Origin: Candidatus Melainabacteria bacterium | GTDB lineage: Bacteria > Cyanobacteriota > Vampirovibrionia > Obscuribacterales > Obscuribacteraceae | Length of the DNA: 64,000 nt | Reading direction: 5' to 3' | Assembly: GCA_003963305.1 (NCBI GenBank) | Contig: RXJR01000036.1 | Span: 1 to 64,000, forward strand | In this document: positions 1-64,000 of the stretch, piece after piece | Layout of the letters: every line of letters starts with the position of its first letter | Numbering within the stretch: position 1 is the first letter of the stretch | Position numbers and translations under genes: made by a program | The notes under the pieces: generated by a model | Told to the model about the DNA's origin: nothing | The model's database searches: none | What the model saw: the letters and a program-made list of their open reading frames with translations, nothing else

Positions 1-100
1 ATCATCCGGAATATCGGAATGTCATCTGGAATATCGGACCATCATCCGGAATATCGGAATGTCATCTGGAATATCGGACCATCATCCGGAATATCGCCCG
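1..100. repeat. 20-bp degenerate tandem repeat at left edge
   Basis: A unit of the type ATCATCCGGAATATCGGAAT alternates with GTCATCTGGAATATCGGACC, giving a 40-bp higher-order unit repeated twice and then a decaying third copy that runs into TCCGGAATATCGCCCGGAAT. The core TCYGGAATATCGG appears about five times. The array probably continues left of the window. It could be a terminal repeat array of a mobile element lying outside the window, or a simple intergenic satellite; nothing here decides. Confidence 0.7.
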
Positions 101-361
101 GAATGTCGCGATGCGATCGACTGCGAAAAACGCGAAGCAAGTGTTCCTGAGAAAGGCGCTGAACGGCAAGAACCTAGAGAAGAAAAATTATGAGTCACTG
201 GAGCATGATCACTCGCCATGTGGTATGTGTACTAAGGGGACACATCAGAATCCGATCGCTTATGCACAACTTTAAAAAGATGGAAATAAGGACCGGATTT
301 AAAATGAGATCCACATGTCTGATTAGTATCGCATTTGATACCATGATGGGGTAGCGAGCTA
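101..361. other. non-coding stretch before the first gene
   Basis: I see no convincing gene, RNA or terminator here. Short open stretches are interrupted by stops in all frames. The last part (GGGGTAGCGAG) may provide a weak ribosome binding site for the GTG start at 362. Confidence 0.4.
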
Positions 362-1048
362 GTGAACTTACCAACCATAGTTGTGTGCGATAACGCAGCA
401 GGTCAGAAAGAGACGATCGAAAGCTTGATTTCTGAGCAGCCGTCCTTGATTCTTCTGGGCACGGTCAGCAGGCAAGCGGCCAGTCAACAAGTCTTGCAAC
501 AGGGGATCAAAGTTATTTGGCTTGAACTGGCCCCTGATCCTCAAAAAGGACTGGCTCTTCTCACAGAACTCAAAGAGAAATACCCTAAAGTCCATTACCT
601 TGTGAGCTATGCGACCCTTCAAGCAGATCTCGTCAAGACAGCCATGCAGCTTGGAGCAGTTGAGTATCTGGATATGCCGGGAGCGGCAAGACTGCTGGCA
701 CCGGCAATAGCGCGAATCAATCAGAAAGAACAAACAGCTACAAACACTGCCAGCAACGCGCCTCCCGCCCCACTCGCGTCAAGCAGGCCAAGTGCCACTT
801 ACGACAACCTGGAGGCACTACCAGCGGGGCAGGGCAGCATCGCCCAGGGTAGAACTGAAAAAGGTGTTCACAACCAGCCGCCAGCAGAACGAGTGACAAA
901 TAGCAGCTTGCGAAAATCTCGAAATTTGACGACAGAGGGAGACCCGAACAGCGTCTTTGCAGCTCTACCGAACTGGCTTTTGCCATCGCTCTTGCTCGTC
1001 ATGATAATTGTTGTTGTATTAGTCATGATGAGCATAATGCACCACTAA
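362..1048 (+). CDS. tail-anchored degenerate receiver-domain protein
   Basis: 228 residues, GTG start. Residues 4-120 follow the CheY/CpaE receiver pattern (alternating strands and helices). At the place of the phospho-accepting Asp the strand reads VIWLEL, so Glu55 replaces Asp. The usual N-terminal acidic pair is also reduced (VVCDN). Residues 124-200 are a Pro/Ala/Ser/Thr-rich linker. Residues about 204-226 form one strongly hydrophobic segment followed only by His-His, so the protein should be held at the inner face of the membrane by its C terminus. Pseudo-receivers of this type occur in CpaE/TadZ-like proteins, but no ATPase domain follows. Role unknown; a fixed Glu might mimic the phosphorylated state (inference). 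Confidence 0.7.
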   Translation: MNLPTIVVCDNAAGQKETIESLISEQPSLILLGTVSRQAASQQVLQQGIKVIWLELAPDPQKGLALLTELKEKYPKVHYLVSYATLQADLVKTAMQLGAVEYLDMPGAARLLAPAIARINQKEQTATNTASNAPPAPLASSRPSATYDNLEALPAGQGSIAQGRTEKGVHNQPPAERVTNSSLRKSRNLTTEGDPNSVFAALPNWLLPSLLLVMIIVVVLVMMSIMHH

Positions 1049-1118
1049 GCAATCGATGCGCCCCGATGTGCGCACTAATCGCCGGCAGCGCCGACAGCAA
1101 TTTCATTGCCGCCACCAC

Positions 1119-1451
1119 TTAATTACGACTGGCACACCTGTCTATTTTCGCCGCCAGAATGAAATCATTTTCCGTCAGTCCGCGACTGGCATGAGTCCAT
1201 ATCTCAACCCGCAACTCCCCCCAGCGTACAATCAAATCAGGATGATGATTTTCCTTTTGTGCAATTGCCCCAACCTTTGTAGCCAGATCCAGTGCCTCCT
1301 GAAAGTTATCGAAGCGAAAGCTTTTCACAATTTTCTTGTCATCTTCGCATTGCCAACCATCTAATTGCGCAAGCAGTGGCACAATCTCTGTGGTAGACAA
1401 CGCAGTTGCCTCACCTCTACAAGGCTGACAGGTCTTCTCTGACAAACTCAA
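1119..1451 (-). CDS. phhB: pterin-4a-carbinolamine dehydratase
   Basis: 110 residues, the usual length. Known family reaction: dehydration of 4a-hydroxytetrahydrobiopterin (EC 4.2.1.96), recycling the pterin cofactor of aromatic amino acid hydroxylases. The family signature is visible: E67-N-H69-H70-P71, then W77, H87 and D96 with the expected spacing. The start is TTG at 1451, overlapping the stop of the upstream gene in a TTGA junction; an AAGGAG ribosome binding site lies about 8 bases before it, which supports this start and suggests translational coupling. No aromatic hydroxylase gene is seen in the window, so the physiological partner is unknown. Cytoplasmic. Confidence 0.92.
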   Translation of the reverse strand: MSLSEKTCQPCRGEATALSTTEIVPLLAQLDGWQCEDDKKIVKSFRFDNFQEALDLATKVGAIAQKENHHPDLIVRWGELRVEIWTHASRGLTENDFILAAKIDRCASRN

Positions 1452-2662
1452 GTTTGGCTCTCCTTGCTAAATTGATCAACAAAATCCTCAGGCTCACTTG
1501 CAGTAATCTCCATCGAGAACACATCCGAACGGTCGGACTTGAGGTCCTCCTCTTTCTCCGCTGGAAGTCTCATCAAAACAAGCTCGATGTTATACATCAA
1601 ATTGAAAGTGACACGGGACATCTGAGAATAATTAATTGCGTCGAACCATCCCATGACGATCGGGATTAAACTCCAGCATGTTGCCAGATAAATCATGCCA
1701 GGAACCTTTTCGCCTAAATAGAACTTATGAGCACCCACTCCGCCTAGCACCGCCGCTAGTATCACAGCGGTTTGTTTGCGACGCCCTTCAGGCAGTTGAT
1801 CAGATGCCGCTTGAATCAATAATGACTTTCTCTCTCTCACAGCCGAAGCTGTTTTCAGCGCACGCAAGTGTTTAGCGTCACTGCGAACCAAAGGTACACC
1901 TTCGGCCCCGCAAAAACATCGCACTCTCAAAGAAATACCCTTTCGTACATGGTAGACTTCCGACTCCAACAATATTCTCTTACACTGACCACAGTAGAGT
2001 GGAGCTAGCTTCAATTCGGAGCCGACCGGCGGTCTGAAACTGGCATGGCGATCTACGGACGACAGGATATCCATTGTAGAAAGACTCAATTGTCTGGCTC
2101 GCTTCGCAAATTCGTCGGACTGCTCTGCTACGACATCTTTGTTCAACTGAGAAAGCAACATATATTGCTCTGTTGCTTCGCCCCTCTTATCAAGCTTTTC
2201 AAGCGCCTTTGCTAAACCCTTACGCACTTCAATTTCGCGCATCACTTGATTAGGTAAAGCTTTCGTTCGAGCAAGCGCCTCCAGAAAACAATTCTGTGCC
2301 TCGCCGTAATTCTCAGATTCGAGAGCGGCGTGTCCTCTGTCTAACCAATCCTGGTAAGACTGAGATAATTCGACCGTATTATATGCCTCATCTTCTCCAA
2401 CTGAAACAGGAGCTTCAGCATTTTCGGCACAAAGACGTCCGCAGTTATGGCAGCTAAGCTGCCAGGGTTCTAAGAGCGTTTCGCAATCAGGACAGGGTCG
2501 CAAATCTGTAGTGTCAAAACTCTGCTCATGTGCAAGCGATGCAGCAGCAGCAGCGTCAACGGCTGCATCGACCGCAAAATCAATAGGCATGCTGGCAAAA
2601 GGTTCACCGTCAGTCAACGGCTTTTCAGGCTCCGGCGATTGTTCTTGTATTGGTTCTGTCAT
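1448..2662 (-). CDS. zinc-ribbon / TPR / TM2-domain membrane protein
   Basis: 404 residues. After an acidic, Ala-rich N terminus comes a first zinc ribbon (C57, C60, C71, C74), a TPR-like helical region (about 98-195), a second zinc ribbon (C224, C227, C249, C251), and a TM2 domain (about 296-350) with the family motif GGVGAHKFYLGE followed by a second hydrophobic helix. The C-terminal 45 residues are acidic. TM2 domains are paired-helix membrane modules of unknown function found in bacteria and animals. Here they anchor a cytosolic arm with two metal knuckles and TPR, suggesting a scaffold or sensor (inference). The downstream dehydratase gene overlaps its stop by four bases, but the two products have no obvious functional link. 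Confidence 0.8.
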   Translation of the reverse strand: MTEPIQEQSPEPEKPLTDGEPFASMPIDFAVDAAVDAAAAASLAHEQSFDTTDLRPCPDCETLLEPWQLSCHNCGRLCAENAEAPVSVGEDEAYNTVELSQSYQDWLDRGHAALESENYGEAQNCFLEALARTKALPNQVMREIEVRKGLAKALEKLDKRGEATEQYMLLSQLNKDVVAEQSDEFAKRARQLSLSTMDILSSVDRHASFRPPVGSELKLAPLYCGQCKRILLESEVYHVRKGISLRVRCFCGAEGVPLVRSDAKHLRALKTASAVRERKSLLIQAASDQLPEGRRKQTAVILAAVLGGVGAHKFYLGEKVPGMIYLATCWSLIPIVMGWFDAINYSQMSRVTFNLMYNIELVLMRLPAEKEEDLKSDRSDVFSMEITASEPEDFVDQFSKESQT

Positions 2663-2752
2663 TTAAAATGATTGCCGCACTTGCCACATTATAGATGACA
2701 ATCCAAATTCACAAGCAATCCAACAATCCGTGGGCAAGTTGAGAAAGTTGAC

Positions 2753-4282
2753 TCACCGATCGTCTTTTTTCTCAAAAGGCAACGAATAAGCTGCCAATGG
2801 TCGAAAAGAAGGTCGAACCAGGGCATTGTCGGCAACACCATCTTTGATGGCAGACCAGTCTCGCTTGGGATTTAGCAACTCGAGAATGTCCGAATAGCTG
2901 GCAGCTGTTTTGTAAATCGGCGGATATACCTTCTTGGGCGGAACCATTGTGTCTGGGAGAGAAGTAGTCGGACCGGCATCACGACCAGAAGCTAACCTGC
3001 CAAAAATATTTTGATATTCAGTGGGCGGATGCGCGCCAAATTTTGCATAGAAGAACTTGATTCCAGCAGCTTCCGCTAAGCCTCCATCTTTAATTCGGCT
3101 ATCACCAAACATTGCTGTCTGACTTGGTCTGACATTCAAATCATCCATTCGCTCTTTCAGATTGCCCATATGAGGCTTTTCTCCGGACCGCGACAGAACT
3201 TGAGTCTGTTCAAACGGTTTGTCAGCAGCCATGAAATCTGCAACGCGTTTCGCACCGTACTCCATCAACTTCGGATCGCTGAATGCTTCCGCTTTAGGCG
3301 GCACTGTCTCAAGCGCGTAGAATTCATCCATACGACGGGCCAGATCCATGGTATGCAGTCGGGCTAAACCAATGTAGTAGGGAGCATCGCTACGAGCCAT
3401 TATGCGAACTCCATTAGCGCGCAGAGTATCGAGGGTTTCGGTGACCCCGTCAAAAGGCTTAAGCAATTCGGCGCGCCGCGCATCCATATTTTTCCAGAAA
3501 GGATCAACCACTTGCCTGGTAAATTCCTCGGCAGTCATATTGAATTTTTCTGCCAGACCCGATTGCTCCAAGCTCCACGGGTAATCATGGCTGCGGTACT
3601 TGTCCATGACCACACCAATTTTCTGATAGATTTCAGTTTCCGGAATTTTTTGCTCTGCGCTTATTTTGGCAATGTTCTCACGGACAGCCGGCGCAAAATA
3701 GTCAGTAAAAGCACCCATAGTGCCATCTATATCAGTAACCAAAAGCTTCAACTTTGGCGGCTGAACCGTATCTGCAATCTTCCATAGATTTGCTTTTACA
3801 TCAGCGCCCGATACCTTTCCTGTCACCATGTCGAAGGCGCCCATATCTTTGCCGAAAACGGCATTAGCAGCACCCTTGCCCGCCATTCCTCCTACCATTG
3901 CCATTGGCATTGACGACAGGAACGCCGTTCCTTCATGAGAGACACTGTTGCGCAGGTCGCCTGTGACTTTACTCATATCAGCGTTGGGATCGCTGGCCTG
4001 ATATAGCGCCGAGGCGGTCGATTCCCATAATCCGCGGGTGGCATAAGCCATCAGGGCGGCATTCGCCAGGCCCCGGGGATTGGCCATGGTTATGGCGGCG
4101 CCCATGGCAGCGTCCTGCCAGTGATGTTCAAGAAAGGTCGAGGTAGCCTTAACAGGATTGTCGGCAAAGTCTTTCTTGGCCTGCTGCAAGTCCGACCATG
4201 TGGTCGTTACAGCGTCCTGCAATCCGGGACCAATTCCATCGGTAAGGACAGCCGATTCACGTTTTAAGAAACTTTGTTCCAT
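2753..4282 (-). CDS. HAD-superfamily hydrolase with long N-terminal extension
   Basis: 509 residues. Residues about 178-425 form a HAD phosphohydrolase: motif I DIDGT (nucleophile D184, acid D186), motif II ARSD (S298), motif III GEKPH (K369) and motif IV FGDSRIKDGG (D394, D399). The insert between motifs I and II is helical, as in C1-cap members. The first 175 residues are Gly/Ala/Met-rich, weakly hydrophobic helices of a kind not normal for HAD enzymes. The C-terminal 80 residues are Pro-rich. Substrate unknown. The gene stands alone and is divergent from the chemosensory operon across a 324-bp region carrying the GATATC repeat. Confidence 0.75.
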   Translation of the reverse strand: MEQSFLKRESAVLTDGIGPGLQDAVTTTWSDLQQAKKDFADNPVKATSTFLEHHWQDAAMGAAITMANPRGLANAALMAYATRGLWESTASALYQASDPNADMSKVTGDLRNSVSHEGTAFLSSMPMAMVGGMAGKGAANAVFGKDMGAFDMVTGKVSGADVKANLWKIADTVQPPKLKLLVTDIDGTMGAFTDYFAPAVRENIAKISAEQKIPETEIYQKIGVVMDKYRSHDYPWSLEQSGLAEKFNMTAEEFTRQVVDPFWKNMDARRAELLKPFDGVTETLDTLRANGVRIMARSDAPYYIGLARLHTMDLARRMDEFYALETVPPKAEAFSDPKLMEYGAKRVADFMAADKPFEQTQVLSRSGEKPHMGNLKERMDDLNVRPSQTAMFGDSRIKDGGLAEAAGIKFFYAKFGAHPPTEYQNIFGRLASGRDAGPTTSLPDTMVPPKKVYPPIYKTAASYSDILELLNPKRDWSAIKDGVADNALVRPSFRPLAAYSLPFEKKDDR

Positions 4283-4606
4283 CTATGCCTGCCAGACGAG
4301 GATTCCATTGCCAGGATTATCCAGATCAAAGGCTGATAGAACCATCGTGTAAATCCCATTTGGTAAGCCAAATCGCTCTTTTCAGGGCAAATTTAATCGA
4401 ATACGAGAAAATTAGCAAAACGGTCAATAGGCGCTCGCTTTAGCGAAAATCTGTTTTTTTAAGCGATATCAGCTTAAGTTTGAATTTTGAAACTTAAACT
4501 GATATCACCCTAAAAACCGACAGACCTGGTTCCAACCGCCAAATAACTAGTCAGTCGAGCCCCCACATGCGTTCAAAAACACCCCGATTTTGGGAACTAA
4601 AGAAGT
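4283..4606. other. divergent intergenic region upstream of the chemosensory operon
   Basis: 324 bp between two divergent genes. It holds the GATATC inverted repeat (4457-4506) and AT-rich flanks with a run of seven T at 4454-4460. I see no small gene or structured RNA. Confidence 0.5.
4457..4506. promoter_or_regulatory. GATATC inverted repeat, copy 1
   Basis: The left arm 4465-4481 is GATATCAGCTTAAGTTT and the right arm 4490-4506 is its reverse complement with one mismatch; the spacer is 8 bp. The left side also carries the longer block AAGCGATATCAGCTTAA shared with 13196-13224 and, less exactly, with 18603-18625 and 18676-18697. It lies about 100 bp upstream of the first cheW, between divergent genes, so a transcription terminator is unlikely. 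Operator or small mobile repeat (inference). Confidence 0.65.
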
Positions 4607-5092
4607 ATGATCACTCGACAAAAAACGCCCTATCTAATCTTCGCAATCGACGACAGGAAACTAGCGATTGAACTGGAAGTTGTCGAGCAAGTCTTCTCAG
4701 CAGTTGAAATCACGCCGCTAGAAGGAGCCCCAGAAACAATTCTTGGTCTGATTAATGTTCACGGGGCAATAATCGTAGTTTTAAATGTTCGCAAAAAGCT
4801 TGACCTTCACCAACGTTCGATCGAATTATCAGATCAAATCATCATGGTAAACGTGGACGATCGACAGCTCGGTCTCTTGGTCGATGATGTTGTGGAAGTT
4901 CTACAGACAGATCCTCAACAGTTTGAGGCGATGGTGGTCCCTGACGAAACGCCCTCCAAGCCGTCGCAAGCAAGACAGGGTTTTGAAAGCGACAACACTC
5001 CCATTGAACTTTACGATCTCAGAAACTTCCTTTCGGAAGAAGAAGAGAAACAGCTGAGACAAGCACTGCAAACGGCGTATAAGAACCTTTGA
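4607..5092 (+). CDS. cheW: CheW-like coupling protein 1
   Basis: 161 residues. Residues 6-110 form a CheW fold (two SH3-like barrels): YLIFAIDDRKLAIELEVVEQVF, then the GLINVHGAIIVVLNVRKKL core and a GLLVDDVVEVL segment. CheW links the chemoreceptor to the CheA kinase at the inner membrane. A C-terminal extension (about 115-161) is charged and helical. It is the first gene of the cluster, and its stop overlaps the cheR start in a TTGA junction. Two CheW genes in one cluster suggest separate roles, for example receptor-kinase coupling versus array formation (inference). Confidence 0.9.
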   Translation: MITRQKTPYLIFAIDDRKLAIELEVVEQVFSAVEITPLEGAPETILGLINVHGAIIVVLNVRKKLDLHQRSIELSDQIIMVNVDDRQLGLLVDDVVEVLQTDPQQFEAMVVPDETPSKPSQARQGFESDNTPIELYDLRNFLSEEEEKQLRQALQTAYKNL

Positions 5093-6594
5093 AAAACGAC
5101 TTAGATGACGAATTGCTGAAGAAACTGAGCAATCATCTTGCTCAAAACATGGGCATCAGCTTTTCACCTCAACGAATTGACGATCTAAAAACCAAATTGT
5201 CCGCACTAGCCGACGCGTTCGAGTTCGAAGATCTGGAAATATTTGCCCAGTGGCTTTTAGCAGATAGCCTCAATAGAGAACAGATCGAATTGCTTGCCGA
5301 TTTTTTGACGGTCGGAGAGACTTACTTTTTTCGCGATCCAAAATCATTTTTGGTGCTAGAGACTGAAATATTTCCACAGCTCATCGAAGCACGTCAGAAA
5401 ACACGTTTTATGAGAATCTGGAGCACTGCCTGCTGTACTGGCGAGGAACCGTATTCAATAGCAATGCTCCTGACCAACATAATGCCTGATATCGACAAAT
5501 GGCAAATCAGTATTCTCGCCACAGATATCAACCCAACTTTTCTAGAACGCGCCGAGAAAGGTCTCTACAGCGACTGGTCATTTCGTGCCACGCCCGATTC
5601 CTTCAAGGAAAAATTCTTTAAAGCTCAGAAAAAGGGGTTTCAAATTGATTCCAGAATCAAGAAATTAGTCAGATTCGAATGGATGAACCTTGCGGATTCA
5701 GGGCGCCTGAAAGATCCAAATTACGGCTCGATGGACATCATTTTTTGCAGAAACGTACTGATTTACTTTAGCAATGAACATGCCAGTCAAATCATCTCAG
5801 CCTTGAGCCATTGCCTTATACCAGACGGCTTTCTCTTCGTCGGTCCAAACGAGCTCTCGGCAGCTGACAACAAGACTTTTGAGTCGCTTCACCGAAGTGG
5901 TGCCATCATTTTGAAAAAGTGCGGATCCGCTGCAGAACCACAGACAGTGCCATCAAGAGATATGGATATTCACAAGTCCAGACTAGTTGCCTGTGATACC
6001 GTAAGTGATTGCAGCGCCAGCACCACTTTTATTGCGCCTGTGACAGCGGAAACGGGAGCCCAATCAAATCAGGAACGATGCTCTGACACAGGAATCAAAA
6101 CTCCAAGTCTTGAGGAAGCACAAGCACGATACGACAAAGGATTGTACGAAGAAGCGGCTGAGATCCTCATGCTTCGCTGCCAAAATGGCGGTGATTATTC
6201 ATCGCTGCTGCTGCTTGCCAAATCGTTCGCCAATCACAGTGATCTTAAAAGTGCCCTGAAGTGGTGCGATCTGGCAATTAAAGCCAACCGGTTGAATGCG
6301 GCGACTTATTACTTGCGTGCCACCATTTTGCAAGAGCAAGGCTCCAACAAAGAAGCTATCCACTCGCTAAAACAAGCATTGCTGATGGACTCAAGCTTTG
6401 TTCTAGCAGAATTCAATCTGGGCATTTTACACCGCCAGTCCGGAAACCAACGCGAGGCACAACGGCACTTCAAATCCGCTTTGAAACTACTTGGAGCATA
6501 CCAGGAAGACGATATTTTGCCAGAATCAGATGGAACTACAGCCAGCAGCATGCGAATTATTGTAAGCTCATTGATGTCTGAGAGCAGGCGCTGA
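5089..6594 (+). CDS. cheR: CheR receptor methyltransferase with C-terminal TPR
   Basis: 501 residues, TTG start inside the cheW stop. Residues 5-275 are CheR: an N-terminal helical domain, GETYFFRD (76-83), the S-adenosylmethionine site (STACCTGEEPYS, 112-123), ATDIN (144-148) and FCRNVLIYF (219-227). The enzyme methylates glutamates in the signalling domain of the receptor. A Ser/Thr-rich linker (about 280-340) leads to three or four TPR repeats (about 345-470), an arrangement known from CheR proteins of other Frz/Pil-like systems. Classical CheR binds a receptor pentapeptide tail; the receptor here lacks an NWETF-type tail, so the TPR may do the docking (inference). Confidence 0.93.
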   Translation: MKNDLDDELLKKLSNHLAQNMGISFSPQRIDDLKTKLSALADAFEFEDLEIFAQWLLADSLNREQIELLADFLTVGETYFFRDPKSFLVLETEIFPQLIEARQKTRFMRIWSTACCTGEEPYSIAMLLTNIMPDIDKWQISILATDINPTFLERAEKGLYSDWSFRATPDSFKEKFFKAQKKGFQIDSRIKKLVRFEWMNLADSGRLKDPNYGSMDIIFCRNVLIYFSNEHASQIISALSHCLIPDGFLFVGPNELSAADNKTFESLHRSGAIILKKCGSAAEPQTVPSRDMDIHKSRLVACDTVSDCSASTTFIAPVTAETGAQSNQERCSDTGIKTPSLEEAQARYDKGLYEEAAEILMLRCQNGGDYSSLLLLAKSFANHSDLKSALKWCDLAIKANRLNAATYYLRATILQEQGSNKEAIHSLKQALLMDSSFVLAEFNLGILHRQSGNQREAQRHFKSALKLLGAYQEDDILPESDGTTASSMRIIVSSLMSESRR

Positions 6595-6596
6595 TT

Positions 6597-7157
6597 ATGG
6601 ATAAACCATTTACCCGAGCCGAACAAGAAAATCTACAAGCCATGAAAAAGGCTGTCTTAAAAGCCCGAGCACGCGTTCTTGCAAAACCCCACAAACGCCT
6701 GGAAATTAAAACAGACCTGCTGGAAGTCGTTGAATTCGTTCTATCCGGTGAAAAATATTCTGTGCGTACAACCGACATTCGTGAAGTTCATTACTTGAAG
6801 AATGTCACCCGTATACCCTCTACCCCAGATTTCGTGGTCGGCGTCATCAGCCTGAGGGGGCAAATTATAGTGGTAATCGATATTCTGCGATTCTTTGAAC
6901 TGCCTGGTTCAGAATTCTCCGTTTTTAACAAGGTAATTATCGTAGAAAAAGGCGATATCGTATTAGGTATCATTGCTGATGAAGTGACTGGCGTGCGTCA
7001 AATCGAACAATCCACAATTCAACCGTCACTATCCAGCCTGGCGGGCAAAAGAGCAAGGTTTCTGCGAGGCATTACAACTGACGGTGTCACCATTCTTGAT
7101 GTAGAGAAAGTGCTCAAAGATAAAGACCTGCTAGTGACGGAACATGTTGAGGACTGA
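6597..7157 (+). CDS. cheW: CheW-like coupling protein 2
   Basis: 186 residues. A basic helical N terminus (1-40) precedes a CheW domain (about 42-180) with FVVGVISLRGQIIVVIDILRFF and the GIIADEVTGV segment. It resembles the first CheW only in fold, not closely in sequence. The gene starts 2 bp after cheR and is followed by a 113-bp gap before the receptor gene. Cytoplasmic face of the membrane. Confidence 0.9.
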   Translation: MDKPFTRAEQENLQAMKKAVLKARARVLAKPHKRLEIKTDLLEVVEFVLSGEKYSVRTTDIREVHYLKNVTRIPSTPDFVVGVISLRGQIIVVIDILRFFELPGSEFSVFNKVIIVEKGDIVLGIIADEVTGVRQIEQSTIQPSLSSLAGKRARFLRGITTDGVTILDVEKVLKDKDLLVTEHVED

Positions 7158-7270
7158 GCGCACAGGACGGGACTGTACGTGATTTGCTTAAGTGAACATA
7201 TATGCTTGCATGATAGACCCAAGACAACGGACCATGGATGACAGAGTTTGGATAAAGGAAAAACTTCAGG

Positions 7271-8944
7271 ATGTTCAAGAATTTAGCGACTCGACACAAG
7301 CTGCTTATCAGCTTTTCGACAATGATTTTCTGTATCTTGATCATTGCCGGCGCAGCTTGTTTGGCGCTCTCCGCCAAAAGTGCCGGAGAAACTGCAGCCC
7401 AAACGTCAACCCAGTTACTGCAAATAGCGGCCGATGTTGATTCTGCTCAAATGGCGATAATGAGCTCGAACGGCGACAAGCGCGAGATTCTTGGCGACCT
7501 ATCCGATATGTCATTCGATTTGCGCCGGAAGATGGCAGCGCAATCAAATATTTCCGACTCATCGTTTTCAGAACTAGAACAAGCGGTTTCCAATTATCAC
7601 CAGGGTCTGAAGCAATACACGCAACTACTGCAGTCAGGAGATGCAGTAGGAGCTCTAAAATTCGCTAATGAGACACAACTGAAAAAATGTAAAGCAGTGC
7701 ACTCGCTGTGCAGCTCTATTGCTAAACAACAGATGATCACAGATCGCAACGAAAGAGACACTATCTTGCTCATCGCGTGTGTCGGAGGATTGGCAGTGTT
7801 CTTCGGAATCTTCTGCTTTATGGCATTGTGTGAGGAGATAGCTGCTCCCTTGCAACAATTGACGCTCGCCTCACAGCGGTTGGCAGCAGGAGATTTAGGA
7901 GCCCAACTGCCTGACTCCAATCGTAACGATGAAGTCGGTTCCGTTGTGAAAGCGTACACGAGCATGGTCATCTCGCTGCGAAACATCTCGGCTGCAGCGC
8001 AAAAGGTTGCTCAGGGCGATTTACGGGTTGAAGTCCAGCCCCGTTCAGACGAAGATTCGCTCGGTAAAGCATTCGCATCTATGGTCGAGAACATGTCATC
8101 AGCCACATCTCAAATCAAGTCTGCAGTTGAAGTGCTCTCCAATGCTGTCAGCAACATCATGGCTTCCGTCTCCGACTCCGCCTCGGGTGCAACAGAGACA
8201 GCCACGGCAGTGACAGAGACAACAACGACAGTTGAAGAAGTGCGTCAAACTTCACACATCGCCAATCAGAAAGCAAAAAACGTTGCGGAGAGCGCGCAGA
8301 AATCTGCTCAAATTTCGACAATGGGCCGAAAATCTACTGAAGAAACCATCCAGGGTATGAAACGTATACGCGAACAGATGGATCTGATTGCCGACAGTAT
8401 GGTGCGGTTGAGCGAGAAGAGTCAGTCCATAGTAGAAATCATTGCGACAGTAGACGACCTGGCCCAACAATCGAACTTGCTTGCAGTCAATGCCTCAATC
8501 GAAGCAGCAAAAGCTGGCGAACTCGGTCGCGGATTCGCCGTTGTGGCCCAGGAAGTGAAAAGCATGTCCGATCAATCGAAACATGCAACAGCGCAAGTCC
8601 GCAAGATTCTTGGAGAAATTCAGCAGGCAACGAGTTCCGCGGCGATGGCAACAGAACTGGGCAGTCGAGCAGTAGATGCAGCAGTGACACAATCGAATCA
8701 AGCCGGCGAAGCTATCTCCACTCTGGCTAGCAGCGTTGCAGAATCAGCCAACGCGGCGGCGCAAATAGCTGTTTCGAGCCAACAGCAGCTAGCAGGAGTG
8801 GATCAGGTGGCCACTGCAATGCTCGGTATAAAAGATGCCACGGCTCAAAACTTGATTGCTATCAGGCGAGTAGAGGAAGCGACACTAACGCTGCAAGAAC
8901 TTGGTGGAACGCTGAAAGTTTTGACGAAACGGTATCAACTCTAG
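7271..8944 (+). CDS. methyl-accepting chemotaxis protein
   Basis: 557 residues. TM1 spans about 12-34 and TM2 about 163-187; the periplasmic part between them is a short four-helix-type domain (about 128 residues) with no obvious ligand pocket. Two HAMP segments (188-240 and about 240-283) precede the signalling hairpin, whose tip is visible as LLAVNASIEAAKAGELGRGF (403-422). The C terminus ends in TKRYQL, with no CheR-binding pentapeptide. An AAGGA ribosome binding site sits about 11 bases before the ATG. It is the only receptor in the window and probably feeds the CheA encoded next. The short periplasmic helical bundle resembles PilJ-like receptors (inference). Confidence 0.93.
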   Translation: MFKNLATRHKLLISFSTMIFCILIIAGAACLALSAKSAGETAAQTSTQLLQIAADVDSAQMAIMSSNGDKREILGDLSDMSFDLRRKMAAQSNISDSSFSELEQAVSNYHQGLKQYTQLLQSGDAVGALKFANETQLKKCKAVHSLCSSIAKQQMITDRNERDTILLIACVGGLAVFFGIFCFMALCEEIAAPLQQLTLASQRLAAGDLGAQLPDSNRNDEVGSVVKAYTSMVISLRNISAAAQKVAQGDLRVEVQPRSDEDSLGKAFASMVENMSSATSQIKSAVEVLSNAVSNIMASVSDSASGATETATAVTETTTTVEEVRQTSHIANQKAKNVAESAQKSAQISTMGRKSTEETIQGMKRIREQMDLIADSMVRLSEKSQSIVEIIATVDDLAQQSNLLAVNASIEAAKAGELGRGFAVVAQEVKSMSDQSKHATAQVRKILGEIQQATSSAAMATELGSRAVDAAVTQSNQAGEAISTLASSVAESANAAAQIAVSSQQQLAGVDQVATAMLGIKDATAQNLIAIRRVEEATLTLQELGGTLKVLTKRYQL

Positions 8945-8951
8945 GTGTTCA

Positions 8952-11465
8952 ATGACCTCCTCAGAAGACGCGTTTTTAAAGAAGCTACGGGCGGCCTTTG
9001 TTGGCGAAGCACACGAACAAATTGAACACATATCTTTGGGTCTATCGCAGCTTCTAAGCACCACTGATGACACCGAGCGTCAGCGCATCGTAGAGAACAC
9101 CTTCAGAGAACTGCACAACATGAAGGGTTCTGCCAGAGCCGTTAATCTACTCAGCCTCGAAGCAGTCTGTCAGTCGCTTGAAGATATTTTCGCACAATTC
9201 AAACGCTCAGATCGAGAAATCACGGCGGCTCTGCTGGACACTCTCCACGAGGTCGTAGATAGCTTATCAATTTTCTTGAATAGTCTGGAGACTTCTGAAT
9301 CGATCGAACACTCCGCAGCCCTCGACAATATTCTTGAGACGCTATCAAAGCTAGACCGTTCAGAAGGCTCAAAAGCAAAATCGACGGACGCGAGCATATC
9401 TGAAGACACGCCTCTCCCAGACTGGTCAGACACCATCCCCACAGGGAAAGGCGAAGAGGAGTCCGAACAGGCGACAAAGAAAAAGATCGAAGATGAAAGT
9501 CCTGAATCAATTTTGGACAGCTTCGTCTTCGACTCATCATGGCAAGAAAGCAGCACACCGGGAGCACTTTTCGATATTGCGGAGACTCCCCCTCCTGCCA
9601 CGACCGCTGCTCCCACTGGATTCAACGCAGTAACTGCGCCGACCGCTGCCCTGTTTGAAGCGACATCACCGATGATGGCATCCACAATCGCAGAATCAGC
9701 ACGCGAATCTATTCGCATTCCGGCAGCCAGACTGGACGAATTGTTGATGCGAGCCGAAGACATGCTCAGCCTGAAAATAATGAGTCGACAACACAACAGC
9801 GATCTCAATAATGTCGGCTTTAGATTCGACGATTTCGCAAGAGAATTTTCCAAAATATACGCAGACGTTCGCGCCGCTCGACAGATGATAGACCGAGACC
9901 AGGCAACTTCCGAAGAAATTTTCATTGAATCCGTACTGACCAGAGTGCTTGAATTTCTCGATTCACAGCAACAACAGATGAGTGTTCTGGGCGCTCAGCT
10001 TAGCAACCTGCAGACTTCATCTCTAAACGACTTTAGAATTGCAAGCACTACAGTAGAAACCTTTCTCGAAAATACCAAGAAACTTTTGATGATGCCGGCA
10101 TCGACCATGCTCGAATTGATGCCAAAAATGGTGCGCGAACTGTCGCGAGAGCTGGGAAAAGAAGTGGATCTCACCATCAACGGCGGCACAATACAGCTCG
10201 ACAAGCGAGTTCTATCTCAAGTGAAGGATCCACTCATACACATATTACGCAACAGCATAGACCACGGTATGGAAAAACCAGAAGTAAGATTGGAGGCGGG
10301 GAAATCCAGACGCGGGTCGCTCATCATCAGCGTCATGCCTGAAGAAGGCAATACAGTGGAAATTGTTGTCACCGATGACGGTGCGGGAATCAACATAGAA
10401 AAAATAAAAACATTAGCCATAAAGAACGGGCTGCTGGACACCGAAAAGTCAAAATCGATGACCGACGCAGAGGCAATCGCCCTGATTTTTCAGTCCAGCT
10501 TCTCCACAAGCGACACGATTTCGGAAATTTCTGGAAGAGGACTGGGACTGGCAATTGCCAAAGAAAACATCGAAAAATTAGGCGGTAGACTTTTTGTGGA
10601 AAGTCGCAGGGGACTGGGAACCAGCTTCCGAATCAAGCTTCCCGTCACGGTGGCTACCTTCAGAGGCGTATTGATCAGGTGCTCAGATGAGACCCTGATA
10701 GTTCCCACTTCAGACCTGGAACGACTGATTAAAGTTAAACGCGAACACGTGACGATAAGCGAAACGAGCCGAATCATAAAAGTTGAAGGACGAGAAATTC
10801 CTTTGCTCAGGCTCGACGATGTCCTGGAGCTACCACTTTCGACGGCAAGTCCGTCTCAACATCTGGTTATGGTGCTTCGACACAGTGATTCTATGTGCGG
10901 ATTCGAAATAGATGAAGTCCTGGAAGAGCAGGAAATCCTGGTAAAAAAACTATCGAAACCGTTGGTGCGTGTGAGAAACGTAGCAGGTGTCACGGTTTTA
11001 GGATCAGGTAAACCAGCAGCAATTCTGAACGTCTCTGATTTGCTTAAATCAGCCAGGAAAATCTCAGCGCTGAAGAAACATCGCCAAACACCTGCAGCAA
11101 AGGTTGCCGGGAAGCGAATACTGATCGTTGATGACACCATCACAGCAAGAATTCTCATGAAAAACATTCTGGAGTCGGCAGGATACCTGGTCAAAACCGC
11201 CAACGATGGCACAGAAGCTCTAAAGGTTTTGACCAGAGAAAAATTTGACATGCTACTCACTGATATCGAAATGCCCAAAATGAATGGCATCGAGTTGACA
11301 GCAGCAGTCAGAAAAGGCGGTCAGAAGCTGCCGATCATTCTGGTCACATCGATGACCGACCAGAAATTCAGGGACGAAGGCACGGAGGCCGGAGCAGATG
11401 CATTTTTCGTCAAAAGCAGTTTTGACCAGAACAATCTCCTGGATGTGATAAAGCGATTAATGTAA
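8952..11465 (+). CDS. cheA: CheA-type histidine kinase with C-terminal receiver
   Basis: 837 residues. The N-terminal Hpt domain carries H55 in HNMKGSA. Residues about 130-245 are a variable acidic/Ser-rich linker. A helical dimerisation part follows, then the ATPase with N434 in LRNSIDHGM, DDGAG and GRGLGLA. The CheW-like regulatory domain spans about 575-705. The receiver (721-837) has the D727-D728 pair, D771 as phospho-acceptor and K821. CheA-receiver fusions are typical of the pili-linked and phototaxis systems of cyanobacteria and Pseudomonas (PixL, ChpA, FrzE). The fused receiver could serve as phosphate sink or second output. It starts 7 bp after the receptor gene and ends 3 bp before cheB. 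Confidence 0.95.
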   Translation: MTSSEDAFLKKLRAAFVGEAHEQIEHISLGLSQLLSTTDDTERQRIVENTFRELHNMKGSARAVNLLSLEAVCQSLEDIFAQFKRSDREITAALLDTLHEVVDSLSIFLNSLETSESIEHSAALDNILETLSKLDRSEGSKAKSTDASISEDTPLPDWSDTIPTGKGEEESEQATKKKIEDESPESILDSFVFDSSWQESSTPGALFDIAETPPPATTAAPTGFNAVTAPTAALFEATSPMMASTIAESARESIRIPAARLDELLMRAEDMLSLKIMSRQHNSDLNNVGFRFDDFAREFSKIYADVRAARQMIDRDQATSEEIFIESVLTRVLEFLDSQQQQMSVLGAQLSNLQTSSLNDFRIASTTVETFLENTKKLLMMPASTMLELMPKMVRELSRELGKEVDLTINGGTIQLDKRVLSQVKDPLIHILRNSIDHGMEKPEVRLEAGKSRRGSLIISVMPEEGNTVEIVVTDDGAGINIEKIKTLAIKNGLLDTEKSKSMTDAEAIALIFQSSFSTSDTISEISGRGLGLAIAKENIEKLGGRLFVESRRGLGTSFRIKLPVTVATFRGVLIRCSDETLIVPTSDLERLIKVKREHVTISETSRIIKVEGREIPLLRLDDVLELPLSTASPSQHLVMVLRHSDSMCGFEIDEVLEEQEILVKKLSKPLVRVRNVAGVTVLGSGKPAAILNVSDLLKSARKISALKKHRQTPAAKVAGKRILIVDDTITARILMKNILESAGYLVKTANDGTEALKVLTREKFDMLLTDIEMPKMNGIELTAAVRKGGQKLPIILVTSMTDQKFRDEGTEAGADAFFVKSSFDQNNLLDVIKRLM

Positions 11466-11468
11466 CCA

Positions 11469-12509
11469 ATGATCAAAGTACTGATAGTTGAGGACTCTAT
11501 AGCGGCGCAGCAGTTGTTGACGCACATACTTAACGGCGAACCTGGCATTCAGGTGATTGGCACCGCATGTAATGGCGCAGAAGCGATCAAATTTGTCAAC
11601 AAAATCAAGCCTGACGTTATCACAATGGATTACTATCTCCCGGATGCGACTGGTCTGCAAGTGGCACGCGAGATAATGGAGACAAAACCAGTTCCAATCA
11701 TAATTGTCAGCGCGACCTGGACTGCAGATCAGTATTCGGAAGCTTTCAACCTCATGGAAGCAGGCGCAGTCGGTACCATGAAAAGACCACCTGGACCAGG
11801 ACATAGCGAACACGAGTCACTGGCGAAGGAGTTGGTACAACTGATCAAAAGCATGTCTGAGATCAAAGTTGTAAGACGCTTGCCCAAGTTCAAGGGCAAG
11901 CAATTCGAGGCAGCCCAGATCCCGTTTTTAGCTCGCCGTATCGTGGCTATCGGCGCAAGCACGGGCGGACCTCCAGTGCTCGACACCATTCTCAGTCAAT
12001 TGCCGGCAGACTACCCGTATCCAATCACAGTGGTTCAGCACATTGCCGACGGATTTTTAGATGGTCTGGTAAATTGGCTTCAACCCAAGTGCAAACTAAA
12101 AATCCATATTGCAACAAACAATCAAGCGCTTGAGCCCGGGCACATTTACATTGCTCCTGACCGTTTTCATCTCGGTGTGACAGCACAGGAGCAAACAATG
12201 CTAAGCACCGCCGAACCGGAACATGGTATCAGGCCTTCAGTTTGCTATTTATTTCGTTCTATAGCAAAGATCTACGGATCGCGCGCAATTGGAATTCTAC
12301 TTACAGGTATGGGCAAAGATGGCGCAGAAGGTCTAAAACTGATGCGCGAAAATGGCGCTATTACAATCGTTCAAGACAAGGATACGTCGGCTGTTTTCGG
12401 TATGCCGAACGAAGCGATAAAACTTGGCGCAGCACAGTTCATCCTGCCACCAGATAAAATAGCGCAATCGCTAATTTTGCAACAAACAAGCGATCAACAG
12501 AAGAGGTAA
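11469..12509 (+). CDS. cheB: CheB protein-glutamate methylesterase
   Basis: 346 residues, normal length. The receiver domain (1-125) has acidic residues E8-D9 and phospho-acceptor D54. The methylesterase domain (about 155-346) has the catalytic triad S164 (GASTGG), H191 (VVQH) and D284 (GMGKDGAEG), matching the known enzyme almost residue for residue. It removes methyl groups added by CheR after phosphorylation by CheA. The pair CheR/CheB indicates a system with true adaptation. No cheC, cheD, cheX or cheZ is present in the window. Confidence 0.96.
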   Translation: MIKVLIVEDSIAAQQLLTHILNGEPGIQVIGTACNGAEAIKFVNKIKPDVITMDYYLPDATGLQVAREIMETKPVPIIIVSATWTADQYSEAFNLMEAGAVGTMKRPPGPGHSEHESLAKELVQLIKSMSEIKVVRRLPKFKGKQFEAAQIPFLARRIVAIGASTGGPPVLDTILSQLPADYPYPITVVQHIADGFLDGLVNWLQPKCKLKIHIATNNQALEPGHIYIAPDRFHLGVTAQEQTMLSTAEPEHGIRPSVCYLFRSIAKIYGSRAIGILLTGMGKDGAEGLKLMRENGAITIVQDKDTSAVFGMPNEAIKLGAAQFILPPDKIAQSLILQQTSDQQKR

Positions 12510-12512
12510 AGA

Positions 12513-13058
12513 GTGCCCAGTATTTTACAAGGACTGCATGTAATGGTGGTTGAAGACACTATGACACAAGCAATGATGATCCAGCACGTCCTCGAGAAGG
12601 AACAAGTTCAGGTGACTATTGCTCGCAGCGGCGAGAAAGCAATGAAAACACTTGCAGATATCGAGCCAAAACCCCAACTAATTCTCTGCGACGTCAACAT
12701 GCCGGAAATGGACGGCTATCAGCTGTGCCTGAAACTCAAGGCTGATGAAGCCTTAAGAAACATCCCATTTGTGTTGCTTTCCACATTGGTTGACAACACA
12801 GATCTGCTCCGAGTCATTGAATGTGGAGCCGATAACTTCATATACAAAACCTTCGAGGGCGAATACTTCATCCAGCGACTGGAGTCAATCTGGTCTTCAT
12901 GCAGCGAAGATGCAGCGACCGAGGCCCAGGCACTTAAAATCATGCTTGACGGCAGGCAACACAACATTGTCATCTCGAGCCAGAAGCTGGTGAATCTGCT
13001 TTCTTCCGCATTTGAGACTGCTGTTTTTCATAACAGGACACATAAATCAGGAGCCTAG
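12513..13058 (+). CDS. CheY-like response regulator with helical tail
   Basis: 181 residues, GTG start with AGAGG about 6 bases before. Residues 8-125 are a receiver: E14-D15, phospho-acceptor D60 (ILCDVNMPEMDG), T/S switch at LLST and K112. The last 50 residues are helical and lack any DNA-binding or enzymatic motif. It is the only stand-alone receiver in the operon, so it is the best candidate for the diffusible output (CheY role) acting on a motor or pilus. Last gene of the first chemosensory operon. Confidence 0.88.
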   Translation: MPSILQGLHVMVVEDTMTQAMMIQHVLEKEQVQVTIARSGEKAMKTLADIEPKPQLILCDVNMPEMDGYQLCLKLKADEALRNIPFVLLSTLVDNTDLLRVIECGADNFIYKTFEGEYFIQRLESIWSSCSEDAATEAQALKIMLDGRQHNIVISSQKLVNLLSSAFETAVFHNRTHKSGA

Positions 13059-13389
13059 CCGATTAAATTCCGACAGAAACGTCGCCCGCTTGCATCAGAA
13101 ATAGGCACTCCCGGTTTTCAAGATCGACTACTGCTTGGAACTTGAAAGTCCAGCTGTTGAAGGCTTTTGCAAAACGACAAGGTTCACAAACGGAATTTAA
13201 AGCGATATCAGCTTAAGGTTTGAACTATGCATCCGACAGGGCTTAAATAGCATATAGGACCGGGTTCCCGAATATGCGAATCTGGAAATGCGCTGGATTC
13301 GCCAGTTTGCATAAAGTTGCCTTATAGTATTAGTGGCGCTCAGCTTGGCGCTAAGCAGAAAACGTTGTCAGCAGCAGTAGACCAGAGAG
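13059..13389. other. intergenic region between the two chemosensory operons
   Basis: 331 bp without a gene. It holds the second GATATC repeat (13196-13224), a short CGGG-TT-CCCG hairpin at 13261-13270, and an inverted repeat GCGAATC/GATTCGC (13276-13302, 13-base loop). A possible minus-10 (TATAGT, 13323-13328) has no good minus-35 partner. A second promoter before the PAS-REC-Hpt gene is likely but not proven. Confidence 0.45.
13196..13224 (+). promoter_or_regulatory. GATATC repeat, copy 2
   Basis: Carries AAGCGATATCAGCTTAA followed by GGTTTGAA; copy 1 has the same core followed by GTTTGAA, so about 24 bp match with one insertion. It has no full inverted partner here. It lies about 165 bp upstream of the PAS-REC-Hpt gene. 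Confidence 0.65.
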
Positions 13390-15624
13390 ATGACCATTAA
13401 CTGGAATAATCACATTGACCGACTGAGAAGCCAAATTGCGGACTTGCGCAATACTCTTCGCGTCATCAAGACCAAAGCACACGACGAACGACCGGGTCTT
13501 GAAGAGACAACGGCTCAACTAAGAGAGCTTGTAGACAAAAACGAATCGCAGAAAACTCTCTATCAGTTTCCAAAGATTCTCCATAAGATTTTGCATAATC
13601 CGGCCGTAGGAGCGATCATCCTTGGTCCAAACGGTGAACACCTCTTGTTCAACGCCGCTGCAGAAAGGCTTCTCGGTTCTGATTTGATGGCCGATGCCCT
13701 GGCGGAAAAAACTGGTAACTTCGGCTTTTACCAGACAGACAAAATTACAAAATACACCAAAGAAGAACTGCCCTGGCAACAAGCCGTAATGGGAGCACAA
13801 GTACCTGAGGTCGACCTGTTCGTGCGCCGACAAGGGTACGCAGATGGACTTTGGATCAAGGTAACCTCCACTGCTCTTAAAAGTGACAGCAACGATATCG
13901 GCGGAGCAGTTGTATTTCTCGTTGACATAACAGAACAAGTTCAAGTCGAAAACCAAATTCAATCAACCTGCGAAGCACTGGAGCAACAAATTTCGCAGAT
14001 CGGTAGCGCGCAACTTGAATTGCAGTTGTTAACCGAAAAGTTGGGCAAACTGGATTATCTGCCTGTCGTGACACCAGATACAGTGACAACAGAAAAGTCC
14101 CACAAAAAGAAGACGGCTGCACAGATATCACACGAAAAATCCTCAAAAGTGCACTCAAACAGTAAAGACACCAGCACAGACCAGTCATCGACGCCCACTT
14201 CTCAATTTGTATCGGGCTCAGATGTTGACTCACACGAAAGGCAAACTACAACGACAGAAGGTGATCTCAAAACTTCTACTGATGCAAGTGGCAGCAAATC
14301 AAACCAGGATTCATCAATAATCGACTATGCAAGTGATGAACTAGCAAAATGGGCAGATATCGCTCCTGATGAAGAGGGAGAAGATCAACCGGCAGGTGCG
14401 ACCGAGCCGGGACAAAATAAAATCAAATTGGCCTCCCAAGCAGAGCTGATAAAGGAAATTCATGACTTCGCTGCATCAGCGGAGTCTGAAGAAGACACTG
14501 AATCGACCGAAACGACAAAAACAAGTGAGTTAAAGGAGCCGACTGAAACGCTGGAAGACAAGGCGCAGAAGGTAAACGAGTCTATCGTGCAGCAGCTTAC
14601 CACTGAGATTTTCGCCATCGCCAACCAAATTGAACCAGCCGAAACAAGTGGGCATCAAGAATTCTTCGCTCCGGACAACAACCAGCAGTCTCTGTCGGTG
14701 CCTGGCACAGCTGAACAATCAGCTGCTGGAACAACTCCGCCGAAAACCGAAGAGCTGAACGTAGCTTCAGTTCAAGCAACCTCCCAGGAATCAGACAAAG
14801 ACTCTAGTTCGCCGAACAAACCGACTCCGAAACCAGGGGAGGCAGACACGGGCGGGACCAAGCGCCAAAAAATCCTGATTGTTGACGATATTCCGGTTAA
14901 CCAGAAACTATTGCGCCTGCAACTGAAGCGATTGGGATTCGAGTGCGACGCCGCCAATAACGGCGATGCAGCCCAGAAAGCAGTCGCCAATGGGGATTTT
15001 GCGCTAGTTTTAATGGATCTTGATATGCCAATCATGGATGGTTTTGAGTCGACAGCAGCCATCCGCAAAAATGAACAGGGTCTGGGGAAACGCATACCTA
15101 TCGTCGCGATGACATCATACGATCGACAGGAAGACCGTGACCGATGCCTGGCTGCCGGTATGGACGACTTCCTGAGTAAGGGAGCAACCCAAAAGCAACT
15201 TCACGAAGTTGTCGAAAGATGCATGCAAGCCGCATCGAAGGAGTCCGTTAAGACTCCCATTACGCCTCCCGAGCCTCCAAAAGAGACGGGGCTGGACATC
15301 GAGTCGCTCCAGAAGCAGTTTGACAAAGAAGAAGTACAGGACGTTTCAAGACTTTTCCTTAGCGCCGTTAATACGTTTATCGATTGCATCCAGCTGGGCA
15401 TAGAAGAGAAGGACGCTGGTGCGGTGACGCACTTCGCTCACTCGGTAAAAGGTCCTTGTGCCGCTCTCGGCATAGATGAAATGACGCGGTTGACCTCAGA
15501 AATAATGAGCGACGCTGAAGCCGGAAACTGGACTCAAGTGCGTGTCAAATACATGAAACTAAAATCCTCCTTTGGCGAAGTCAGGGACCAATTACGAGAA
15601 CTTTGTACACCTGGGTACGTTTAA
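13390..15624 (+). CDS. PAS-receiver-Hpt protein without a kinase domain
   Basis: 744 residues. A short helical N terminus precedes a PAS domain (about 60-185, NPAVGAIILGPNGEHLLFN). A long acidic Ser/Thr/Glu-rich linker (about 235-490) follows, then a receiver (about 494-610) with IVDD, phospho-acceptor D543 (MDLDMPIMDG) and a Lys near 598. The C-terminal Hpt domain (about 640-740) carries H684 in HSVKGPCAA. There is no ATPase or DHp domain, so the protein cannot phosphorylate itself. It should relay phosphate from CheA or another kinase through D543 and H684 (inference). First gene of the second chemosensory operon. Confidence 0.88.
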   Translation: MTINWNNHIDRLRSQIADLRNTLRVIKTKAHDERPGLEETTAQLRELVDKNESQKTLYQFPKILHKILHNPAVGAIILGPNGEHLLFNAAAERLLGSDLMADALAEKTGNFGFYQTDKITKYTKEELPWQQAVMGAQVPEVDLFVRRQGYADGLWIKVTSTALKSDSNDIGGAVVFLVDITEQVQVENQIQSTCEALEQQISQIGSAQLELQLLTEKLGKLDYLPVVTPDTVTTEKSHKKKTAAQISHEKSSKVHSNSKDTSTDQSSTPTSQFVSGSDVDSHERQTTTTEGDLKTSTDASGSKSNQDSSIIDYASDELAKWADIAPDEEGEDQPAGATEPGQNKIKLASQAELIKEIHDFAASAESEEDTESTETTKTSELKEPTETLEDKAQKVNESIVQQLTTEIFAIANQIEPAETSGHQEFFAPDNNQQSLSVPGTAEQSAAGTTPPKTEELNVASVQATSQESDKDSSSPNKPTPKPGEADTGGTKRQKILIVDDIPVNQKLLRLQLKRLGFECDAANNGDAAQKAVANGDFALVLMDLDMPIMDGFESTAAIRKNEQGLGKRIPIVAMTSYDRQEDRDRCLAAGMDDFLSKGATQKQLHEVVERCMQAASKESVKTPITPPEPPKETGLDIESLQKQFDKEEVQDVSRLFLSAVNTFIDCIQLGIEEKDAGAVTHFAHSVKGPCAALGIDEMTRLTSEIMSDAEAGNWTQVRVKYMKLKSSFGEVRDQLRELCTPGYV

Positions 15625-15652
15625 TTAGAAACACAATCTGGGTCCATCTGTC

Positions 15653-16018
15653 GTGGAAGAAAGTACGATACCCGCTTTGCCTGATGCACCGGTAAACCTC
15701 AAAGAATTAGAACAAGCCCTCGAAATTGACGGCGCTCATGAGATCGCAGCTGGCTTCCTGGAAGATGTCGCTTCCATTCCAGAAAAATTGTCCAGGGCCG
15801 TAAATTCAAAAGACAAAGAAGCGATCAGATCAGCCGCGCACCTCTTAAAAGGCTGCTGCCTGATTATCATGGCTCAAGACACTGCCGAAAAAGCCGCAAG
15901 AATGGAAAGACAGGCCGGCTCCGGCGAATTAGAACACTGCGAGCAACTGCTGCCAGAACTCTTACAGTCGCTGCAAAAAACTGTCAAATGCCTAGAAGCC
16001 TACATCGATGAAAGTTGA
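15653..16018 (+). CDS. stand-alone Hpt phosphotransfer protein
   Basis: 121 residues, GTG start. A single Hpt four-helix domain with H63 in AHLLKGCC. It starts 28 bp after the PAS-REC-Hpt gene and overlaps the next gene by 11 bp. Hpt proteins pass phosphate between receivers; likely partners are the receivers of CheA, CheB, the response regulator at 12513 and the PAS-REC-Hpt protein. With CheA and the upstream gene it makes three Hpt domains in the locus. Cytoplasmic. Confidence 0.87.
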   Translation: MEESTIPALPDAPVNLKELEQALEIDGAHEIAAGFLEDVASIPEKLSRAVNSKDKEAIRSAAHLLKGCCLIIMAQDTAEKAARMERQAGSGELEHCEQLLPELLQSLQKTVKCLEAYIDES

Positions 16019-18527
16019 TTCCATCGAAATCATTTTGAGCATAATCAGTGCAATCGCACTGATTATGGCTGTCGTCGTATGGCGCATGCTTGAAGCTCTG
16101 AAAAGCAAATATCAGACCGAAATCGATAGTTTAAAATCTCAGCTGCAAAAGGCTGATGTCGATAAAGAAAGCACCCATCGGGCAATCACGGGTGAATTTA
16201 AGCAGTTACTGAGCGACCAAAGATCGATCACTGCAGTTGGTGCCTCCGAAGAAATCAACGCACTAGTAAACGGCATTAACGACAAAATTGAAAAGGTAGG
16301 AAACCAGACTAAAGAGAAACTTTCCGAACTTGAAAGCAAGCAGTCTAAACTGCCTGATACTGAGTTTATTGACGACTTGCGCACTTCGCTGCAAAACGAA
16401 CTTGACCAGTTGCGAGAGCAGCAGTCAAAAGTGCAGGAAAAACTGCAAACTCTGGAGAAAGACCATGCAGATCTGGCAGACTTCAAAAAGACTCTCCCAG
16501 AGCAAATTACAGAACATGCAAACAATGCGGTCAGTCAGGTAACGGCAGAAAGTAAAGCATCGGTCGACGCATTGTGTAACTTGTTTCAGCAATTGCAAGA
16601 TTTCGTTAAAACAGAATCTGCCAAAACACAAGCCGACATAAGCGAATTAGCAACAAAAAACGAAATGAGCGTCAAGTCAGCGACGCTAGACAAATTCCTC
16701 ATGCTGATGGATTCAGACGAAGAACGAAAAGCAGCGGCGCTTTCGTTTGTCAGGCAGATCGCCAGTGAAGATCTGTTCGCTGAATTGGCAATTAAATTTC
16801 CGAGTACCATAGCCGTTGCAGCCCTGGAGCAGATGGCAAAAAAGAGTGACCGAAAAGACGTTTTCGTTGCGGCTCTAGGTAATTTGGCGACACAAAAACT
16901 TGATGCACAGATGTATGACGACGCGCGAGCGTTGTACATGCAGGCAGTCGACATAATTCAAGAATCTGAGAATCAAGATCAAGCACAACTTTTACCAATA
17001 TATGCAAAGCTAGCTTGTTTATGCAGGCTACAGACGGACTTCGATTATGCAAAGGTGATTTTTAAACGCGTCGTTGATGCGCAGAAATCAGCTTCACCGG
17101 AGCTGCGTCAAGCCGCCATTCAAGCTCTCTCTGAGCTCTCCCAGCTATACGAAATGAGCAACTTTTCAAACCGACTGGAAGAGGTGTATAAACGACTGCA
17201 CGAAAATTACATTGCCATTGGGCAACTCGACAGAATGGATGCGGCTCGCAATCTTCGAAAGCTGGCCGATCTGTATCTATCAGAAGAGCGTTACGAAGAG
17301 GCTGAGCCAGCGTACCATAAGGCTCTACCCAGCTACAGCAAATCGGCTGAGGCCGAAGATCCGGAATTAATAGCTCTGCTGCGAAATCTAGCCAAGACAT
17401 ACTTTCACCTCAATCAACTGGACAAGTCCGAGTCACTTCTCACGCAACTTATCAACGGTCTTCTCAAAGCCAAAGCAAGCAACGAGGAGATACTACTTGC
17501 AGTATCACAGCTGGAAAACACCGCCCAGACATTTGTAGAGCGTGACAGCTTCCATAGGGCCGAAGCGATATTCGAAAAATGCAGCAATTCATTAAAGCAG
17601 GTGCTTCCAGCCAATGACCCAAAGGTGGTTGCTCTATACGAGAAACTCGAAAATCTGGCAAAACGAGCACAAGACAAAGAACACCTGAAGAAGTTCTATC
17701 GCGAACAGTTGGATTCCCAAAAAAACGGAGCCAACAAAAGTGCGAAATACGTCAATTGCGCCGTAAAACTTTCCACATTGCATGCGGCCGACGGCAACTT
17801 TGTTGAGGCCGAATCAATATACAAAACAATCGAGAATTCAAAAGCCTACGACCAGGAGACTGCAGATTTGCTTGACGAGTTGGCTAAAGCTTGTAGCAGC
17901 CAAGCAAAGTACGATTTTGCTCAAAAGACCTACGAAAAGGCGCTCAGCTTGAAAGAATCAGTTCTAGGAGCAAACAGTCCAGAACTGATCAATTCCTACG
18001 CCAATCTTGGCGCATCATATTCGGTGCAGAGAGAGTACAAACGCGCAGAAGAGATGTTTAGACGCGAACTGATGCTGACCGAGAAAAATTTTGGCTTCGA
18101 CAATGAGAAAACCGTGACAGCTCTAATGCACCTGGCTGGTTGCTACATCATCGCAGGGAAACTAGACGAAGCCGAACCGTGTTACAAACGAATCCTCGAA
18201 ACAAGGTACAAGACTCTGGGCGAAGAGCATGCCGATATCATAGTCTCACTTTTGCATCTGGCCGAACTTTATCGAATCCAGAAGAATTTCGGCGAAGCTG
18301 AAATTTTCTACGAGAGCGCCTGCGAGATGGCGGAGAACATGTACGGTACAGAAAGCCTCAAAGTAGCCGAAATTCTGGAAAAACAAGCCATCCTGGCCAG
18401 ACAAGAAGACCAGGCGGAGAAGTCCACCGAATTTTCGGACAGAGCAAATAAGATCAGGCGAAAGTTGAATGAAGAATCTCTGGCAAAAGTACCAGGCGCC
18501 GATGCCGCAGCTGCTGAAATTCAGTAG
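16008..18527 (+). CDS. membrane-anchored coiled-coil TPR protein (kinesin-light-chain type)
   Basis: 839 residues. One N-terminal membrane segment (about 7-26), then a long coiled coil (about 28-200, rich in Gln, Lys, Glu and Leu heptads), then a helical region and at least ten TPR units (about 290-820). The TPRs are of the 42-residue kinesin-light-chain class (for example YANLGASYSVQREYKRAEEMF and LLHLAELYRIQKNFGEAE). The start overlaps the Hpt gene, so both are co-translated. It is probably a membrane-tethered scaffold that gathers signalling or motility proteins; no enzymatic motif is seen. Its conservation with the chemosensory genes would need comparison of genomes. Confidence 0.82.
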   Translation: MKVDSIEIILSIISAIALIMAVVVWRMLEALKSKYQTEIDSLKSQLQKADVDKESTHRAITGEFKQLLSDQRSITAVGASEEINALVNGINDKIEKVGNQTKEKLSELESKQSKLPDTEFIDDLRTSLQNELDQLREQQSKVQEKLQTLEKDHADLADFKKTLPEQITEHANNAVSQVTAESKASVDALCNLFQQLQDFVKTESAKTQADISELATKNEMSVKSATLDKFLMLMDSDEERKAAALSFVRQIASEDLFAELAIKFPSTIAVAALEQMAKKSDRKDVFVAALGNLATQKLDAQMYDDARALYMQAVDIIQESENQDQAQLLPIYAKLACLCRLQTDFDYAKVIFKRVVDAQKSASPELRQAAIQALSELSQLYEMSNFSNRLEEVYKRLHENYIAIGQLDRMDAARNLRKLADLYLSEERYEEAEPAYHKALPSYSKSAEAEDPELIALLRNLAKTYFHLNQLDKSESLLTQLINGLLKAKASNEEILLAVSQLENTAQTFVERDSFHRAEAIFEKCSNSLKQVLPANDPKVVALYEKLENLAKRAQDKEHLKKFYREQLDSQKNGANKSAKYVNCAVKLSTLHAADGNFVEAESIYKTIENSKAYDQETADLLDELAKACSSQAKYDFAQKTYEKALSLKESVLGANSPELINSYANLGASYSVQREYKRAEEMFRRELMLTEKNFGFDNEKTVTALMHLAGCYIIAGKLDEAEPCYKRILETRYKTLGEEHADIIVSLLHLAELYRIQKNFGEAEIFYESACEMAENMYGTESLKVAEILEKQAILARQEDQAEKSTEFSDRANKIRRKLNEESLAKVPGADAAAAEIQ

Positions 18528-18602
18528 GGACTTTTTGTGCTTATCGGTGAATAATTCTAGGCGCCAGTCAGGCTTCTACACTTTCGAAATACTAAAGTCA
18601 GA

Positions 18603-18697
18603 TTTTTAAGCGATATCAGTTAAACACCAGATCAAAGTTGCCATTTGACTACAGCCCGCCCACCCCAAAATTATCTTTAAAACGATATCGCTTAAAA
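18603..18697. repeat. inverted pair of GATATC repeats, copies 3 and 4
   Basis: Copy 3 (18603-18625) contains TTTTTAAGCGATATCAG; copy 4 (18676-18697) reads TTTAAAACGATATCGCTTAA, and its complement restores TTTTAAGCGATATCG. The two face each other across about 50 bp, between convergent genes. Here a promoter operator is unlikely; a bidirectional terminator, a REP-like element or a nucleoid-protein site is possible. Confidence 0.6.
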
Positions 18698-18745
18698 CCG
18701 GACGAGAGACACTTCGAAAGCCATGGGCGGCGCGTCTACGAAATT

Positions 18746-19189
18746 TTACAGCCTGATGTAATCCTTGAGCAAAAAGAACGCCGAGCCCAAACACGCCAGA
18801 GCCACCAATACCAAAACTACTCTCAACTGACGGCTCAGATTCTGATTGGCTTCTGGTCCATGATATTGATTCTCTTGAGCCTCCGCACGTTCCATCTCCC
18901 GACGAAACGGCGCAGTAAGAAACCATAAAACACCTATTGGAATCAAAACGCCAACATCTTGAAGAAGCAGACGCTGCAGATCTATTGCGATGCTCGCGTC
19001 TGGCAACTCAGTAATTGGCGGAGGCTCCCAAATCGAAGCGTAGCCAAAATGCGTTGACTTTGGAACTCCGCCAGCATACGGGTTCCGCAGAATCACCCAT
19101 GGAGGATAGAAAGCCAATAACATCCACGTGAAGGCGGTGAGCGAAAAAAATGCAAAATGCGAGAGAGTGAGTTTCAGATGTCCATCCAA
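18746..19189 (-). CDS. small membrane protein, unknown
   Basis: 147 residues, TTG start at 19189, for which I see no ribosome binding site. Three hydrophobic segments are visible: about 8-30, 72-92 and 118-140. A polar Pro-rich loop lies between the first two, and a basic/Gln-rich stretch (about 93-115) before the third. I do not recognise the family. It follows the HtrA-type gene by 37 bp and may be read through from it, but a 10-bp stem-loop separates the two. Confidence 0.55.
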   Translation of the reverse strand: MDGHLKLTLSHFAFFSLTAFTWMLLAFYPPWVILRNPYAGGVPKSTHFGYASIWEPPPITELPDASIAIDLQRLLLQDVGVLIPIGVLWFLTAPFRREMERAEAQENQYHGPEANQNLSRQLRVVLVLVALACLGSAFFLLKDYIRL

Positions 19190-19192
19190 AAT

Positions 19193-19235
19193 AGTTACTA
19201 AGACTAAATACCCGAATCGACTGCTCTTAGTAACT
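19193..19235 (-). terminator. stem-loop overlapping the stop of the HtrA-type gene
   Basis: A perfect 10-bp inverted repeat (AGTTACTAAG at 19193-19202, CTTAGTAACT at 19226-19235) with a 23-base loop. On the minus strand the first arm contains the last codons and stop of the protease gene, and the second arm is followed by ATTTTGG. The stem is AT-rich and the T run short, so it is a weak terminator or attenuator candidate; its second arm ends only 3 bases before the next gene's TTG. Confidence 0.4.
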
Positions 19236-20414
19236 AAGATTTTCTGGATAAGTGCCGAGTTTTACCTTTCGGACCTCATGCCCGTCTTTGCGAGACAGTG
19301 AGAATGCCAGTACGTCGTTTGGCTTATGCTGTTGAATAATTTTGCGCACGTCTATGGCTGATTTAACAGGCGTTTCATCGACCTTCTCAATCAAATCATA
19401 CTGATCGAGTCCTGCCTTCTGGCACGGTGAATCAGGCATCACATACGCCACTATCACGCAGGCTTCGTCTGGGTACCCCATTGCTTTGGCAGTTTGCGCA
19501 TCGATATCAGTCATGTGAATGCCCAGATAAGGACGTGCAATGCTTCCATGCGCCTCAAGTTCCTTAGCAATGGACTGAGCCCGCTCAGCAGGAATTGCAA
19601 ACGATATATTCTGCGCCTGGTTTCGCACCGCTGTATTTATTCCAATCACTTCGCCTTGCGCATTCAACAGCGGTCCACCTGAATTCCCATGGTTCAGCGC
19701 GGCATCAGTCTGGATCATCTCAGTATTATTATTCATCTGCTCGAGAGACCGTCCGATGCCGCTGATAATGCCAAGCGTGACGCTGTGATCGAAACCATAA
19801 GGACTTCCTACTGCAATCGCCCAGTCGCCTACACGCATTTTCGAGCTGTCACCGAATTTCGCCACAGGTAAGCCAGTCGCTTCAATCTTAATCACAGCCA
19901 AGTCCATAAATGGGTCTTTGCCGACTATCTTGGCATCAAATGTACGCTTATCGTTCAAAGTTACGCGCACGTCAAAATTAGCGTGCAAAACATGAGAACT
20001 GGTCAAAATATAACCATCCGACCCGATAATAACGCCCGATCCGATCGGTCTTCGGTCTTGCGCAGACCGCGGTTGAGATTCCGGCATAGGCATCATCGGC
20101 AGACGCAAATCTGGACCTTTCTTTTTCGTCGGATCAATCGGAGTGAGGTGAATAGTCACCACAAATGGATCAGCCGTCGAAGCTACAGTAGCTACGGGTG
20201 TAACAGATTGCACTGAGCCGGGGACCTCGGAAATCTCCGTCTTCTGCTTGTCTCTCGACGGCAGACCCATTCCATACCAGATGCCAATATTGAAAGCCGC
20301 TGAGGCAATCATGGCTACCCCAAGACCAATCAAAACGGGCTTTTTGATTGAATCCTTATTGGTCGCAGAGGTAGGATCGCTTGCAGCCGACGGACCGTTG
20401 GAATTCTCTGACAT
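19227..20414 (-). CDS. HtrA/Deg-type serine protease with PDZ domain
   Basis: 395 residues from the ATG at 20414. The frame stays open 39 codons upstream, but that stretch (Cys/Trp-rich) is unlikely to be translated; GAGAA lies about 8 bases before 20414. Membrane anchor about 26-48, linker to about 80, trypsin-like protease with triad H141 (TSSHVLH), D171 (FMDLAV) and S245 (GNSGGPL), then one PDZ domain (about 280-390, PYLGIHM). Such enzymes degrade or refold damaged envelope proteins in the periplasm. Q-loop and substrate rules cannot be read here. The upstream gene on this strand encodes a Clp N-domain protein, so both proteolysis-related genes are neighbours. Confidence 0.93.
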   Translation of the reverse strand: MSENSNGPSAASDPTSATNKDSIKKPVLIGLGVAMIASAAFNIGIWYGMGLPSRDKQKTEISEVPGSVQSVTPVATVASTADPFVVTIHLTPIDPTKKKGPDLRLPMMPMPESQPRSAQDRRPIGSGVIIGSDGYILTSSHVLHANFDVRVTLNDKRTFDAKIVGKDPFMDLAVIKIEATGLPVAKFGDSSKMRVGDWAIAVGSPYGFDHSVTLGIISGIGRSLEQMNNNTEMIQTDAALNHGNSGGPLLNAQGEVIGINTAVRNQAQNISFAIPAERAQSIAKELEAHGSIARPYLGIHMTDIDAQTAKAMGYPDEACVIVAYVMPDSPCQKAGLDQYDLIEKVDETPVKSAIDVRKIIQQHKPNDVLAFSLSRKDGHEVRKVKLGTYPENLSY

Positions 20415-20548
20415 GTTTGATTCTCGTTTTGGATCTGAGGAATCAGCAGCCTGATGCAAGCAGCAACAGGTGTGACTACGGCAATGGTACCAGAATTGCC
20501 AAGCCCAGAAGCACCACATGGCAAGTACCAAGCTCTCGTAGTGAAGAA

Positions 20549-21019
20549 CTAACTCCCAGTCTTTAAGTCCGCAGTCAAATTATCTAACGAAATACCCAGG
20601 TCGCGAAGTACTTTCACCGAGGCACCTCGCTCCGGGGTGATCAAAGCTAAAAGCAGATGTTCAGTACAGACGTAACTGAGACCAGAACTTTTTGATTGCT
20701 TAAGAGCCTCCTCCAACAATCGTTTGGCACTCGGTGTAAATGGTAACTCGGTGGGAATTCTTGCTTTACTTGCCCCTCGCAGCCTGGCTACTTCAAGTCT
20801 AGCCTTGCCAAGCTCGACACCATGCGCTGTTAACACTTGCCCGGCCATACCTTCACGCTCAGCAATCAAACCAAGCAAGATGTGCTCGGTTCCAATAAAA
20901 CAGTGTCGCAGAGAACGAGCTTCGCTTTCAGCGATAGCTATTACTTCAAGAGACTCAGTCGTAAAGCAATCAAAAATTCCAGCTTTAAGTTCAATCAAAG
21001 ACCTGATGCGTTCGAACAT
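20549..21019 (-). CDS. stand-alone Clp N-domain (ClpC/ClpA N-type) protein
   Basis: 156 residues. Two Clp_N repeats (about 5-70 and 80-150) with the signatures RHCFIGTEHILLGLIAE and SYVCTEHLLLALITPE. No AAA+ ATPase follows, so it is the substrate/adaptor-binding domain alone. In cyanobacteria and relatives stand-alone forms such as ClpS-like helpers or ClpT/ClpR-like subunits are known; this one may modulate a ClpC elsewhere (inference). AGAGG precedes the ATG, and the upstream glycosyltransferase gene ends only 6 bp before, so it is translated from the tail of the glycan operon. Confidence 0.85.
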   Translation of the reverse strand: MFERIRSLIELKAGIFDCFTTESLEVIAIAESEARSLRHCFIGTEHILLGLIAEREGMAGQVLTAHGVELGKARLEVARLRGASKARIPTELPFTPSAKRLLEEALKQSKSSGLSYVCTEHLLLALITPERGASVKVLRDLGISLDNLTADLKTGS

Positions 21020-21025
21020 GACCTC

Positions 21026-22789
21026 TCATCTATTCTCCGGAACGGCACCAGTGGAAGCACCAGTGGAAGCACCACCGCGATCAACACTCAAAGAGACACC
21101 GGAAGCAGCACCGGAAGCAGCACTGGAAGCAGCACTAGAAGCAGCACTAGAAGCAGCACTAGAAGCAGCACTAGAAGCAGCACTAGAAGCAGCACTAGAA
21201 GCAGCACTAGAAGCAGCACTAGAAGCACCGCTGCGATCACCACCCGAATCGCGACTGATTCGGTACAAGTAAAACCGCTCATCACCTTGAATACTCTTAT
21301 CGAACTGGTTGAGTCCTTCGATCTTGAATCCCTTCGGAATAGCACCAAGTGGATAATTTAAAATCAGCAGCGCTTGATTGACATGCCTGGACTCCATCGC
21401 TTTCCGCACTGCGGCTGAAAGTTCATCGAACTCGATATTGTGCCGACTGGTATTGTTGACGACAAATCCTATGTAGGTGCCGCTCTCGGGACAAAAAATC
21501 TTTCTGTCCAAATATCCTGATATTGAAGGCATCTCGTGATCGTTGCTGCCAATAATCAACATATCTTGCAAACCTTTTTGCTTGATAAAACGCGCCACCA
21601 ATTTACCTGACGAGAAAGGGCGCGACAGATCTTGATAATAAGCATAAACACCAGCAATAAGTTGCAAGAACAAAATGCACGTAAGAAAAATAGAACGCGC
21701 CCTTTCACTTGAAAGTTTACGCAGTGCCGGCGGACCGAACTCCCATGAGCGCACATTTGTTGCAATCCAAAAACTACATAACAGAATAAGGAATAAATGA
21801 CCTTGCTGCCTCAATCCACCAAGCAAGTGCGTATAACTGAAAAAGACAAGCCCACCGGTTCCAATTCCATATAAGAACAAAGCCGCAGGCTTCAAGAGAA
21901 GCAACAAAAAACACAAGGAAACCACTGCTATTACAAGAGAATAAGTCAAAGGCTCATTCTCTATTTTGGAAATCAAATCCGTGTTCCAAAATTCTCTCTC
22001 ACTGACATTTGGAATTGGACAATACGCGATGGGAACAGCTCGCACAGATTTGAAGAAGCGCTTAGGCTGCTCCTCTTTAATTGCCACCAACTCGCCATGA
22101 TATCCGTCCGCAGGTGCAGTCATTTGCTTTACGGTAACTGCGGCGGCTGCAACAACCAACACCGTGCCAATCGCCGCAACTTTCATCGGAAACGCGGCGT
22201 CTTTCCTTTCCAACCAGTATTCGAGCAAAACAGTTGCCGTAAAGGCGAGTGACAACATTAGCCCATAAGCATTTGTGCACGACAAGAAAACCAACGTCGA
22301 AAATAGCCACCATGGATGCTCTCGGCGGAACCTAAACAGACAACACACGCCAACCAGAGCAAGCAACTCGAGCGAATAACTGCGGCTTATTATGCCGTAT
22401 TCGAACAGGGGGAAGTAACCAAAACAAAAAAGTATCTTCTGCAACCTGCTGAAAGGCGAATAAGCCAAAACGACGTAGCAAGCGCCAGCAGTCAAAACAA
22501 CATTGAAGAGTTGCATAATCAGTGGGTCGTGCGTAAAGCGCGTAAACATATAGAGCGGAACATACCAGGAAATCGGATGCCCTTCATACTGCAAATGCTT
22601 CTGAACTTCGAAAAGAGTAGCGCTATCTCGAGCTAAACACCAAGCCTGGAGCTCGTCACGCCACATCTCATGCCGAAATATTCCGGCCAACAACAATCCG
22701 ACAACAACAGTCATCATCAAAAGAAGAAACTTTCGGTCGGTCTTTTTGTCTGGGACTGGAATCATCGCTACGTCTGTTATCGATTGCAT
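21026..22789 (-). CDS. GT39-like membrane glycosyltransferase with (SSAA)n tail
   Basis: 587 residues from the ATG at 22789. The frame is open for 121 further codons upstream, but that part is antisense-type translation of the neighbour's repeat array and is unlikely. The best ribosome binding site (AGGGGA) is 17 bases from the ATG, so the start is not certain. An early Asp-Glu pair (D45-E46 in MWRDELQAW) after TM1 and about ten membrane segments match the PMT/ArnT-type fold, whose members use polyprenyl-phosphate sugars at the outer face of the membrane. After about residue 510 comes a tail with about eleven Ser-Ser-Ala-Ala tetrapeptides encoded by a 12-bp tandem repeat. Confidence 0.75.
   Translation of the reverse strand: MQSITDVAMIPVPDKKTDRKFLLLMMTVVVGLLLAGIFRHEMWRDELQAWCLARDSATLFEVQKHLQYEGHPISWYVPLYMFTRFTHDPLIMQLFNVVLTAGACYVVLAYSPFSRLQKILFCFGYFPLFEYGIISRSYSLELLALVGVCCLFRFRREHPWWLFSTLVFLSCTNAYGLMLSLAFTATVLLEYWLERKDAAFPMKVAAIGTVLVVAAAAVTVKQMTAPADGYHGELVAIKEEQPKRFFKSVRAVPIAYCPIPNVSEREFWNTDLISKIENEPLTYSLVIAVVSLCFLLLLLKPAALFLYGIGTGGLVFFSYTHLLGGLRQQGHLFLILLCSFWIATNVRSWEFGPPALRKLSSERARSIFLTCILFLQLIAGVYAYYQDLSRPFSSGKLVARFIKQKGLQDMLIIGSNDHEMPSISGYLDRKIFCPESGTYIGFVVNNTSRHNIEFDELSAAVRKAMESRHVNQALLILNYPLGAIPKGFKIEGLNQFDKSIQGDERFYLYRISRDSGGDRSGASSAASSAASSAASSAASSAASSAASSAASSAASSAASGAASGVSLSVDRGGASTGASTGAVPENR
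21102..21233. repeat. 12-bp tandem repeat, 11 copies
   Basis: Unit GAAGCAGCACTA in plus orientation: eight perfect copies from 21126 to 21221, plus variant copies on either side. It lies inside the 3' end of the glycosyltransferase gene (minus strand), where each unit gives Ser-Ser-Ala-Ala in frame, so copy-number change would not shift the frame. Confidence 0.92.
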
Positions 22790-22812
22790 AAAAGTGATAC
22801 TGCAGTTCCCCT

Positions 22813-24246
22813 TTATTTGCAGATCGCTGAATTTTGAGCTGCATCTTGCGCCGGATCTTGAGCTGGATCCTGCGCCGGGTCTCGCGCTGGGTCTCGCGCC
22901 GGGTCTCGCGCTGGGTCTCGCGCTGGATCTTGCGCCGGGTCTTGCGCCGGGTCTTGCGCTGAATCTTGCGTCGAGTCTTGAGCTAAATTTTGCGCTGGGT
23001 TTTGCGCACAATCCCTTGTAGGGTTGGCAGACAACGCGACCTTGCCAGGCTTCGATGCTACATCCACATAAGGTCCAAGACGTGCGATGAGTCCACCAAT
23101 CACAGGTGTGCTCATAACGATCGAGTAGATTTTGAACAAAGCCTTTTTCCAACTGGGATGATGAGCATAATCAGCCTCAGTGATCACAGGTACTTTAGTC
23201 TCGATCGCGCTATCGCCAACAGACTGGATAGCTCGCTGCAGACTGCCGAAGGACTCGAGGTAGATGTGCTCATAAGGAATGCCCTTTATGAGTTTGACGT
23301 AGCTGTTGGCGATCGATCGAGGCAAGTAACCGACACCCCAGACTCCGACGTGAGGTTCCGGTCCAAATGCGAACCGATTAATCGTACGCGCCATGAATGC
23401 TCCGCCGGCTCGCCGAATTCGATTAACTTCTGACAAAACAGCTGTGGTATCACTGCAATGCTCAATCAGATTCTCAGCCAAAATCACATCGAAAGAATCT
23501 GAAACGAAAGGAAGATGATCGGCGCAAGCACAAACGACTGTGATTTCTGACTGCCCTAAATCTCGAAACCGACTGCGCGCGATAACAAGCCAACGCAAAG
23601 CGACATCAGCACCGACACAAGATGCCCCCTGAGCATGTGCTGCTGCCAAGAACCCACCGGTGCCACACCCGAGATCCAGCAAATCCACACCAGGATGAGC
23701 CTGTTTAGTCAGGCGATAAGATCGCATTCTACTCAGAATGCCTTCGCCCCTCTTCACCCCAGCAACATGATGATTAAGATAATGCCGCCCGAGATCATCA
23801 GGGACCTCAGGTGTAATTGAGTAGTAGAAAGCTACCAGCTCCTCAAATGTCATAGAGGCAGATTTACTGAATATTCGCAGAGCCTTAGCGCGATCAGCGG
23901 CAATGTCGATGTAAGGATCTGGACAAATTCGGAAATCCAAAATACCGGCAATTTGTGGATACTCGCGAGCGCACGCATTGCAAACGTACCCACGCACATT
24001 CTCCGACTCCGCCGCCAGCGAAGGACTGGCGGTCTCGCTGCTTGATGGATCCGCTGCGCCCGACTTCCTGCCTGACTCACTACTTGATACATCCACAACA
24101 CAAGACTTCTCGGCAAGCGCACTACTTGATGGATTCGCGGCACTCAATAAATCCGAATCGGCGCAAACGGGATGCGCCTCGCTCAGAGGCTGCAACGCCC
24201 CCTTGCATAAAGGGCAACAAAGAATAGACTCAATTTTTGCCGGCAT
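22813..24246 (-). CDS. SAM-dependent methyltransferase with split zinc ribbon and Asp-Pro-Ala repeats
   Basis: 477 residues from the ATG at 24246, which overlaps the deacetylase stop by 17 bp; a 16-codon longer start exists at 24294. An N-terminal Trm112-like zinc ribbon is split: CCPLCKG near residue 10 and CNACARE near 93, separated by a Ser-rich acidic insert of about 60 residues. A class I methyltransferase follows (LDLGCGTGGF, DVALRW, FDVILAENLIEH). The C terminus (about 415-477) has some sixteen tetrapeptides of the type Asp-Pro-Ala-Gln/Arg. Related enzymes with an N-terminal ribbon methylate glycan or lipid-linked intermediates; the substrate here is unknown. Confidence 0.78.
   Translation of the reverse strand: MPAKIESILCCPLCKGALQPLSEAHPVCADSDLLSAANPSSSALAEKSCVVDVSSSESGRKSGAADPSSSETASPSLAAESENVRGYVCNACAREYPQIAGILDFRICPDPYIDIAADRAKALRIFSKSASMTFEELVAFYYSITPEVPDDLGRHYLNHHVAGVKRGEGILSRMRSYRLTKQAHPGVDLLDLGCGTGGFLAAAHAQGASCVGADVALRWLVIARSRFRDLGQSEITVVCACADHLPFVSDSFDVILAENLIEHCSDTTAVLSEVNRIRRAGGAFMARTINRFAFGPEPHVGVWGVGYLPRSIANSYVKLIKGIPYEHIYLESFGSLQRAIQSVGDSAIETKVPVITEADYAHHPSWKKALFKIYSIVMSTPVIGGLIARLGPYVDVASKPGKVALSANPTRDCAQNPAQNLAQDSTQDSAQDPAQDPAQDPARDPARDPARDPARDPAQDPAQDPAQDAAQNSAICK
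22836..23010. repeat. 12-bp degenerate tandem repeat, about 14 copies
   Basis: Unit of the type GCGCCGGGTCTT/GCGCTGGGTCTC (plus orientation), diverging towards both ends. It lies inside the 3' end of the methyltransferase gene and gives Asp-Pro-Ala-Gln/Arg in frame on the minus strand. It is not the same sequence as the repeat in the next gene downstream. Confidence 0.88.
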
Positions 24247-25012
24247 CTCTATACTCGTCGGGTTGCCAATCTGGCTGGAACACACGCTTAACACGGCGAA
24301 GCATCTGCCTGAAACTCAAATAGGGAGAAAACCAGGGCTGTTCAAGATTATCGATCCACTCCTGCGTCAAATAATAGGAATCAATTCTAGGCAGTAAGTA
24401 TTTGTTGGAGCTCAGACTGCAAATTCCCAGATCGGTTGAAACAGCGCCCTCATAGTGTTGTTGTACCGCACTGATCGCATCACCGGAAGTATCACCATAT
24501 GGATAAGCAAAAGTAGAAGCAGTCTGCCCCGTCACTTCCATAATCTTCGCTTTCGACTTAACCAGCTCGTCCTGCAGCTTTTGCCCCGATAGCGTAGACA
24601 AAGGACGATGAGTAGACGTATGTCCGCCAAACTCACAGCCAGCCTTTGCAAGTTCTTCAACCTCGCTCCACGACAGTAAAGGCGCCCGCGGTACAGACGC
24701 AGGCTGTCCCACCCACTGATTATCTTTACCGCAAAAATCAGTGATCAAAAATACCGTAGCGTTGAACCCATATTTCTGCAGAAGAGGCCAGGCATCCGTA
24801 TAGAAAGTGCGATACCCATCATCAAAAGTCAGGACAAAAGATTTCTCAGGCAATGTTGATTTTGCTTTCATCAGTTGCACCAACTGGGATAGCGTAATCG
24901 TCTTAAATCCTCTCTCAGCAAAAGCATTGAGATGCTGCTCGAACTTCTCGACAGGAGTATCGAGAATGGGATTCAGCCTGCCCACTGAATGATAAGTGAG
25001 AATCGGTACCAT
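24230..25012 (-). CDS. NodB-type polysaccharide deacetylase
   Basis: 260 residues. The carbohydrate esterase family 4 motifs are visible: TFDDGY with D64-D65, H131 and H135 in GGHTSTH (metal triad D65-H131-H135), and AYPYGD as third motif. Such enzymes remove N- or O-acetyl groups from sugar polymers. No signal peptide is seen: the protein begins MVPILTYHSVG, so it may act in the cytoplasm on lipid-linked sugars or on a nucleotide-linked precursor. Its start shares one base with the stop of the oxidoreductase gene (TAATG), indicating coupling. Confidence 0.9.
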   Translation of the reverse strand: MVPILTYHSVGRLNPILDTPVEKFEQHLNAFAERGFKTITLSQLVQLMKAKSTLPEKSFVLTFDDGYRTFYTDAWPLLQKYGFNATVFLITDFCGKDNQWVGQPASVPRAPLLSWSEVEELAKAGCEFGGHTSTHRPLSTLSGQKLQDELVKSKAKIMEVTGQTASTFAYPYGDTSGDAISAVQQHYEGAVSTDLGICSLSSNKYLLPRIDSYYLTQEWIDNLEQPWFSPYLSFRQMLRRVKRVFQPDWQPDEYRDAGKN

Positions 25013-26055
25013 TAAACTTTAATCTCACTGCCTTCTTTAGAAGATCGATAAATCGCGTGTGCCATTTGCATAGTACGCAATCCATCCCGTCCGGTCGGTT
25101 CAACAGGCGTATTCGTACGAATTCCTTCCGCAAAATCACTCATTTCCTTGATGAATGAATTGATAATCGTCCACCGCCAGGAAAACAGTCTCTCCTTGAT
25201 CTGGAACAAAGGAAATATCTCCCAGTGCTTCTTAGCTCTGATACCAGCTTCAGGAGTTTCTCCCCACTCTGCCATCATAGGGGGATAGGAAGCGCGCACA
25301 TAACCTTTCGTGCCAACAACTTCCATAGAGAAGAAGTAGCCACGGGGATCCGTCCAACTGGCATGAACATACGCCTTGGCACCGTCTGCAGTGCTGAAGA
25401 GCGCGAAACTATTATCCTCGGCTTTTTCAAACGGCCAGACAAGATTAGCAACATAACCCTTGCCGACTTCAACGTCGCCCAGGAAGAATCTAGTCAAATC
25501 CATGATATGGATTCCATTATCGACAAGACTTCCACCTCCCGTCACCGCACCATCAGTAACCCAGGCGGGTCCAAACTCCTTGCCACCCGGATGACCGGCA
25601 TATGCTTTCACCGTCAAAATCTTGCCGAGACGCCCGGATGTAATCAGTTTCTTGGCAAAAGCCATCGACTCGAAATAACGATGGTTGAACCCGGTTTTTA
25701 AAAGAACTCCCTTCTTTTCGGCTGCCGTACACATACGCTCAGCATCCTCAAGAGTGTGCGCAAGGGGTTTCTCACAAAGCACATGCTTCCCGTTTTCGAT
25801 AGCGTAGACAGCCATATCAGCATGCAAACTGGGAGGCGTAGAGATAATTACCATATCAACGTCCGAGCGACTGGCGGCAATCTTCCAATCGGCAGTAGCG
25901 TCGCAACCGAACTTGCTCGCTAACTCTTTGGCTGCATCCAACCGTATGTCAGAGACAACAACGAGCCGCAACCCAGGCGTCTTAGCTACAGCAGCAGCTC
26001 GCAACGCCCCGATTGATCCAGCACCTATATGACATACTCCTATTTCGCCGGGCAT
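25012..26055 (-). CDS. Gfo/Idh/MocA-family sugar oxidoreductase 1
   Basis: 347 residues. Rossmann NAD(P) site IGAGSIG near residue 10, STPPSLHA, and the family's catalytic E95-K96-P97 in LCEKPLAH. The second half is the alpha/beta C-terminal domain with substrate residues such as DNGIHIMDL. These enzymes oxidise or epimerise nucleotide- or inositol-type sugars. The start overlaps the stop of the GT4 gene by 16 bp. It is one of three members in the locus; they are not close copies, so each probably has its own substrate. Confidence 0.9.
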   Translation of the reverse strand: MPGEIGVCHIGAGSIGALRAAAVAKTPGLRLVVVSDIRLDAAKELASKFGCDATADWKIAASRSDVDMVIISTPPSLHADMAVYAIENGKHVLCEKPLAHTLEDAERMCTAAEKKGVLLKTGFNHRYFESMAFAKKLITSGRLGKILTVKAYAGHPGGKEFGPAWVTDGAVTGGGSLVDNGIHIMDLTRFFLGDVEVGKGYVANLVWPFEKAEDNSFALFSTADGAKAYVHASWTDPRGYFFSMEVVGTKGYVRASYPPMMAEWGETPEAGIRAKKHWEIFPLFQIKERLFSWRWTIINSFIKEMSDFAEGIRTNTPVEPTGRDGLRTMQMAHAIYRSSKEGSEIKV

Positions 26056-27284
26056 GAAACCTCCAAATGTTTCTTCTGTAACTCTGCTATCAAATTCAAA
26101 TACCGCTCGATATGCTTGCTTTCGCTGTAATTGCTCTTGAAGTTGGAAAGTCCGGCAAGACCCAGTCGATCGCGCAATTCTCTATCACCGAGAACTTTTT
26201 TCATCGCCTCCGTCAGCTCGGCAGGCGAACCATAAGTAATACCGCCACCATCTTTGACGACCTCTGGCAATGCTCCCAAATTGTTGACTATAACTGGCGT
26301 CGCAACAGAGAAAGCCTCAAGCGGCACAAGTCCAAATGTTTCATAGCAAAGCGATGGCACAAGAACTGCAACCGCCTGTCGATAATACTCGCGCAATCGC
26401 TCTGACGACATGCGACCGAGGAAGTGAATATGCTTCAGACCTCTTGCAGATTCGCGCAATGTTTCCTCGTAATTCCCATTGCCCACAACAATCAAATCGG
26501 CATCCTTGAATTGAGAGAACTGTTCGATCAGTACTTGAACACCCTTTATCTTCTCGAGCCTTCCGACGAAAAGAAAATACGGACGACTGTGGACTGGCTC
26601 AGGATCGACATCAAGCGCAGGATCCGCCAGGAAGTGCGGCAAAACTCGAATTGGTGCCGGAAAGCCATTTGAAATGTGACTGCCGCGAGCGAATTCACTG
26701 GGCGCAAGGAATGCATCAACGTGACGCGCAGCTCGTTCAATCGCCCCCGTGTAACGCCACAGCTGAGGAGGACGATGTGCAGCCAATGTGCAAGTCATAC
26801 AGGTGCGCTGACTGCAAGGTTCTTCGTCAAAACGCCAGAGCACATGGGTAGAGCACACGAACCAGTGATCATGAAGAGTGCAAAGCTTGACACCTTGTCC
26901 ATAAGTAAGAACGCCTGGACCACCAAGCAATGACACATTGTGGAAATGGATGACATCGAATTTCTGGTCGAGAAACTTCTGAAGTTGCTCAGATTTACCT
27001 AACGGACGTCCGAGCTGATGTGTTGCAATCAAATCAAGCTTCCCGGTTGCTCCACCATCAAGTGAATGAACAGTGACGCGCGGATCTGTTAAATCGTGTG
27101 CCTCACTTGTATTGGCTACAAGGGCCTTGCTGCCAAGCGAGAATGCATCTTTGTCATGGATAACGTGAACCTCGTGCCCTCGACCAGCCAGGGCATTCGA
27201 TAGCCTTTGCACGAAGACACCGTCGCCGCCAAAATTATGTGGCGGGAAGAAAGTAGTCACCATTGCAATCTTCAGCTTATTCAA
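26040..27284 (-). CDS. family 4 glycosyltransferase (GT-B fold) 1
   Basis: 414 residues, TTG start in a TTGA overlap with the upstream gene. N-terminal FFPPHNFGGDGVFVQRLSNAL and a C-terminal nucleotide-sugar site with the EX7E motif (CYETFGLVPLEAF). A Cys-rich insertion (CSTHVLWRFDEEPCSQRTCMTC, described here only in part) is typical of one GT4 subgroup and may bind metal. Retaining transferase, cytoplasmic or membrane-associated; sugar unknown. Confidence 0.9.
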   Translation of the reverse strand: MNKLKIAMVTTFFPPHNFGGDGVFVQRLSNALAGRGHEVHVIHDKDAFSLGSKALVANTSEAHDLTDPRVTVHSLDGGATGKLDLIATHQLGRPLGKSEQLQKFLDQKFDVIHFHNVSLLGGPGVLTYGQGVKLCTLHDHWFVCSTHVLWRFDEEPCSQRTCMTCTLAAHRPPQLWRYTGAIERAARHVDAFLAPSEFARGSHISNGFPAPIRVLPHFLADPALDVDPEPVHSRPYFLFVGRLEKIKGVQVLIEQFSQFKDADLIVVGNGNYEETLRESARGLKHIHFLGRMSSERLREYYRQAVAVLVPSLCYETFGLVPLEAFSVATPVIVNNLGALPEVVKDGGGITYGSPAELTEAMKKVLGDRELRDRLGLAGLSNFKSNYSESKHIERYLNLIAELQKKHLEVSCPAK

Positions 27285-28462
27285 GTTTGTCTTGCCACCT
27301 GACTGAGCATAGAATCCAACTGTGCCGCAGACCGCTGCCAGGTCAGTTGCTGCGCCTTAGCAGTTGCTACGCGGGCCATTTCATCGCGTTTCCCGGGATT
27401 CTCGAGCATTGTCCGAAGCGCAGCAGTCAACTGTTCTACAGAATTAGGATCAATGAAGATGCCACCATCCTCAAGCAAGTCAGGCAGCGGACTATTCTGA
27501 GTCGCAACAATTGGGATTCCACAAGCAGCACCTTCCACAGCAGGCAGACCGAATCCCTCTGCCATAGAAGGTAATACAAGCGCTTGCGCTACATTCAGCA
27601 AATGGATGACATCTTCATCTTTGACAAAGCCCGTAAAGACAACAGCGTCTTCCTGATTCAACTCTGCAATCTTCGCCTTGAGCTCACTGACACCGGGTGT
27701 AAATCCATCTTTCAAATCGCCAACAACAACCAACTTCACATCCTGCATACCGGGACTGCGGCGGATCTCTGCCAGGCTCTGAACCAGCATAGGCAGGTTT
27801 TTGTGTGGATTGATACCGCCAATATAAATTAGAAATCGCGAGTCTAGAGACAAACCGAACTGCGACAGTATCGAGCCATCAAGCTTATCCGGAGAAAGTG
27901 TTGTAAAAACCGGATCCGGAGCTTCGTCGATCACGAATACCCGCTCCTGGTCATGCCCAAAATGGCGAACAATTCCCTTTTTGGCGTGCTCAGAAACAGT
28001 CATGATGTAGTGAGCCTGTTTGTGTGCAAGCCAGCCCTTCAGCGCCCACAGTCGACGATGTTTCTTGTCCGGAAAAACGAGATCAGGATAATCTTCAGCA
28101 ATAACATCGTGCACACCTAGAATAATCTTGCCCTTTGTTATGGCGGGGAAATACGTGTATACACTCGGAAAGAAAAATGCATCCAGCGACTCACCTGCAA
28201 CAGCTTTAGTCATGGCCAGCAAATCTTTTATAGAACGACTATCAGAAGCCGAAGCTGCCGATGTCGGACGATCGCCCGTGTTCACAACAACAGTACGAAC
28301 GTTAGTCGGAAGATCACCATCACCTGCAGTCTGCGCGTCCACGAAGAACACCAACTCATGCTCAGTATTGGACTCGACGAGCGCGTTCAAAAGCCCGCGC
28401 GTAAAACGACCATATCCGCGCTTATTTGACCAACACGCTGCATCAACACCAACCCGCATCAA
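27281..28462 (-). CDS. family 4 glycosyltransferase (GT-B fold) 2
   Basis: 393 residues. N-terminal VDAACWSNKRGYGRF, middle FLFIYIGG-type strand (FLIYIGGINPHKNL), and a C-terminal donor site with EX7E (MAEGFGLPAVEG) and DPNSVEQL. Mannosyltransferase-like GT4 pattern, donor not decidable. A 166-bp gap with a 39-bp tandem repeat separates it from the upstream GT2 gene; the downstream GT4 gene overlaps its stop by four bases. Confidence 0.9.
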   Translation of the reverse strand: MMRVGVDAACWSNKRGYGRFTRGLLNALVESNTEHELVFFVDAQTAGDGDLPTNVRTVVVNTGDRPTSAASASDSRSIKDLLAMTKAVAGESLDAFFFPSVYTYFPAITKGKIILGVHDVIAEDYPDLVFPDKKHRRLWALKGWLAHKQAHYIMTVSEHAKKGIVRHFGHDQERVFVIDEAPDPVFTTLSPDKLDGSILSQFGLSLDSRFLIYIGGINPHKNLPMLVQSLAEIRRSPGMQDVKLVVVGDLKDGFTPGVSELKAKIAELNQEDAVVFTGFVKDEDVIHLLNVAQALVLPSMAEGFGLPAVEGAACGIPIVATQNSPLPDLLEDGGIFIDPNSVEQLTAALRTMLENPGKRDEMARVATAKAQQLTWQRSAAQLDSMLSQVARQT

Positions 28463-28480
28463 CAGTATCCTCTCATTAAC

Positions 28481-28617
28481 ATCGTTCGCCTCGTATCACG
28501 ATCGCTTACCACCCATACACATCGCCGCCTCATAACACGATCGCTTGCCACCCATCCACACCGCCGCCTCGTATCACGATCGCTTGCCACCCATCTACAT
28601 CGCCGCCACGCATCCAC
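28481..28617. repeat. 39-bp tandem repeat, 3.5 copies
   Basis: Copies at 28481-28520, 28521-28559 and 28560-28598, then half a copy to 28617. Each holds CACGATCGCTTGCCACCCAT or a near variant. The array fills the gap between two co-directional genes of the glycan operon (minus strand). No gene is seen in it. It may act as a processing or spacing element, or simply be a neutral minisatellite. Confidence 0.85.
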
Positions 28618-28628
28618 ATCGCCCGGGT

Positions 28629-29546
28629 CTATCTCCATTGCTTCAAGCTCCCACCTGGTCCAAGCAAGTAGCCAACGAATTCACCCACCGACCAGCTCAA
28701 ATAGAACAAGCCAACTTGCGGCAAACACTTCAAGAACTCACCAGCATGTCGACCTTTGCTCATGATTTGCCGTCCCATCCGCATCACCTGCACCGCTGGT
28801 AGCACCACCGCGATACCCAGGAAAGGCAATCGACTGAGAAGAGGTTTGCGCTCCAATCGCATCGCAGCAAATCCCCGCCCATGATGAAACGGAACATCAA
28901 GAAGATTGGTCAACTTCCAGGAATTGATGTTGCGCACTGAAAAGGACGGATCCGCCTTCAACTCGTGACCGGACTTCTGCAGCTCGCCGTTGACGAAAAC
29001 TTCGTACAAGCCGCCACTTGCATCAGTCTCCAACAGCTTCTTCAAAGTCTCAGATTTGTATGTGATGTTATTGCCAGGCAGTGCCGGAACTATCCCAGCG
29101 AATGGACGCATGAATCGCGCATATTCGCAGAAGAAAACAGCCCAGTCCAAACTCCTTGCGTAGTCACCAGGTTCAACAGAACCACCGATGGCGATGTTGT
29201 CAGACTTGTGAGCCTCAATGACATTAGCGCACCAATCGCTGGAAACCACGCAATCATCTTCGGTAAAACCAACAAGTTTGCCACGACACTTAGACAAGGC
29301 CAGCTTACGCATGGCCGGCACCGTGCAACCAGCGGGCGCATCAATCCAGTTAAACTTCGGGAACTCCCCCTTGATTGCGTTGATCTCTTCGCCGTCCGTG
29401 CCATTTGCGCTGCTCCAATCGCGAATTACAATTATCTCCACTCCAACAAGTTGAGATTGCCCATCGAAGGCAGCAAGACACTGCCGCAAAACAGAAAGCT
29501 GATTAAACGAAACGACGATTACAGATAAAGCAGGTGTTTCAATCAT
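28629..29546 (-). CDS. family 2 glycosyltransferase A
   Basis: 305 residues. GT-A fold start LSVIVVSFNQLSVLRQCL and a metal-site loop TEDDC (the EDD form of DXD). Shared subfamily blocks follow: SLDWAVFFCEYARFMRP, LPGNNITY and FHHGRGFA. The C terminus has two hydrophobic stretches, so it is membrane-associated. It begins immediately after the stop of the next GT2 gene (TAG-ATG). It is one of four paralogues of this subfamily in the window and the one with the best preserved acidic motif. Confidence 0.88.
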   Translation of the reverse strand: MIETPALSVIVVSFNQLSVLRQCLAAFDGQSQLVGVEIIVIRDWSSANGTDGEEINAIKGEFPKFNWIDAPAGCTVPAMRKLALSKCRGKLVGFTEDDCVVSSDWCANVIEAHKSDNIAIGGSVEPGDYARSLDWAVFFCEYARFMRPFAGIVPALPGNNITYKSETLKKLLETDASGGLYEVFVNGELQKSGHELKADPSFSVRNINSWKLTNLLDVPFHHGRGFAAMRLERKPLLSRLPFLGIAVVLPAVQVMRMGRQIMSKGRHAGEFLKCLPQVGLFYLSWSVGEFVGYLLGPGGSLKQWR

Positions 29547-30443
29547 CTAAGTCAAATAGAGCGCACTGTCGCCGGGACCTGTTGCATAACCGACGAACTC
29601 TCCCACCGACCATGCCACCATAAAACTCAACAAATAGGGAAGTGACATCGCAAATTCGGGCAAATGACGCTTCTTAGCCCAAACTCGTTTCCAGATTCTC
29701 AGCATCAGCATTGGTGGCAGTAATGGCGAGCCGAAAAGGTAAATCAAACGTTGTTTGAGACTGATTGACTCATTTCTTGTTCCCGCAAAAGCGCGAGAAT
29801 AGTGGAAGCGCTCAGAAATGAAATCGGAAAACGTAAAGTGCTTTTTGTGAATCATGCTCACCGAAGGATCGGACCACAACTGCTTACCTTCAGATTCCAA
29901 TTGACCGTGGACGAAAGTTTCCCAAAACTCCTCTTCATTGGAGTCGAAGATGTGTTGCGTTTCGCTACGCTTGTATGAAACATTAGGTCCAGGAAGATCG
30001 TGCACAACACCTGCAGCGACCGGACTTATGAAATTACTGTACTCGCAGAAGAAGACAGCCCAATCAATAATCCGCTTCGTCGCACCATTGTCTACGGCGC
30101 CACCAATGGCGGGGGCGGAATTGACTTCATGAGTCCTCAAAAGCGACTGATACCAGTTTGGAGGAGGAATGCAGTGGTCTTCGGTGATAGCAATTATTTG
30201 TCCTTTGGTCTGAGCGATAGCAGTCGCTCGAAGCTTAGGGACGCTCTGCTTCTGATCAAAAGAAATCAGCTTCACATGCGGATGTTTTTCTCTGACTAGC
30301 CGAGTAACTTCATCACCAACGCAGTCAGCAACAATCACTTCGGCTTCAATATTGCCATCCTGCCTGTCCAGCGCAGCGAGACAATGCTCAAGGTACTCAC
30401 GACCGTTGATCGAAGCAATAATTATGGAAAGTTGGGGAGTCAT
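29547..30443 (-). CDS. family 2 glycosyltransferase B
   Basis: 298 residues from the ATG at 30443 (a TTG 12 codons upstream is possible). GT-A start LSIIIASINGREYLEHC, metal-site loop TEDHC, and the subfamily blocks IDWAVFFCEYSNF, LPGPNVSYKR and FHYSRAFAGTR. The C terminus is hydrophobic. First gene of a long minus-strand operon that appears to run down to the Clp N-domain gene at 20549. A 277-bp divergent gap separates it from the oxidoreductase at 30721; I see no clear promoter in that gap. Confidence 0.87.
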   Translation of the reverse strand: MTPQLSIIIASINGREYLEHCLAALDRQDGNIEAEVIVADCVGDEVTRLVREKHPHVKLISFDQKQSVPKLRATAIAQTKGQIIAITEDHCIPPPNWYQSLLRTHEVNSAPAIGGAVDNGATKRIIDWAVFFCEYSNFISPVAAGVVHDLPGPNVSYKRSETQHIFDSNEEEFWETFVHGQLESEGKQLWSDPSVSMIHKKHFTFSDFISERFHYSRAFAGTRNESISLKQRLIYLFGSPLLPPMLMLRIWKRVWAKKRHLPEFAMSLPYLLSFMVAWSVGEFVGYATGPGDSALYLT

Positions 30444-30720
30444 ATATTTAAACCGGCATCCTGAGAGCGTTTTAAACAAGTCGAAGCCTGCATCAAGGGA
30501 ATTTTAGTGCACTTAACCCTGCCAGGAGAACCCTTTCGAGTGAAGTCTTTACTCATCGACAGCGAATCTAGTTTCGTTGCGGAAATAGTCGATAATGTCG
30601 CAAGGAACCAGGAAGTTCACGATAATGCCGCCAGGCAAGGAATTTGACGCTTTAGAGCCCGTGCGCTGACTGATTTTAGATTCCGCCCCTCAGAACCCAC
30701 CAGGAAACAATTTCTAAGAT

Positions 30721-31731
30721 ATGAGCATGCCGAAAGTCATAATCGTTGGATCAGGGCTAATGGGACGCTGGCACGCCTTTTCGGCACTCCGAAGCGGTGC
30801 GACGATCACGGCCATTGTCGACCCGAATCTGGAGAAAGCCCGAGCACTGCAACACGAATTTGCAGCACATAACATCTACAAATCCCTGGACGAGTGCTTG
30901 CAGAACAATGCCAGCAAACACAAGAGTAATATCGCTCACATATGCACACCGGACCAAAATCATCTCGAATCGATAGAACTTTGTCTTACGCACAAACTCC
31001 ATTGCCTTGTAGAGAAGCCGCTGGTCTCAACCTTTGAGCAAACAAAACGTGTTCTCGAACAGGCAAATGAGAGTGGCTTAAAAATCGCTCCGGTTCATCA
31101 AATGCCTTTCCAGAGCGGCGCGTCGAGACTGGCAGCAAATCATGCCAACCTGGGCAAAATCGTTCGCATGACTCACACAGCATTTACAAGCGGCGGCGAG
31201 GGCAAGTCAGAAACTGAGCGACAACACGTCCTGCTGGAAATTCTGCCACACCCACTTTCTCTGTTCTATAGATTTTTTGGCGAGCGGCTTGAGGCAGATC
31301 AATTCAACGTTCGTCGTTATGAGAACGGCGAATTGGAAATAGACGCAGCCGTTGATGATAGTTTGTTAAGAATCTCAATAAGTTTGAGGGCTCGTCCAAC
31401 CCGTAATGAACTAACGGTAGCGGGAGACAAAGCCTCCGCACATGTCGACCTCTTCCATGGCTTTTGCACATATGAATCTGGCGAAGTTTCAAAACGCTCG
31501 AAGATTTTGAAACCATTTCGGTTTGGCTCAAGTCTGGTTTTTGACGCCGGTCGGAACCTCGTACAACGAAGCGCAGAAAAGGAAGTCGCTTATCCTGGCT
31601 TGAGAAATCTGATTCGCCAGTTTTATCGCTCAGCACTGGAGGGCAAAGAAGCGCCAATCAGCGAGCGAGAAATCCTCCTCTGTGCGGAAGTAGCAGACAG
31701 AGTTCGAACAAACTCCGACTCCAGGAGTTAG
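30721..31731 (+). CDS. Gfo/Idh/MocA-family oxidoreductase 2
   Basis: 336 residues. NAD(P) site IVGSGLMGRWHA near residue 6 and catalytic EKP in LVEKPLVSTF, followed by the usual C-terminal domain with HPLSLFYRF. The lone plus-strand gene inside a minus-strand run; it converges with the GT2 gene ending at 31736 with only 4 bp between them. Substrate unknown, probably a nucleotide sugar. Confidence 0.87.
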   Translation: MSMPKVIIVGSGLMGRWHAFSALRSGATITAIVDPNLEKARALQHEFAAHNIYKSLDECLQNNASKHKSNIAHICTPDQNHLESIELCLTHKLHCLVEKPLVSTFEQTKRVLEQANESGLKIAPVHQMPFQSGASRLAANHANLGKIVRMTHTAFTSGGEGKSETERQHVLLEILPHPLSLFYRFFGERLEADQFNVRRYENGELEIDAAVDDSLLRISISLRARPTRNELTVAGDKASAHVDLFHGFCTYESGEVSKRSKILKPFRFGSSLVFDAGRNLVQRSAEKEVAYPGLRNLIRQFYRSALEGKEAPISEREILLCAEVADRVRTNSDSRS

Positions 31732-31735
31732 AGCA

Positions 31736-32650
31736 TCACAGGCGCCCGCAACTATCCCCGGCGCCACCGACAGTGCCTACAAACTCGCCATAAATCCAAG
31801 CACAAATTATCGCTTCGCAAATGGGCTGAACTTTCAAGAACCTCGACATCAAGGCAGGCTTCCCGCGCACTTTGCTGAAAAGCCTCAATGCCAACACAGC
31901 AGGAAGAGCCGCACACGAGGCAGCATAAATTGCCCGCTTTGAACAATTGAATGCCTCCGACCTCATAGCTCCGAAACACCGCCCATGGTGGTAACGACGT
32001 TCCATGACTTCACTAAAAGTCAAATGCCGGTTGTAGTACGCCACCAGACGTGAATCCCGGGACAATTGCTCTCCCTTCTCCATTAGCTCGTTGCAGAAAA
32101 AAGTTTTCCAAAAACCATGCTTGGCCAGATCAGTTCGATTCAGATGCATATCCATGATTTGACGCTTAAACACGATATTGTTACCAGGTAAGTCGTCGGA
32201 AGGACCGGTTGCCAGCGGCAAAGCAAACTGAGCATAATCACAAAGATATAAAGCATAGTCGACAGAAGTCAAATTTTTGCCAGGCTCCACGACACCACCA
32301 ATAGCGGCATCAGAATTGGAAGACGACACACTAACAGCGGTATCAACCCAGTCTGGCGAAAATGTTGTATGCGCTTCGGTAATCGCCAATAAATCTCCAG
32401 CAGCATGTGCTAATCCAAGTCCATGTAAAGACGGTATGCTGTCAGATTCGGAATGCTCCAGAATTTTCAGATCACTATACTTCTTCGACAATATCTCCAG
32501 AGAAGGCTTAAAGCCGCCATATGCGACGATTACCTCGAAATTATGGTGAGTCCGCTGAGCGTAAAGCGAATCAAGACAGTCTTCAATATTAGGCTGAGCA
32601 GCCTGCCATGCCACTACTATCGACAGCTCAAAACTTTTTGCTTCACTCAT
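31736..32650 (-). CDS. family 2 glycosyltransferase C, altered metal site
   Basis: 304 residues from the ATG at 32650 (GTG at 32662 also open; no clear ribosome binding site for either). The same subfamily as A and B: VDYALYLCDYAQFALP, LPGNNIVFKR and YHHGRCFG. The loop that is TEDDC or TEDHC in A and B reads TEAHT here, so one acidic residue is gone. Either metal binding is weakened or the role is carried by another residue. Hydrophobic C terminus. Confidence 0.85.
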   Translation of the reverse strand: MSEAKSFELSIVVAWQAAQPNIEDCLDSLYAQRTHHNFEVIVAYGGFKPSLEILSKKYSDLKILEHSESDSIPSLHGLGLAHAAGDLLAITEAHTTFSPDWVDTAVSVSSSNSDAAIGGVVEPGKNLTSVDYALYLCDYAQFALPLATGPSDDLPGNNIVFKRQIMDMHLNRTDLAKHGFWKTFFCNELMEKGEQLSRDSRLVAYYNRHLTFSEVMERRYHHGRCFGAMRSEAFNCSKRAIYAASCAALPAVLALRLFSKVRGKPALMSRFLKVQPICEAIICAWIYGEFVGTVGGAGDSCGRL

Positions 32651-32705
32651 GCATTGATGCACTCATTACATCGACACTAATCTACTCATTCAACAATCAA
32701 TAAAG

Positions 32706-33596
32706 CTATGACTGCTCATGCACGGGAGACAAGTACCCCTGAACTTCTCCAATCGACCAGGCAATCGTAAATATAACTAGCCATGGCAACGCCCTCAAAT
32801 AAGGTAAAAAGAAATCTTTTCGCTTTGTCAAAACCCGCATCCCCATGCGCCCTACTAAATATGGCACCAAAATCGGTGCCGATAGTATCCGCACGAAACG
32901 GGCAGGAACTGAAGTGTTGGGACGAGTCGATCCATAATGTCGCCCATGCCTCATCCTCACGGTCCAGAAATCGTCACCGCTTACAGTATGGGCAAGATGA
33001 ACTTTCACATCCGGCGACATATATAAGGATTGCTGATGCTCGCGCAACTGATGATGAAAAAGCGTCTCCCAAAAACCATTTTCTCGATCCTTCCAATAAG
33101 CATCCAAACCAGATTTCGTATACGCGACGTTATCGCCGGGAAGCTCGCGAATGAAGCCACTTTGCACGGGCGGCATAAAGGCTGTAAAACGCGAGAAGTA
33201 AATCGCCCAATCAAGGGCGGAACCATTGATGGGTGGGTTGATCGGCCCACCTACGCCAGTAACATCCGTGGTATCAAATACCTTTTGCATAGATGCCAAC
33301 CAGTTCGGTTCAGGAATACACTGGGCATTTGTAATTGCCACAATAGGAGCGCCCGCATTGCGCATTCCCAGACCCCACAATTGGGGAATCAAATCCTTCG
33401 TCGCATCCCCCTTAAGCAGTGTTACTTGAGGAAACTGCTCCCGAACAATCGTATCCGTGCCATCAGTTGAAGCATCAGCTACCAGTACTTCCGCATTCAG
33501 TTCCCGCGCCTGATCCACAACCACGCTCAGACATTCAGCAATACTGGCACGCGCATTCTGAGAGGCGACGACAACCGAGATGGGGGCAGCACTCAT
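32706..33596 (-). CDS. family 2 glycosyltransferase D, metal site lost
   Basis: 296 residues. Subfamily blocks ALDWAIYFSRFTAFMPP, LPGDNVAYTK and MRHGRHYG. The metal-site loop reads TNAQC: both acidic residues of the TEDDC form are replaced. The rest of the GT-A fold looks intact, so it may be an inactive or non-metal-dependent partner of another transferase (inference). It lies 55 bp upstream of transferase C on the same strand. Confidence 0.85.
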   Translation of the reverse strand: MSAAPISVVVASQNARASIAECLSVVVDQARELNAEVLVADASTDGTDTIVREQFPQVTLLKGDATKDLIPQLWGLGMRNAGAPIVAITNAQCIPEPNWLASMQKVFDTTDVTGVGGPINPPINGSALDWAIYFSRFTAFMPPVQSGFIRELPGDNVAYTKSGLDAYWKDRENGFWETLFHHQLREHQQSLYMSPDVKVHLAHTVSGDDFWTVRMRHGRHYGSTRPNTSVPARFVRILSAPILVPYLVGRMGMRVLTKRKDFFLPYLRALPWLVIFTIAWSIGEVQGYLSPVHEQS

Positions 33597-33675
33597 GATT
33601 CGATTACTTCTCTTACTAGTGATTGCTTCTTCATGATTACTAAAGCAAACTTGTCCTTATACGATCCCAGGACCA

Positions 33676-34743
33676 CTAAAGTTTCACTATTTGGCCAGTG
33701 CGCGCCGATTCGTAACCAGCAAAGATGACCCGCAGAACATTTTTAGCGTGCTCAATAGTATCGAATTCGGTGCCCTGTCCCTCACCAGATTTGAAAAAAG
33801 TGCGTAAATGCGATGCTGTTGCGGAGGCGAACGCCGGATTGCGCTCTTGAGCCAGAACACGCGTGCTGCCGCCAGATTCAACCCGAGCCTCGCCGCCTTT
33901 GACAAAGCTCATTCTAAAGGCGGGACGGTTTGCACCCTTATGCCTGGACAATTCAATGCCGGCTCGTGCCACTCCACCGAGCGAAATGCGAATCGAAGCT
34001 TTCTGGCAATCCAGGCGCATTTCTAAGTATTTCTCAGGCGCATGGCTGACACGATTCAGTACAAGGTTAGCCAGGCGGTCCTTTGAAAATCGCAGAGTCA
34101 TCTGCACAAAGACATCGGAATCGTAATCAGGATTGACGCGAGGAATATTAGCGTAAACATCGATCGGCAATTCACCAAAGAATGTACAAATTAAGTCGAT
34201 CGGGTGCGATCCAAATTCGTAAAGGGTAGATTGCTTCAAAGATGAGCGCCATGATTCCGCCCCTTCAAATGCCGGCGGATGATACATCTGTTGCCAGCAA
34301 TTGATGAAGTAGAGGTTGCCAAATTCTCCCGACGCAATGCCCTCTCTTGCCGCCTTGTATGTCGACATATATCGATACTGCGTATTGACGGCAAGTTTCT
34401 TACCAACTCGGCGAGCTTCGGCAATCACCTCGTCTGCATCTTCCAACGTCAAAACAAACGGCTTTTCGCATAGAACATTAGCTCCACTGCGCAACGCCGC
34501 CAGACAAAGGTCTTTGTGAAATTCCGGCGGAGTACCAATGATTACAATTTCCGGCTTTTCCTTTTCCAGCATCTCCAGCGAATCGGCATATACATTTGGA
34601 ATCGAGAATTGTTCCTTCATCGAGCGACGGCGCTCTTCGCTGGTGTCGCTGGCGGCAATCAATTCGATTTCAGAAACGGATTTACACGCAGGTAAGTGAA
34701 TGCGCTCCGCAACTTTTCCTAAACCAATTACTGCAGTTCTCAT
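33676..34743 (-). CDS. Gfo/Idh/MocA-family oxidoreductase 3
   Basis: 355 residues from the ATG at 34743; GGGT lies about 9 bases before it, and a TTG two codons earlier is less likely. NAD(P) site VIGLGKVAERIHLPA, IGTPPEFH, and catalytic EKP in LCEKPFVLTL. The C-terminal domain has FGSHPIDLI. Closest in pattern to oxidoreductase 1, but clearly diverged. It is followed by transferase D after 79 bp and probably shares its transcript. Confidence 0.88.
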   Translation of the reverse strand: MRTAVIGLGKVAERIHLPACKSVSEIELIAASDTSEERRRSMKEQFSIPNVYADSLEMLEKEKPEIVIIGTPPEFHKDLCLAALRSGANVLCEKPFVLTLEDADEVIAEARRVGKKLAVNTQYRYMSTYKAAREGIASGEFGNLYFINCWQQMYHPPAFEGAESWRSSLKQSTLYEFGSHPIDLICTFFGELPIDVYANIPRVNPDYDSDVFVQMTLRFSKDRLANLVLNRVSHAPEKYLEMRLDCQKASIRISLGGVARAGIELSRHKGANRPAFRMSFVKGGEARVESGGSTRVLAQERNPAFASATASHLRTFFKSGEGQGTEFDTIEHAKNVLRVIFAGYESARTGQIVKL

Positions 34744-34823
34744 TTTCAAGTTACCCGATAAAACGCCCGCGCCGGAGCTGAATCATAATAAAACAGTTCA
34801 ATGCGAATTACCCTTGCATATAA

Positions 34824-36554
34824 CTAACGAGGTTTCCATACAGTTAAATCACCATCACCGATCGAACCGGGAAATACTTTATCAACGACCCAATATTTTT
34901 CGATTAGCGGCTCGAGTTCGGGATGATCCAGGTGTAATGCACGGGGAAAAGTGGTGATCAGATACAACTGCTCAGGCTTGTGCTGTCGCAAGACCTCGTT
35001 AAATTCAGGAATCGTCCTTACATCGTAATAGTCTTGATTGAGCCTCATATCGCTACGACTCGCGTAATACGCCACTCCCTCGCGCGCCGTATAAATCGAA
35101 AGTGGATAAATTTTGCCCGGTTTTGATTTCAAATATAAAACCGCCGAACGAAAATCTTGTTTAGGAATTCTGTAGTACGACATCAACGGCGGAATGTTGA
35201 CCGCCATTACACACAGGATAGACAAGGTAAAAAGAGGCATGGATAGCTTCTCTTGCCCTATCCTTTTCAAGATCCATCGCAAAGACTCATGCAGACCGGT
35301 TGCGCAAACAAGCAGAGCAAGCGGCAAGGCTAACAAAAAGAATCTTGGCGACACAGCCAATGCTAGTTTTAGCAAATAGAGAGCCAGTAATATTTCAGGC
35401 AAAATCAGTCCGACCAGCAAAAGCCAACTGGAACGAAACATCGCCTTTAGTCCGGCGAAAGCAATGATCAATCCCGGCACAGCAGCAACTGCCACAAGCG
35501 GAGCGCTGCTTATTCTCAAACCACGCACAACCTCATTGAGAAATTCCGCCGAAAACAAGGTAAACCCCGTAGACTGCACTTTATAGGTCTCCTGCACGAC
35601 CATATACGCTTGCGGAAAAATTATGCTGTATAAGTGGAGCACCATTAGCAGTGACAGAAACATTACGGACGAGAGTCTCCAGAAAAGCGGCCAGCCGCCC
35701 CCACTGCGCCGCTGAACGACCACTGACGCCACTACTGCCATTAAGAAGTGCGCGATTAGCACTGACAAGCTGGCAATAATGGACGCCATATTCAAGAACG
35801 TGCACAAGCAATAACCCACCCAGTGCCACACCTTGTCCTTCTTGACTCCACGAAGCAGAAATAGAGTCGCACCCAGCGAGAAGAGCAAGTGCGCAGTGTA
35901 TCCACGAGCATTTTGGGAAAAGAATATGTGCTGATACGAAACAGCTAAAAGAAGAGCAGCAGCCAGAGAAATCCAGCGGCTTGCTATCAATCTGGTCAGC
36001 AAATAGAACACTGGAATAGTCAGCGCACCAATTAGAACTGATGGCAAACGCACCACCCATTCCTGCTCCCCAAAGACACTGACAGCCATTTTTTCAAGCA
36101 GCGTATAAAAGAGATGGTTGTTGGTGCTGTAGTAAGTCGTCAACAATCCGAAAATTGAACTGTCACGATAAAACGTCAGAGGCGTAATTTCATCCAGCCA
36201 AAAGCTCGAGTTGAGGAAGAGACAACGCAGCAGCAGACCAAGCGCAATAATGCCCGAAAGTACAAAAGTAGCCTGCCTTCGGGTAAGTGGCTCGGAATCG
36301 GTAATTGGCTTGGGCACAATCAGAGATTCAGCCGATAGACGTTGCCATCGCCACCCGGTCAAACCGATTAAAAGACACCAGAATCCATCGAGAAAAGCGC
36401 ACCACTTCACGATAATCAGGTTTTTGTCAGGCGAGCTGACAGAACCCGGGGGAACAACTGCTTCGATATGCACGGTGTCAGGTAAGGCAAAGGCCGTAAT
36501 CGCAAGAATTGCGCCGATGACTGAAAAGGCGATCGATTGTTTGGTAATTCGCAC
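34824..36554 (-). CDS. GT39/ArnT-like membrane glycosyltransferase
   Basis: 576 residues, GTG start. About twelve membrane segments. After the second or third of them comes FWLDEITPL (D121-E122), the acidic pair of the PMT/ArnT fold, followed by NNHLFYTLL and a VRLPSVLIG block. The last 120 residues form a periplasmic-type domain (YASRSDMRLNQ). It should transfer sugar from a polyprenyl-phosphate donor at the outer face of the inner membrane. It resembles the 22789 gene only in fold. First gene of its minus-strand group, divergent from the methyltransferase at 36920. Confidence 0.84.
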   Translation of the reverse strand: MRITKQSIAFSVIGAILAITAFALPDTVHIEAVVPPGSVSSPDKNLIIVKWCAFLDGFWCLLIGLTGWRWQRLSAESLIVPKPITDSEPLTRRQATFVLSGIIALGLLLRCLFLNSSFWLDEITPLTFYRDSSIFGLLTTYYSTNNHLFYTLLEKMAVSVFGEQEWVVRLPSVLIGALTIPVFYLLTRLIASRWISLAAALLLAVSYQHIFFSQNARGYTAHLLFSLGATLFLLRGVKKDKVWHWVGYCLCTFLNMASIIASLSVLIAHFLMAVVASVVVQRRSGGGWPLFWRLSSVMFLSLLMVLHLYSIIFPQAYMVVQETYKVQSTGFTLFSAEFLNEVVRGLRISSAPLVAVAAVPGLIIAFAGLKAMFRSSWLLLVGLILPEILLALYLLKLALAVSPRFFLLALPLALLVCATGLHESLRWILKRIGQEKLSMPLFTLSILCVMAVNIPPLMSYYRIPKQDFRSAVLYLKSKPGKIYPLSIYTAREGVAYYASRSDMRLNQDYYDVRTIPEFNEVLRQHKPEQLYLITTFPRALHLDHPELEPLIEKYWVVDKVFPGSIGDGDLTVWKPR

Positions 36555-36919
36555 GTATTTTGGTTGAAGTAGAAGGCTGCCTGGTCCAGGCTAGATCATG
36601 CTACACATTACGGCTTGCTTACGTTCTTAATAAAGATTAGACCAGCGTTATCAAATAGTCCCGCGCCCATGGATGCTCTTAGTATGGGACTTCCGGGGAA
36701 TGCAGGTTTGTCGAAAACAGAATTGTCAAACGAGTATGAAACGTGACGAATGATTAGATGTTGACAAACGGGTTATCCTAATCAACGCAACTTGACCACC
36801 CCGTAAGGGACCGGGCTCGTCGCCATGACCGCCGCACCTGACCAGCTGCTGGAACTCGATTCGCACTTCAGGAAGTCAATTCCTCATCAACTCCGATAAT
36901 AGGAAGCTAAAAAGCATTT
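36555..36919. other. divergent intergenic region inside the glycan locus
   Basis: 365 bp without a gene. It has a perfect GCCTGG-T-CCAGGC palindrome at 36579-36591 and an AGTCCC/GGGACT inverted repeat (36657-36691) that encloses TTAGTAT, similar to the promoter-like elements at 42990 and 44494. Control of both divergent transcripts probably lies here; no single promoter stands out. Confidence 0.45.
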
Positions 36920-37849
36920 ATGAGCACAAAATTAGAATCCGCTCCACAGATATTCGAACCCGAATACTACCAGCGCCTCTACGACATCGAAGAGAATCAC
37001 TGGTGGGCTCAAGGCATGCGTGACGCTATGGTTGCCCTCCTGAAGAAACCAACTTCAGGTATGAAAAATATCGAAGTGCTGGACATCGGTTGCGGTACTG
37101 GCTACCTGCTCGATTTTGTCCAGAAACATTATCCGCTGGCAGGCGAACCGACCGGACTGGACTATTCCGAGCATGCGCTCAAGTTCTGCGAAATGCGTGG
37201 TGCCACCAAACTGGTTCTGGGCAGCGCTACCGATGTGCCACTGCCATCAGCCAGCGTCGATTTGATTATCTGTATTGATACCATTCAACATCTCGCAGGT
37301 GCCGGCGCCGATGAAAAGGCTATCGCTGAGTTCAAGAGACTGCTAAGACCGGGTGGACTTGTCTACTTGCGCACCAATTCGTCGTGGGGCCGAGTCAAGC
37401 TCAGCGGAGCGGACAAAGACCAATATCGCCGTTATGACGTGCCGACTGTCACGACCATGCTCAGACAAGCCGGTTTTGTCGTCGAGCGCGCCACTTACTT
37501 GAACACTCTACCTAGCGCATTCGGCGCTCTCCGCGAATACCTGAACGCCTTCAAGAATAGCGGACGCAGTCATGGACACGATCACGATCATGGTCATGGA
37601 CACGGTCACGACCATGGGCATGATCATGGTCACAACCATGGACACGACCACGGCCACGCTCAATCGCATGGACTGACGAACACCACCAAAGCGATCGGTC
37701 CTGGACTGGCAATCAAAAACTACGCAGAAAGCCTGGGCTGGCTAAACAATCTCATGCATAAAGAACTGGCAGTGGAAGCGGCTCTCCTCTCTGCTAACAT
37801 CGACTTGCCTTTCGGACACTCAAGCGGCTTTGTTGCGCGCAAACCATAA
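36920..37849 (+). CDS. SAM-dependent methyltransferase with His-rich insert
   Basis: 309 residues. N-terminal YYQRLYDIEENHWWAQGMRD, S-adenosylmethionine site LDIGCGTGYLLDF, DYSEHA, and IICIDTIQHL as the post-motif. Between the catalytic domain and the last 60 residues lies a segment (about 217-250) with 16 His alternating with Gly and Asp, of the kind that binds Ni, Zn or Co in HypB, SlyD and CDF transporters. The substrate is likely a glycan or lipid-linked intermediate, as the gene starts the flippase/transferase group. The His run could store metal or be a neutral repeat expansion. Confidence 0.85.
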   Translation: MSTKLESAPQIFEPEYYQRLYDIEENHWWAQGMRDAMVALLKKPTSGMKNIEVLDIGCGTGYLLDFVQKHYPLAGEPTGLDYSEHALKFCEMRGATKLVLGSATDVPLPSASVDLIICIDTIQHLAGAGADEKAIAEFKRLLRPGGLVYLRTNSSWGRVKLSGADKDQYRRYDVPTVTTMLRQAGFVVERATYLNTLPSAFGALREYLNAFKNSGRSHGHDHDHGHGHGHDHGHDHGHNHGHDHGHAQSHGLTNTTKAIGPGLAIKNYAESLGWLNNLMHKELAVEAALLSANIDLPFGHSSGFVARKP

Positions 37850-37939
37850 CCTGACGCTGCAAACGAGTTGCTTATTGATTGAGACCAATGAACGTTAAGA
37901 CGGACAATCGGCTCTTGTACACAATCCGGAGCTGACTGG

Positions 37940-39472
37940 ATGAGCAAGGACAAGCCGGGCATAAGCAAAAATTTCGCCATACTCTCGGTTGGTCAAATGA
38001 TCAGCCGAATTCTGGCATTTGCCGTCACTATTCAAATGACTCGCGTGCTTCTTCCAGACGAATACGGCGCCGTCGTATTCGCCATGACCGTACTGGCTTA
38101 CATAGGCATCATAGTTGATTTCGGTTTTGACGCCTGGGGCCCGCTGGAAGTGGCTCGTGGTATCACGCCCATTCCAACCATCGTCAAATCTGTGGTCAGT
38201 CTCAGACTGCTTATGCTGATTCCCGCACTGATTGGATTGTCCGTCGCCACCTACTTGATGCCGCTGCCACCACTGACTAAAACAATAATCCTCATCTCCG
38301 GCGCAACGATGCTTCCCAGTGCTCTAGATCTTAACTGGGTCTTCCTCGGCAGCAAGTCAATGGTACCAGCTATAGTATCAGACTGCCTCTGTCAACTCCT
38401 CATGGCGACCGGTGTTTTCCTGCTGGTAAAACAGCCCAGCGACGTCATTTATGTTCCCGTCATGCAGGTAGCAACCCGCGCCATAGCAGTCGCATACCTG
38501 CTTGTCACCTACAGTCGAACATTCGGCATGTTCAAACTAGGCTGGGAATCTGAGACGATCAAAAAATTCGTCACCGGATCTTTGCCCCTTGTCGGCTCGG
38601 CCCTGGTCGGAAGAATTATCGAGAACTTCGATATTCTCTTGCTCGGCATCTGGGTCGGCTCTGAAGCTACTGGACTCTACGGAGCCTCCTTCCGTGTCGT
38701 CTGGATGCTCGTGCTGATCACTGTAGCCTATTACACAGCCCTTCGACCTACACTGGCACAAGCATATGTACAGGGCTTTCATACAATTGAAGCACTGTTG
38801 AATCGCGTCATGCGCATCTCCGCTGCCATCGCAATCGGTGCTTCCGTCGGTGGCATTCTGGTGGCAGAACCACTGGTTCTGTTTCTCTACGGCAAAGCGT
38901 ACCTACCAGCAGTTCCGGCACTGCAGGTACTCCTGGCACTGTTTGGTATGCACATGCTCAGCAGAACCTACAGGGTCTTGCTTATTTCATTCAACAAGCA
39001 AGTAAACGACTTACGCATCATGTCGTTGGCGGCGCTGGTAAACGTAGTATTGAACATCTTCGTCATAAAGCAATACGGAATCATGGGAGCAGCACTAGCC
39101 AATTTTGCGTGCGAATTCCTGATTCTAATTCTCGATTACATTGCGGCGCAAAAATTTGTCGGACGAATTCCCCTTGGACGCCACCTCTGGAAACCAGCAA
39201 TTGCCGCTTGCTTTATGTATCCGGTCATTCAAGTCACGCACAATCTCCACCTGCTGATTCAGATTGCCGCCGCCGGTAGTGTCTATGTGGTGCTCGTGTT
39301 CCTCTTCAAATCCATCACCATGGATGATGTCAAAGTCATTCTCAACCGCAAAAAGAAAACGCCTGAGGAGCAAATGGAAACCCTCGCCGCAGAAGTAGAA
39401 GCCATGAACCAGGAAACCGACGCAGGTGGACCTGAAGCGAACTTAAATCCACCCTGTGTGGCTGGTAAATAA
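37940..39472 (+). CDS. Wzx-like polysaccharide flippase
   Basis: 510 residues with about 12-14 hydrophobic segments (MATE/PST fold): FAILSVGQMISRILAF at the start, YGAVVFAM, and VLLALFGMHMLSRTYRVLL later. The C-terminal 50 residues are charged and cytoplasmic. It should flip undecaprenyl-linked glycan units across the inner membrane. It lies 90 bp after the methyltransferase. No Wzy or Wzz gene is recognisable, although one of the GT39-like proteins could be confused with Wzy. Confidence 0.87.
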   Translation: MSKDKPGISKNFAILSVGQMISRILAFAVTIQMTRVLLPDEYGAVVFAMTVLAYIGIIVDFGFDAWGPLEVARGITPIPTIVKSVVSLRLLMLIPALIGLSVATYLMPLPPLTKTIILISGATMLPSALDLNWVFLGSKSMVPAIVSDCLCQLLMATGVFLLVKQPSDVIYVPVMQVATRAIAVAYLLVTYSRTFGMFKLGWESETIKKFVTGSLPLVGSALVGRIIENFDILLLGIWVGSEATGLYGASFRVVWMLVLITVAYYTALRPTLAQAYVQGFHTIEALLNRVMRISAAIAIGASVGGILVAEPLVLFLYGKAYLPAVPALQVLLALFGMHMLSRTYRVLLISFNKQVNDLRIMSLAALVNVVLNIFVIKQYGIMGAALANFACEFLILILDYIAAQKFVGRIPLGRHLWKPAIAACFMYPVIQVTHNLHLLIQIAAAGSVYVVLVFLFKSITMDDVKVILNRKKKTPEEQMETLAAEVEAMNQETDAGGPEANLNPPCVAGK

Positions 39473-39833
39473 TTGAAGCTGAGGCACTAAATTATTTGAT
39501 CACAAAACCACTTGGCAGCCAGGAGTTCGCAGAGCACGCTATCAACGAGCTATGCAGCGAATATGTCCAACAATTTTTCAAACTGCAACACGTATTTACA
39601 ACTGCAGCAATTAGAAATTATCAAGACAGAATTCAATAATTGCTCAACCTTGACGAGCTGGGATTATGCGAAGTAGCCAAGAGATCCAGCATTCTCGCTG
39701 GCAGCAATTATTATGTATTCGCTCTTTACTATCTCCTTCCGATTTGGCAATCTCATAGCTGTACTCAGCTCACACTTCTTGACAAGAAGAGCAATTACTA
39801 CCGACCGGCTGCGACTTCTCACTACGGAAATAA
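39473..39833. other. non-coding gap within the glycan locus
   Basis: 361 bp, AT-rich. Short open frames on both strands have no ribosome binding site or recognisable product, and I see no strong hairpin followed by T. A TTGACA at 39779-39784 has no fitting minus-10. Confidence 0.45.
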
Positions 39834-41108
39834 GTGACGAATAAATTGAAAAGACGCGAATCTCAGCGCAGCGGACACACGGAAACATTGATGACTGATA
39901 ACAATAAACAATCGGCCAAAGCAAGAAGCGGTCCAACCACTCTTTCACCGAACGTCTCGGTAATCGTGCCTGTTTACAATGGCGGCGATCAATTCGAAGA
40001 CTGCCTGGCTGCAATCGCCAGATGGAAACCTACAAACTGGGAACTGATTGTTGTCGACGACGGTTCGACAGACCAATCAGCAGCTCTGGCCAGGCACTAT
40101 GGTGCCACCGTGATGAGTACGGAAGGAAGACTGGGTCCGGGCGCAGCTCGAAACATAGGTTCACGCTACGCTTCTGGAGAATACGTCTGTTTCATAGACG
40201 CAGATTGCGAGGTCAACGCAGTCACATTCAAAAACATGGCCGGAATCCTATCCCGCGATACCACCATTGATGCCTTGTTCGGCTCTTACGATACAACGCC
40301 GCGAGCACCGTCATTCCTCAGTCAATACAAAAATCTGATGCACCACTGGGTCCATCAGAACAGCAGTGAAGATGCCGCTACATTTTGGTCCGGATGCGGC
40401 GTAGTGCGTCGCTCTCTATTTCTTGCCCTGGGTGGATTCGACGTCGTCACATACAAACGTCCCAGCATTGAAGACATAGACCTCGGCTATCGCATTAAGC
40501 AAGCCGGCGGCAAAATCGTATTGTCCAAAAAAGTACAGGTCAAACACTATAAAAATTGGACTTTGATGTGTTTGCTGAAAACGGATGTATTCGATCGTGG
40601 TATTCCATGGACGCGCCTGATTCTCAGCGATAAGTCCCGTCTGATCAACGACTTGAACCTGGGCAACGATCAGAGACTGAGCCTGGCTGTCACTTATCTT
40701 CTGCTCCTCTCACTGGTGCTGATTCCATTCGTTCCACACGCCGGCTATGCGGCTGCCGCACTTGCAGTAGTGCTCTTTTCACTCAACATCAATACTTACA
40801 GCTTCTTCGTCAAAAGACGTGGTGCACTGTTCGCGATACCAGCAATAGGTATGCACTGGCTCTACTTCGTGTATTGCGGAATCGCTTTTTGGTGCGGAGT
40901 TGCCTTACATACTCGCGACAAAATCCAGGGCAAAGAAGTCTTACCGGTGATGCCGATCGAAGACGCGGCCGGGCAGCACAAAAGCATTTCAACGAGTGCA
41001 TCAAGCTCGACCAATTCCCTGAAAAATGCGGCAACAGAACCTGTCAGCAGCAAGACTCTGGAGAGCCAAAACAACGCTGCCTCTCAGACCGCAATCGCTA
41101 ACACATAA
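39834..41108 (+). CDS. membrane family 2 glycosyltransferase E
   Basis: 424 residues from the GTG at 39834; an ATG at 39891 is nearly as good (both have GGAAA-type sites). GT-A motifs: VIVPVYNGGDQFEDCL, VVDDGSTD, GPGAARN, and a proper DXD in FIDADCEV. GGFD and ED in IEDIDLGYR form the acceptor/catalytic side. Three or four membrane segments (about 280-365) and a polar Ser/Asn-rich tail follow. Not of the A-D subfamily. Inverting transferase on the cytoplasmic face. Confidence 0.9.
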   Translation: MTNKLKRRESQRSGHTETLMTDNNKQSAKARSGPTTLSPNVSVIVPVYNGGDQFEDCLAAIARWKPTNWELIVVDDGSTDQSAALARHYGATVMSTEGRLGPGAARNIGSRYASGEYVCFIDADCEVNAVTFKNMAGILSRDTTIDALFGSYDTTPRAPSFLSQYKNLMHHWVHQNSSEDAATFWSGCGVVRRSLFLALGGFDVVTYKRPSIEDIDLGYRIKQAGGKIVLSKKVQVKHYKNWTLMCLLKTDVFDRGIPWTRLILSDKSRLINDLNLGNDQRLSLAVTYLLLLSLVLIPFVPHAGYAAAALAVVLFSLNINTYSFFVKRRGALFAIPAIGMHWLYFVYCGIAFWCGVALHTRDKIQGKEVLPVMPIEDAAGQHKSISTSASSSTNSLKNAATEPVSSKTLESQNNAASQTAIANT

Positions 41109-41160
41109 GCTCGCTAAAGTTTCAGCCGGATTGACAGGACCACGTGTCTAACAATCTGTA

Positions 41161-41186
41161 ACAACAAGCGTATATACGATTGTTGT
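41161..41186. promoter_or_regulatory. 26-bp near-perfect palindrome
   Basis: Left half ACAACAAGCGTAT, right half ATACGATTGTTGT; 12 of 13 positions are complementary. It lies 174 bp upstream of the flavoprotein gene and 52 bp after the stop of transferase E. It lacks GC content and a T run, so an operator is more likely than a terminator. Confidence 0.55.
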
Positions 41187-41359
41187 CAATCAAAGCAACA
41201 TAGCTATCTGTTCGTAGATTGGCTGCCTGAAACCCTCTAAAGGTCGCGCCAATTTGCTGACAGGGCTACTCAAATTGTGTAAGATCCACAATGGATGATT
41301 GAGCATCGCATTACAACGCGATCAAATCCGACTTCCTTCACGCAGGTCTGACAAGATCA

Positions 41360-42961
41360 ATGGAAAAACCCGCTGGTAGCCAGCAAACGGCCGTAATAAT
41401 CGGGGCCGGACCGGCTGGATTGACAGCAGCTTTCGAGCTTTTAAAACACACAAAAATCAAACCGATCGTGTTGGAACGCACCGACTATCTCGGCGGCATC
41501 GCTCGTACTGTCAATTACAAAGGCAACCGCATCGACATCGGCGGTCATCGCTTCTTTTCCAAATCCGATCGAGTCATGCAGTGGTGGCTCGATGTAATGC
41601 CCTTAGAGGCGCTGGAAGAGAAGAGTCAAGTTATTACCTATCAGCAAAAGACGACATCTGTAGAGGGTCAGATTAGCGCTCCTGACCCTAAAAAAGAAGA
41701 CAGAGTCATGTTATTGCGCAATCGAAAATCGCGCATTTACTTCATGCGCAAATTTTTCGATTATCCAATCAGCCTGACGCCTGCAACCGTTAAAAACATG
41801 GGGCTCTTTAAGACTGCGAAGGTCGGTCTGAGTTACATGAAAGCCAGCCTTTTTCCCATCAAGCCAGAGAAAACTCTGGACGAATTTCTCACCAACAGAT
41901 TCGGAAAAGAGCTCTACCTGACGTTCTTCAAGTCTTACACTGAGAAAGTTTGGGGCGTTCCCTGCTCGCAGATAACTTCGGCATGGGGCGCACAGCGCAT
42001 CAAAGGGTTATCGCTCTGGCGTGCGGTTCGCCACTTTTTCAAGAGTTCTTTATCAGCTGTAGACATCGGACAAAAAGAAACAGAAACGTCCCTGATCGAG
42101 CGATTTCTCTACCCGAAACTCGGTCCCGGACAGATGTGGGAATACGTCGGCAAACACGTTACAGAATCAGGCGGAGAGATTCATAACGACTGCAATGTCG
42201 TAAAAATCAACGTCACCGAGAACCGGGTTAAGTCAGTCGAAATAGAAGACGCGAAAACCGGCGAGCGCCGCACCTACGAAGGCGACTACTTTTTCTCGAC
42301 TATGGCAATCAAAGACCTGGTCCAATGCCTTGAGCCCAAACCGGGACCAGAAGTTACGCAGATCAGTGATGGACTGCTGTATCGGGACTTTTTCACGGTC
42401 GGGCTGCTGGTCAATAAACTGAAAATCTCAGAGCAAACCACAAACGGTACAAAGCTCGTATCGGACAACTGGATTTACATTCAGGAGCCGGATGTAAAAC
42501 TAGGTCGACTCCAGATCTTCAACAACTGGAGTCCCTATATGATTGTCGATCAATCCAAAGTTTGGCTGGGGCTGGAATATTTCTGCAACGAAACTGACGA
42601 CATCTGGAGCTGGGACGATCAGAAACTGATTGATTTTGCTGGTAAAGAGCTCGAACACATCGGCATCATCGATGCTTCAGATGTACTGGACGCCACTGTT
42701 ATCAGAATGCCGAAAACCTATCCTGGTTACTTCGGCACTTATGAAAAATTTGATGTTTTGCAACGTTTTATCGACAGATTCGAAAACCTGTTCCTGGTGG
42801 GACGTAACGGAATGCACAAATACAACAACCAGGACCACTCGATGCTTACGGCAATGACGGCTGTCGAAAACATCATAAATGGCGTAAAAACCAAGGACAA
42901 CATCTGGTCAATCAATACTGAACTTGATTATCACGAAGAAAAGACCACTAATAAATCTTAA
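41360..42961 (+). CDS. FAD-dependent oxidoreductase, UDP-galactopyranose-mutase-like
   Basis: 533 residues. FAD site [14 protein letters not shown] near residue 14, E39 for the ribose, and [21 protein letters not shown] with the GGH motif of the amine oxidase/UGM group. The C-terminal FAD block is [18 protein letters not shown]. The family includes enzymes that contract UDP-galactopyranose to the furanose form as well as desaturases; the length (533) exceeds classical Glf (about 370-390). In this context a nucleotide-sugar role is likely but unproved. Followed after 77 bp by an SGNH-type gene. Confidence 0.8.
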
Positions 42962-42985
42962 CCTCAAGCTCTGGAACCCAGCACC

Positions 42986-43012
42986 GTGCTAGTATCGAAC
43001 CGCTTGCCATGT
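42986..43012 (+). promoter_or_regulatory. promoter-like element upstream of SGNH gene 1
   Basis: GTGCTAGTATCG carries an extended minus-10 (TG-C-TAGTAT, 42990-42995), followed by GAACCGCTTGCCATG. The same arrangement (TGGTACTATCGGGACTTGCCATG) precedes the MBOAT gene at 44494, and a third, looser one is at 36681. No strong minus-35. Forty-four bases separate it from the GTG start. Confidence 0.4.
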
Positions 43013-43038
43013 GGTAAAAGCAGGGCAATGCTGCACCA

Positions 43039-44292
43039 GTGCAAAACAGATTGAACAGCCAGCAAGTGACCGTCAAAACCAGACCATCTCCGAAATTTTT
43101 AGCAGGCACCACATTTGGTTGCTTGTTCACTTTGTTCGCCTTCAACTCAATCGTCAATGCCACTTTGCCTGAGGGATTGCCAGACTATCGTGATATGACC
43201 AATGCGCTCATATCAAAGCTCCCGGGAATGCTCAAAGCTAAAGATGCCCCCGATGTACTATTGCTGGGTGCTTCAGGAATCGTCATTCCATCGGTCCGTT
43301 GCGACGATCAATTTCATCAACGCCCATCTAGATACGACGAGCAGTTCATGAAATCCGACATCTGGAAATATGCAAAGTCGGACTATTTAGCAGATCTGCT
43401 GTCGCATCAGCTGCACAAAGATGTCACCATAGATAATACTGGATCTGGTGGCTGCATTATGTCGGACCAATACATTGTTCTGAAGAAATACCTGGATGCA
43501 GGTAAACGTCCGGAGTTTGTCCTGATCACAACCGGACCGAAGGACTTTTACGACAATCTCAAACCAAGCATCGACAAAACACCCATCTACACTGAGCTTG
43601 CCGACCTTCCAATCCGCCTGACAGACATTGTGCAAGGCAACTGCAAGATCGATTCGTCAGTACCTGAAATGTCGGAATCATTGCTGCGGGCACTCTCTAA
43701 GTTTTACTTCTTCCGAGAAGACTACCGCGGTTTTCTAGCCAGAAAAACGTCCGAATTGACCGGACATCCGGAGTCCCTGGAAAAAACCCCAGAAAATCTT
43801 GCCGCCCAAAAGGCTACCGCTGGCAAAGATTCAGCGGCTCTCGCAAGCGCCAAAAAGGCAGAGCCCATCAGGTATATACCAAACACAAACCAGGACATCA
43901 AACGATTTCGCAAGATCTATCTGCCCATCAACAAAACTCAGTTCGATCAACAGATGGCCTACCTGCAAAAAACAATCGAACTGGCTAAGAGCAACGGTAT
44001 TGCAGTACAAATATGCTTCATGCCACTGGCCGAAGAACACAAGAATATATTGAAGCCGGACGCCTGGGATACGTACAAAAAACGTGTCACAGAGATGGCA
44101 GCGAAAGAAGACGTCGCCTGCCTTGACCCACAAGAAGAAATCGGTTTTGAACCGGACGATTTCGAGGACAGTGCCCACTTGAACAAAGTAGGTGGCAAGA
44201 AATTCTTCAACTACCTGACTGAGAAGATTTGCAGCGACCAGAAAGTTGCCGCGTCGATCGCCCAGAATGGGGTCTTGATCGGTCAGCACTAG
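43039..44292 (+). CDS. SGNH/AlgJ-like O-acylation protein 1
   Basis: 417 residues, GTG start. Signal anchor about 21-43 (AGTTFGCLFTLFAFNSIV), so the main domain is periplasmic. Catalytic-type residues: S79 in LLGASG, the block TGPKDFYDN, and D377/H380 in FEDSAHLN, which fit the Ser-Asp-His pattern of SGNH hydrolases and of AlgJ/AlgX/DltD partners of MBOAT proteins. It ends in VLIGQH, exactly like its paralogue at 45997. Known paired systems transfer acetyl groups from the membrane to an exported polysaccharide; the MBOAT gene follows directly. Confidence 0.8.
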   Translation: MQNRLNSQQVTVKTRPSPKFLAGTTFGCLFTLFAFNSIVNATLPEGLPDYRDMTNALISKLPGMLKAKDAPDVLLLGASGIVIPSVRCDDQFHQRPSRYDEQFMKSDIWKYAKSDYLADLLSHQLHKDVTIDNTGSGGCIMSDQYIVLKKYLDAGKRPEFVLITTGPKDFYDNLKPSIDKTPIYTELADLPIRLTDIVQGNCKIDSSVPEMSESLLRALSKFYFFREDYRGFLARKTSELTGHPESLEKTPENLAAQKATAGKDSAALASAKKAEPIRYIPNTNQDIKRFRKIYLPINKTQFDQQMAYLQKTIELAKSNGIAVQICFMPLAEEHKNILKPDAWDTYKKRVTEMAAKEDVACLDPQEEIGFEPDDFEDSAHLNKVGGKKFFNYLTEKICSDQKVAASIAQNGVLIGQH

Positions 44293-44439
44293 GCGTTAAA
44301 GGCTACTAACAATTCGCCTCCTGACAGCAGTCCAAAACGTCAAGCCTGTGGATATTAAAAGAAATTGACAACACCGCTTCAGAGCAGCCTGGAGTTACGC
44401 AAGCATTGAAGTACAGGGGTTTCCGCTTAGATTTAGAGC

Positions 44440-44499
44440 TAGATAAGCCGTTTCGGAAACTTTATCTAAATGCTGGAAGAGCCCGCGCCATGGTACTAT
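44440..44499 (+). promoter_or_regulatory. stem-loop and promoter-like element before the MBOAT gene
   Basis: An inverted repeat TAGATAA/TTATCTA (44440-44468, 15-base spacer) lies just upstream of an extended minus-10 candidate TGGTACTAT (44491-44499). The sequence after the minus-10 matches the element at 42990. The ATG at 44537 is 38 bases further on. Confidence 0.4.
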
Positions 44500-44536
44500 C
44501 GGGACTTGCCATGGGATCTAATTTAGAGCCAAGAAA

Positions 44537-45988
44537 ATGCTTTTCAACAGTGTCCAGTATCTGATCTTTCTGCCAACCGTCGTGCTCCTGTTCTGGTTGT
44601 CGCCACGCGCCGTCAAACTGCCACTGCTACTGGTAGCAAGCTATATCTTCTACGCATCGTGGAACCCGCCCTTTGTTCTTTTGATCATTGGATTGACACT
44701 ATTCAACTTCTACTGGGGCAAAATTCTTTCCCGAGCAACGACAAACCGCAAAAAGCTATTCACCGCAGGCATCGTTGCAAATATCTTGACTCTCGCTACT
44801 TTCAAGTACGCAAACTTCTTTCTCGACACAGTAGCATCGGCAATTCATCTCGTCAGCAAACAGACCCCGGACTTCGCGCTTAATATTGTTCTGCCGCTCG
44901 GCATTTCTTTCTTCGTTTTCGAATTCATACACTATCTATTCGAAGTCAATCGAGGCGGAAAGCCTGTAGATTCTTTCGTACACTTTGCTCTCTTCGCAGC
45001 CTTTTTCCCAACGCAGATCGCAGGACCAATCAAGCGATACGACGATTTCATGAAACAGATGACGGACACAAATCCGTTCAAGCTGGAATACTTCGACGAA
45101 GGACTGCCCCTCATCGTCATGGGTCTGGCAAAGAAATTACTGCTCGCCGACAACCTGGCTATCCTTGTGCAAATGGGCTTTTCCAACCCCGCCTCATACG
45201 GTGCACCGGAGCTGTGGCTGTTCACTTACGCTTTTGCCTTTCAGATCTATTTCGACTTCTGTGCTTACACAGATATAGCTCGCGGTTCCGCGATGCTCTT
45301 CGGCTATCACATTCCGATCAACTTCAATCTCCCCTATATTGCTGCGAATATGGCAGATTTCTGGCACCGCTGGCACATCTCGCTATCAACATGGCTGCGC
45401 GATTACCTCTTCATTCCGATGGGCGGCTCACGCGTCGCAAACTGGAAAGTTAACCGCAACATTCTCATTACCTTTGCCCTGGGCGGACTCTGGCATGGAG
45501 CCTCATGGAGCTTCGTAATATGGGGACTCTTCCATGGACTGTGCCTGGTTGTACACCGTGAATTCGTCGCACTCAAGGGGCGCTTGCCTAAACTTGATCC
45601 ACTGTGGAAATCGGGCGCCTGGCATTATCTCTCCATATTTCTGACATTCAACGCCGTCTGCATAGGCGACGTGTTTTTCCGCCTGCAGGACAGCAAACAA
45701 GCGTTCGCTGCAGTGAAAAAGATGCTTCTCTTCAGCCCTATATACACAGCAGAAGAGGCTCACCACTTCTTCATTGCCAAAGAAACTCTGCCAATAATCG
45801 TGCCCGTAACTGTGACCATGGTGGCAGTACTTTTCCTGGCTAATTTGCCTCTGAGCAAATTGATCAATGACCGCGCTTTCGATCGAGTGCCACCATTCGT
45901 TAAAGGTGCATTTTGCGCAGTGCTGATAATAGCCATGATCGTTTTGATTCCAACCACTTCGGCTCCATTCGTTTACTTCCAGTTCTAG
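44537..45988 (+). CDS. MBOAT-family membrane O-acyltransferase
   Basis: 483 residues with about ten to eleven membrane segments. Family hallmarks: FFPTQIAGPIKRYDDF, NFNLPYIAANMADFWHRWHISLS-type block (about 270-290), and the conserved H320 in GGLWHGASW. AlgI/DltB/PatA-type enzymes pass acyl groups across the membrane to a periplasmic SGNH partner, which puts them on a polysaccharide. Two such partners flank this gene (43039 and 45997). It starts 245 bp after the first and ends 8 bp before the second. Confidence 0.93.
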   Translation: MLFNSVQYLIFLPTVVLLFWLSPRAVKLPLLLVASYIFYASWNPPFVLLIIGLTLFNFYWGKILSRATTNRKKLFTAGIVANILTLATFKYANFFLDTVASAIHLVSKQTPDFALNIVLPLGISFFVFEFIHYLFEVNRGGKPVDSFVHFALFAAFFPTQIAGPIKRYDDFMKQMTDTNPFKLEYFDEGLPLIVMGLAKKLLLADNLAILVQMGFSNPASYGAPELWLFTYAFAFQIYFDFCAYTDIARGSAMLFGYHIPINFNLPYIAANMADFWHRWHISLSTWLRDYLFIPMGGSRVANWKVNRNILITFALGGLWHGASWSFVIWGLFHGLCLVVHREFVALKGRLPKLDPLWKSGAWHYLSIFLTFNAVCIGDVFFRLQDSKQAFAAVKKMLLFSPIYTAEEAHHFFIAKETLPIIVPVTVTMVAVLFLANLPLSKLINDRAFDRVPPFVKGAFCAVLIIAMIVLIPTTSAPFVYFQF

Positions 45989-45996
45989 GCAATCTC

Positions 45997-47232
45997 GTGG
46001 CACCAAATCTGACACCAACAGCAAAAGCGCTGACAGGCACGACATTCAGTTGCCTGGCGTGTCTGATCGCCTTCAATATTGTGATAAACGCCCTGTTTCC
46101 CTCCGGTCTGCCGAAATTTCAAGACACAGCCAACCTCTGGGGAACGCAGGTAGCGAAGCTGCCACCATTGATGCAATCCAGAGAAAATGCCGACGTATTA
46201 ATCGTTGGAGCATCCGGGATTCTCTTTCCTTCAGTGCGCTGTGATGACGCTTTCTATCAACGCCAGACACGCTACGATGACTGGTACATGAAGTACAAGA
46301 TCTGGTCATATTCCAAATCTGACTATTTCGCAAATCTGCTGAGCAAGCGCCTCGGCAAAGACATCTCCATTGCCAACAGTGCCGTAGGCGGTTGCATGAT
46401 GTCAGATCAGTATTTGATCTTGAATAAGTATCTGGCATCCGGCAAGAAGCCAAAAATGATCCTGCTTTTCAGCGGTCCAAAGGACTTTCTCGATAACCAT
46501 CGCACCAAGATCGAGAAAACATCTACTTATGTGCAGTTAGCCGACTTCCCGATTCGTGTCGGCGATATTTTGCAGGGCAACACTCGCTACGATACTGCCA
46601 TTCCGGAACTGACTGAAGCAATTATGCAGAGCGTTTCCAGTTTCTATTTCTATAGAGATGATTACCGTGCCATGCTTGCCCACGAGACATCGAAGCTTAC
46701 TCATCATCCCGAAGATTTGAAAAAAGCTATGGTCATGCTTGGCACAGAAGACAAAACACCGCTGACAAAACAACAGAAAGAAGAAGCTAAAGAACGTGCC
46801 GATGCTAAATTCGCGCCTTCAAAAGATGCAAAAGACCTGGCCCTGTTCAGAAAAATCTATCTTCCTATCAATACTGCTCAGTTCGAAACTCAGACGAAGT
46901 ACTTCGAAAAGATCATCGCCCTGGCTAAAGAACACAACATTCCACTCCAGGTCACTTTCATGCCTCTGACTCCTCAGCATACGGCTGTGCTACCGCCTGA
47001 GACATGGGCAACGTATAAAAGAACGGTGCGCTCAATCGCTGAAAAAGCCCATATCGCTTGCTGGGACCCCGTGCAAGACGTGAACTTCCAGCCCCAGGAC
47101 TTTGAAGACTCAGCCCACCTTGACGCCGCTGGTGGACAGAAGTTTTTCAAATATCTGACCGATCGGATCTGTGACGATCCACGAGTCTGCCAGACATTGA
47201 CTGACCAGAAAGTGCTGATCGGTCAACATTGA
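45997..47232 (+). CDS. SGNH/AlgJ-like O-acylation protein 2
   Basis: 411 residues from the GTG at 45997, chosen because it aligns with the paralogue's N terminus and has AGG about 8 bases before; a longer frame from 45913 overlaps the MBOAT gene. Signal anchor about 11-33. S73 (IVGASG), SGPKDFLDN, and D371/H374 in FEDSAHLD match paralogue 1, as does the VLIGQH end. Overall similarity is high along the whole length, so this is a duplication flanking the MBOAT gene. The two may act on different acceptor positions or together. Confidence 0.82.
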   Translation: MAPNLTPTAKALTGTTFSCLACLIAFNIVINALFPSGLPKFQDTANLWGTQVAKLPPLMQSRENADVLIVGASGILFPSVRCDDAFYQRQTRYDDWYMKYKIWSYSKSDYFANLLSKRLGKDISIANSAVGGCMMSDQYLILNKYLASGKKPKMILLFSGPKDFLDNHRTKIEKTSTYVQLADFPIRVGDILQGNTRYDTAIPELTEAIMQSVSSFYFYRDDYRAMLAHETSKLTHHPEDLKKAMVMLGTEDKTPLTKQQKEEAKERADAKFAPSKDAKDLALFRKIYLPINTAQFETQTKYFEKIIALAKEHNIPLQVTFMPLTPQHTAVLPPETWATYKRTVRSIAEKAHIACWDPVQDVNFQPQDFEDSAHLDAAGGQKFFKYLTDRICDDPRVCQTLTDQKVLIGQH

Positions 47233-47367
47233 TCTGAAGGCGAGTTCGAAAAAATTTTGCGGGTTTACGTGATCAATGTTCACAGGAACCCACCTTAAAT
47301 CAGGCAATGGTTGCCAATAGGATGTTCGCATACCTCCAAGCGAAACCTATTTGAGGACGATTCTAAA

Positions 47368-47898
47368 ATGAAAAATGCAGAAATTAATCAGAAGCCGATG
47401 TCCGAACCACACTCAGCTGGCGGAGAAGCTTACGCCGCCGCAGCTCGAGACGCATGGGAAAAGCCTTCAACAGGCGCCTCAGCTAAAACCGATTCAACTG
47501 CGCGCCCAGAATCGGGCAGCGGTCAAACAATTACTAACTCTGATTCCGGACCCAAAAAAACTGGAAACGGTGTTGCCGGCCAACCAGAGGGCGGCGGTGG
47601 TCATAGAATCGAGCCCAAAGGGGAAGCGCCTACCCAACCCAGCGCTGGAGAAGGAGCCGGCGCCAGGCAGGAAGGTTCAGAACCTGAAGGAAGCACCCTT
47701 AACGGAAGTGCTGGTGCCGCAGACAAAAACAATGCCCTGAAGTCTGACGGCGCCGGCAATTTCGGAAAGCCCGAGAAACTCGATACTGCTCCTGAACAAG
47801 GCAAAGCAGGCGGTGAGAGCATGCACTCCGCACCCAGCGAACATGTCGACAAGCAAGATGCGGCGCTCAAGTTCCTACCCAGCCTGAGCATCGCCTGA
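47368..47898 (+). CDS. disordered Gly/Ala/Ser/Glu-rich protein, unknown
   Basis: 176 residues from the ATG at 47368 (GAGGA about 10 bases before); an ATG 19 codons upstream is open but less likely. The whole sequence is low-complexity: Gly, Ala, Pro, Glu, Lys and Ser, no hydrophobic core, no signal peptide and no membrane segment. I do not recognise it. Base composition and codon rhythm look coding, but with no aromatic core it should be intrinsically disordered. It is followed by an 11-bp hairpin and then the response regulator gene. Confidence 0.55.
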   Translation: MKNAEINQKPMSEPHSAGGEAYAAAARDAWEKPSTGASAKTDSTARPESGSGQTITNSDSGPKKTGNGVAGQPEGGGGHRIEPKGEAPTQPSAGEGAGARQEGSEPEGSTLNGSAGAADKNNALKSDGAGNFGKPEKLDTAPEQGKAGGESMHSAPSEHVDKQDAALKFLPSLSIA

Positions 47899-47920
47899 GC
47901 AATAAATTTCGCCAGAGGAT

Positions 47921-47945
47921 AAGCCGGACTCATTGAGTTCGGCTT
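47921..47945 (+). terminator. strong hairpin after the disordered-protein gene
   Basis: Arms AAGCCGGACTC and GAGTTCGGCTT pair over 11 bp (one G-U) around a 3-base loop. It starts about 23 bases after the stop codon. There is no T run after it, so it may be a Rho-assisted end, an RNA-stabilising 3' structure, or the leader of the next gene. Confidence 0.5.
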
Positions 47946-48040
47946 CGCCTCATTGGAAAAATTCATAACAGGTGGTACAACAGATGAAAGGTCGAAGTAT
48001 CGATTTGTTCAGCACCTTCAGGAACCTCAGCCGAAAGATC

Positions 48041-48709
48041 ATGTCAAAAATCCTGATTGTTGAAGATGACGAAGCACTGGCCGACTCGATTAAGGACATA
48101 CTGGAATTCGATCATCACCATGTCGATGCCGTCGCCGATGGTGCTCTCGGCCTCGAGCACGCGCTTTCAGGCGCATTCGATTTGATCATTCTCGACCGGC
48201 AACTCCCGGGAATGCAGGGAACAGATATCTGCACGGCATTCCGCAATAAAGGCGGGCAAACACCCATACTCATGCTTACCGCCCTCAGCTCAATCAATCA
48301 AAAACTGGAAGGTTTTGAAAGCGGCGTTGACGACTATCTGACCAAACCGTTCGCTATGCCGGAGCTGCTGGTGCGAATCAAAGCACTGCTGAAAAGACCA
48401 CCGATACAATCAAGAGCCGTATTGTCGGCCGGAAACATTTCACTTGATGCAGAAAGCAAGACAGTTATGCAATCCGGTCAAAACCTGAAACTAAAACCGC
48501 TCGAGTTCTCAGTTCTAGAATACTTCATGACGCATCCAAACAAAGTGATAAGCGCCGAAGAATTATTGAAACGCGTTTGGAAAACAGAAGCCGACGCATC
48601 AGTCGATTCTGTCTATACGTCTATAAACCGGCTGCGAAAAAAATTGGGAGAGAATGCAGACCAGATTTTGCAAACTGTGCACGGGCTGGGATACAAACTC
48701 GTAAAATAA
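48041..48709 (+). CDS. OmpR/PhoB-family response regulator
   Basis: 222 residues from the ATG at 48041, the usual family start (MSKILIVEDDE); the frame is open from a GTG at 47972. Receiver about 1-118 with E8-D9-D10, phospho-acceptor D52 (ILDRQLPGMQG) and K103-like Lys in YLTKPF. A winged-helix DNA-binding domain (about 127-222) ends in DSVYTSINRLRKKLG and VHGLGYKLVK. The kinase-like gene 48768 follows 58 bp later and is the expected partner, but its ATPase domain is decayed. Confidence 0.93.
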   Translation: MSKILIVEDDEALADSIKDILEFDHHHVDAVADGALGLEHALSGAFDLIILDRQLPGMQGTDICTAFRNKGGQTPILMLTALSSINQKLEGFESGVDDYLTKPFAMPELLVRIKALLKRPPIQSRAVLSAGNISLDAESKTVMQSGQNLKLKPLEFSVLEYFMTHPNKVISAEELLKRVWKTEADASVDSVYTSINRLRKKLGENADQILQTVHGLGYKLVK

Positions 48710-48767
48710 ACACAATCACGCAGCGATGCTCAATTCAGAAACTCCAACTTCATACCTGTAAAATAGC

Positions 48768-50876
48768 TTGTCAAAAATACGGCTCAGACTCTGGCATAAA
48801 TTCGAATTACTAGCAGCACTACCCATGGTGATCTGTGCTGCGGTCTTGCTGCTGCTCGGATTTATTTATACGTATACAGACCAGCAACTGGCAGAGGCGC
48901 AACGCGCTCGCGAAGCGTTAGACACATGCGAATTCCTGATGCGAACAGTGAGCCAAACGACAGCCAAGCTGTGGACGGCAGGCAACTTTGAAGCAGCAAG
49001 CGAACAACAAATTCTCAATACAACAAAAACAAAAGTGCGAGAGAAGGTGCAGAGACTAAAGGAACTCTGCAAAGATCATCCGGAACAACAGAGAACCGCA
49101 TTTGAACTGGAGGAAACGCTCGAGTCCTCGTTGAAACTGATGCAGAGATCAATTGAGATGAAGGCCGAACATGGCATAGCGCCCGCTCTCAAAATTATGA
49201 GCTTCCAGATTGCTACACAAGAACATGCTGACACGCTCTTTCAGTGCAATCGACGACTGACGGAGCAGCTTACCTCCAGCCTGGAACATTCCGAGCACGC
49301 ATCGACGGCCGAAACAATGCGCCCATTGCTGCTCTTAGCAGCGACACTGATCGCAGCAATAGGATTGATCACAGCCTTTATACTTAATCGAAGTGTAGTA
49401 AATCGTTTATCCAAACTCGTTTTGAACAGCAAACGCCTGGCCACTTTAGACAAACTAGTGCCACCATCAACAAAAGGCGAAAATGATGAAATAGCCGATC
49501 TGGACGACATTTTTCATACAATGGCGTCTTCACTTTCTGAAGCAATTGAAAGAGAACTCGCTACCATCGAGAAAGCAGCAGATGTAATTTGCACAGTAAA
49601 TTCAAGGGGAGAACTAAGAAGTGTCAACTCAGCCTGTCTATCCGCCTGGGGTTATCAGGCAGGAGAACTGATAGGTGGCAATCTCCTGGAGTTGGTGCAC
49701 CATGATGACCGCAGCCAAACCAAGGCATTTATAGCAACACTCAAAAACAGCGAAGAGATGGAGACTTTTGAAAACAAACTGACCAGGAAGGACGGAGGAC
49801 TTCTCGATATTCTCTGGTCATTTCGAAAGTCAGAAACAAGCGACGAAATATTTTGCATAGCCCACGACATAACAGAAAGAAAGAAGGCGCAGGAAGATTT
49901 ACGCAAAAGCGAAGATAGATTCGCTGCTATTAAAGAAAAGATGCCTGCCGGAATCATCATTTTCAGCGAAGACGGAGAAGTTCTCGATTACAATCCAAGC
50001 GCTATTACACTGCTAGGACGGGATCAGTCGAGCATAAAAAACACCAAACTGGAAAAAATCATTCCGGCACTGCATTCCGAACTCAATAATCTGTCGAAGC
50101 AAAGACTTCCCCATGAAGCTGAAATCATTCAAACAGATGGGTCAATCAAAACTGCAGACCTTATAGTCGAAGAACTCGAGCAGAGCGAAAACAGAAAAAA
50201 GCAGTACCTTTCCGTGCTGATCGATACCACAGAGCGCCATGAGTTCGAAAGGATAAAGGAGACTCTCGTGGCCATGATTGCACACGACATTGCCACTCCA
50301 ATGACTACTATTCACTCACAGCTGCATCTTGCGCAGCTTGGTGTCATGGGCGAACTGACAGAAGAGGGAGCGGCCTTAGTGCACAAGGCGGAAGCACAAA
50401 GCGTAGAATTGATGAATGTCTTAACCACAGTTATGAAAACTGCAAAATATAAACATGCCACCATCTCCAGCGGTATAGCAGCAACGAACCTTGCCGAAAT
50501 CGTTGATGCGGTCGTCGAGTCAACCGAATCTGAACAACAGCAAAAAAATGTAGATGTACATCTGCAAATCGATCGCTCGCTTAATTTATTGGTCGAACCT
50601 GACAGCTCTTCCCACGCAATCAAGGTCGTTCTGACAGCCCTCTTGCGAAGCTGCCCTGAAAATCAATTTCTCACAATCGAAAGTTTCTTCGACGAGGAAG
50701 CTAAAGAAGACACGCTGCGATTGCGACTATCGCATCCTCGCGAGGGCGTCGTCGGACCTCCGCAGAGTTTAGCATGGGAATTTGCCTGCGCCATTGTGCA
50801 GGCAAACAACGGGCACCTGAGATTTGTTGAGGGTCAAAAATTTGTTGCCTGCGAATTCGAATTCAAGGTAGCTTGA
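48768..50876 (+). CDS. PAS histidine kinase with degenerate ATPase domain
   Basis: 702 residues, TTG start. TM1 about 13-35, a periplasmic helical domain, TM2 about 185-207, a HAMP segment, two PAS domains (about 265-375 and 385-490) and a dimerisation helix with intact H box: H506 in IAHDIATPM. In the C-terminal domain the N box that reads NLLTNAIKFSP in the paralogue is replaced by TALLRSCPENQ, and the DXGXG and GXGLGL boxes are absent; only the last strand resembles an ATPase (FACAIVQANNGHL). It should not bind ATP. It could be phosphorylated in trans or serve as a phosphotransfer or phosphatase protein for the upstream regulator (inference). Confidence 0.85.
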   Translation: MSKIRLRLWHKFELLAALPMVICAAVLLLLGFIYTYTDQQLAEAQRAREALDTCEFLMRTVSQTTAKLWTAGNFEAASEQQILNTTKTKVREKVQRLKELCKDHPEQQRTAFELEETLESSLKLMQRSIEMKAEHGIAPALKIMSFQIATQEHADTLFQCNRRLTEQLTSSLEHSEHASTAETMRPLLLLAATLIAAIGLITAFILNRSVVNRLSKLVLNSKRLATLDKLVPPSTKGENDEIADLDDIFHTMASSLSEAIERELATIEKAADVICTVNSRGELRSVNSACLSAWGYQAGELIGGNLLELVHHDDRSQTKAFIATLKNSEEMETFENKLTRKDGGLLDILWSFRKSETSDEIFCIAHDITERKKAQEDLRKSEDRFAAIKEKMPAGIIIFSEDGEVLDYNPSAITLLGRDQSSIKNTKLEKIIPALHSELNNLSKQRLPHEAEIIQTDGSIKTADLIVEELEQSENRKKQYLSVLIDTTERHEFERIKETLVAMIAHDIATPMTTIHSQLHLAQLGVMGELTEEGAALVHKAEAQSVELMNVLTTVMKTAKYKHATISSGIAATNLAEIVDAVVESTESEQQQKNVDVHLQIDRSLNLLVEPDSSSHAIKVVLTALLRSCPENQFLTIESFFDEEAKEDTLRLRLSHPREGVVGPPQSLAWEFACAIVQANNGHLRFVEGQKFVACEFEFKVA

Positions 50877-50916
50877 AAAATTTCAAAACAAATACGCAGG
50901 TCCAACATATCAACAT

Positions 50917-53073
50917 TCACTGTAATGGCAGAGAGACAATAAAGGTAGCGCCCCGTCCATCATTATTTCTGGCGCAGATCGTGCCACCATGTTTCTCTAC
51001 GATGCTTTTACAGATCGCAAGACCAAGTCCAGTGCCGCCCTTTCGCGTCGCATCCGACACCGCCACCTGTTTAAAAGCTTCGAAAATTGTATCAAGCGCT
51101 GCTGCCGGAATCCCCGAACCTTGATCGCTGACACTGATATTGACTGCATTGCCTGCAATATCATTGGCAATATGTATTTCTCCTTTCTCAGGGGAAAACT
51201 TAATTGCATTTGTAAGCAAATTTACCAGCACTTGCACGATTCTCTCGGAATCGACGTTAATCTGACACTCAGAAATAACAGGGATAAGTTTCACTTTCTT
51301 GGCCGCAGCTTTAACAGCAACTGCACCCACAGCCTTATTTACAATATCACTAAGCGACGATGGTTTTATGCTTACAGCAAACAATTCATCGCCCATTCGT
51401 ATCCGCAAGAAATCATCAAATAGCCTCAGTAACCGCTCGCTCTCGTTTACCGAGACCTGCAGGCGACTGTGGGCTTTCTCGGTTAGCTCGCCCAGCTCAC
51501 CGGACTTGAGCCGAATCAAAATTTGCGCAATATCGGCCATCGGCTGAGCGACATCATCAGACATTGTGCGCAGCAATTCCTGCTTAATCCGCTCGATTGT
51601 TAGTCGCTCGGTTAAATCTGCAAAGATTGCCAGAACATACTTATCGCTGTCAACCTCGGCGATATTCAAAGAAAGTTCGATTGGAACAGCACCACTGTCA
51701 AGCTGAATAGATGATAAAAGACTTTTGCCGGACTGCTGCAACGCCAGGGAGAATAAATCTGTCATCCCCTCGGGCAATGTCAGTCGTTGCACAAACATCT
51801 GCTCTTCGACGGATCTGAGGTTGAACAATTTGAGAGCACTACCATTTGCAAATCTAACTCTTCCAAGTTTATCAATCAGCATTAAACCAGCCGGTAGATT
51901 TTCTACCAGCGATCTAACTTTGGCTTCGCTGTCATGCAACTGCTTTTCCAAACGCTTGCGCTCTGTGATATCGTGCGCGACACAGTAGTATCTCTGCTCA
52001 GCAAACTTCTGGTCGGCGGCGTTATGGACATTCAACAGCATGACAGCGAATTGACCATCGCTTTTTACAAAATCCGCTTCAAAAGTGGCTGTCTCACCTG
52101 AACCAATTGATTCCAAACGCATACGCAAAGCATCAATCGAATCACTTTTTACAAGCGTAATCAGCCGCCGTCCAAACAAATCCTCAGCAGAATACCCCCA
52201 GACCTTCTCGCACTCTTTGCCTATTTCAACTATCTTACTGTCATGGTCGATTGTAAAAATGACAGCACCAGCATTGGCAAGAATTGCTCTTTCCTGACTG
52301 CTAACCTGCCCGAGCAACGCAGCCATCTCATGGAATTGATGGTCTAATTCAGCGATTTCATCCGCCCCTTTGAGGGGCTCTAAGAGGGGAGCGCGGCGAG
52401 CAAGTCGTTTGCTATTTTCGATGATCACATTGAGGCGATTGGTGACTTGCCTGCTCAACAAAAGAGGCACCAGAATGCTCAATGTAATTGCCAATGCCGA
52501 ACCGCCATACAAAAGCAAACCGATCAACTGGCGATACTGGCTGACTGTAAACTCATTCTTGCCAACATAAGGCTCGTCCAGTCCAGCGATCTCAGTATCC
52601 AATTTATTATCGACAATTTGTTCGTTCACAAGCTCTCGAACTTCCCGCAGTCGCATCGGCGCAAAGTGAGCTCCACCCATGCGGATCAATTCGACCACTT
52701 CCTGAGATAAGGAAAGAGTCTTGTTGCACTCGGCCTCAATGCGTTCCACTCTCGCTAGCTGACTGGGGCGCCCAGCCATTGATTTTTTCAGTAGTCCTAT
52801 TGCGCTTTCGACTTTGCTTCTAGCGGTCAGATAGGGACGTAAAGTACTTTCACTTTGACTGGAGGCATATTCGAAAACAGCCATCGCACCGCTGGAGAGC
52901 GCAGTAGACAAAGTCATACCATCAGAAATTGCGGCACGTGCGCTCTCTTCTCTGCTCAACTCCGCTTCTTGGGCCGATACCAGATAAGCTAAAATAGTCA
53001 TCATCGCGACTCCAAACACAACTGGAATCGCAGCAACGACAAAAACTTTGGGAAGTAGCTTCAAACTCGACAC
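50917..53073 (-). CDS. PAS histidine kinase lacking the phospho-accepting His
   Basis: 718 residues, GTG start. TM1 about 9-31, periplasmic helical domain, TM2 about 180-203, HAMP, two PAS domains, dimerisation helix and ATPase domain. Where active kinases have SHDLRTPL the protein reads SDDVAQPM: D506 replaces His (codon GAT at 51558-51556). The ATPase domain is intact: NLLTNAIKFSP, VSDQGSGIP and GGTGLGLAICKSIVEKHGG. It therefore may bind ATP but cannot autophosphorylate on His. Convergent with the 48768 kinase, 40 bp between stop codons, and of the same overall design. Confidence 0.87.
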   Translation of the reverse strand: MSSLKLLPKVFVVAAIPVVFGVAMMTILAYLVSAQEAELSREESARAAISDGMTLSTALSSGAMAVFEYASSQSESTLRPYLTARSKVESAIGLLKKSMAGRPSQLARVERIEAECNKTLSLSQEVVELIRMGGAHFAPMRLREVRELVNEQIVDNKLDTEIAGLDEPYVGKNEFTVSQYRQLIGLLLYGGSALAITLSILVPLLLSRQVTNRLNVIIENSKRLARRAPLLEPLKGADEIAELDHQFHEMAALLGQVSSQERAILANAGAVIFTIDHDSKIVEIGKECEKVWGYSAEDLFGRRLITLVKSDSIDALRMRLESIGSGETATFEADFVKSDGQFAVMLLNVHNAADQKFAEQRYYCVAHDITERKRLEKQLHDSEAKVRSLVENLPAGLMLIDKLGRVRFANGSALKLFNLRSVEEQMFVQRLTLPEGMTDLFSLALQQSGKSLLSSIQLDSGAVPIELSLNIAEVDSDKYVLAIFADLTERLTIERIKQELLRTMSDDVAQPMADIAQILIRLKSGELGELTEKAHSRLQVSVNESERLLRLFDDFLRIRMGDELFAVSIKPSSLSDIVNKAVGAVAVKAAAKKVKLIPVISECQINVDSERIVQVLVNLLTNAIKFSPEKGEIHIANDIAGNAVNISVSDQGSGIPAAALDTIFEAFKQVAVSDATRKGGTGLGLAICKSIVEKHGGTICARNNDGRGATFIVSLPLQ

Positions 53074-53096
53074 TCGCGAAGGTCATTTACATAGTA

Positions 53097-53867
53097 ATGA
53101 ATTTCAGGCCAAAAGACACAAGAGCAATCACTTTATTGGCAACAATTTTGTTCATTTCTGCAATTGCGAGTCCCGCCACAGCGTCCAGGATGTCGGAATC
53201 TGCGAATGAACTGCGTACAGAATCAGCACTTTTAAATCCCGCGCAAGAGAAAGACCAGATCATAGACGAGCAAGACGAATTGTACGACCGGCAGAAAAAA
53301 ATCCCAGCCAGTGAGTATCCAAACTACATAGAGCACCTGCAACAACTCTTGAAAAAGCAAGAGAGCGCTTTCGGAAAAGACAGTCCTCAAGTGTCATGCA
53401 CCCTGGACCAACTTTATTCCGTGTATCACATGCAGCGCAGACCGGATCTACAGATTGACGTAGCCAGAAGATCCATGGAGATAAAGCGCCGGATCCTTGG
53501 CACTCAAGCAGTGGATACCGCCTTTGTAACTTGTCATTTAGCCAGCGCATTAGCGGCATGCGAACGTTACGAAGAAGCGCTCGCATTGCTGCAGAACCTC
53601 CTGAATCAACTAAAACCAACAAATGGAACAAGATCTGCAGAAACAATGTTGACATTCGAAATTGCCCAGACATATTTCCAGTGCAATAAATTCGAAGAAG
53701 CACAGCCCTGGTTCGACAAAGCGGTCAGTCTGAAACTACAGTATGCCCCCAACTCAAGAGTTTATCCTACGGCCTACAAAGTTCAGACAAGACAACGCAT
53801 TAACCAGCGTCTGGTGAACCGTTATCATCAACGGCTCTGGACAAACTCCAACAAATCACGCTCGTAA
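53097..53867 (+). CDS. exported TPR protein
   Basis: 256 residues. Signal peptide about 1-29 (ITLLATILFISAIASPATA), then three or four TPR units of the kinesin-light-chain type (about 70-225). It is divergent from the kinase at 53073 with 23 bp between the start codons, and its last 40 bp overlap the 3' end of the LuxR-type regulator on the other strand. Function unknown; presumably a periplasmic protein-binding adaptor. Confidence 0.78.
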   Translation: MNFRPKDTRAITLLATILFISAIASPATASRMSESANELRTESALLNPAQEKDQIIDEQDELYDRQKKIPASEYPNYIEHLQQLLKKQESAFGKDSPQVSCTLDQLYSVYHMQRRPDLQIDVARRSMEIKRRILGTQAVDTAFVTCHLASALAACERYEEALALLQNLLNQLKPTNGTRSAETMLTFEIAQTYFQCNKFEEAQPWFDKAVSLKLQYAPNSRVYPTAYKVQTRQRINQRLVNRYHQRLWTNSNKSRS

Positions 53868-54640
53868 CGACCAAAGTTTTCTATATCAATCAGCCCGCGA
53901 CGGATTGCTTCTACAACAACGCGTACTCGCATGTTGACTGTACCGCCATCGTGATCGAGTGCTTTCAATTGATCTTGATCGAGCAACTTTTGAAATATCA
54001 GAGTGATGCGATTTTGAATTCCACGCACGCTGACATTCTGCCTGGCCGCAATCGCTCTGTCAGTCAAGCCAAGCGCCATATCCACAAGTGTGGCGTATTC
54101 GGCATCGCTAAGCGAGCTATTACCGAACGTTCGTCGTGACTGGCTGGTGAGAGGATCGATAAAAGTGCAGTTATGACTGAGCACACACTCGATACCATAT
54201 CTAATGCGCTCAACACTCTGTCCTTTAAAGATGTAGCCGAAGACGGCACGGCCGGGCACAATCTTTTCGATCTTCCGAAGGTGCCACTCTTTGTATGAAT
54301 CGGCAAGAAAAATGATCTTAGCTTGCGGATTATGTAACCACATACGAGCAGCGGCCTCGAACACGTTGGCATCAGCTGCTTTCAAATCGAGAACAATCAG
54401 ATCCGTTTTCTTGATCTTGTATGAATTGAGGGCTTCATCACCTGTTCTTACAAATGTAATCGCCACAGTAGACTTGCTAGAATCAGTGAATAATTGCCTG
54501 TAAGATGCACGCAACTGCTCTGACTGCTCGGCGACCAAAATGTGCACAGCAACGGGTTCTGCCTCCAACGGGGCAATTGGAGCAAAAGATAGTAACGAAG
54601 AGGCGGAATGGCTTGTGAGGAAATTCGTTTGCATTTGCAT
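53828..54640 (-). CDS. NarL/LuxR-like response regulator
   Basis: 271 residues from the ATG at 54640. The frame is open upstream to 54931 but there it translates the 14-bp repeat array and is improbable. Receiver-like domain about 32-150 with D85 (LIVLDLKAAD) and K139; the acidic pair is only E38-Q39, so metal binding may be weak. Helix-turn-helix of the LuxR type about 180-230 (LSDAEYATLVDMALGLTDRAIA), where the usual Glu in LTxRE is replaced. It overlaps the convergent TPR gene by 40 bp. Confidence 0.78.
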   Translation of the reverse strand: MQMQTNFLTSHSASSLLSFAPIAPLEAEPVAVHILVAEQSEQLRASYRQLFTDSSKSTVAITFVRTGDEALNSYKIKKTDLIVLDLKAADANVFEAAARMWLHNPQAKIIFLADSYKEWHLRKIEKIVPGRAVFGYIFKGQSVERIRYGIECVLSHNCTFIDPLTSQSRRTFGNSSLSDAEYATLVDMALGLTDRAIAARQNVSVRGIQNRITLIFQKLLDQDQLKALDHDGGTVNMRVRVVVEAIRRGLIDIENFGRYERDLLEFVQSR

Positions 54641-54793
54641 CTGGCAGAACCCGTTTGTTGTGTACAGATGAAATCGTATGCCAGAAGACCTAACCGACTC
54701 CTGTCCAACTTCTAACCGATTTCTAACCACGCCTGAAATTCTGCTGTCTGCGAAAAATCGGAACGAGAGCGTCCCAGTTCCAATCCTGTTCAT

Positions 54794-54881
54794 CAGTCCC
54801 TGTTCGCCAGTCCCTGTTCGCCAGTCCCTGTTCGCCAGTCCCTGTTCGCCAGTCCCCGTTCGCCAGTCCCCGTTAGTCAGT
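54794..54881. repeat. 14-bp tandem repeat, 6 copies
   Basis: Unit CAGTCCCTGTTCGC: four perfect copies (54794-54849), then two variants to 54877 and a partial copy. The right end enters the last codons of the SWIM gene (stop at 54873-54875). On the minus strand the array lies between the SWIM stop and the response regulator start. The 14-bp period does not keep a reading frame, so it is probably non-coding. Confidence 0.9.
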
Positions 54882-55832
54882 ACTGGAGAATCGCTCGTCA
54901 GCCAAATCGCGAATAGCATTCTCACTGCCAATTTTGTAGACCTCCTCTAAGGTCGCAAGAAATGGATAGCTGGAACGCCAGAAAGAGATATGACCCAACC
55001 TTTTGGGCAATGCCGCATTCGCCGCCGGCCTGTGCACTGCCCCGACGAGATGACTTACATTGTGAACCTTCCAAAAATCTCCGAGGGGCAAAGTTGGGCG
55101 CTCCGTCTTTCTCTTTGAAGCAGTCCTTGTCGTTTTATTCTCAACCGAACTTGGCTCGCCTTCTTCCTTAGAAGATTTACGGAGACCAGCTCCACCCTTT
55201 GACTTGGATACAGTCGGTTCTTCCGCTTTACGGACTGGCGGCGACGAAGTTGTAATCAGATCGATCAACTTCTCCTTGCTCAGACCGCGCATACGAAATA
55301 TCAAAAATGGATCTCGGTCAAATTCCTCACTGAGCAGATAATAAACTGAGGCAATATGCTTGCATGGATTGGAATAATCAGGGCACGAACAGTCTGTAGC
55401 AAAATCATTCATACTTGCTGGAAACAGCGAAACGCCATGCTCTGCAAAAAGCTTTTCAATATCCTCAGGCATCTCGGCCGCGAGCAGTTTTGCGGCAACA
55501 ATAGCTTGATTGAAAGCCGTTTCCGACAGAAGAACCCACTTATCCACGGGAATTGTTTTCACGCCGATGTGCACGCTGTACGGCTGCAACCGCGAGCCCT
55601 GAACCCTGGCGGATATAGAGCCTTCCTGAATGTCGATTGAGAGCACCTGCCCGCGTCTTGCGTAGACCCGACCACGACCTAAACGCCCTCCCAGATCCAG
55701 CTCCTCGATCACATTGATCCAACGCCTGGCCCACCATGTCTTACCGAATTTTCCGCGTTCATTTTGCGACTTGATGCCACCACGAGCAATGCGTGGGCCA
55801 TAGCGTGAATTAAAAATGTCATCATGAGACAT
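54873..55832 (-). CDS. SWIM zinc-finger protein
   Basis: 319 residues. The SWIM motif is visible as C148-S-C150 ... C157-K-H159, a zinc finger thought to bind DNA or protein. The N terminus (SRYGPRIARGGIKSQNERG...) is the conserved start of bacterial SWIM proteins; the middle is Ser/Lys-rich and disordered (about 200-255). The start codon directly follows the stop of the SNF2 gene (TAAATG), so the two are translated together, a pairing common in bacteria. The last codons lie inside the 14-bp repeat. Confidence 0.88.
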   Translation of the reverse strand: MSHDDIFNSRYGPRIARGGIKSQNERGKFGKTWWARRWINVIEELDLGGRLGRGRVYARRGQVLSIDIQEGSISARVQGSRLQPYSVHIGVKTIPVDKWVLLSETAFNQAIVAAKLLAAEMPEDIEKLFAEHGVSLFPASMNDFATDCSCPDYSNPCKHIASVYYLLSEEFDRDPFLIFRMRGLSKEKLIDLITTSSPPVRKAEEPTVSKSKGGAGLRKSSKEEGEPSSVENKTTRTASKRKTERPTLPLGDFWKVHNVSHLVGAVHRPAANAALPKRLGHISFWRSSYPFLATLEEVYKIGSENAIRDLADERFSSTD

Positions 55833-58800
55833 TTACACAGAAACCTCGTCGCTCAACTTGAACAGCTTTTTCAAATCCTCGTTCGACATTTGAGAAATCC
55901 AGGCTTCACCAGAACCAACGACGACGTCTGCAGTCTTCTGCTTTTCTTCTATGAGTTTGTCGATCTTTTCTTCCAGAGTGCCGGCAGTTATGAACTTGTG
56001 CACCTGTACATTTTTCTTCTGCCCGATACGAAAGGCACGATCACTGGCTTGATTCTCCACGGCAGGATTCCACCATCTATCATAATGAAAAACATGATTG
56101 GCAGCTGTCAAATTTAATCCCGTCCCTCCCGCCTTTAGAGACAAAACAAAGAGCGATGGTCCGTCTTGCGATTGAAATCGTTCAACCATCTGGTCACGCA
56201 ATTTTCTGGGTGTACCGCCGTGCAAGAAAAGCACTTCTTCGCCAAACTTTTCCTGCAAATGCTGCTTTAGAAGTTTGCCCATCTCAGCAAATTGAGTAAA
56301 AATCAAAGCCTTCTCGCCACAACGCAAAATCTCTTCAAGCATTTCAATGAGGCGCTCGAGCTTTCCCGACCGCCCCTCGAGAGCAGAATTATCACCAGCA
56401 AAGTGCGCTGGATGATTGCAGACTTGCTTCATCTGAACAACACCAGAGAGAAGTATCGCCAACCGCTCCTGATTAGAAGCCTGAGCCATGCGCTCAGCCA
56501 CAGAGTCCACCACAGCAGTGTATAAAGTCACCTGCTCTCGAGTAAGTGAACAAAAGACCTTCATTTCCATTTTGTCAGGCAAATCGTTGATAATGCTTTT
56601 ATCTGTTTTCAGTCTACGCAAAATAAATGGCTGGGTAATTGACTTCAAGAGTAGCTGCGCTGAGTGACTCCGATCTACTTGAATAGGAATAAGAAATTGA
56701 TCGCGGAAACTATACAGCGAACCCAGTAGATTAGGATTGAGAAAATCCATTATCGAATACAAATCAGTCACACTGTTCTCGACCGGTGTTCCTGTTAGCG
56801 CGATGCGATAAAGACTGCGCAGGCTTCTTGCAGCAGCCGCTTGTTTTGTCTGATAGTTTTTGATGTTCTGAGCTTCGTCCAGAACCAAGCCGGACCATTC
56901 CACTTTCTGCAACTGCTCCAAATCGCGATCAAGCAGACCATATGAGGAAATGACAATGTCATTTTGATTTGCATTTTCCAGGAATGTAGCGCCTTTCTTG
57001 CGCTTGCCACCATGATGCACCATGACGCGCAGGTCAGGAGAGAATTTCGATGCTTCTCTAACCCAGTTACTTACAACAGAAGTGGGACACACAAGCAGTG
57101 TCGGTCCCACCACACCTTCATTCTTATACTTCTGAATCAGAGCCAGTGTTTGAATCGTCTTGCCAAGCCCCATATCATCAGCAAGACAGGCTCCCATGCC
57201 AAACTGGGACAAAAAATTCAACCAGGAATAACCGCGCTTTTGATAATCTCTGAGCTCACCGGCAAAAGCATCGGGTGCGGAAACTTCGGACATCACTTGT
57301 GGTGCAGTCAACTTCGCCAGAAATTTGCGAACCCAGCCTTGCGCATTAACTTCAACTTCAGTACCGTCCTCGGTTGCTCCAGTGAGAGCAAGTTTTACAA
57401 TCTCGTCTAATCGTGCTTTCTTGCGAGCCTTCTTTTGCAGAAATTCGATTGCAGCTTTGATGTCCTCTTTTGATACAAGAACCCATTGACCACGAATCTT
57501 AACAAGCGGAGTCTTGAGCGAGGCCAGCGTCATCAACTCATCCTCGGACAGCGTCTCGTCACCAAGCGCCAGCTCCCAGTCGAAGTAAAAAACATTCTCC
57601 GCACCGAAGCGCCCTTTCACTCTCCTTGCTATATCTTCTTCCTCTGGGTTACCAGTTTTATCCTCGGCACCACTTTCAGTACCATCACCGATATTCGCCT
57701 TTTTCTTCAGTTTCGCCTTTTCACCTTTTCGCCACCAGGCTGGAAGCATGACACCGAAACCAGCTTGCTCCAATGCCGGAACGGTTTCTGTGAGGAACTG
57801 GAATGCACCGGTATTGTCCAGAGCAAACCCTGATGGTGTAGGGCTTTTTAAACTTTCACCAACTCGATCAGAGAGACGCGATGCCATGCCCAACGAACGC
57901 AAAAGCTGCTCTCGTGGGTTAAAATTGGCAGAATCAAATGTCTTCTTCACCGCACCCGTATTTAACCAGGCGTCCTCAGCTGGTATAAGCAAACTCTGGT
58001 CGTTCACACACTGCAGCAGATAATGAACACGCCAATTCTTATCTGTGCACGCATCGTTTTCCTTTGTCGATGTGCGACTCTTCTTTTCACTCACCGGTTC
58101 TCCAGGCGGCGGCTCGTCCAAACGAAAACAAAGTCTAAACTGAGAGTACTCACTGATCAGGAGCGGGCGCTCCCACTCCTCCAGCTCCGTGACAAACTTT
58201 TTTATCTCGTCATCATCGAAATTCATGCGCCCACTGGCGGTTGAAAGTGAGTGCATCCAGCAGTCATGGACACTGAGATACTTGTTTTTACTCAGATACA
58301 TCGACGTCACCACACGCGAGCTCGCTTGCCGCACTGAGTCATCGACAAAAGCAGTCACATAGTTACTGACCAACTCATATGGAGTTGGCGCACTTCTATC
58401 GATTTCGGCGGTCGACGAAGGCACTGCGTTAAGAGCGCGCACCACAGGCGGCATCAGCTCGGTGAATCCCTGGAAAGCATCACGATCTGCCGGTGTTAAA
58501 ACCGGCTTCCAACGTCCGTAGTAAATATCGCCTTTGAGCATGACACCGGGCAGATATTGCTGGCGGGCAACCAGAGCAGCGCCGAATCGAGCCAGCTGGA
58601 TGATATACGAGAATTCCGCCCCCAGAATTATTCCTGGCGAGAGAATGTGACCGCGATCCGCACGTTCTACAAGAGAGACTATTTCGAGCGCATGCAGGGA
58701 CACCGTGTCGACTATCCACGACAGATGCTTCACGGGAGAGGGCATTTCAAAATCGTCCGCGCACAACAACCGGCTGGAAGGAACTGGAAGCTGCTCGGTG

Positions 58801-59030
58801 GAAGGCAACCAGACCTGCACTGTAGCGGCTCGACACGTATCCATTTCAGCAGGAACTGCTGCCGGATCGATGGCTTGCAGCAATTTTGCATATGAACAAG
58901 CGTAAGGATGCCGCCCGCCTCGCCTCCCCCTCTTTACTACATCCAGGCTAGTAAATTTTTGGGCAGGAAATGATTCCTCAGCCCAGAGGACTACCTCGTC
59001 GTTTAACAATCCGGCATGCAAGATTATCAA
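55833..59030 (-). CDS. SNF2-family helicase/ATPase
   Basis: 1065 residues, TTG start with AAGG about 5 bases before. The N-terminal half (about 1-590) is the bacterial SNF2-associated region, with a charged Lys/Glu segment near 430-460. The motor has motif I DDMGLGKT (K624), motif II D718-E-A-Q, LTGTPVENS, then the second lobe with LIFTQFAEMG, SLKAGGTGLNLT and the arginine-finger motif DRAFRIGQ. The DEAQ form is normal for the HepA/RapA-like bacterial group. Likely remodels or removes protein from DNA or RNA polymerase. Divergent from the calpain-like gene with 59 bp between start codons. Confidence 0.95.
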   Translation of the reverse strand: MIILHAGLLNDEVVLWAEESFPAQKFTSLDVVKRGRRGGRHPYACSYAKLLQAIDPAAVPAEMDTCRAATVQVWLPSTEQLPVPSSRLLCADDFEMPSPVKHLSWIVDTVSLHALEIVSLVERADRGHILSPGIILGAEFSYIIQLARFGAALVARQQYLPGVMLKGDIYYGRWKPVLTPADRDAFQGFTELMPPVVRALNAVPSSTAEIDRSAPTPYELVSNYVTAFVDDSVRQASSRVVTSMYLSKNKYLSVHDCWMHSLSTASGRMNFDDDEIKKFVTELEEWERPLLISEYSQFRLCFRLDEPPPGEPVSEKKSRTSTKENDACTDKNWRVHYLLQCVNDQSLLIPAEDAWLNTGAVKKTFDSANFNPREQLLRSLGMASRLSDRVGESLKSPTPSGFALDNTGAFQFLTETVPALEQAGFGVMLPAWWRKGEKAKLKKKANIGDGTESGAEDKTGNPEEEDIARRVKGRFGAENVFYFDWELALGDETLSEDELMTLASLKTPLVKIRGQWVLVSKEDIKAAIEFLQKKARKKARLDEIVKLALTGATEDGTEVEVNAQGWVRKFLAKLTAPQVMSEVSAPDAFAGELRDYQKRGYSWLNFLSQFGMGACLADDMGLGKTIQTLALIQKYKNEGVVGPTLLVCPTSVVSNWVREASKFSPDLRVMVHHGGKRKKGATFLENANQNDIVISSYGLLDRDLEQLQKVEWSGLVLDEAQNIKNYQTKQAAAARSLRSLYRIALTGTPVENSVTDLYSIMDFLNPNLLGSLYSFRDQFLIPIQVDRSHSAQLLLKSITQPFILRRLKTDKSIINDLPDKMEMKVFCSLTREQVTLYTAVVDSVAERMAQASNQERLAILLSGVVQMKQVCNHPAHFAGDNSALEGRSGKLERLIEMLEEILRCGEKALIFTQFAEMGKLLKQHLQEKFGEEVLFLHGGTPRKLRDQMVERFQSQDGPSLFVLSLKAGGTGLNLTAANHVFHYDRWWNPAVENQASDRAFRIGQKKNVQVHKFITAGTLEEKIDKLIEEKQKTADVVVGSGEAWISQMSNEDLKKLFKLSDEVSV

Positions 59031-59089
59031 GAGCCTTCTCTCCCTGGGTACATAATATCCATACTTGAGGAACTAAAGGGTACAAACGT

Positions 59090-60433
59090 ATGTCAACGCG
59101 TTCGCTAAACTGCCTGTCTATCCTTATTCTTGGTTTGAGCATTCAATTCAGCTGCGGTAGCGCCGCTCAGGCGATCAACCCACCAAAAAATTCAGCCGTT
59201 GCGAAACCAGGCACCTCATCTCAGACAGAAGTCGACATCCGCAACGCTTATGGCTTATATACGCAACAGAAGTATGCAGCTTCTGCAGACGCTTTCGAAT
59301 CGATTATCAAAAAATCGCCACCAAACGCCAAGCTCTATTACTTTGCCGTGTTGTCAAATCGGGCTGCCAATCGCAACAATCGAGCCAAGCAGTTAGCTGG
59401 ATATGTAATCGGTCACTTCGGCGGTAGCACGGAAAGCAGCTATTGCAAGACCATGTTTCCTGATGTGGCAGGTGGCGCTCAGACGCAAGAGCCAGACCTG
59501 CCCGAGTCAGTTAGAGCGGCGCTCCCCCCGGCGATGCAGGCCATGTTGCAGACGCCGGAAGGCAGAGCTGCGGTGCGAGAAGCGATGGCCAAAGATCCGA
59601 AAAATTTCGAGACAGTTCGTCAGGCCGAAAAGCAAGGACTGATTAATCAAAGAACAATCAAAGCCGCCAAACTGGCGATGACACCCAAACCAGTCTTCGG
59701 CGAAAAGACAGGCACGACGCGTCCATTCACTGCGGCAGACATCGCCCGCGATGGAGCCGCGGGAATCGATCAAAGCAGATTTCCCAACTGCTGGTTTGAA
59801 GCTTCAATGTCGGCACTGGCAGAACTGCCCAGAGGGCAGGCGCTAATGGCCAATATGATCCGCTATGGAGAAAAGGGCTCATATGTTGTGCGTTTTCCCG
59901 GTGACGGTAACGAATATGTGGTCACCCAAGATTTCCTCGACGAAACTGGAATTCATGATAAAGCGCTCTGGGCATCAATAATCGAGTGTGCCCAGGTGCA
60001 AAAGTTTCCGGGTAACGCTGGCGCAGAAGGAGCACAGGCAGACCAGTCTCGTCTCGAAGTAGGGCTGCAATGCATAACCGGTTGCAAGGCTGAAGTGATC
60101 TCACCATCCACTTGCAGCCAGCAGGAACTCTCCAGATTTATTGGAGGGGCAGTATCGTCGAAAAATCCAATCGTTGCCGGCACGTACTGGGCCGGAGTAA
60201 TTGGCAGTCTGCCTGAACTGGTAGTGCCCCAGCACGCCTATACGATAATCGGATTCGATGCTGCCAAAAATATGATCATGATTCGAAACCCGCATGGAGC
60301 TAATTCACAACGCTTCGCCAGCACCACTGACCCCGGACATCTGGAATTTGAACAACTCAATGATGGCGTATTCAAAATGAGCATTCCGTTGTTTCAAAAG
60401 TATTTCCATTCCATTGCCAGATCATTTATCTAG
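59090..60433 (+). CDS. secreted calpain-like cysteine protease
   Basis: 447 residues, AGGG about 8 bases before the ATG. Signal peptide about 1-29 (ILGLSIQFSCGSAAQA). A short TPR-like region (about 45-115) and a linker precede the protease domain (about 210-445). Catalytic residues of the papain-fold C2 family: Q228 and C234 in DQSRFPNCWF, H382 in PQHAYTIIGFD, and N400 in IRNPHG (calpains have LRNPWG). No calcium-binding EF hand is present. Secreted calpain-like proteases are rare in bacteria; substrate unknown. The gene is alone on its strand, followed by a 590-bp gap. Confidence 0.83.
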   Translation: MSTRSLNCLSILILGLSIQFSCGSAAQAINPPKNSAVAKPGTSSQTEVDIRNAYGLYTQQKYAASADAFESIIKKSPPNAKLYYFAVLSNRAANRNNRAKQLAGYVIGHFGGSTESSYCKTMFPDVAGGAQTQEPDLPESVRAALPPAMQAMLQTPEGRAAVREAMAKDPKNFETVRQAEKQGLINQRTIKAAKLAMTPKPVFGEKTGTTRPFTAADIARDGAAGIDQSRFPNCWFEASMSALAELPRGQALMANMIRYGEKGSYVVRFPGDGNEYVVTQDFLDETGIHDKALWASIIECAQVQKFPGNAGAEGAQADQSRLEVGLQCITGCKAEVISPSTCSQQELSRFIGGAVSSKNPIVAGTYWAGVIGSLPELVVPQHAYTIIGFDAAKNMIMIRNPHGANSQRFASTTDPGHLEFEQLNDGVFKMSIPLFQKYFHSIARSFI

Positions 60434-61024
60434 TAGCGAGATAGAAGCATCAACGATCACTGCTGCGCACCAGTTTCGGTGTCATAATGCCACCAATCAG
60501 TCATCGCTCCACCAGAAACTGCAAACAGATGAGTCTAGCTCTTACTGCCGAGATTGACAGACCAAGCCTGTTATCCTTGACGCGTTTTGAAAATGATTTC
60601 GGAAATCATTTGAATCAAACTTTCTCTAAGTTTTTATTCTCAAACGATCACTATCAAAAATTGGGTGTATGATAATCGCGCCTGCTCCTCTCCCGTGGAG
60701 AGTGCGAATAAAGTCTTCATCAGCCTCAACGCATGCTCAGTGCAAACATATATGCGACTGCAACTGCTGGATCGAGACTAATAAAGTGATGACTTGAACC
60801 GCCTTCGACCACGCTAAAGCTGAGCTACAACTAGATCCCACAACAGTTAACCGGTGAGACAGCGCGAGACGCGCTTCGCTCTCAGTCGCTTAGCAATAAG
60901 AACTTTAAAGCTTGTCGTCAGAAAACGACAAACATTTTCTAGCGCCTCAGCTTAGAGCGACAGATGGCTCAGAGAGAAAGTCACCGAATCACCCCCAAGA
61001 GCAAAAAAAGACTCGCAAGAGTCA
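60434..61024. other. long non-coding gap with two palindromes
   Basis: 591 bp. A perfect inverted repeat AAATGATTT-CGG-AAATCATTT lies at 60591-60611, and TTGTCGT/ACGACAA at 60912-60931 forms a 7-bp stem with a 6-base loop. A 61-codon open frame at 60487 has no ribosome binding site and no family resemblance. I see no tRNA. A weak terminator or an operator are both possible for the first palindrome. Confidence 0.5.
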
Positions 61025-61996
61025 ATGGAAACAGTCAGGAAACCCAAAGGATACCCAGTAGATATGCACTTTCAGAAACTTCTTGGACTTGCGACAAGCT
61101 TGTTCCTCTTTACCGCTTCGAGCACGCCAGCCCAGAACCAGTCTGTCCCGGAACTGAAAGATATAAACCTGACGACGCTGCACTACGGAAGTGACAAAAA
61201 TCAGACCATCGACCTGTACCTGCCAAAGCATTATCGACACCCGCTTCCTATAGTGCTCTGGATCCATGGTGGCGGATTCAGTACCGGCGACAAAAAAGAT
61301 ACGGTTCCTATTTACTTGCTCAAGATCGGATTCGCAGTGGCGAGTATGAACTATAGACTCGACAATGAAGTCTCGTTTCCGGCACAATTATTCGACTGCA
61401 AAGGAGCAATTCGGCGGCTGCGTGGGGCAGCCAAACAATTCAAACTGGATCCGACAAAAATTGTGGCTTTTGGTACGTCTGCAGGCGGGACATTAGCAGC
61501 ACTGCTGGGAACAACCAACGGAAACAGACAACTGGACGGGCACGTTTCAGATAACGGCCTATCCACAAGCGTGCAGGCAGTAATTGATTTCAGCGGTATC
61601 AGTGATTTTAAGGCATTCCTATCCACGGCAACTCCCTCAACAGAAGTCAATTTGAAACGCTTCCTCGGTTCAGCAACGGGCAAAATGTCAACCAGAGCGA
61701 ACTTAGCAAGTCCAACCAGGATAGCCACCAAGCAGTTGCCTCCATTTCTTATCGTTCATGGCACAAACGACAAGGTGGTGCCTGTATCCCAGAGTCAACA
61801 GCTTTTTCAAGTAGTGAAAAAAGCCGGTGGCGATGCAAAATTAGTAGTTATCAAAGATGGGGGACATAGCCTGCGTGGCTACACACCCGCTGGCTACGTG
61901 GTGCAATTCTTGACACAGAAATTTGACCTGGACGGACAAAACGGGGGAAAAATGTCGACAGCGGCGGCTCTGCGTGAGTTAAACATGCCAAAATAA
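61025..61996 (+). CDS. secreted alpha/beta hydrolase (esterase/lipase type)
   Basis: 323 residues from 61025, or 310 from the ATG at 61064, which gives a cleaner signal peptide (MHFQKLLGLATSLFLFTASS). Oxyanion motif HGGGF, nucleophile elbow GTSAGG, Asp in HGTNDKVVP and His in DGGHSLRG: the full Ser-Asp-His triad of the BD-FAE/hormone-sensitive-lipase-like group. Probably a periplasmic or secreted esterase acting on acylated sugars or small esters. Stands alone; no linkage to the acylation locus except by inference. Confidence 0.88.
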   Translation: METVRKPKGYPVDMHFQKLLGLATSLFLFTASSTPAQNQSVPELKDINLTTLHYGSDKNQTIDLYLPKHYRHPLPIVLWIHGGGFSTGDKKDTVPIYLLKIGFAVASMNYRLDNEVSFPAQLFDCKGAIRRLRGAAKQFKLDPTKIVAFGTSAGGTLAALLGTTNGNRQLDGHVSDNGLSTSVQAVIDFSGISDFKAFLSTATPSTEVNLKRFLGSATGKMSTRANLASPTRIATKQLPPFLIVHGTNDKVVPVSQSQQLFQVVKKAGGDAKLVVIKDGGHSLRGYTPAGYVVQFLTQKFDLDGQNGGKMSTAAALRELNMPK

Positions 61997-62134
61997 TTGC
62001 CAAAGAATCGGTAAGCCCACACCTGTCACAGATATCTGACACGCTCCTGCGCAGCTCTATGCTAGGATTGTCGGACTGTTGGGTTATAAAATGATTCTGG
62101 TATAGCCGCTCAGAATCAGAAAACTGGGAAGCGA

Positions 62135-63967
62135 TTGAAGAGGCGATTCTCACTATTTTCAAAGGGCGTACTGCTGGTAGCAGTACCAGTTTTGTTCGAG
62201 ATATTGTTTGTAGTCAGTTTGTTCTTACTGGTTGTCCAATCGCAACAACAGGCCCTACAACGAGCCCACATTCTTTCGAACTTTCAAGAAATTGCAGCAG
62301 CATCATCAGATGGCTACCTGGCTATTTTTTCTTCCATTTCTTATGCCACACTGCCGACCAAACAGTCTTTTGATGACTACAACAACGCGCGCAACAAATA
62401 CATTCAGCACGTCAAATCGATCCAAAACATAAGCTCGCATCCGCTCACGATTAAGAGTGTAAAAGCAGTTACTGATGCATCGAAGATAGCTCTCAGTCTT
62501 CTCGACGAAATAGACCTGAAAGTACAGCACAATGATCTGGCTATCTATGAAGGATTTCAGTACAGTCGTCGCGCCATGCAAATCGCAAAAGAATTAAAAG
62601 CGCAATTGACAAACTTTCGAACCGAATATCAGAACGCACTAATTGAAAGTGACGAGGAAGCAGCACGGTTTCAGGCGCTGCTTCAAAATTACGTAATCGG
62701 GGGCATTCTCGGCAGCATCGTAATTGCATTCGGACTATGTTTCTACTTCAGCAAATCAATCGTTGCGAGGCTCAAGATCGTCAAAGACAACAGCGTCCGC
62801 ATAGCCGCCGAAGCGCCGCTAAACAAACCAATCTCCGGCAGCGATGAGATCACCGATCTCGACAAATCAATCAGAGGAATGTCTAAAATCATTTCGGAAA
62901 CAAGGGAAAGTGAAAGAGCAGTACTCGAAAATGCCTCCGATATCATTTGCACCATAGACTCCCAGGGCAGATTTTCGTCGATCAACCCCGCATCCTTACG
63001 AATCTGGGGTTACGATCCAGACGATCTGCGCGGGCGCCGGTGCGTCGACGTTCTCGCCGAAGATAGCAAGACTTCACTTCCTTCAAACAAAGAGGCGCTT
63101 GCTGCACATCCAGGTGGGCAGTTCGAGAATCGCATTATCGCCAAAGATGGAACGCATCGAGACATGCTCTGGTCTGTGCAAAAATCAGAAGACGAACAAT
63201 CGATGTTTTGCGTTGTTCATGACATCACCGAACGAAAAGAAGCTGAACGCTTCAAGCAACAATTGACCGCCGTCGTCAGTCACGACTTGCGCACCCCGCT
63301 CACCTCGATGCAGGGCGCTCTCACGCTTTTGGGCATGGGCGCACTGGGCGAACTACCCGAAGCAGCAGCGAAGAAGATTCAAATTCTCGATTCTGAGATC
63401 GTTCGGCTGATTGCTATTACGAATGATCTTCTGGAAATGGAAAGCCTCACTTCGGGCAAACTCGAACTCTTCATACGCGAAACAGATCTGGCAGATCTGC
63501 TCGAGCGCTGCAAAGACTCAGTGGAAACGTTTGCCGAGCAGCACGGCGTTAAAATCGTTACGGCTTCAACGGATCTGGTTATAAACACCGATGCAGATCG
63601 CTTAGCCCGTGTTCTTATTAACTTGCTCGGTAACGCGATCAAATTTTCACCGGCGGGAGAAACTGTATATGTCGACGTGAATGCTGCCGAAACGGACTTA
63701 GAAATATCCGTTACAGACCACGGCAGAGGTATTCCTGATGGCTATCACGAAGTGATTTTCGAACGGTTCAAGCAGGTCGAAGAAGCAGATGCAAAACAGA
63801 AGGGCGGCTCTGGTTTGGGACTGGCAATCTGCAAGTCGATAATTGAACAACTCGGCGGCACAATCGGTGTGGAAAGTACATTAGGAAAAGGAAGCCGCTT
63901 CTGGTTCAAGCTTCCCCTTACTTGTCTGACAGAACATCCAAAAGCAAGCCGCGGTCAGGTCCACTGA
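62135..63967 (+). CDS. PAS histidine kinase, intact
   Basis: 610 residues, TTG start with GGGAAG about 5 bases before. TM1 about 11-33, a periplasmic helical domain, TM2 about 186-208, HAMP, one PAS domain (about 265-375), DHp with H383 in VVSHDLRTPL, and a complete ATPase domain (NLLGNAIKFSP, VTDHGRGIP and GGSGLGLAICKS). Its membrane part and PAS closely resemble the two altered kinases at 48768 and 50917, so the three are paralogues and this one shows the ancestral active form. No response regulator lies next to it within the window. Confidence 0.95.
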   Translation: MKRRFSLFSKGVLLVAVPVLFEILFVVSLFLLVVQSQQQALQRAHILSNFQEIAAASSDGYLAIFSSISYATLPTKQSFDDYNNARNKYIQHVKSIQNISSHPLTIKSVKAVTDASKIALSLLDEIDLKVQHNDLAIYEGFQYSRRAMQIAKELKAQLTNFRTEYQNALIESDEEAARFQALLQNYVIGGILGSIVIAFGLCFYFSKSIVARLKIVKDNSVRIAAEAPLNKPISGSDEITDLDKSIRGMSKIISETRESERAVLENASDIICTIDSQGRFSSINPASLRIWGYDPDDLRGRRCVDVLAEDSKTSLPSNKEALAAHPGGQFENRIIAKDGTHRDMLWSVQKSEDEQSMFCVVHDITERKEAERFKQQLTAVVSHDLRTPLTSMQGALTLLGMGALGELPEAAAKKIQILDSEIVRLIAITNDLLEMESLTSGKLELFIRETDLADLLERCKDSVETFAEQHGVKIVTASTDLVINTDADRLARVLINLLGNAIKFSPAGETVYVDVNAAETDLEISVTDHGRGIPDGYHEVIFERFKQVEEADAKQKGGSGLGLAICKSIIEQLGGTIGVESTLGKGSRFWFKLPLTCLTEHPKASRGQVH

Positions 63968-64000
63968 ACTGCGCTAAAATGCGCAACGTATTAACGTGAG

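Follow-up and report, generated by a model that had tools for sequence, protein, structure and literature searches.

Convergent paralogous sensor kinases with complementary catalytic losses: a probable split histidine kinase in Candidatus Melainabacteria

Introduction

Split histidine kinases have been described for the CheA class. In Rhodobacter sphaeroides, CheA3 and CheA4 constitute such a kinase, in which neither protein autophosphorylates alone and the His-bearing protein also has phosphatase activity (PMC3591291). These are cytoplasmic CheA proteins, located in a chemoreceptor cluster and devoid of whole domains (P1, or P3 and P4). A second example is Hik36-Hik43 (PilL-N/PilL-C) of Synechocystis, whose complex is supported by a two-hybrid assay (PMC7656254). 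In this case a CheA-type gene is divided into Hpt and kinase parts encoded by distant genes, and the two proteins are not complementary degenerate paralogues. Other heteromeric pairs with one degenerate member are RetS-GacS (PMC5992135) and DivL-CckA. In Corynebacterium glutamicum, the ChrS pseudokinase and HrrS are paralogous sensor kinases whose native forms heterodimerise (PMC9491836); the CA domain of ChrS is dead in a laboratory-evolved strain, where its acceptor His is not needed and HrrS is intact. A survey of HisKA proteins lacking HATPase (1556/42417) predicted them to be possible split kinases (PMC3591291), and is not known to have named partners for them.

The kinases described here, KinA and KinB, resemble CheA3/CheA4 in that the ATP-binding/kinase and phospho-acceptor functions reside on two proteins. 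Unlike CheA3/CheA4, the KinA/KinB type comprises full membrane HisKA sensor kinases with point- or box-level lesions, and is represented by many pairs and fusions. No Hpt or CheW domain was detected in either protein by Pfam; HisKA, PAS and CHASE3 are present instead. KinA fits the surveyed class (HisKA without HATPase, with a retained H(D/E)xx(N/T) motif), but its complementary partner lies next door, and the arrangement recurs and occurs as fusions. The predicted core of KinA is closest to RetS; however, the partner in RetS-GacS and DivL-CckA is a complete kinase, whereas KinA and KinB each lack what the other has. As far as the literature that we searched allows us to judge, the recurrent membrane HisKA form is new, and HisKA kinases without an ATPase have been counted before, but not matched with partners.

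Results and Discussion

Organization of the kinA-kinB locus

The locus lies within a window of 64,000 nucleotides (the whole stretch of DNA that was analysed). Its features are presented in Table 1.

Table 1. Position and characteristics of the features of the locus and of the comparison kinase KinC
Feature	Position	Strand	Description or evidence
OmpR-family response regulator	47972..48709	+	REC E=9e-26, Trans_reg_C E=6e-22
KinA	48768..50876	+	membrane CHASE3-like/HAMP-like/PAS/PAS/HisKA sensor kinase; His kept, CA domain degenerate
KinA His506 codon CAC, motif AHDIATP	50283..50285	+	sequence
KinA degenerate CA domain	50457..50873	+	alignment; fold predicted to be retained
KinB	50917..53073	-	membrane CHASE3/HAMP-like/PAS/PAS/DHp/CA kinase; ATPase intact, Asp for His
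KinB Asp506 codon GAT at phospho-acceptor position, SDDVAQP	51556..51558	-	sequence
KinB N box NLLTNAIKFS, intact	51193..51222	-	sequence and CA residue check
KinB G1 box DQGSGIP, intact	51106..51126	-	sequence and CA residue check
KinB G2 box GGTGLGLA, intact	51017..51040	-	sequence and CA residue check
KinC	62135..63967	+	intact single-PAS paralogue, comparison kinase

A preliminary description, made from the sequence alone, had proposed that KinA keeps H506 but has lost the N box and both glycine boxes, and that KinB has all of the ATPase boxes but carries Asp at the His position. Both claims held, the former by Pfam and alignment.

KinA (702 aa) contains two PAS domains, a CHASE3 domain just under the Pfam cut-off and a sub-threshold HisKA DHp domain (E=1.1e-4), which in the ortholog of G001, a second species of the genus, is slightly over the cut-off. 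No HATPase match was found in KinA by Pfam, even at E 0.1. The alignment revealed that its CA domain lacks (i) the N box, (ii) the Asp of G1, (iii) approximately 24 residues of the F box/ATP lid and (iv) the G2 box. The closest PDB fold matches of the predicted KinA core are RetS structures, including the RetS-GacS DHp co-complex.

KinB (718 aa) contains an intact HATPase_c domain (E=3.7e-29), two PAS domains and CHASE3. All of the key CA residues (7/7) were found, and its DHp domain is HisKA-like but lacks the His. The H+4 phosphatase position, occupied by Thr, is retained in KinA and lost in KinB. The two proteins had also been credited with a common membrane, HAMP and double-PAS architecture. 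The two PAS domains were confirmed; Pfam support for HAMP is weak (E=0.096 for KinB; E=0.003 for G001 KinA), although a HAMP-like motif, GDEIAELD..FH.M, is visible.

Neither protein combines the HATPase boxes N, G1, F and G2 with the His in a single chain. The acceptor His and the ATPase are carried by different polypeptides, which is one of the criteria of a split histidine kinase.

Conservation of the pair in related genomes

The convergent pair is also present in G001, with synteny and both lesions kept: the G001 ortholog of KinA shows the same CA lesion and that of KinB the same His lesion. The G000 and G001 proteins share 62% (KinA) and 69% (KinB) identity, and the pair is under purifying selection (dS saturated; dN 0.30 for KinA and 0.22 for KinB). 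The DHp domain is the best-kept part of KinA (88% identical to that of the G001 ortholog). Its CA domain, which cannot act as an ordinary ATPase, is nevertheless 61% conserved, which argues for some structural role.

It had been proposed that the partnership would be refuted by relatives in which one gene persists with its lesion and the other is absent. Both genes and both lesions co-occur in G000 and G001, and no genome with only one of the genes was found among those searched; neither were orthologs of KinA or KinB found in the other relatives searched. In G002, a third congener, neither KinA nor KinB nor their cognate regulator is present, for which an incomplete assembly could account. 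A genome_contigs search for relatives returned distant kinases of other phyla only.

KinA and KinB are sisters in the tree (support 0.97). Their genes are convergent and not co-transcribed, in which they differ from the tandem pairs of the family; this is a point against the split reading.

Recurrence of complementary pairs

At least a dozen further gene pairs and natural fusion proteins in the family show the same complementary break. Among the 155 kinases of three congeneric genomes, every His-less kinase (9/9) adjoins a His-bearing, CA-dead kinase. In 200,000 label shuffles the maximum was 4 over all kinases and 8 over tandem kinases only, and 9 was never reached; for the genome of the window alone, P is about 2e-5 among all kinases and 0.005 among tandem ones. 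Complementary neighbours are therefore far commoner than in the label shuffles, beyond chance. The preliminary description considered trans arrangements rare, which does not hold for this lineage, with its many adjacent pairs and fusions.

Across all of the loci that were read, 21 of the 23 separate His-less kinases have a His-bearing, CA-dead neighbour, and one more is located at a contig edge. An out-of-sample search gave the same picture (5/5 new His-less kinases). Outside the three congeners, most of the His-less kinases were detected with a search pattern, and the counts obtained there are not an unbiased sample. One His-less kinase, L148 of G060, is without such a neighbour. Immediately upstream of one CA-dead kinase located at a contig edge lies an intact CA terminus. 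Both halves have been lost in only one real kinase of the family. Some CA-dead members, e.g. L147 of G002, retain N and the G1 Asp; ATP binding may therefore not be abolished in all of them.

Trees built without the catalytic domain require a minimum of 15 to 19 separate losses per half, and the sister of one split pair (C36:114k) is an intact tandem pair. No His-less, CA-intact kinase was found outside the family in a phylum-wide search of 386 genomes, which was limited to D/E in the canonical box.

Several candidates were rejected. The notion that only acidic residues replace the His was an artefact of the initial search pattern; S, R, Q, N and Y were also found. L020 and L225 appeared to be His-less through HMM misalignment (a second H box is present). 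L222 and L350 (1174-1176 aa, with Thr at one His position and the other module intact) belong to a separate family of hybrids, and were excluded from the split pairs.

Natural fusion proteins

Fourteen natural fusions combine one His-less/CA-intact and one His-bearing/CA-dead module in a single chain. Within the 11 that were aligned, the invariant residues are the His of the second module and the N, D and G residues of the first. The long L043 and L212 proteins, read as His-less in the HMM alignment, proved to be real double-kinase fusions. An AlphaFold model of one fusion contains two kinases (pTM 0.43) and is uninformative on module packing.

Proposed mechanism

It is likely that KinA and KinB constitute an obligate heteromeric split sensor kinase, as previously suggested. 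The lesions and their conservation, recurrence, adjacency and natural fusions are shown. Strong comparative support for the partnership comes from the recurrence of the complementary arrangement in many adjacent pairs and in single fusion proteins, while heteromer formation, the direction of phosphate transfer and the partnership with the regulator are inferred without biochemistry.

In this model, the two chains would each supply a membrane sensor, PAS domains and a pair of DHp helices. ATP would be bound by the CA domain of KinB, and His506 of KinA would be phosphorylated across a mixed DHp bundle. The phosphate would then pass from KinA to the regulator encoded just upstream. KinA is probably also a phosphatase, since it has kept the H+4 Thr that KinB has lost. 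A homodimer of either protein is expected to be kinase-inactive, and the output would therefore need both sensors, as in an AND gate or a ratio sensor. The pair probably originated by duplication of one kinase and complementary loss of catalytic halves, a route putatively used many times in the family.

Formation of a complex is inferred, with support from the fusion proteins that join these two kinds of module and from the sister-paralogue origin. A cis dimer geometry would set the KinB CA domain against KinB's own Asp, so the split model rests on an assumed trans geometry.

The target is likely to be the neighbouring regulator, whose earlier identification held (OmpR type) and whose translation start is probably the ATG at 48041. 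Its syntenic G001 ortholog is 75% identical and lies directly upstream of G001 KinA.

Alternative explanations

The alternative that survives best, though unlikely, is that KinA is a RetS- or DivL-type pseudokinase, which acts allosterically on another kinase or dephosphorylates the regulator and is not phosphorylated by KinB. The RetS-like fold matches of the KinA core and the conservation of its inactive CA domain favour this view. However, the partners of RetS and DivL are complete kinases, whereas KinB lacks the His; the KinA His is the only acceptor His of the pair and lies in the highly conserved DHp domain; and a pseudokinase role does not predict strict complementarity over many lineages and in fusions.

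Very unlikely is the absence of any mutual partnership, with the KinB CA domain acting on the His of other paralogues and KinA receiving its phosphate from one of about 50 paralogues that are intact. The genome contains more than 50 related kinases, which makes cross-talk possible, and the lone His-less kinase of G060 is a point in its favour. This explanation nevertheless accounts neither for CA-dead and His-less kinases placed side by side or in one chain, nor for the presence or absence of the pair as a block.

Decay of duplicates with chance lesions is all but excluded. In its favour, the lesions have the character of losses of function, and large families of paralogues lose members. A pseudogene pair was nevertheless rejected on the long open frames with an unbroken intact half in each protein, the low dN at saturated dS, the persistence of the lesions in a second species, and the same pattern in other pairs.

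Significance

With a split kinase as the preferred reading of KinA/KinB, the partners in this family are readable from gene order. Intact tandem pairs, partly decayed pairs, complete splits and fusions coexist, and thus the stepwise evolution of an obligate heteromer is traceable. Kinases usually annotated as broken are predicted to be functional, with DHp domains that would have to phosphorylate in trans. Since the sensors of the two partners can differ, a single kinase of this design would combine two signals; for split kinases, modelling predicts an output that is switch-like or bistable (PMC3591291).

By a narrow margin, we also favour a bolder reading, in which, on at least 15 occasions across the whole family, duplicated homodimeric membrane sensor kinases have become obligate heterodimers through complementary catalytic decay, with the two halves sometimes fused as a "pseudo-heterodimer" chain. 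If true, it would be a natural, repeated case of duplication-degeneration-complementation within one enzyme, yielding two-sensor AND gates.

The paralogue KinC

The preliminary description reported an intact third paralogue at 62135. KinC is indeed intact, but contains a single PAS domain instead of two. Its orthologs in G001 and G002 are 82% and 73% identical, respectively.

Complementary lesions of KinA and KinB

The preliminary description proposed that the plus-strand kinase KinA retains the phospho-acceptor His but has lost its ATPase boxes, that the convergent minus-strand kinase KinB has these boxes but carries Asp in place of His, and that the third paralogue, at 62135, is intact. All three claims held; the third paralogue contains a single PAS domain. 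A domain search of the KinA protein gave no HATPase match. In an alignment with 49 family members, the N box, the G1 Asp and the G2 box are missing from its catalytic ATP-binding (CA) domain, together with approximately 24 residues, among them the F box and the ATP lid. In KinB, all seven scored CA residues are present. The source genome G000 (7.48 Mb) encodes more than 50 related CHASE3-like/HAMP/PAS kinases.

Features of the window discussed in the text
Feature	Position	Strand	Evidence or content
Hybrid CheA	8925-11462		Hpt, HATPase, CheW, receiver
KinA, 702 aa	48768-50873	+	CHASE3-like, two PAS, weak HisKA matches
KinA His506 codon, CAC	50283-50285	+	sequence
KinB, 718 aa	50920-53073	-	HATPase_c at 3.7e-29
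KinB Asp codon at the His position, GAT	51556-51558	-	sequence
Orphan REC-like regulator gene	53831-54931	-	conserved in G001

The simplest reading, inferred from sequence alone, is that of a split kinase. In a KinA-KinB mixed dimer, the KinB ATPase would place phosphate onto His506 of KinA, which would pass it to the upstream regulator. The model requires that phosphorylation occur between chains and not within one. In the AlphaFold prediction (pLDDT 87), the KinA CA domain has no lid but retains its alpha/beta fold, the nearest structural match of the core being the RetS pseudokinase core; the domain may play a structural role as one partner of the dimer. Unlike most of the pairs described below, KinA and KinB are convergent, so no operon links the expression of the two genes.

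Conservation of the pair

Among 60 genomes, including its own, orthologs of KinA (62% identity) and KinB (69%) were found only in G001, of the same genus, with the same convergent order and upstream regulator. Both lesions are retained there, so the co-occurrence in related genomes that had been proposed as a check is met in G000 and G001. The refuting case, one gene absent and the other keeping its lesion, was also sought; neither kinase was found without its partner in any of the 60 genomes. Between G000 and G001, dS is saturated and dN is 0.30 (KinA) and 0.22 (KinB). The best-kept region of KinA is the His-bearing DHp domain (88% identical), and its dead CA domain is still 61% identical. 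The third congener, G002, has neither kinase, nor their cognate regulator, nor, for the orphan regulator, any close ortholog, although an assembly gap is possible there (86% completeness).

In the orphan regulator gene, the 5′ part as annotated runs into a short tandem repeat near 54850-54930. Alignment with the G001 ortholog begins only at residue 60, and the true start is therefore probably further in.

Complementary neighbours in separate genes

We scored the His and seven CA residues in 155 kinase genes of the three congeners, a survey near-complete for the KinA/KinB family, not for all histidine kinases. Each genome encodes three His-less kinases with an intact CA, and all nine directly adjoin a His-bearing kinase with a degenerate CA. 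Label shuffling (200,000 trials each) gave at most 4 complementary pairs among all kinases and 8 among tandem kinases alone, versus 9 observed. The nine cases include orthologs and are not independent; for G000 alone, P = 0.005 among tandem kinases and ~2e-5 among all kinases. The one apparent exception, a CA-dead kinase of G002 (L250), comes right after the stop codon of a truncated gene, and the visible end of that gene encodes an intact CA domain.

Pattern searches of 50 family genomes yielded more pairs in G005, G017, G025 (two) and G065/G028, and an additional G025 pair came from a region retrieved during the kinase survey. In an out-of-sample test using a broader pattern search, all five new separate-gene His-less kinases (G022, G024, G071 and two in G070) were followed downstream by a His-bearing, CA-degenerate kinase. 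Of the 23 separate His-less kinases in total, 21 adjoin a kinase of this type; of the other two, one lies at a contig edge (G070 L268) and one is alone (G060 L148). Outside the three congeners, most were found by patterns favouring canonical boxes, which biases the frequencies.

The lone kinase (L148:5612-7462) has Glu for His, an intact ATPase and no CA-degenerate neighbour, and adjoins a divergent OmpR-type regulator. Locus L330 (G070:C385) contains four kinases forming two successive complementary pairs, with Gln and Glu replacing His.

Two-kinase fusion proteins

Several proteins of ~800 to 1300 aa combine two kinases within one chain. Fourteen are fusions of a His-less, CA-intact module and a His-bearing module whose CA is degenerate or missing, and both orders occur; in L340 (G013), module one has the His and entirely lacks the CA domain, and module two has the CA, with Glu replacing His. 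In an alignment of 11 fusions, the key N-box, G1 and G2 residues of the first module and the HELRTPL motif of the second are invariant or nearly so. Two double kinases, L354 (G000; both modules intact) and L349 (G002; one dead CA, the other module intact), may plausibly represent earlier stages of such fusions.

Genes of ~1000 aa encoding two membrane kinases are clustered in L355 (G000:C24:150000-169900), L341-L342 (G002:C66) and L343 (G001:C41), most having complementary lesions between their modules.

Origin and repeated loss

Trees that leave out the CA domain place KinA and KinB as sisters (support 0.97), and likewise the two genes of some other pairs. Each gene of the C36:114k pair is sister to its counterpart in an intact tandem pair (0.998, 0.993); complementary loss therefore came after tandem duplication. 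When the H box was masked as well and loss was assumed to be irreversible, each half must have been lost separately at least 15 times (His 16 to 19, CA 15 to 16, by support cut-off), counts that depend on short alignments and on the irreversibility assumption. The substitute for His differs within a clade (in the third pair, Glu in G000, Ser in G001 and G002), so the common feature is His loss and not any particular replacement.

Among 261 scored modules, 182 are intact, 39 His-less and 38 CA-degenerate; a single true family kinase lacks both halves. This kinase, L267:1588-3054 (G009), has Arg at the His position, a partly degenerate CA and no nearby partner. The H+4 residue has an established role in the phosphatase function of HisKA kinases. 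Of the 38 CA-degenerate modules, 37 have Thr or Ser at this position, but some His-less modules have drifted to K, E, Q, G or D. Judged only from sequence, this fits phosphatase function remaining with the His.

Relation to known split kinases

For CheA, the splitting of a histidine kinase is established, in R. sphaeroides CheA3/CheA4 (PMC3591291) and Synechocystis Hik36-Hik43 (PMC7656254), and HisKA proteins without HATPase have been counted as possible split kinases (PMC3591291). The established systems are of the CheA class, whereas KinA and KinB are membrane HisKA kinases. A limited open-access literature search, excluding subscription literature, found no report of complementary membrane HisKA pairs or their fusions; these thus appear to be new, although split histidine kinases as such are not. 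The window itself also encodes a hybrid CheA.
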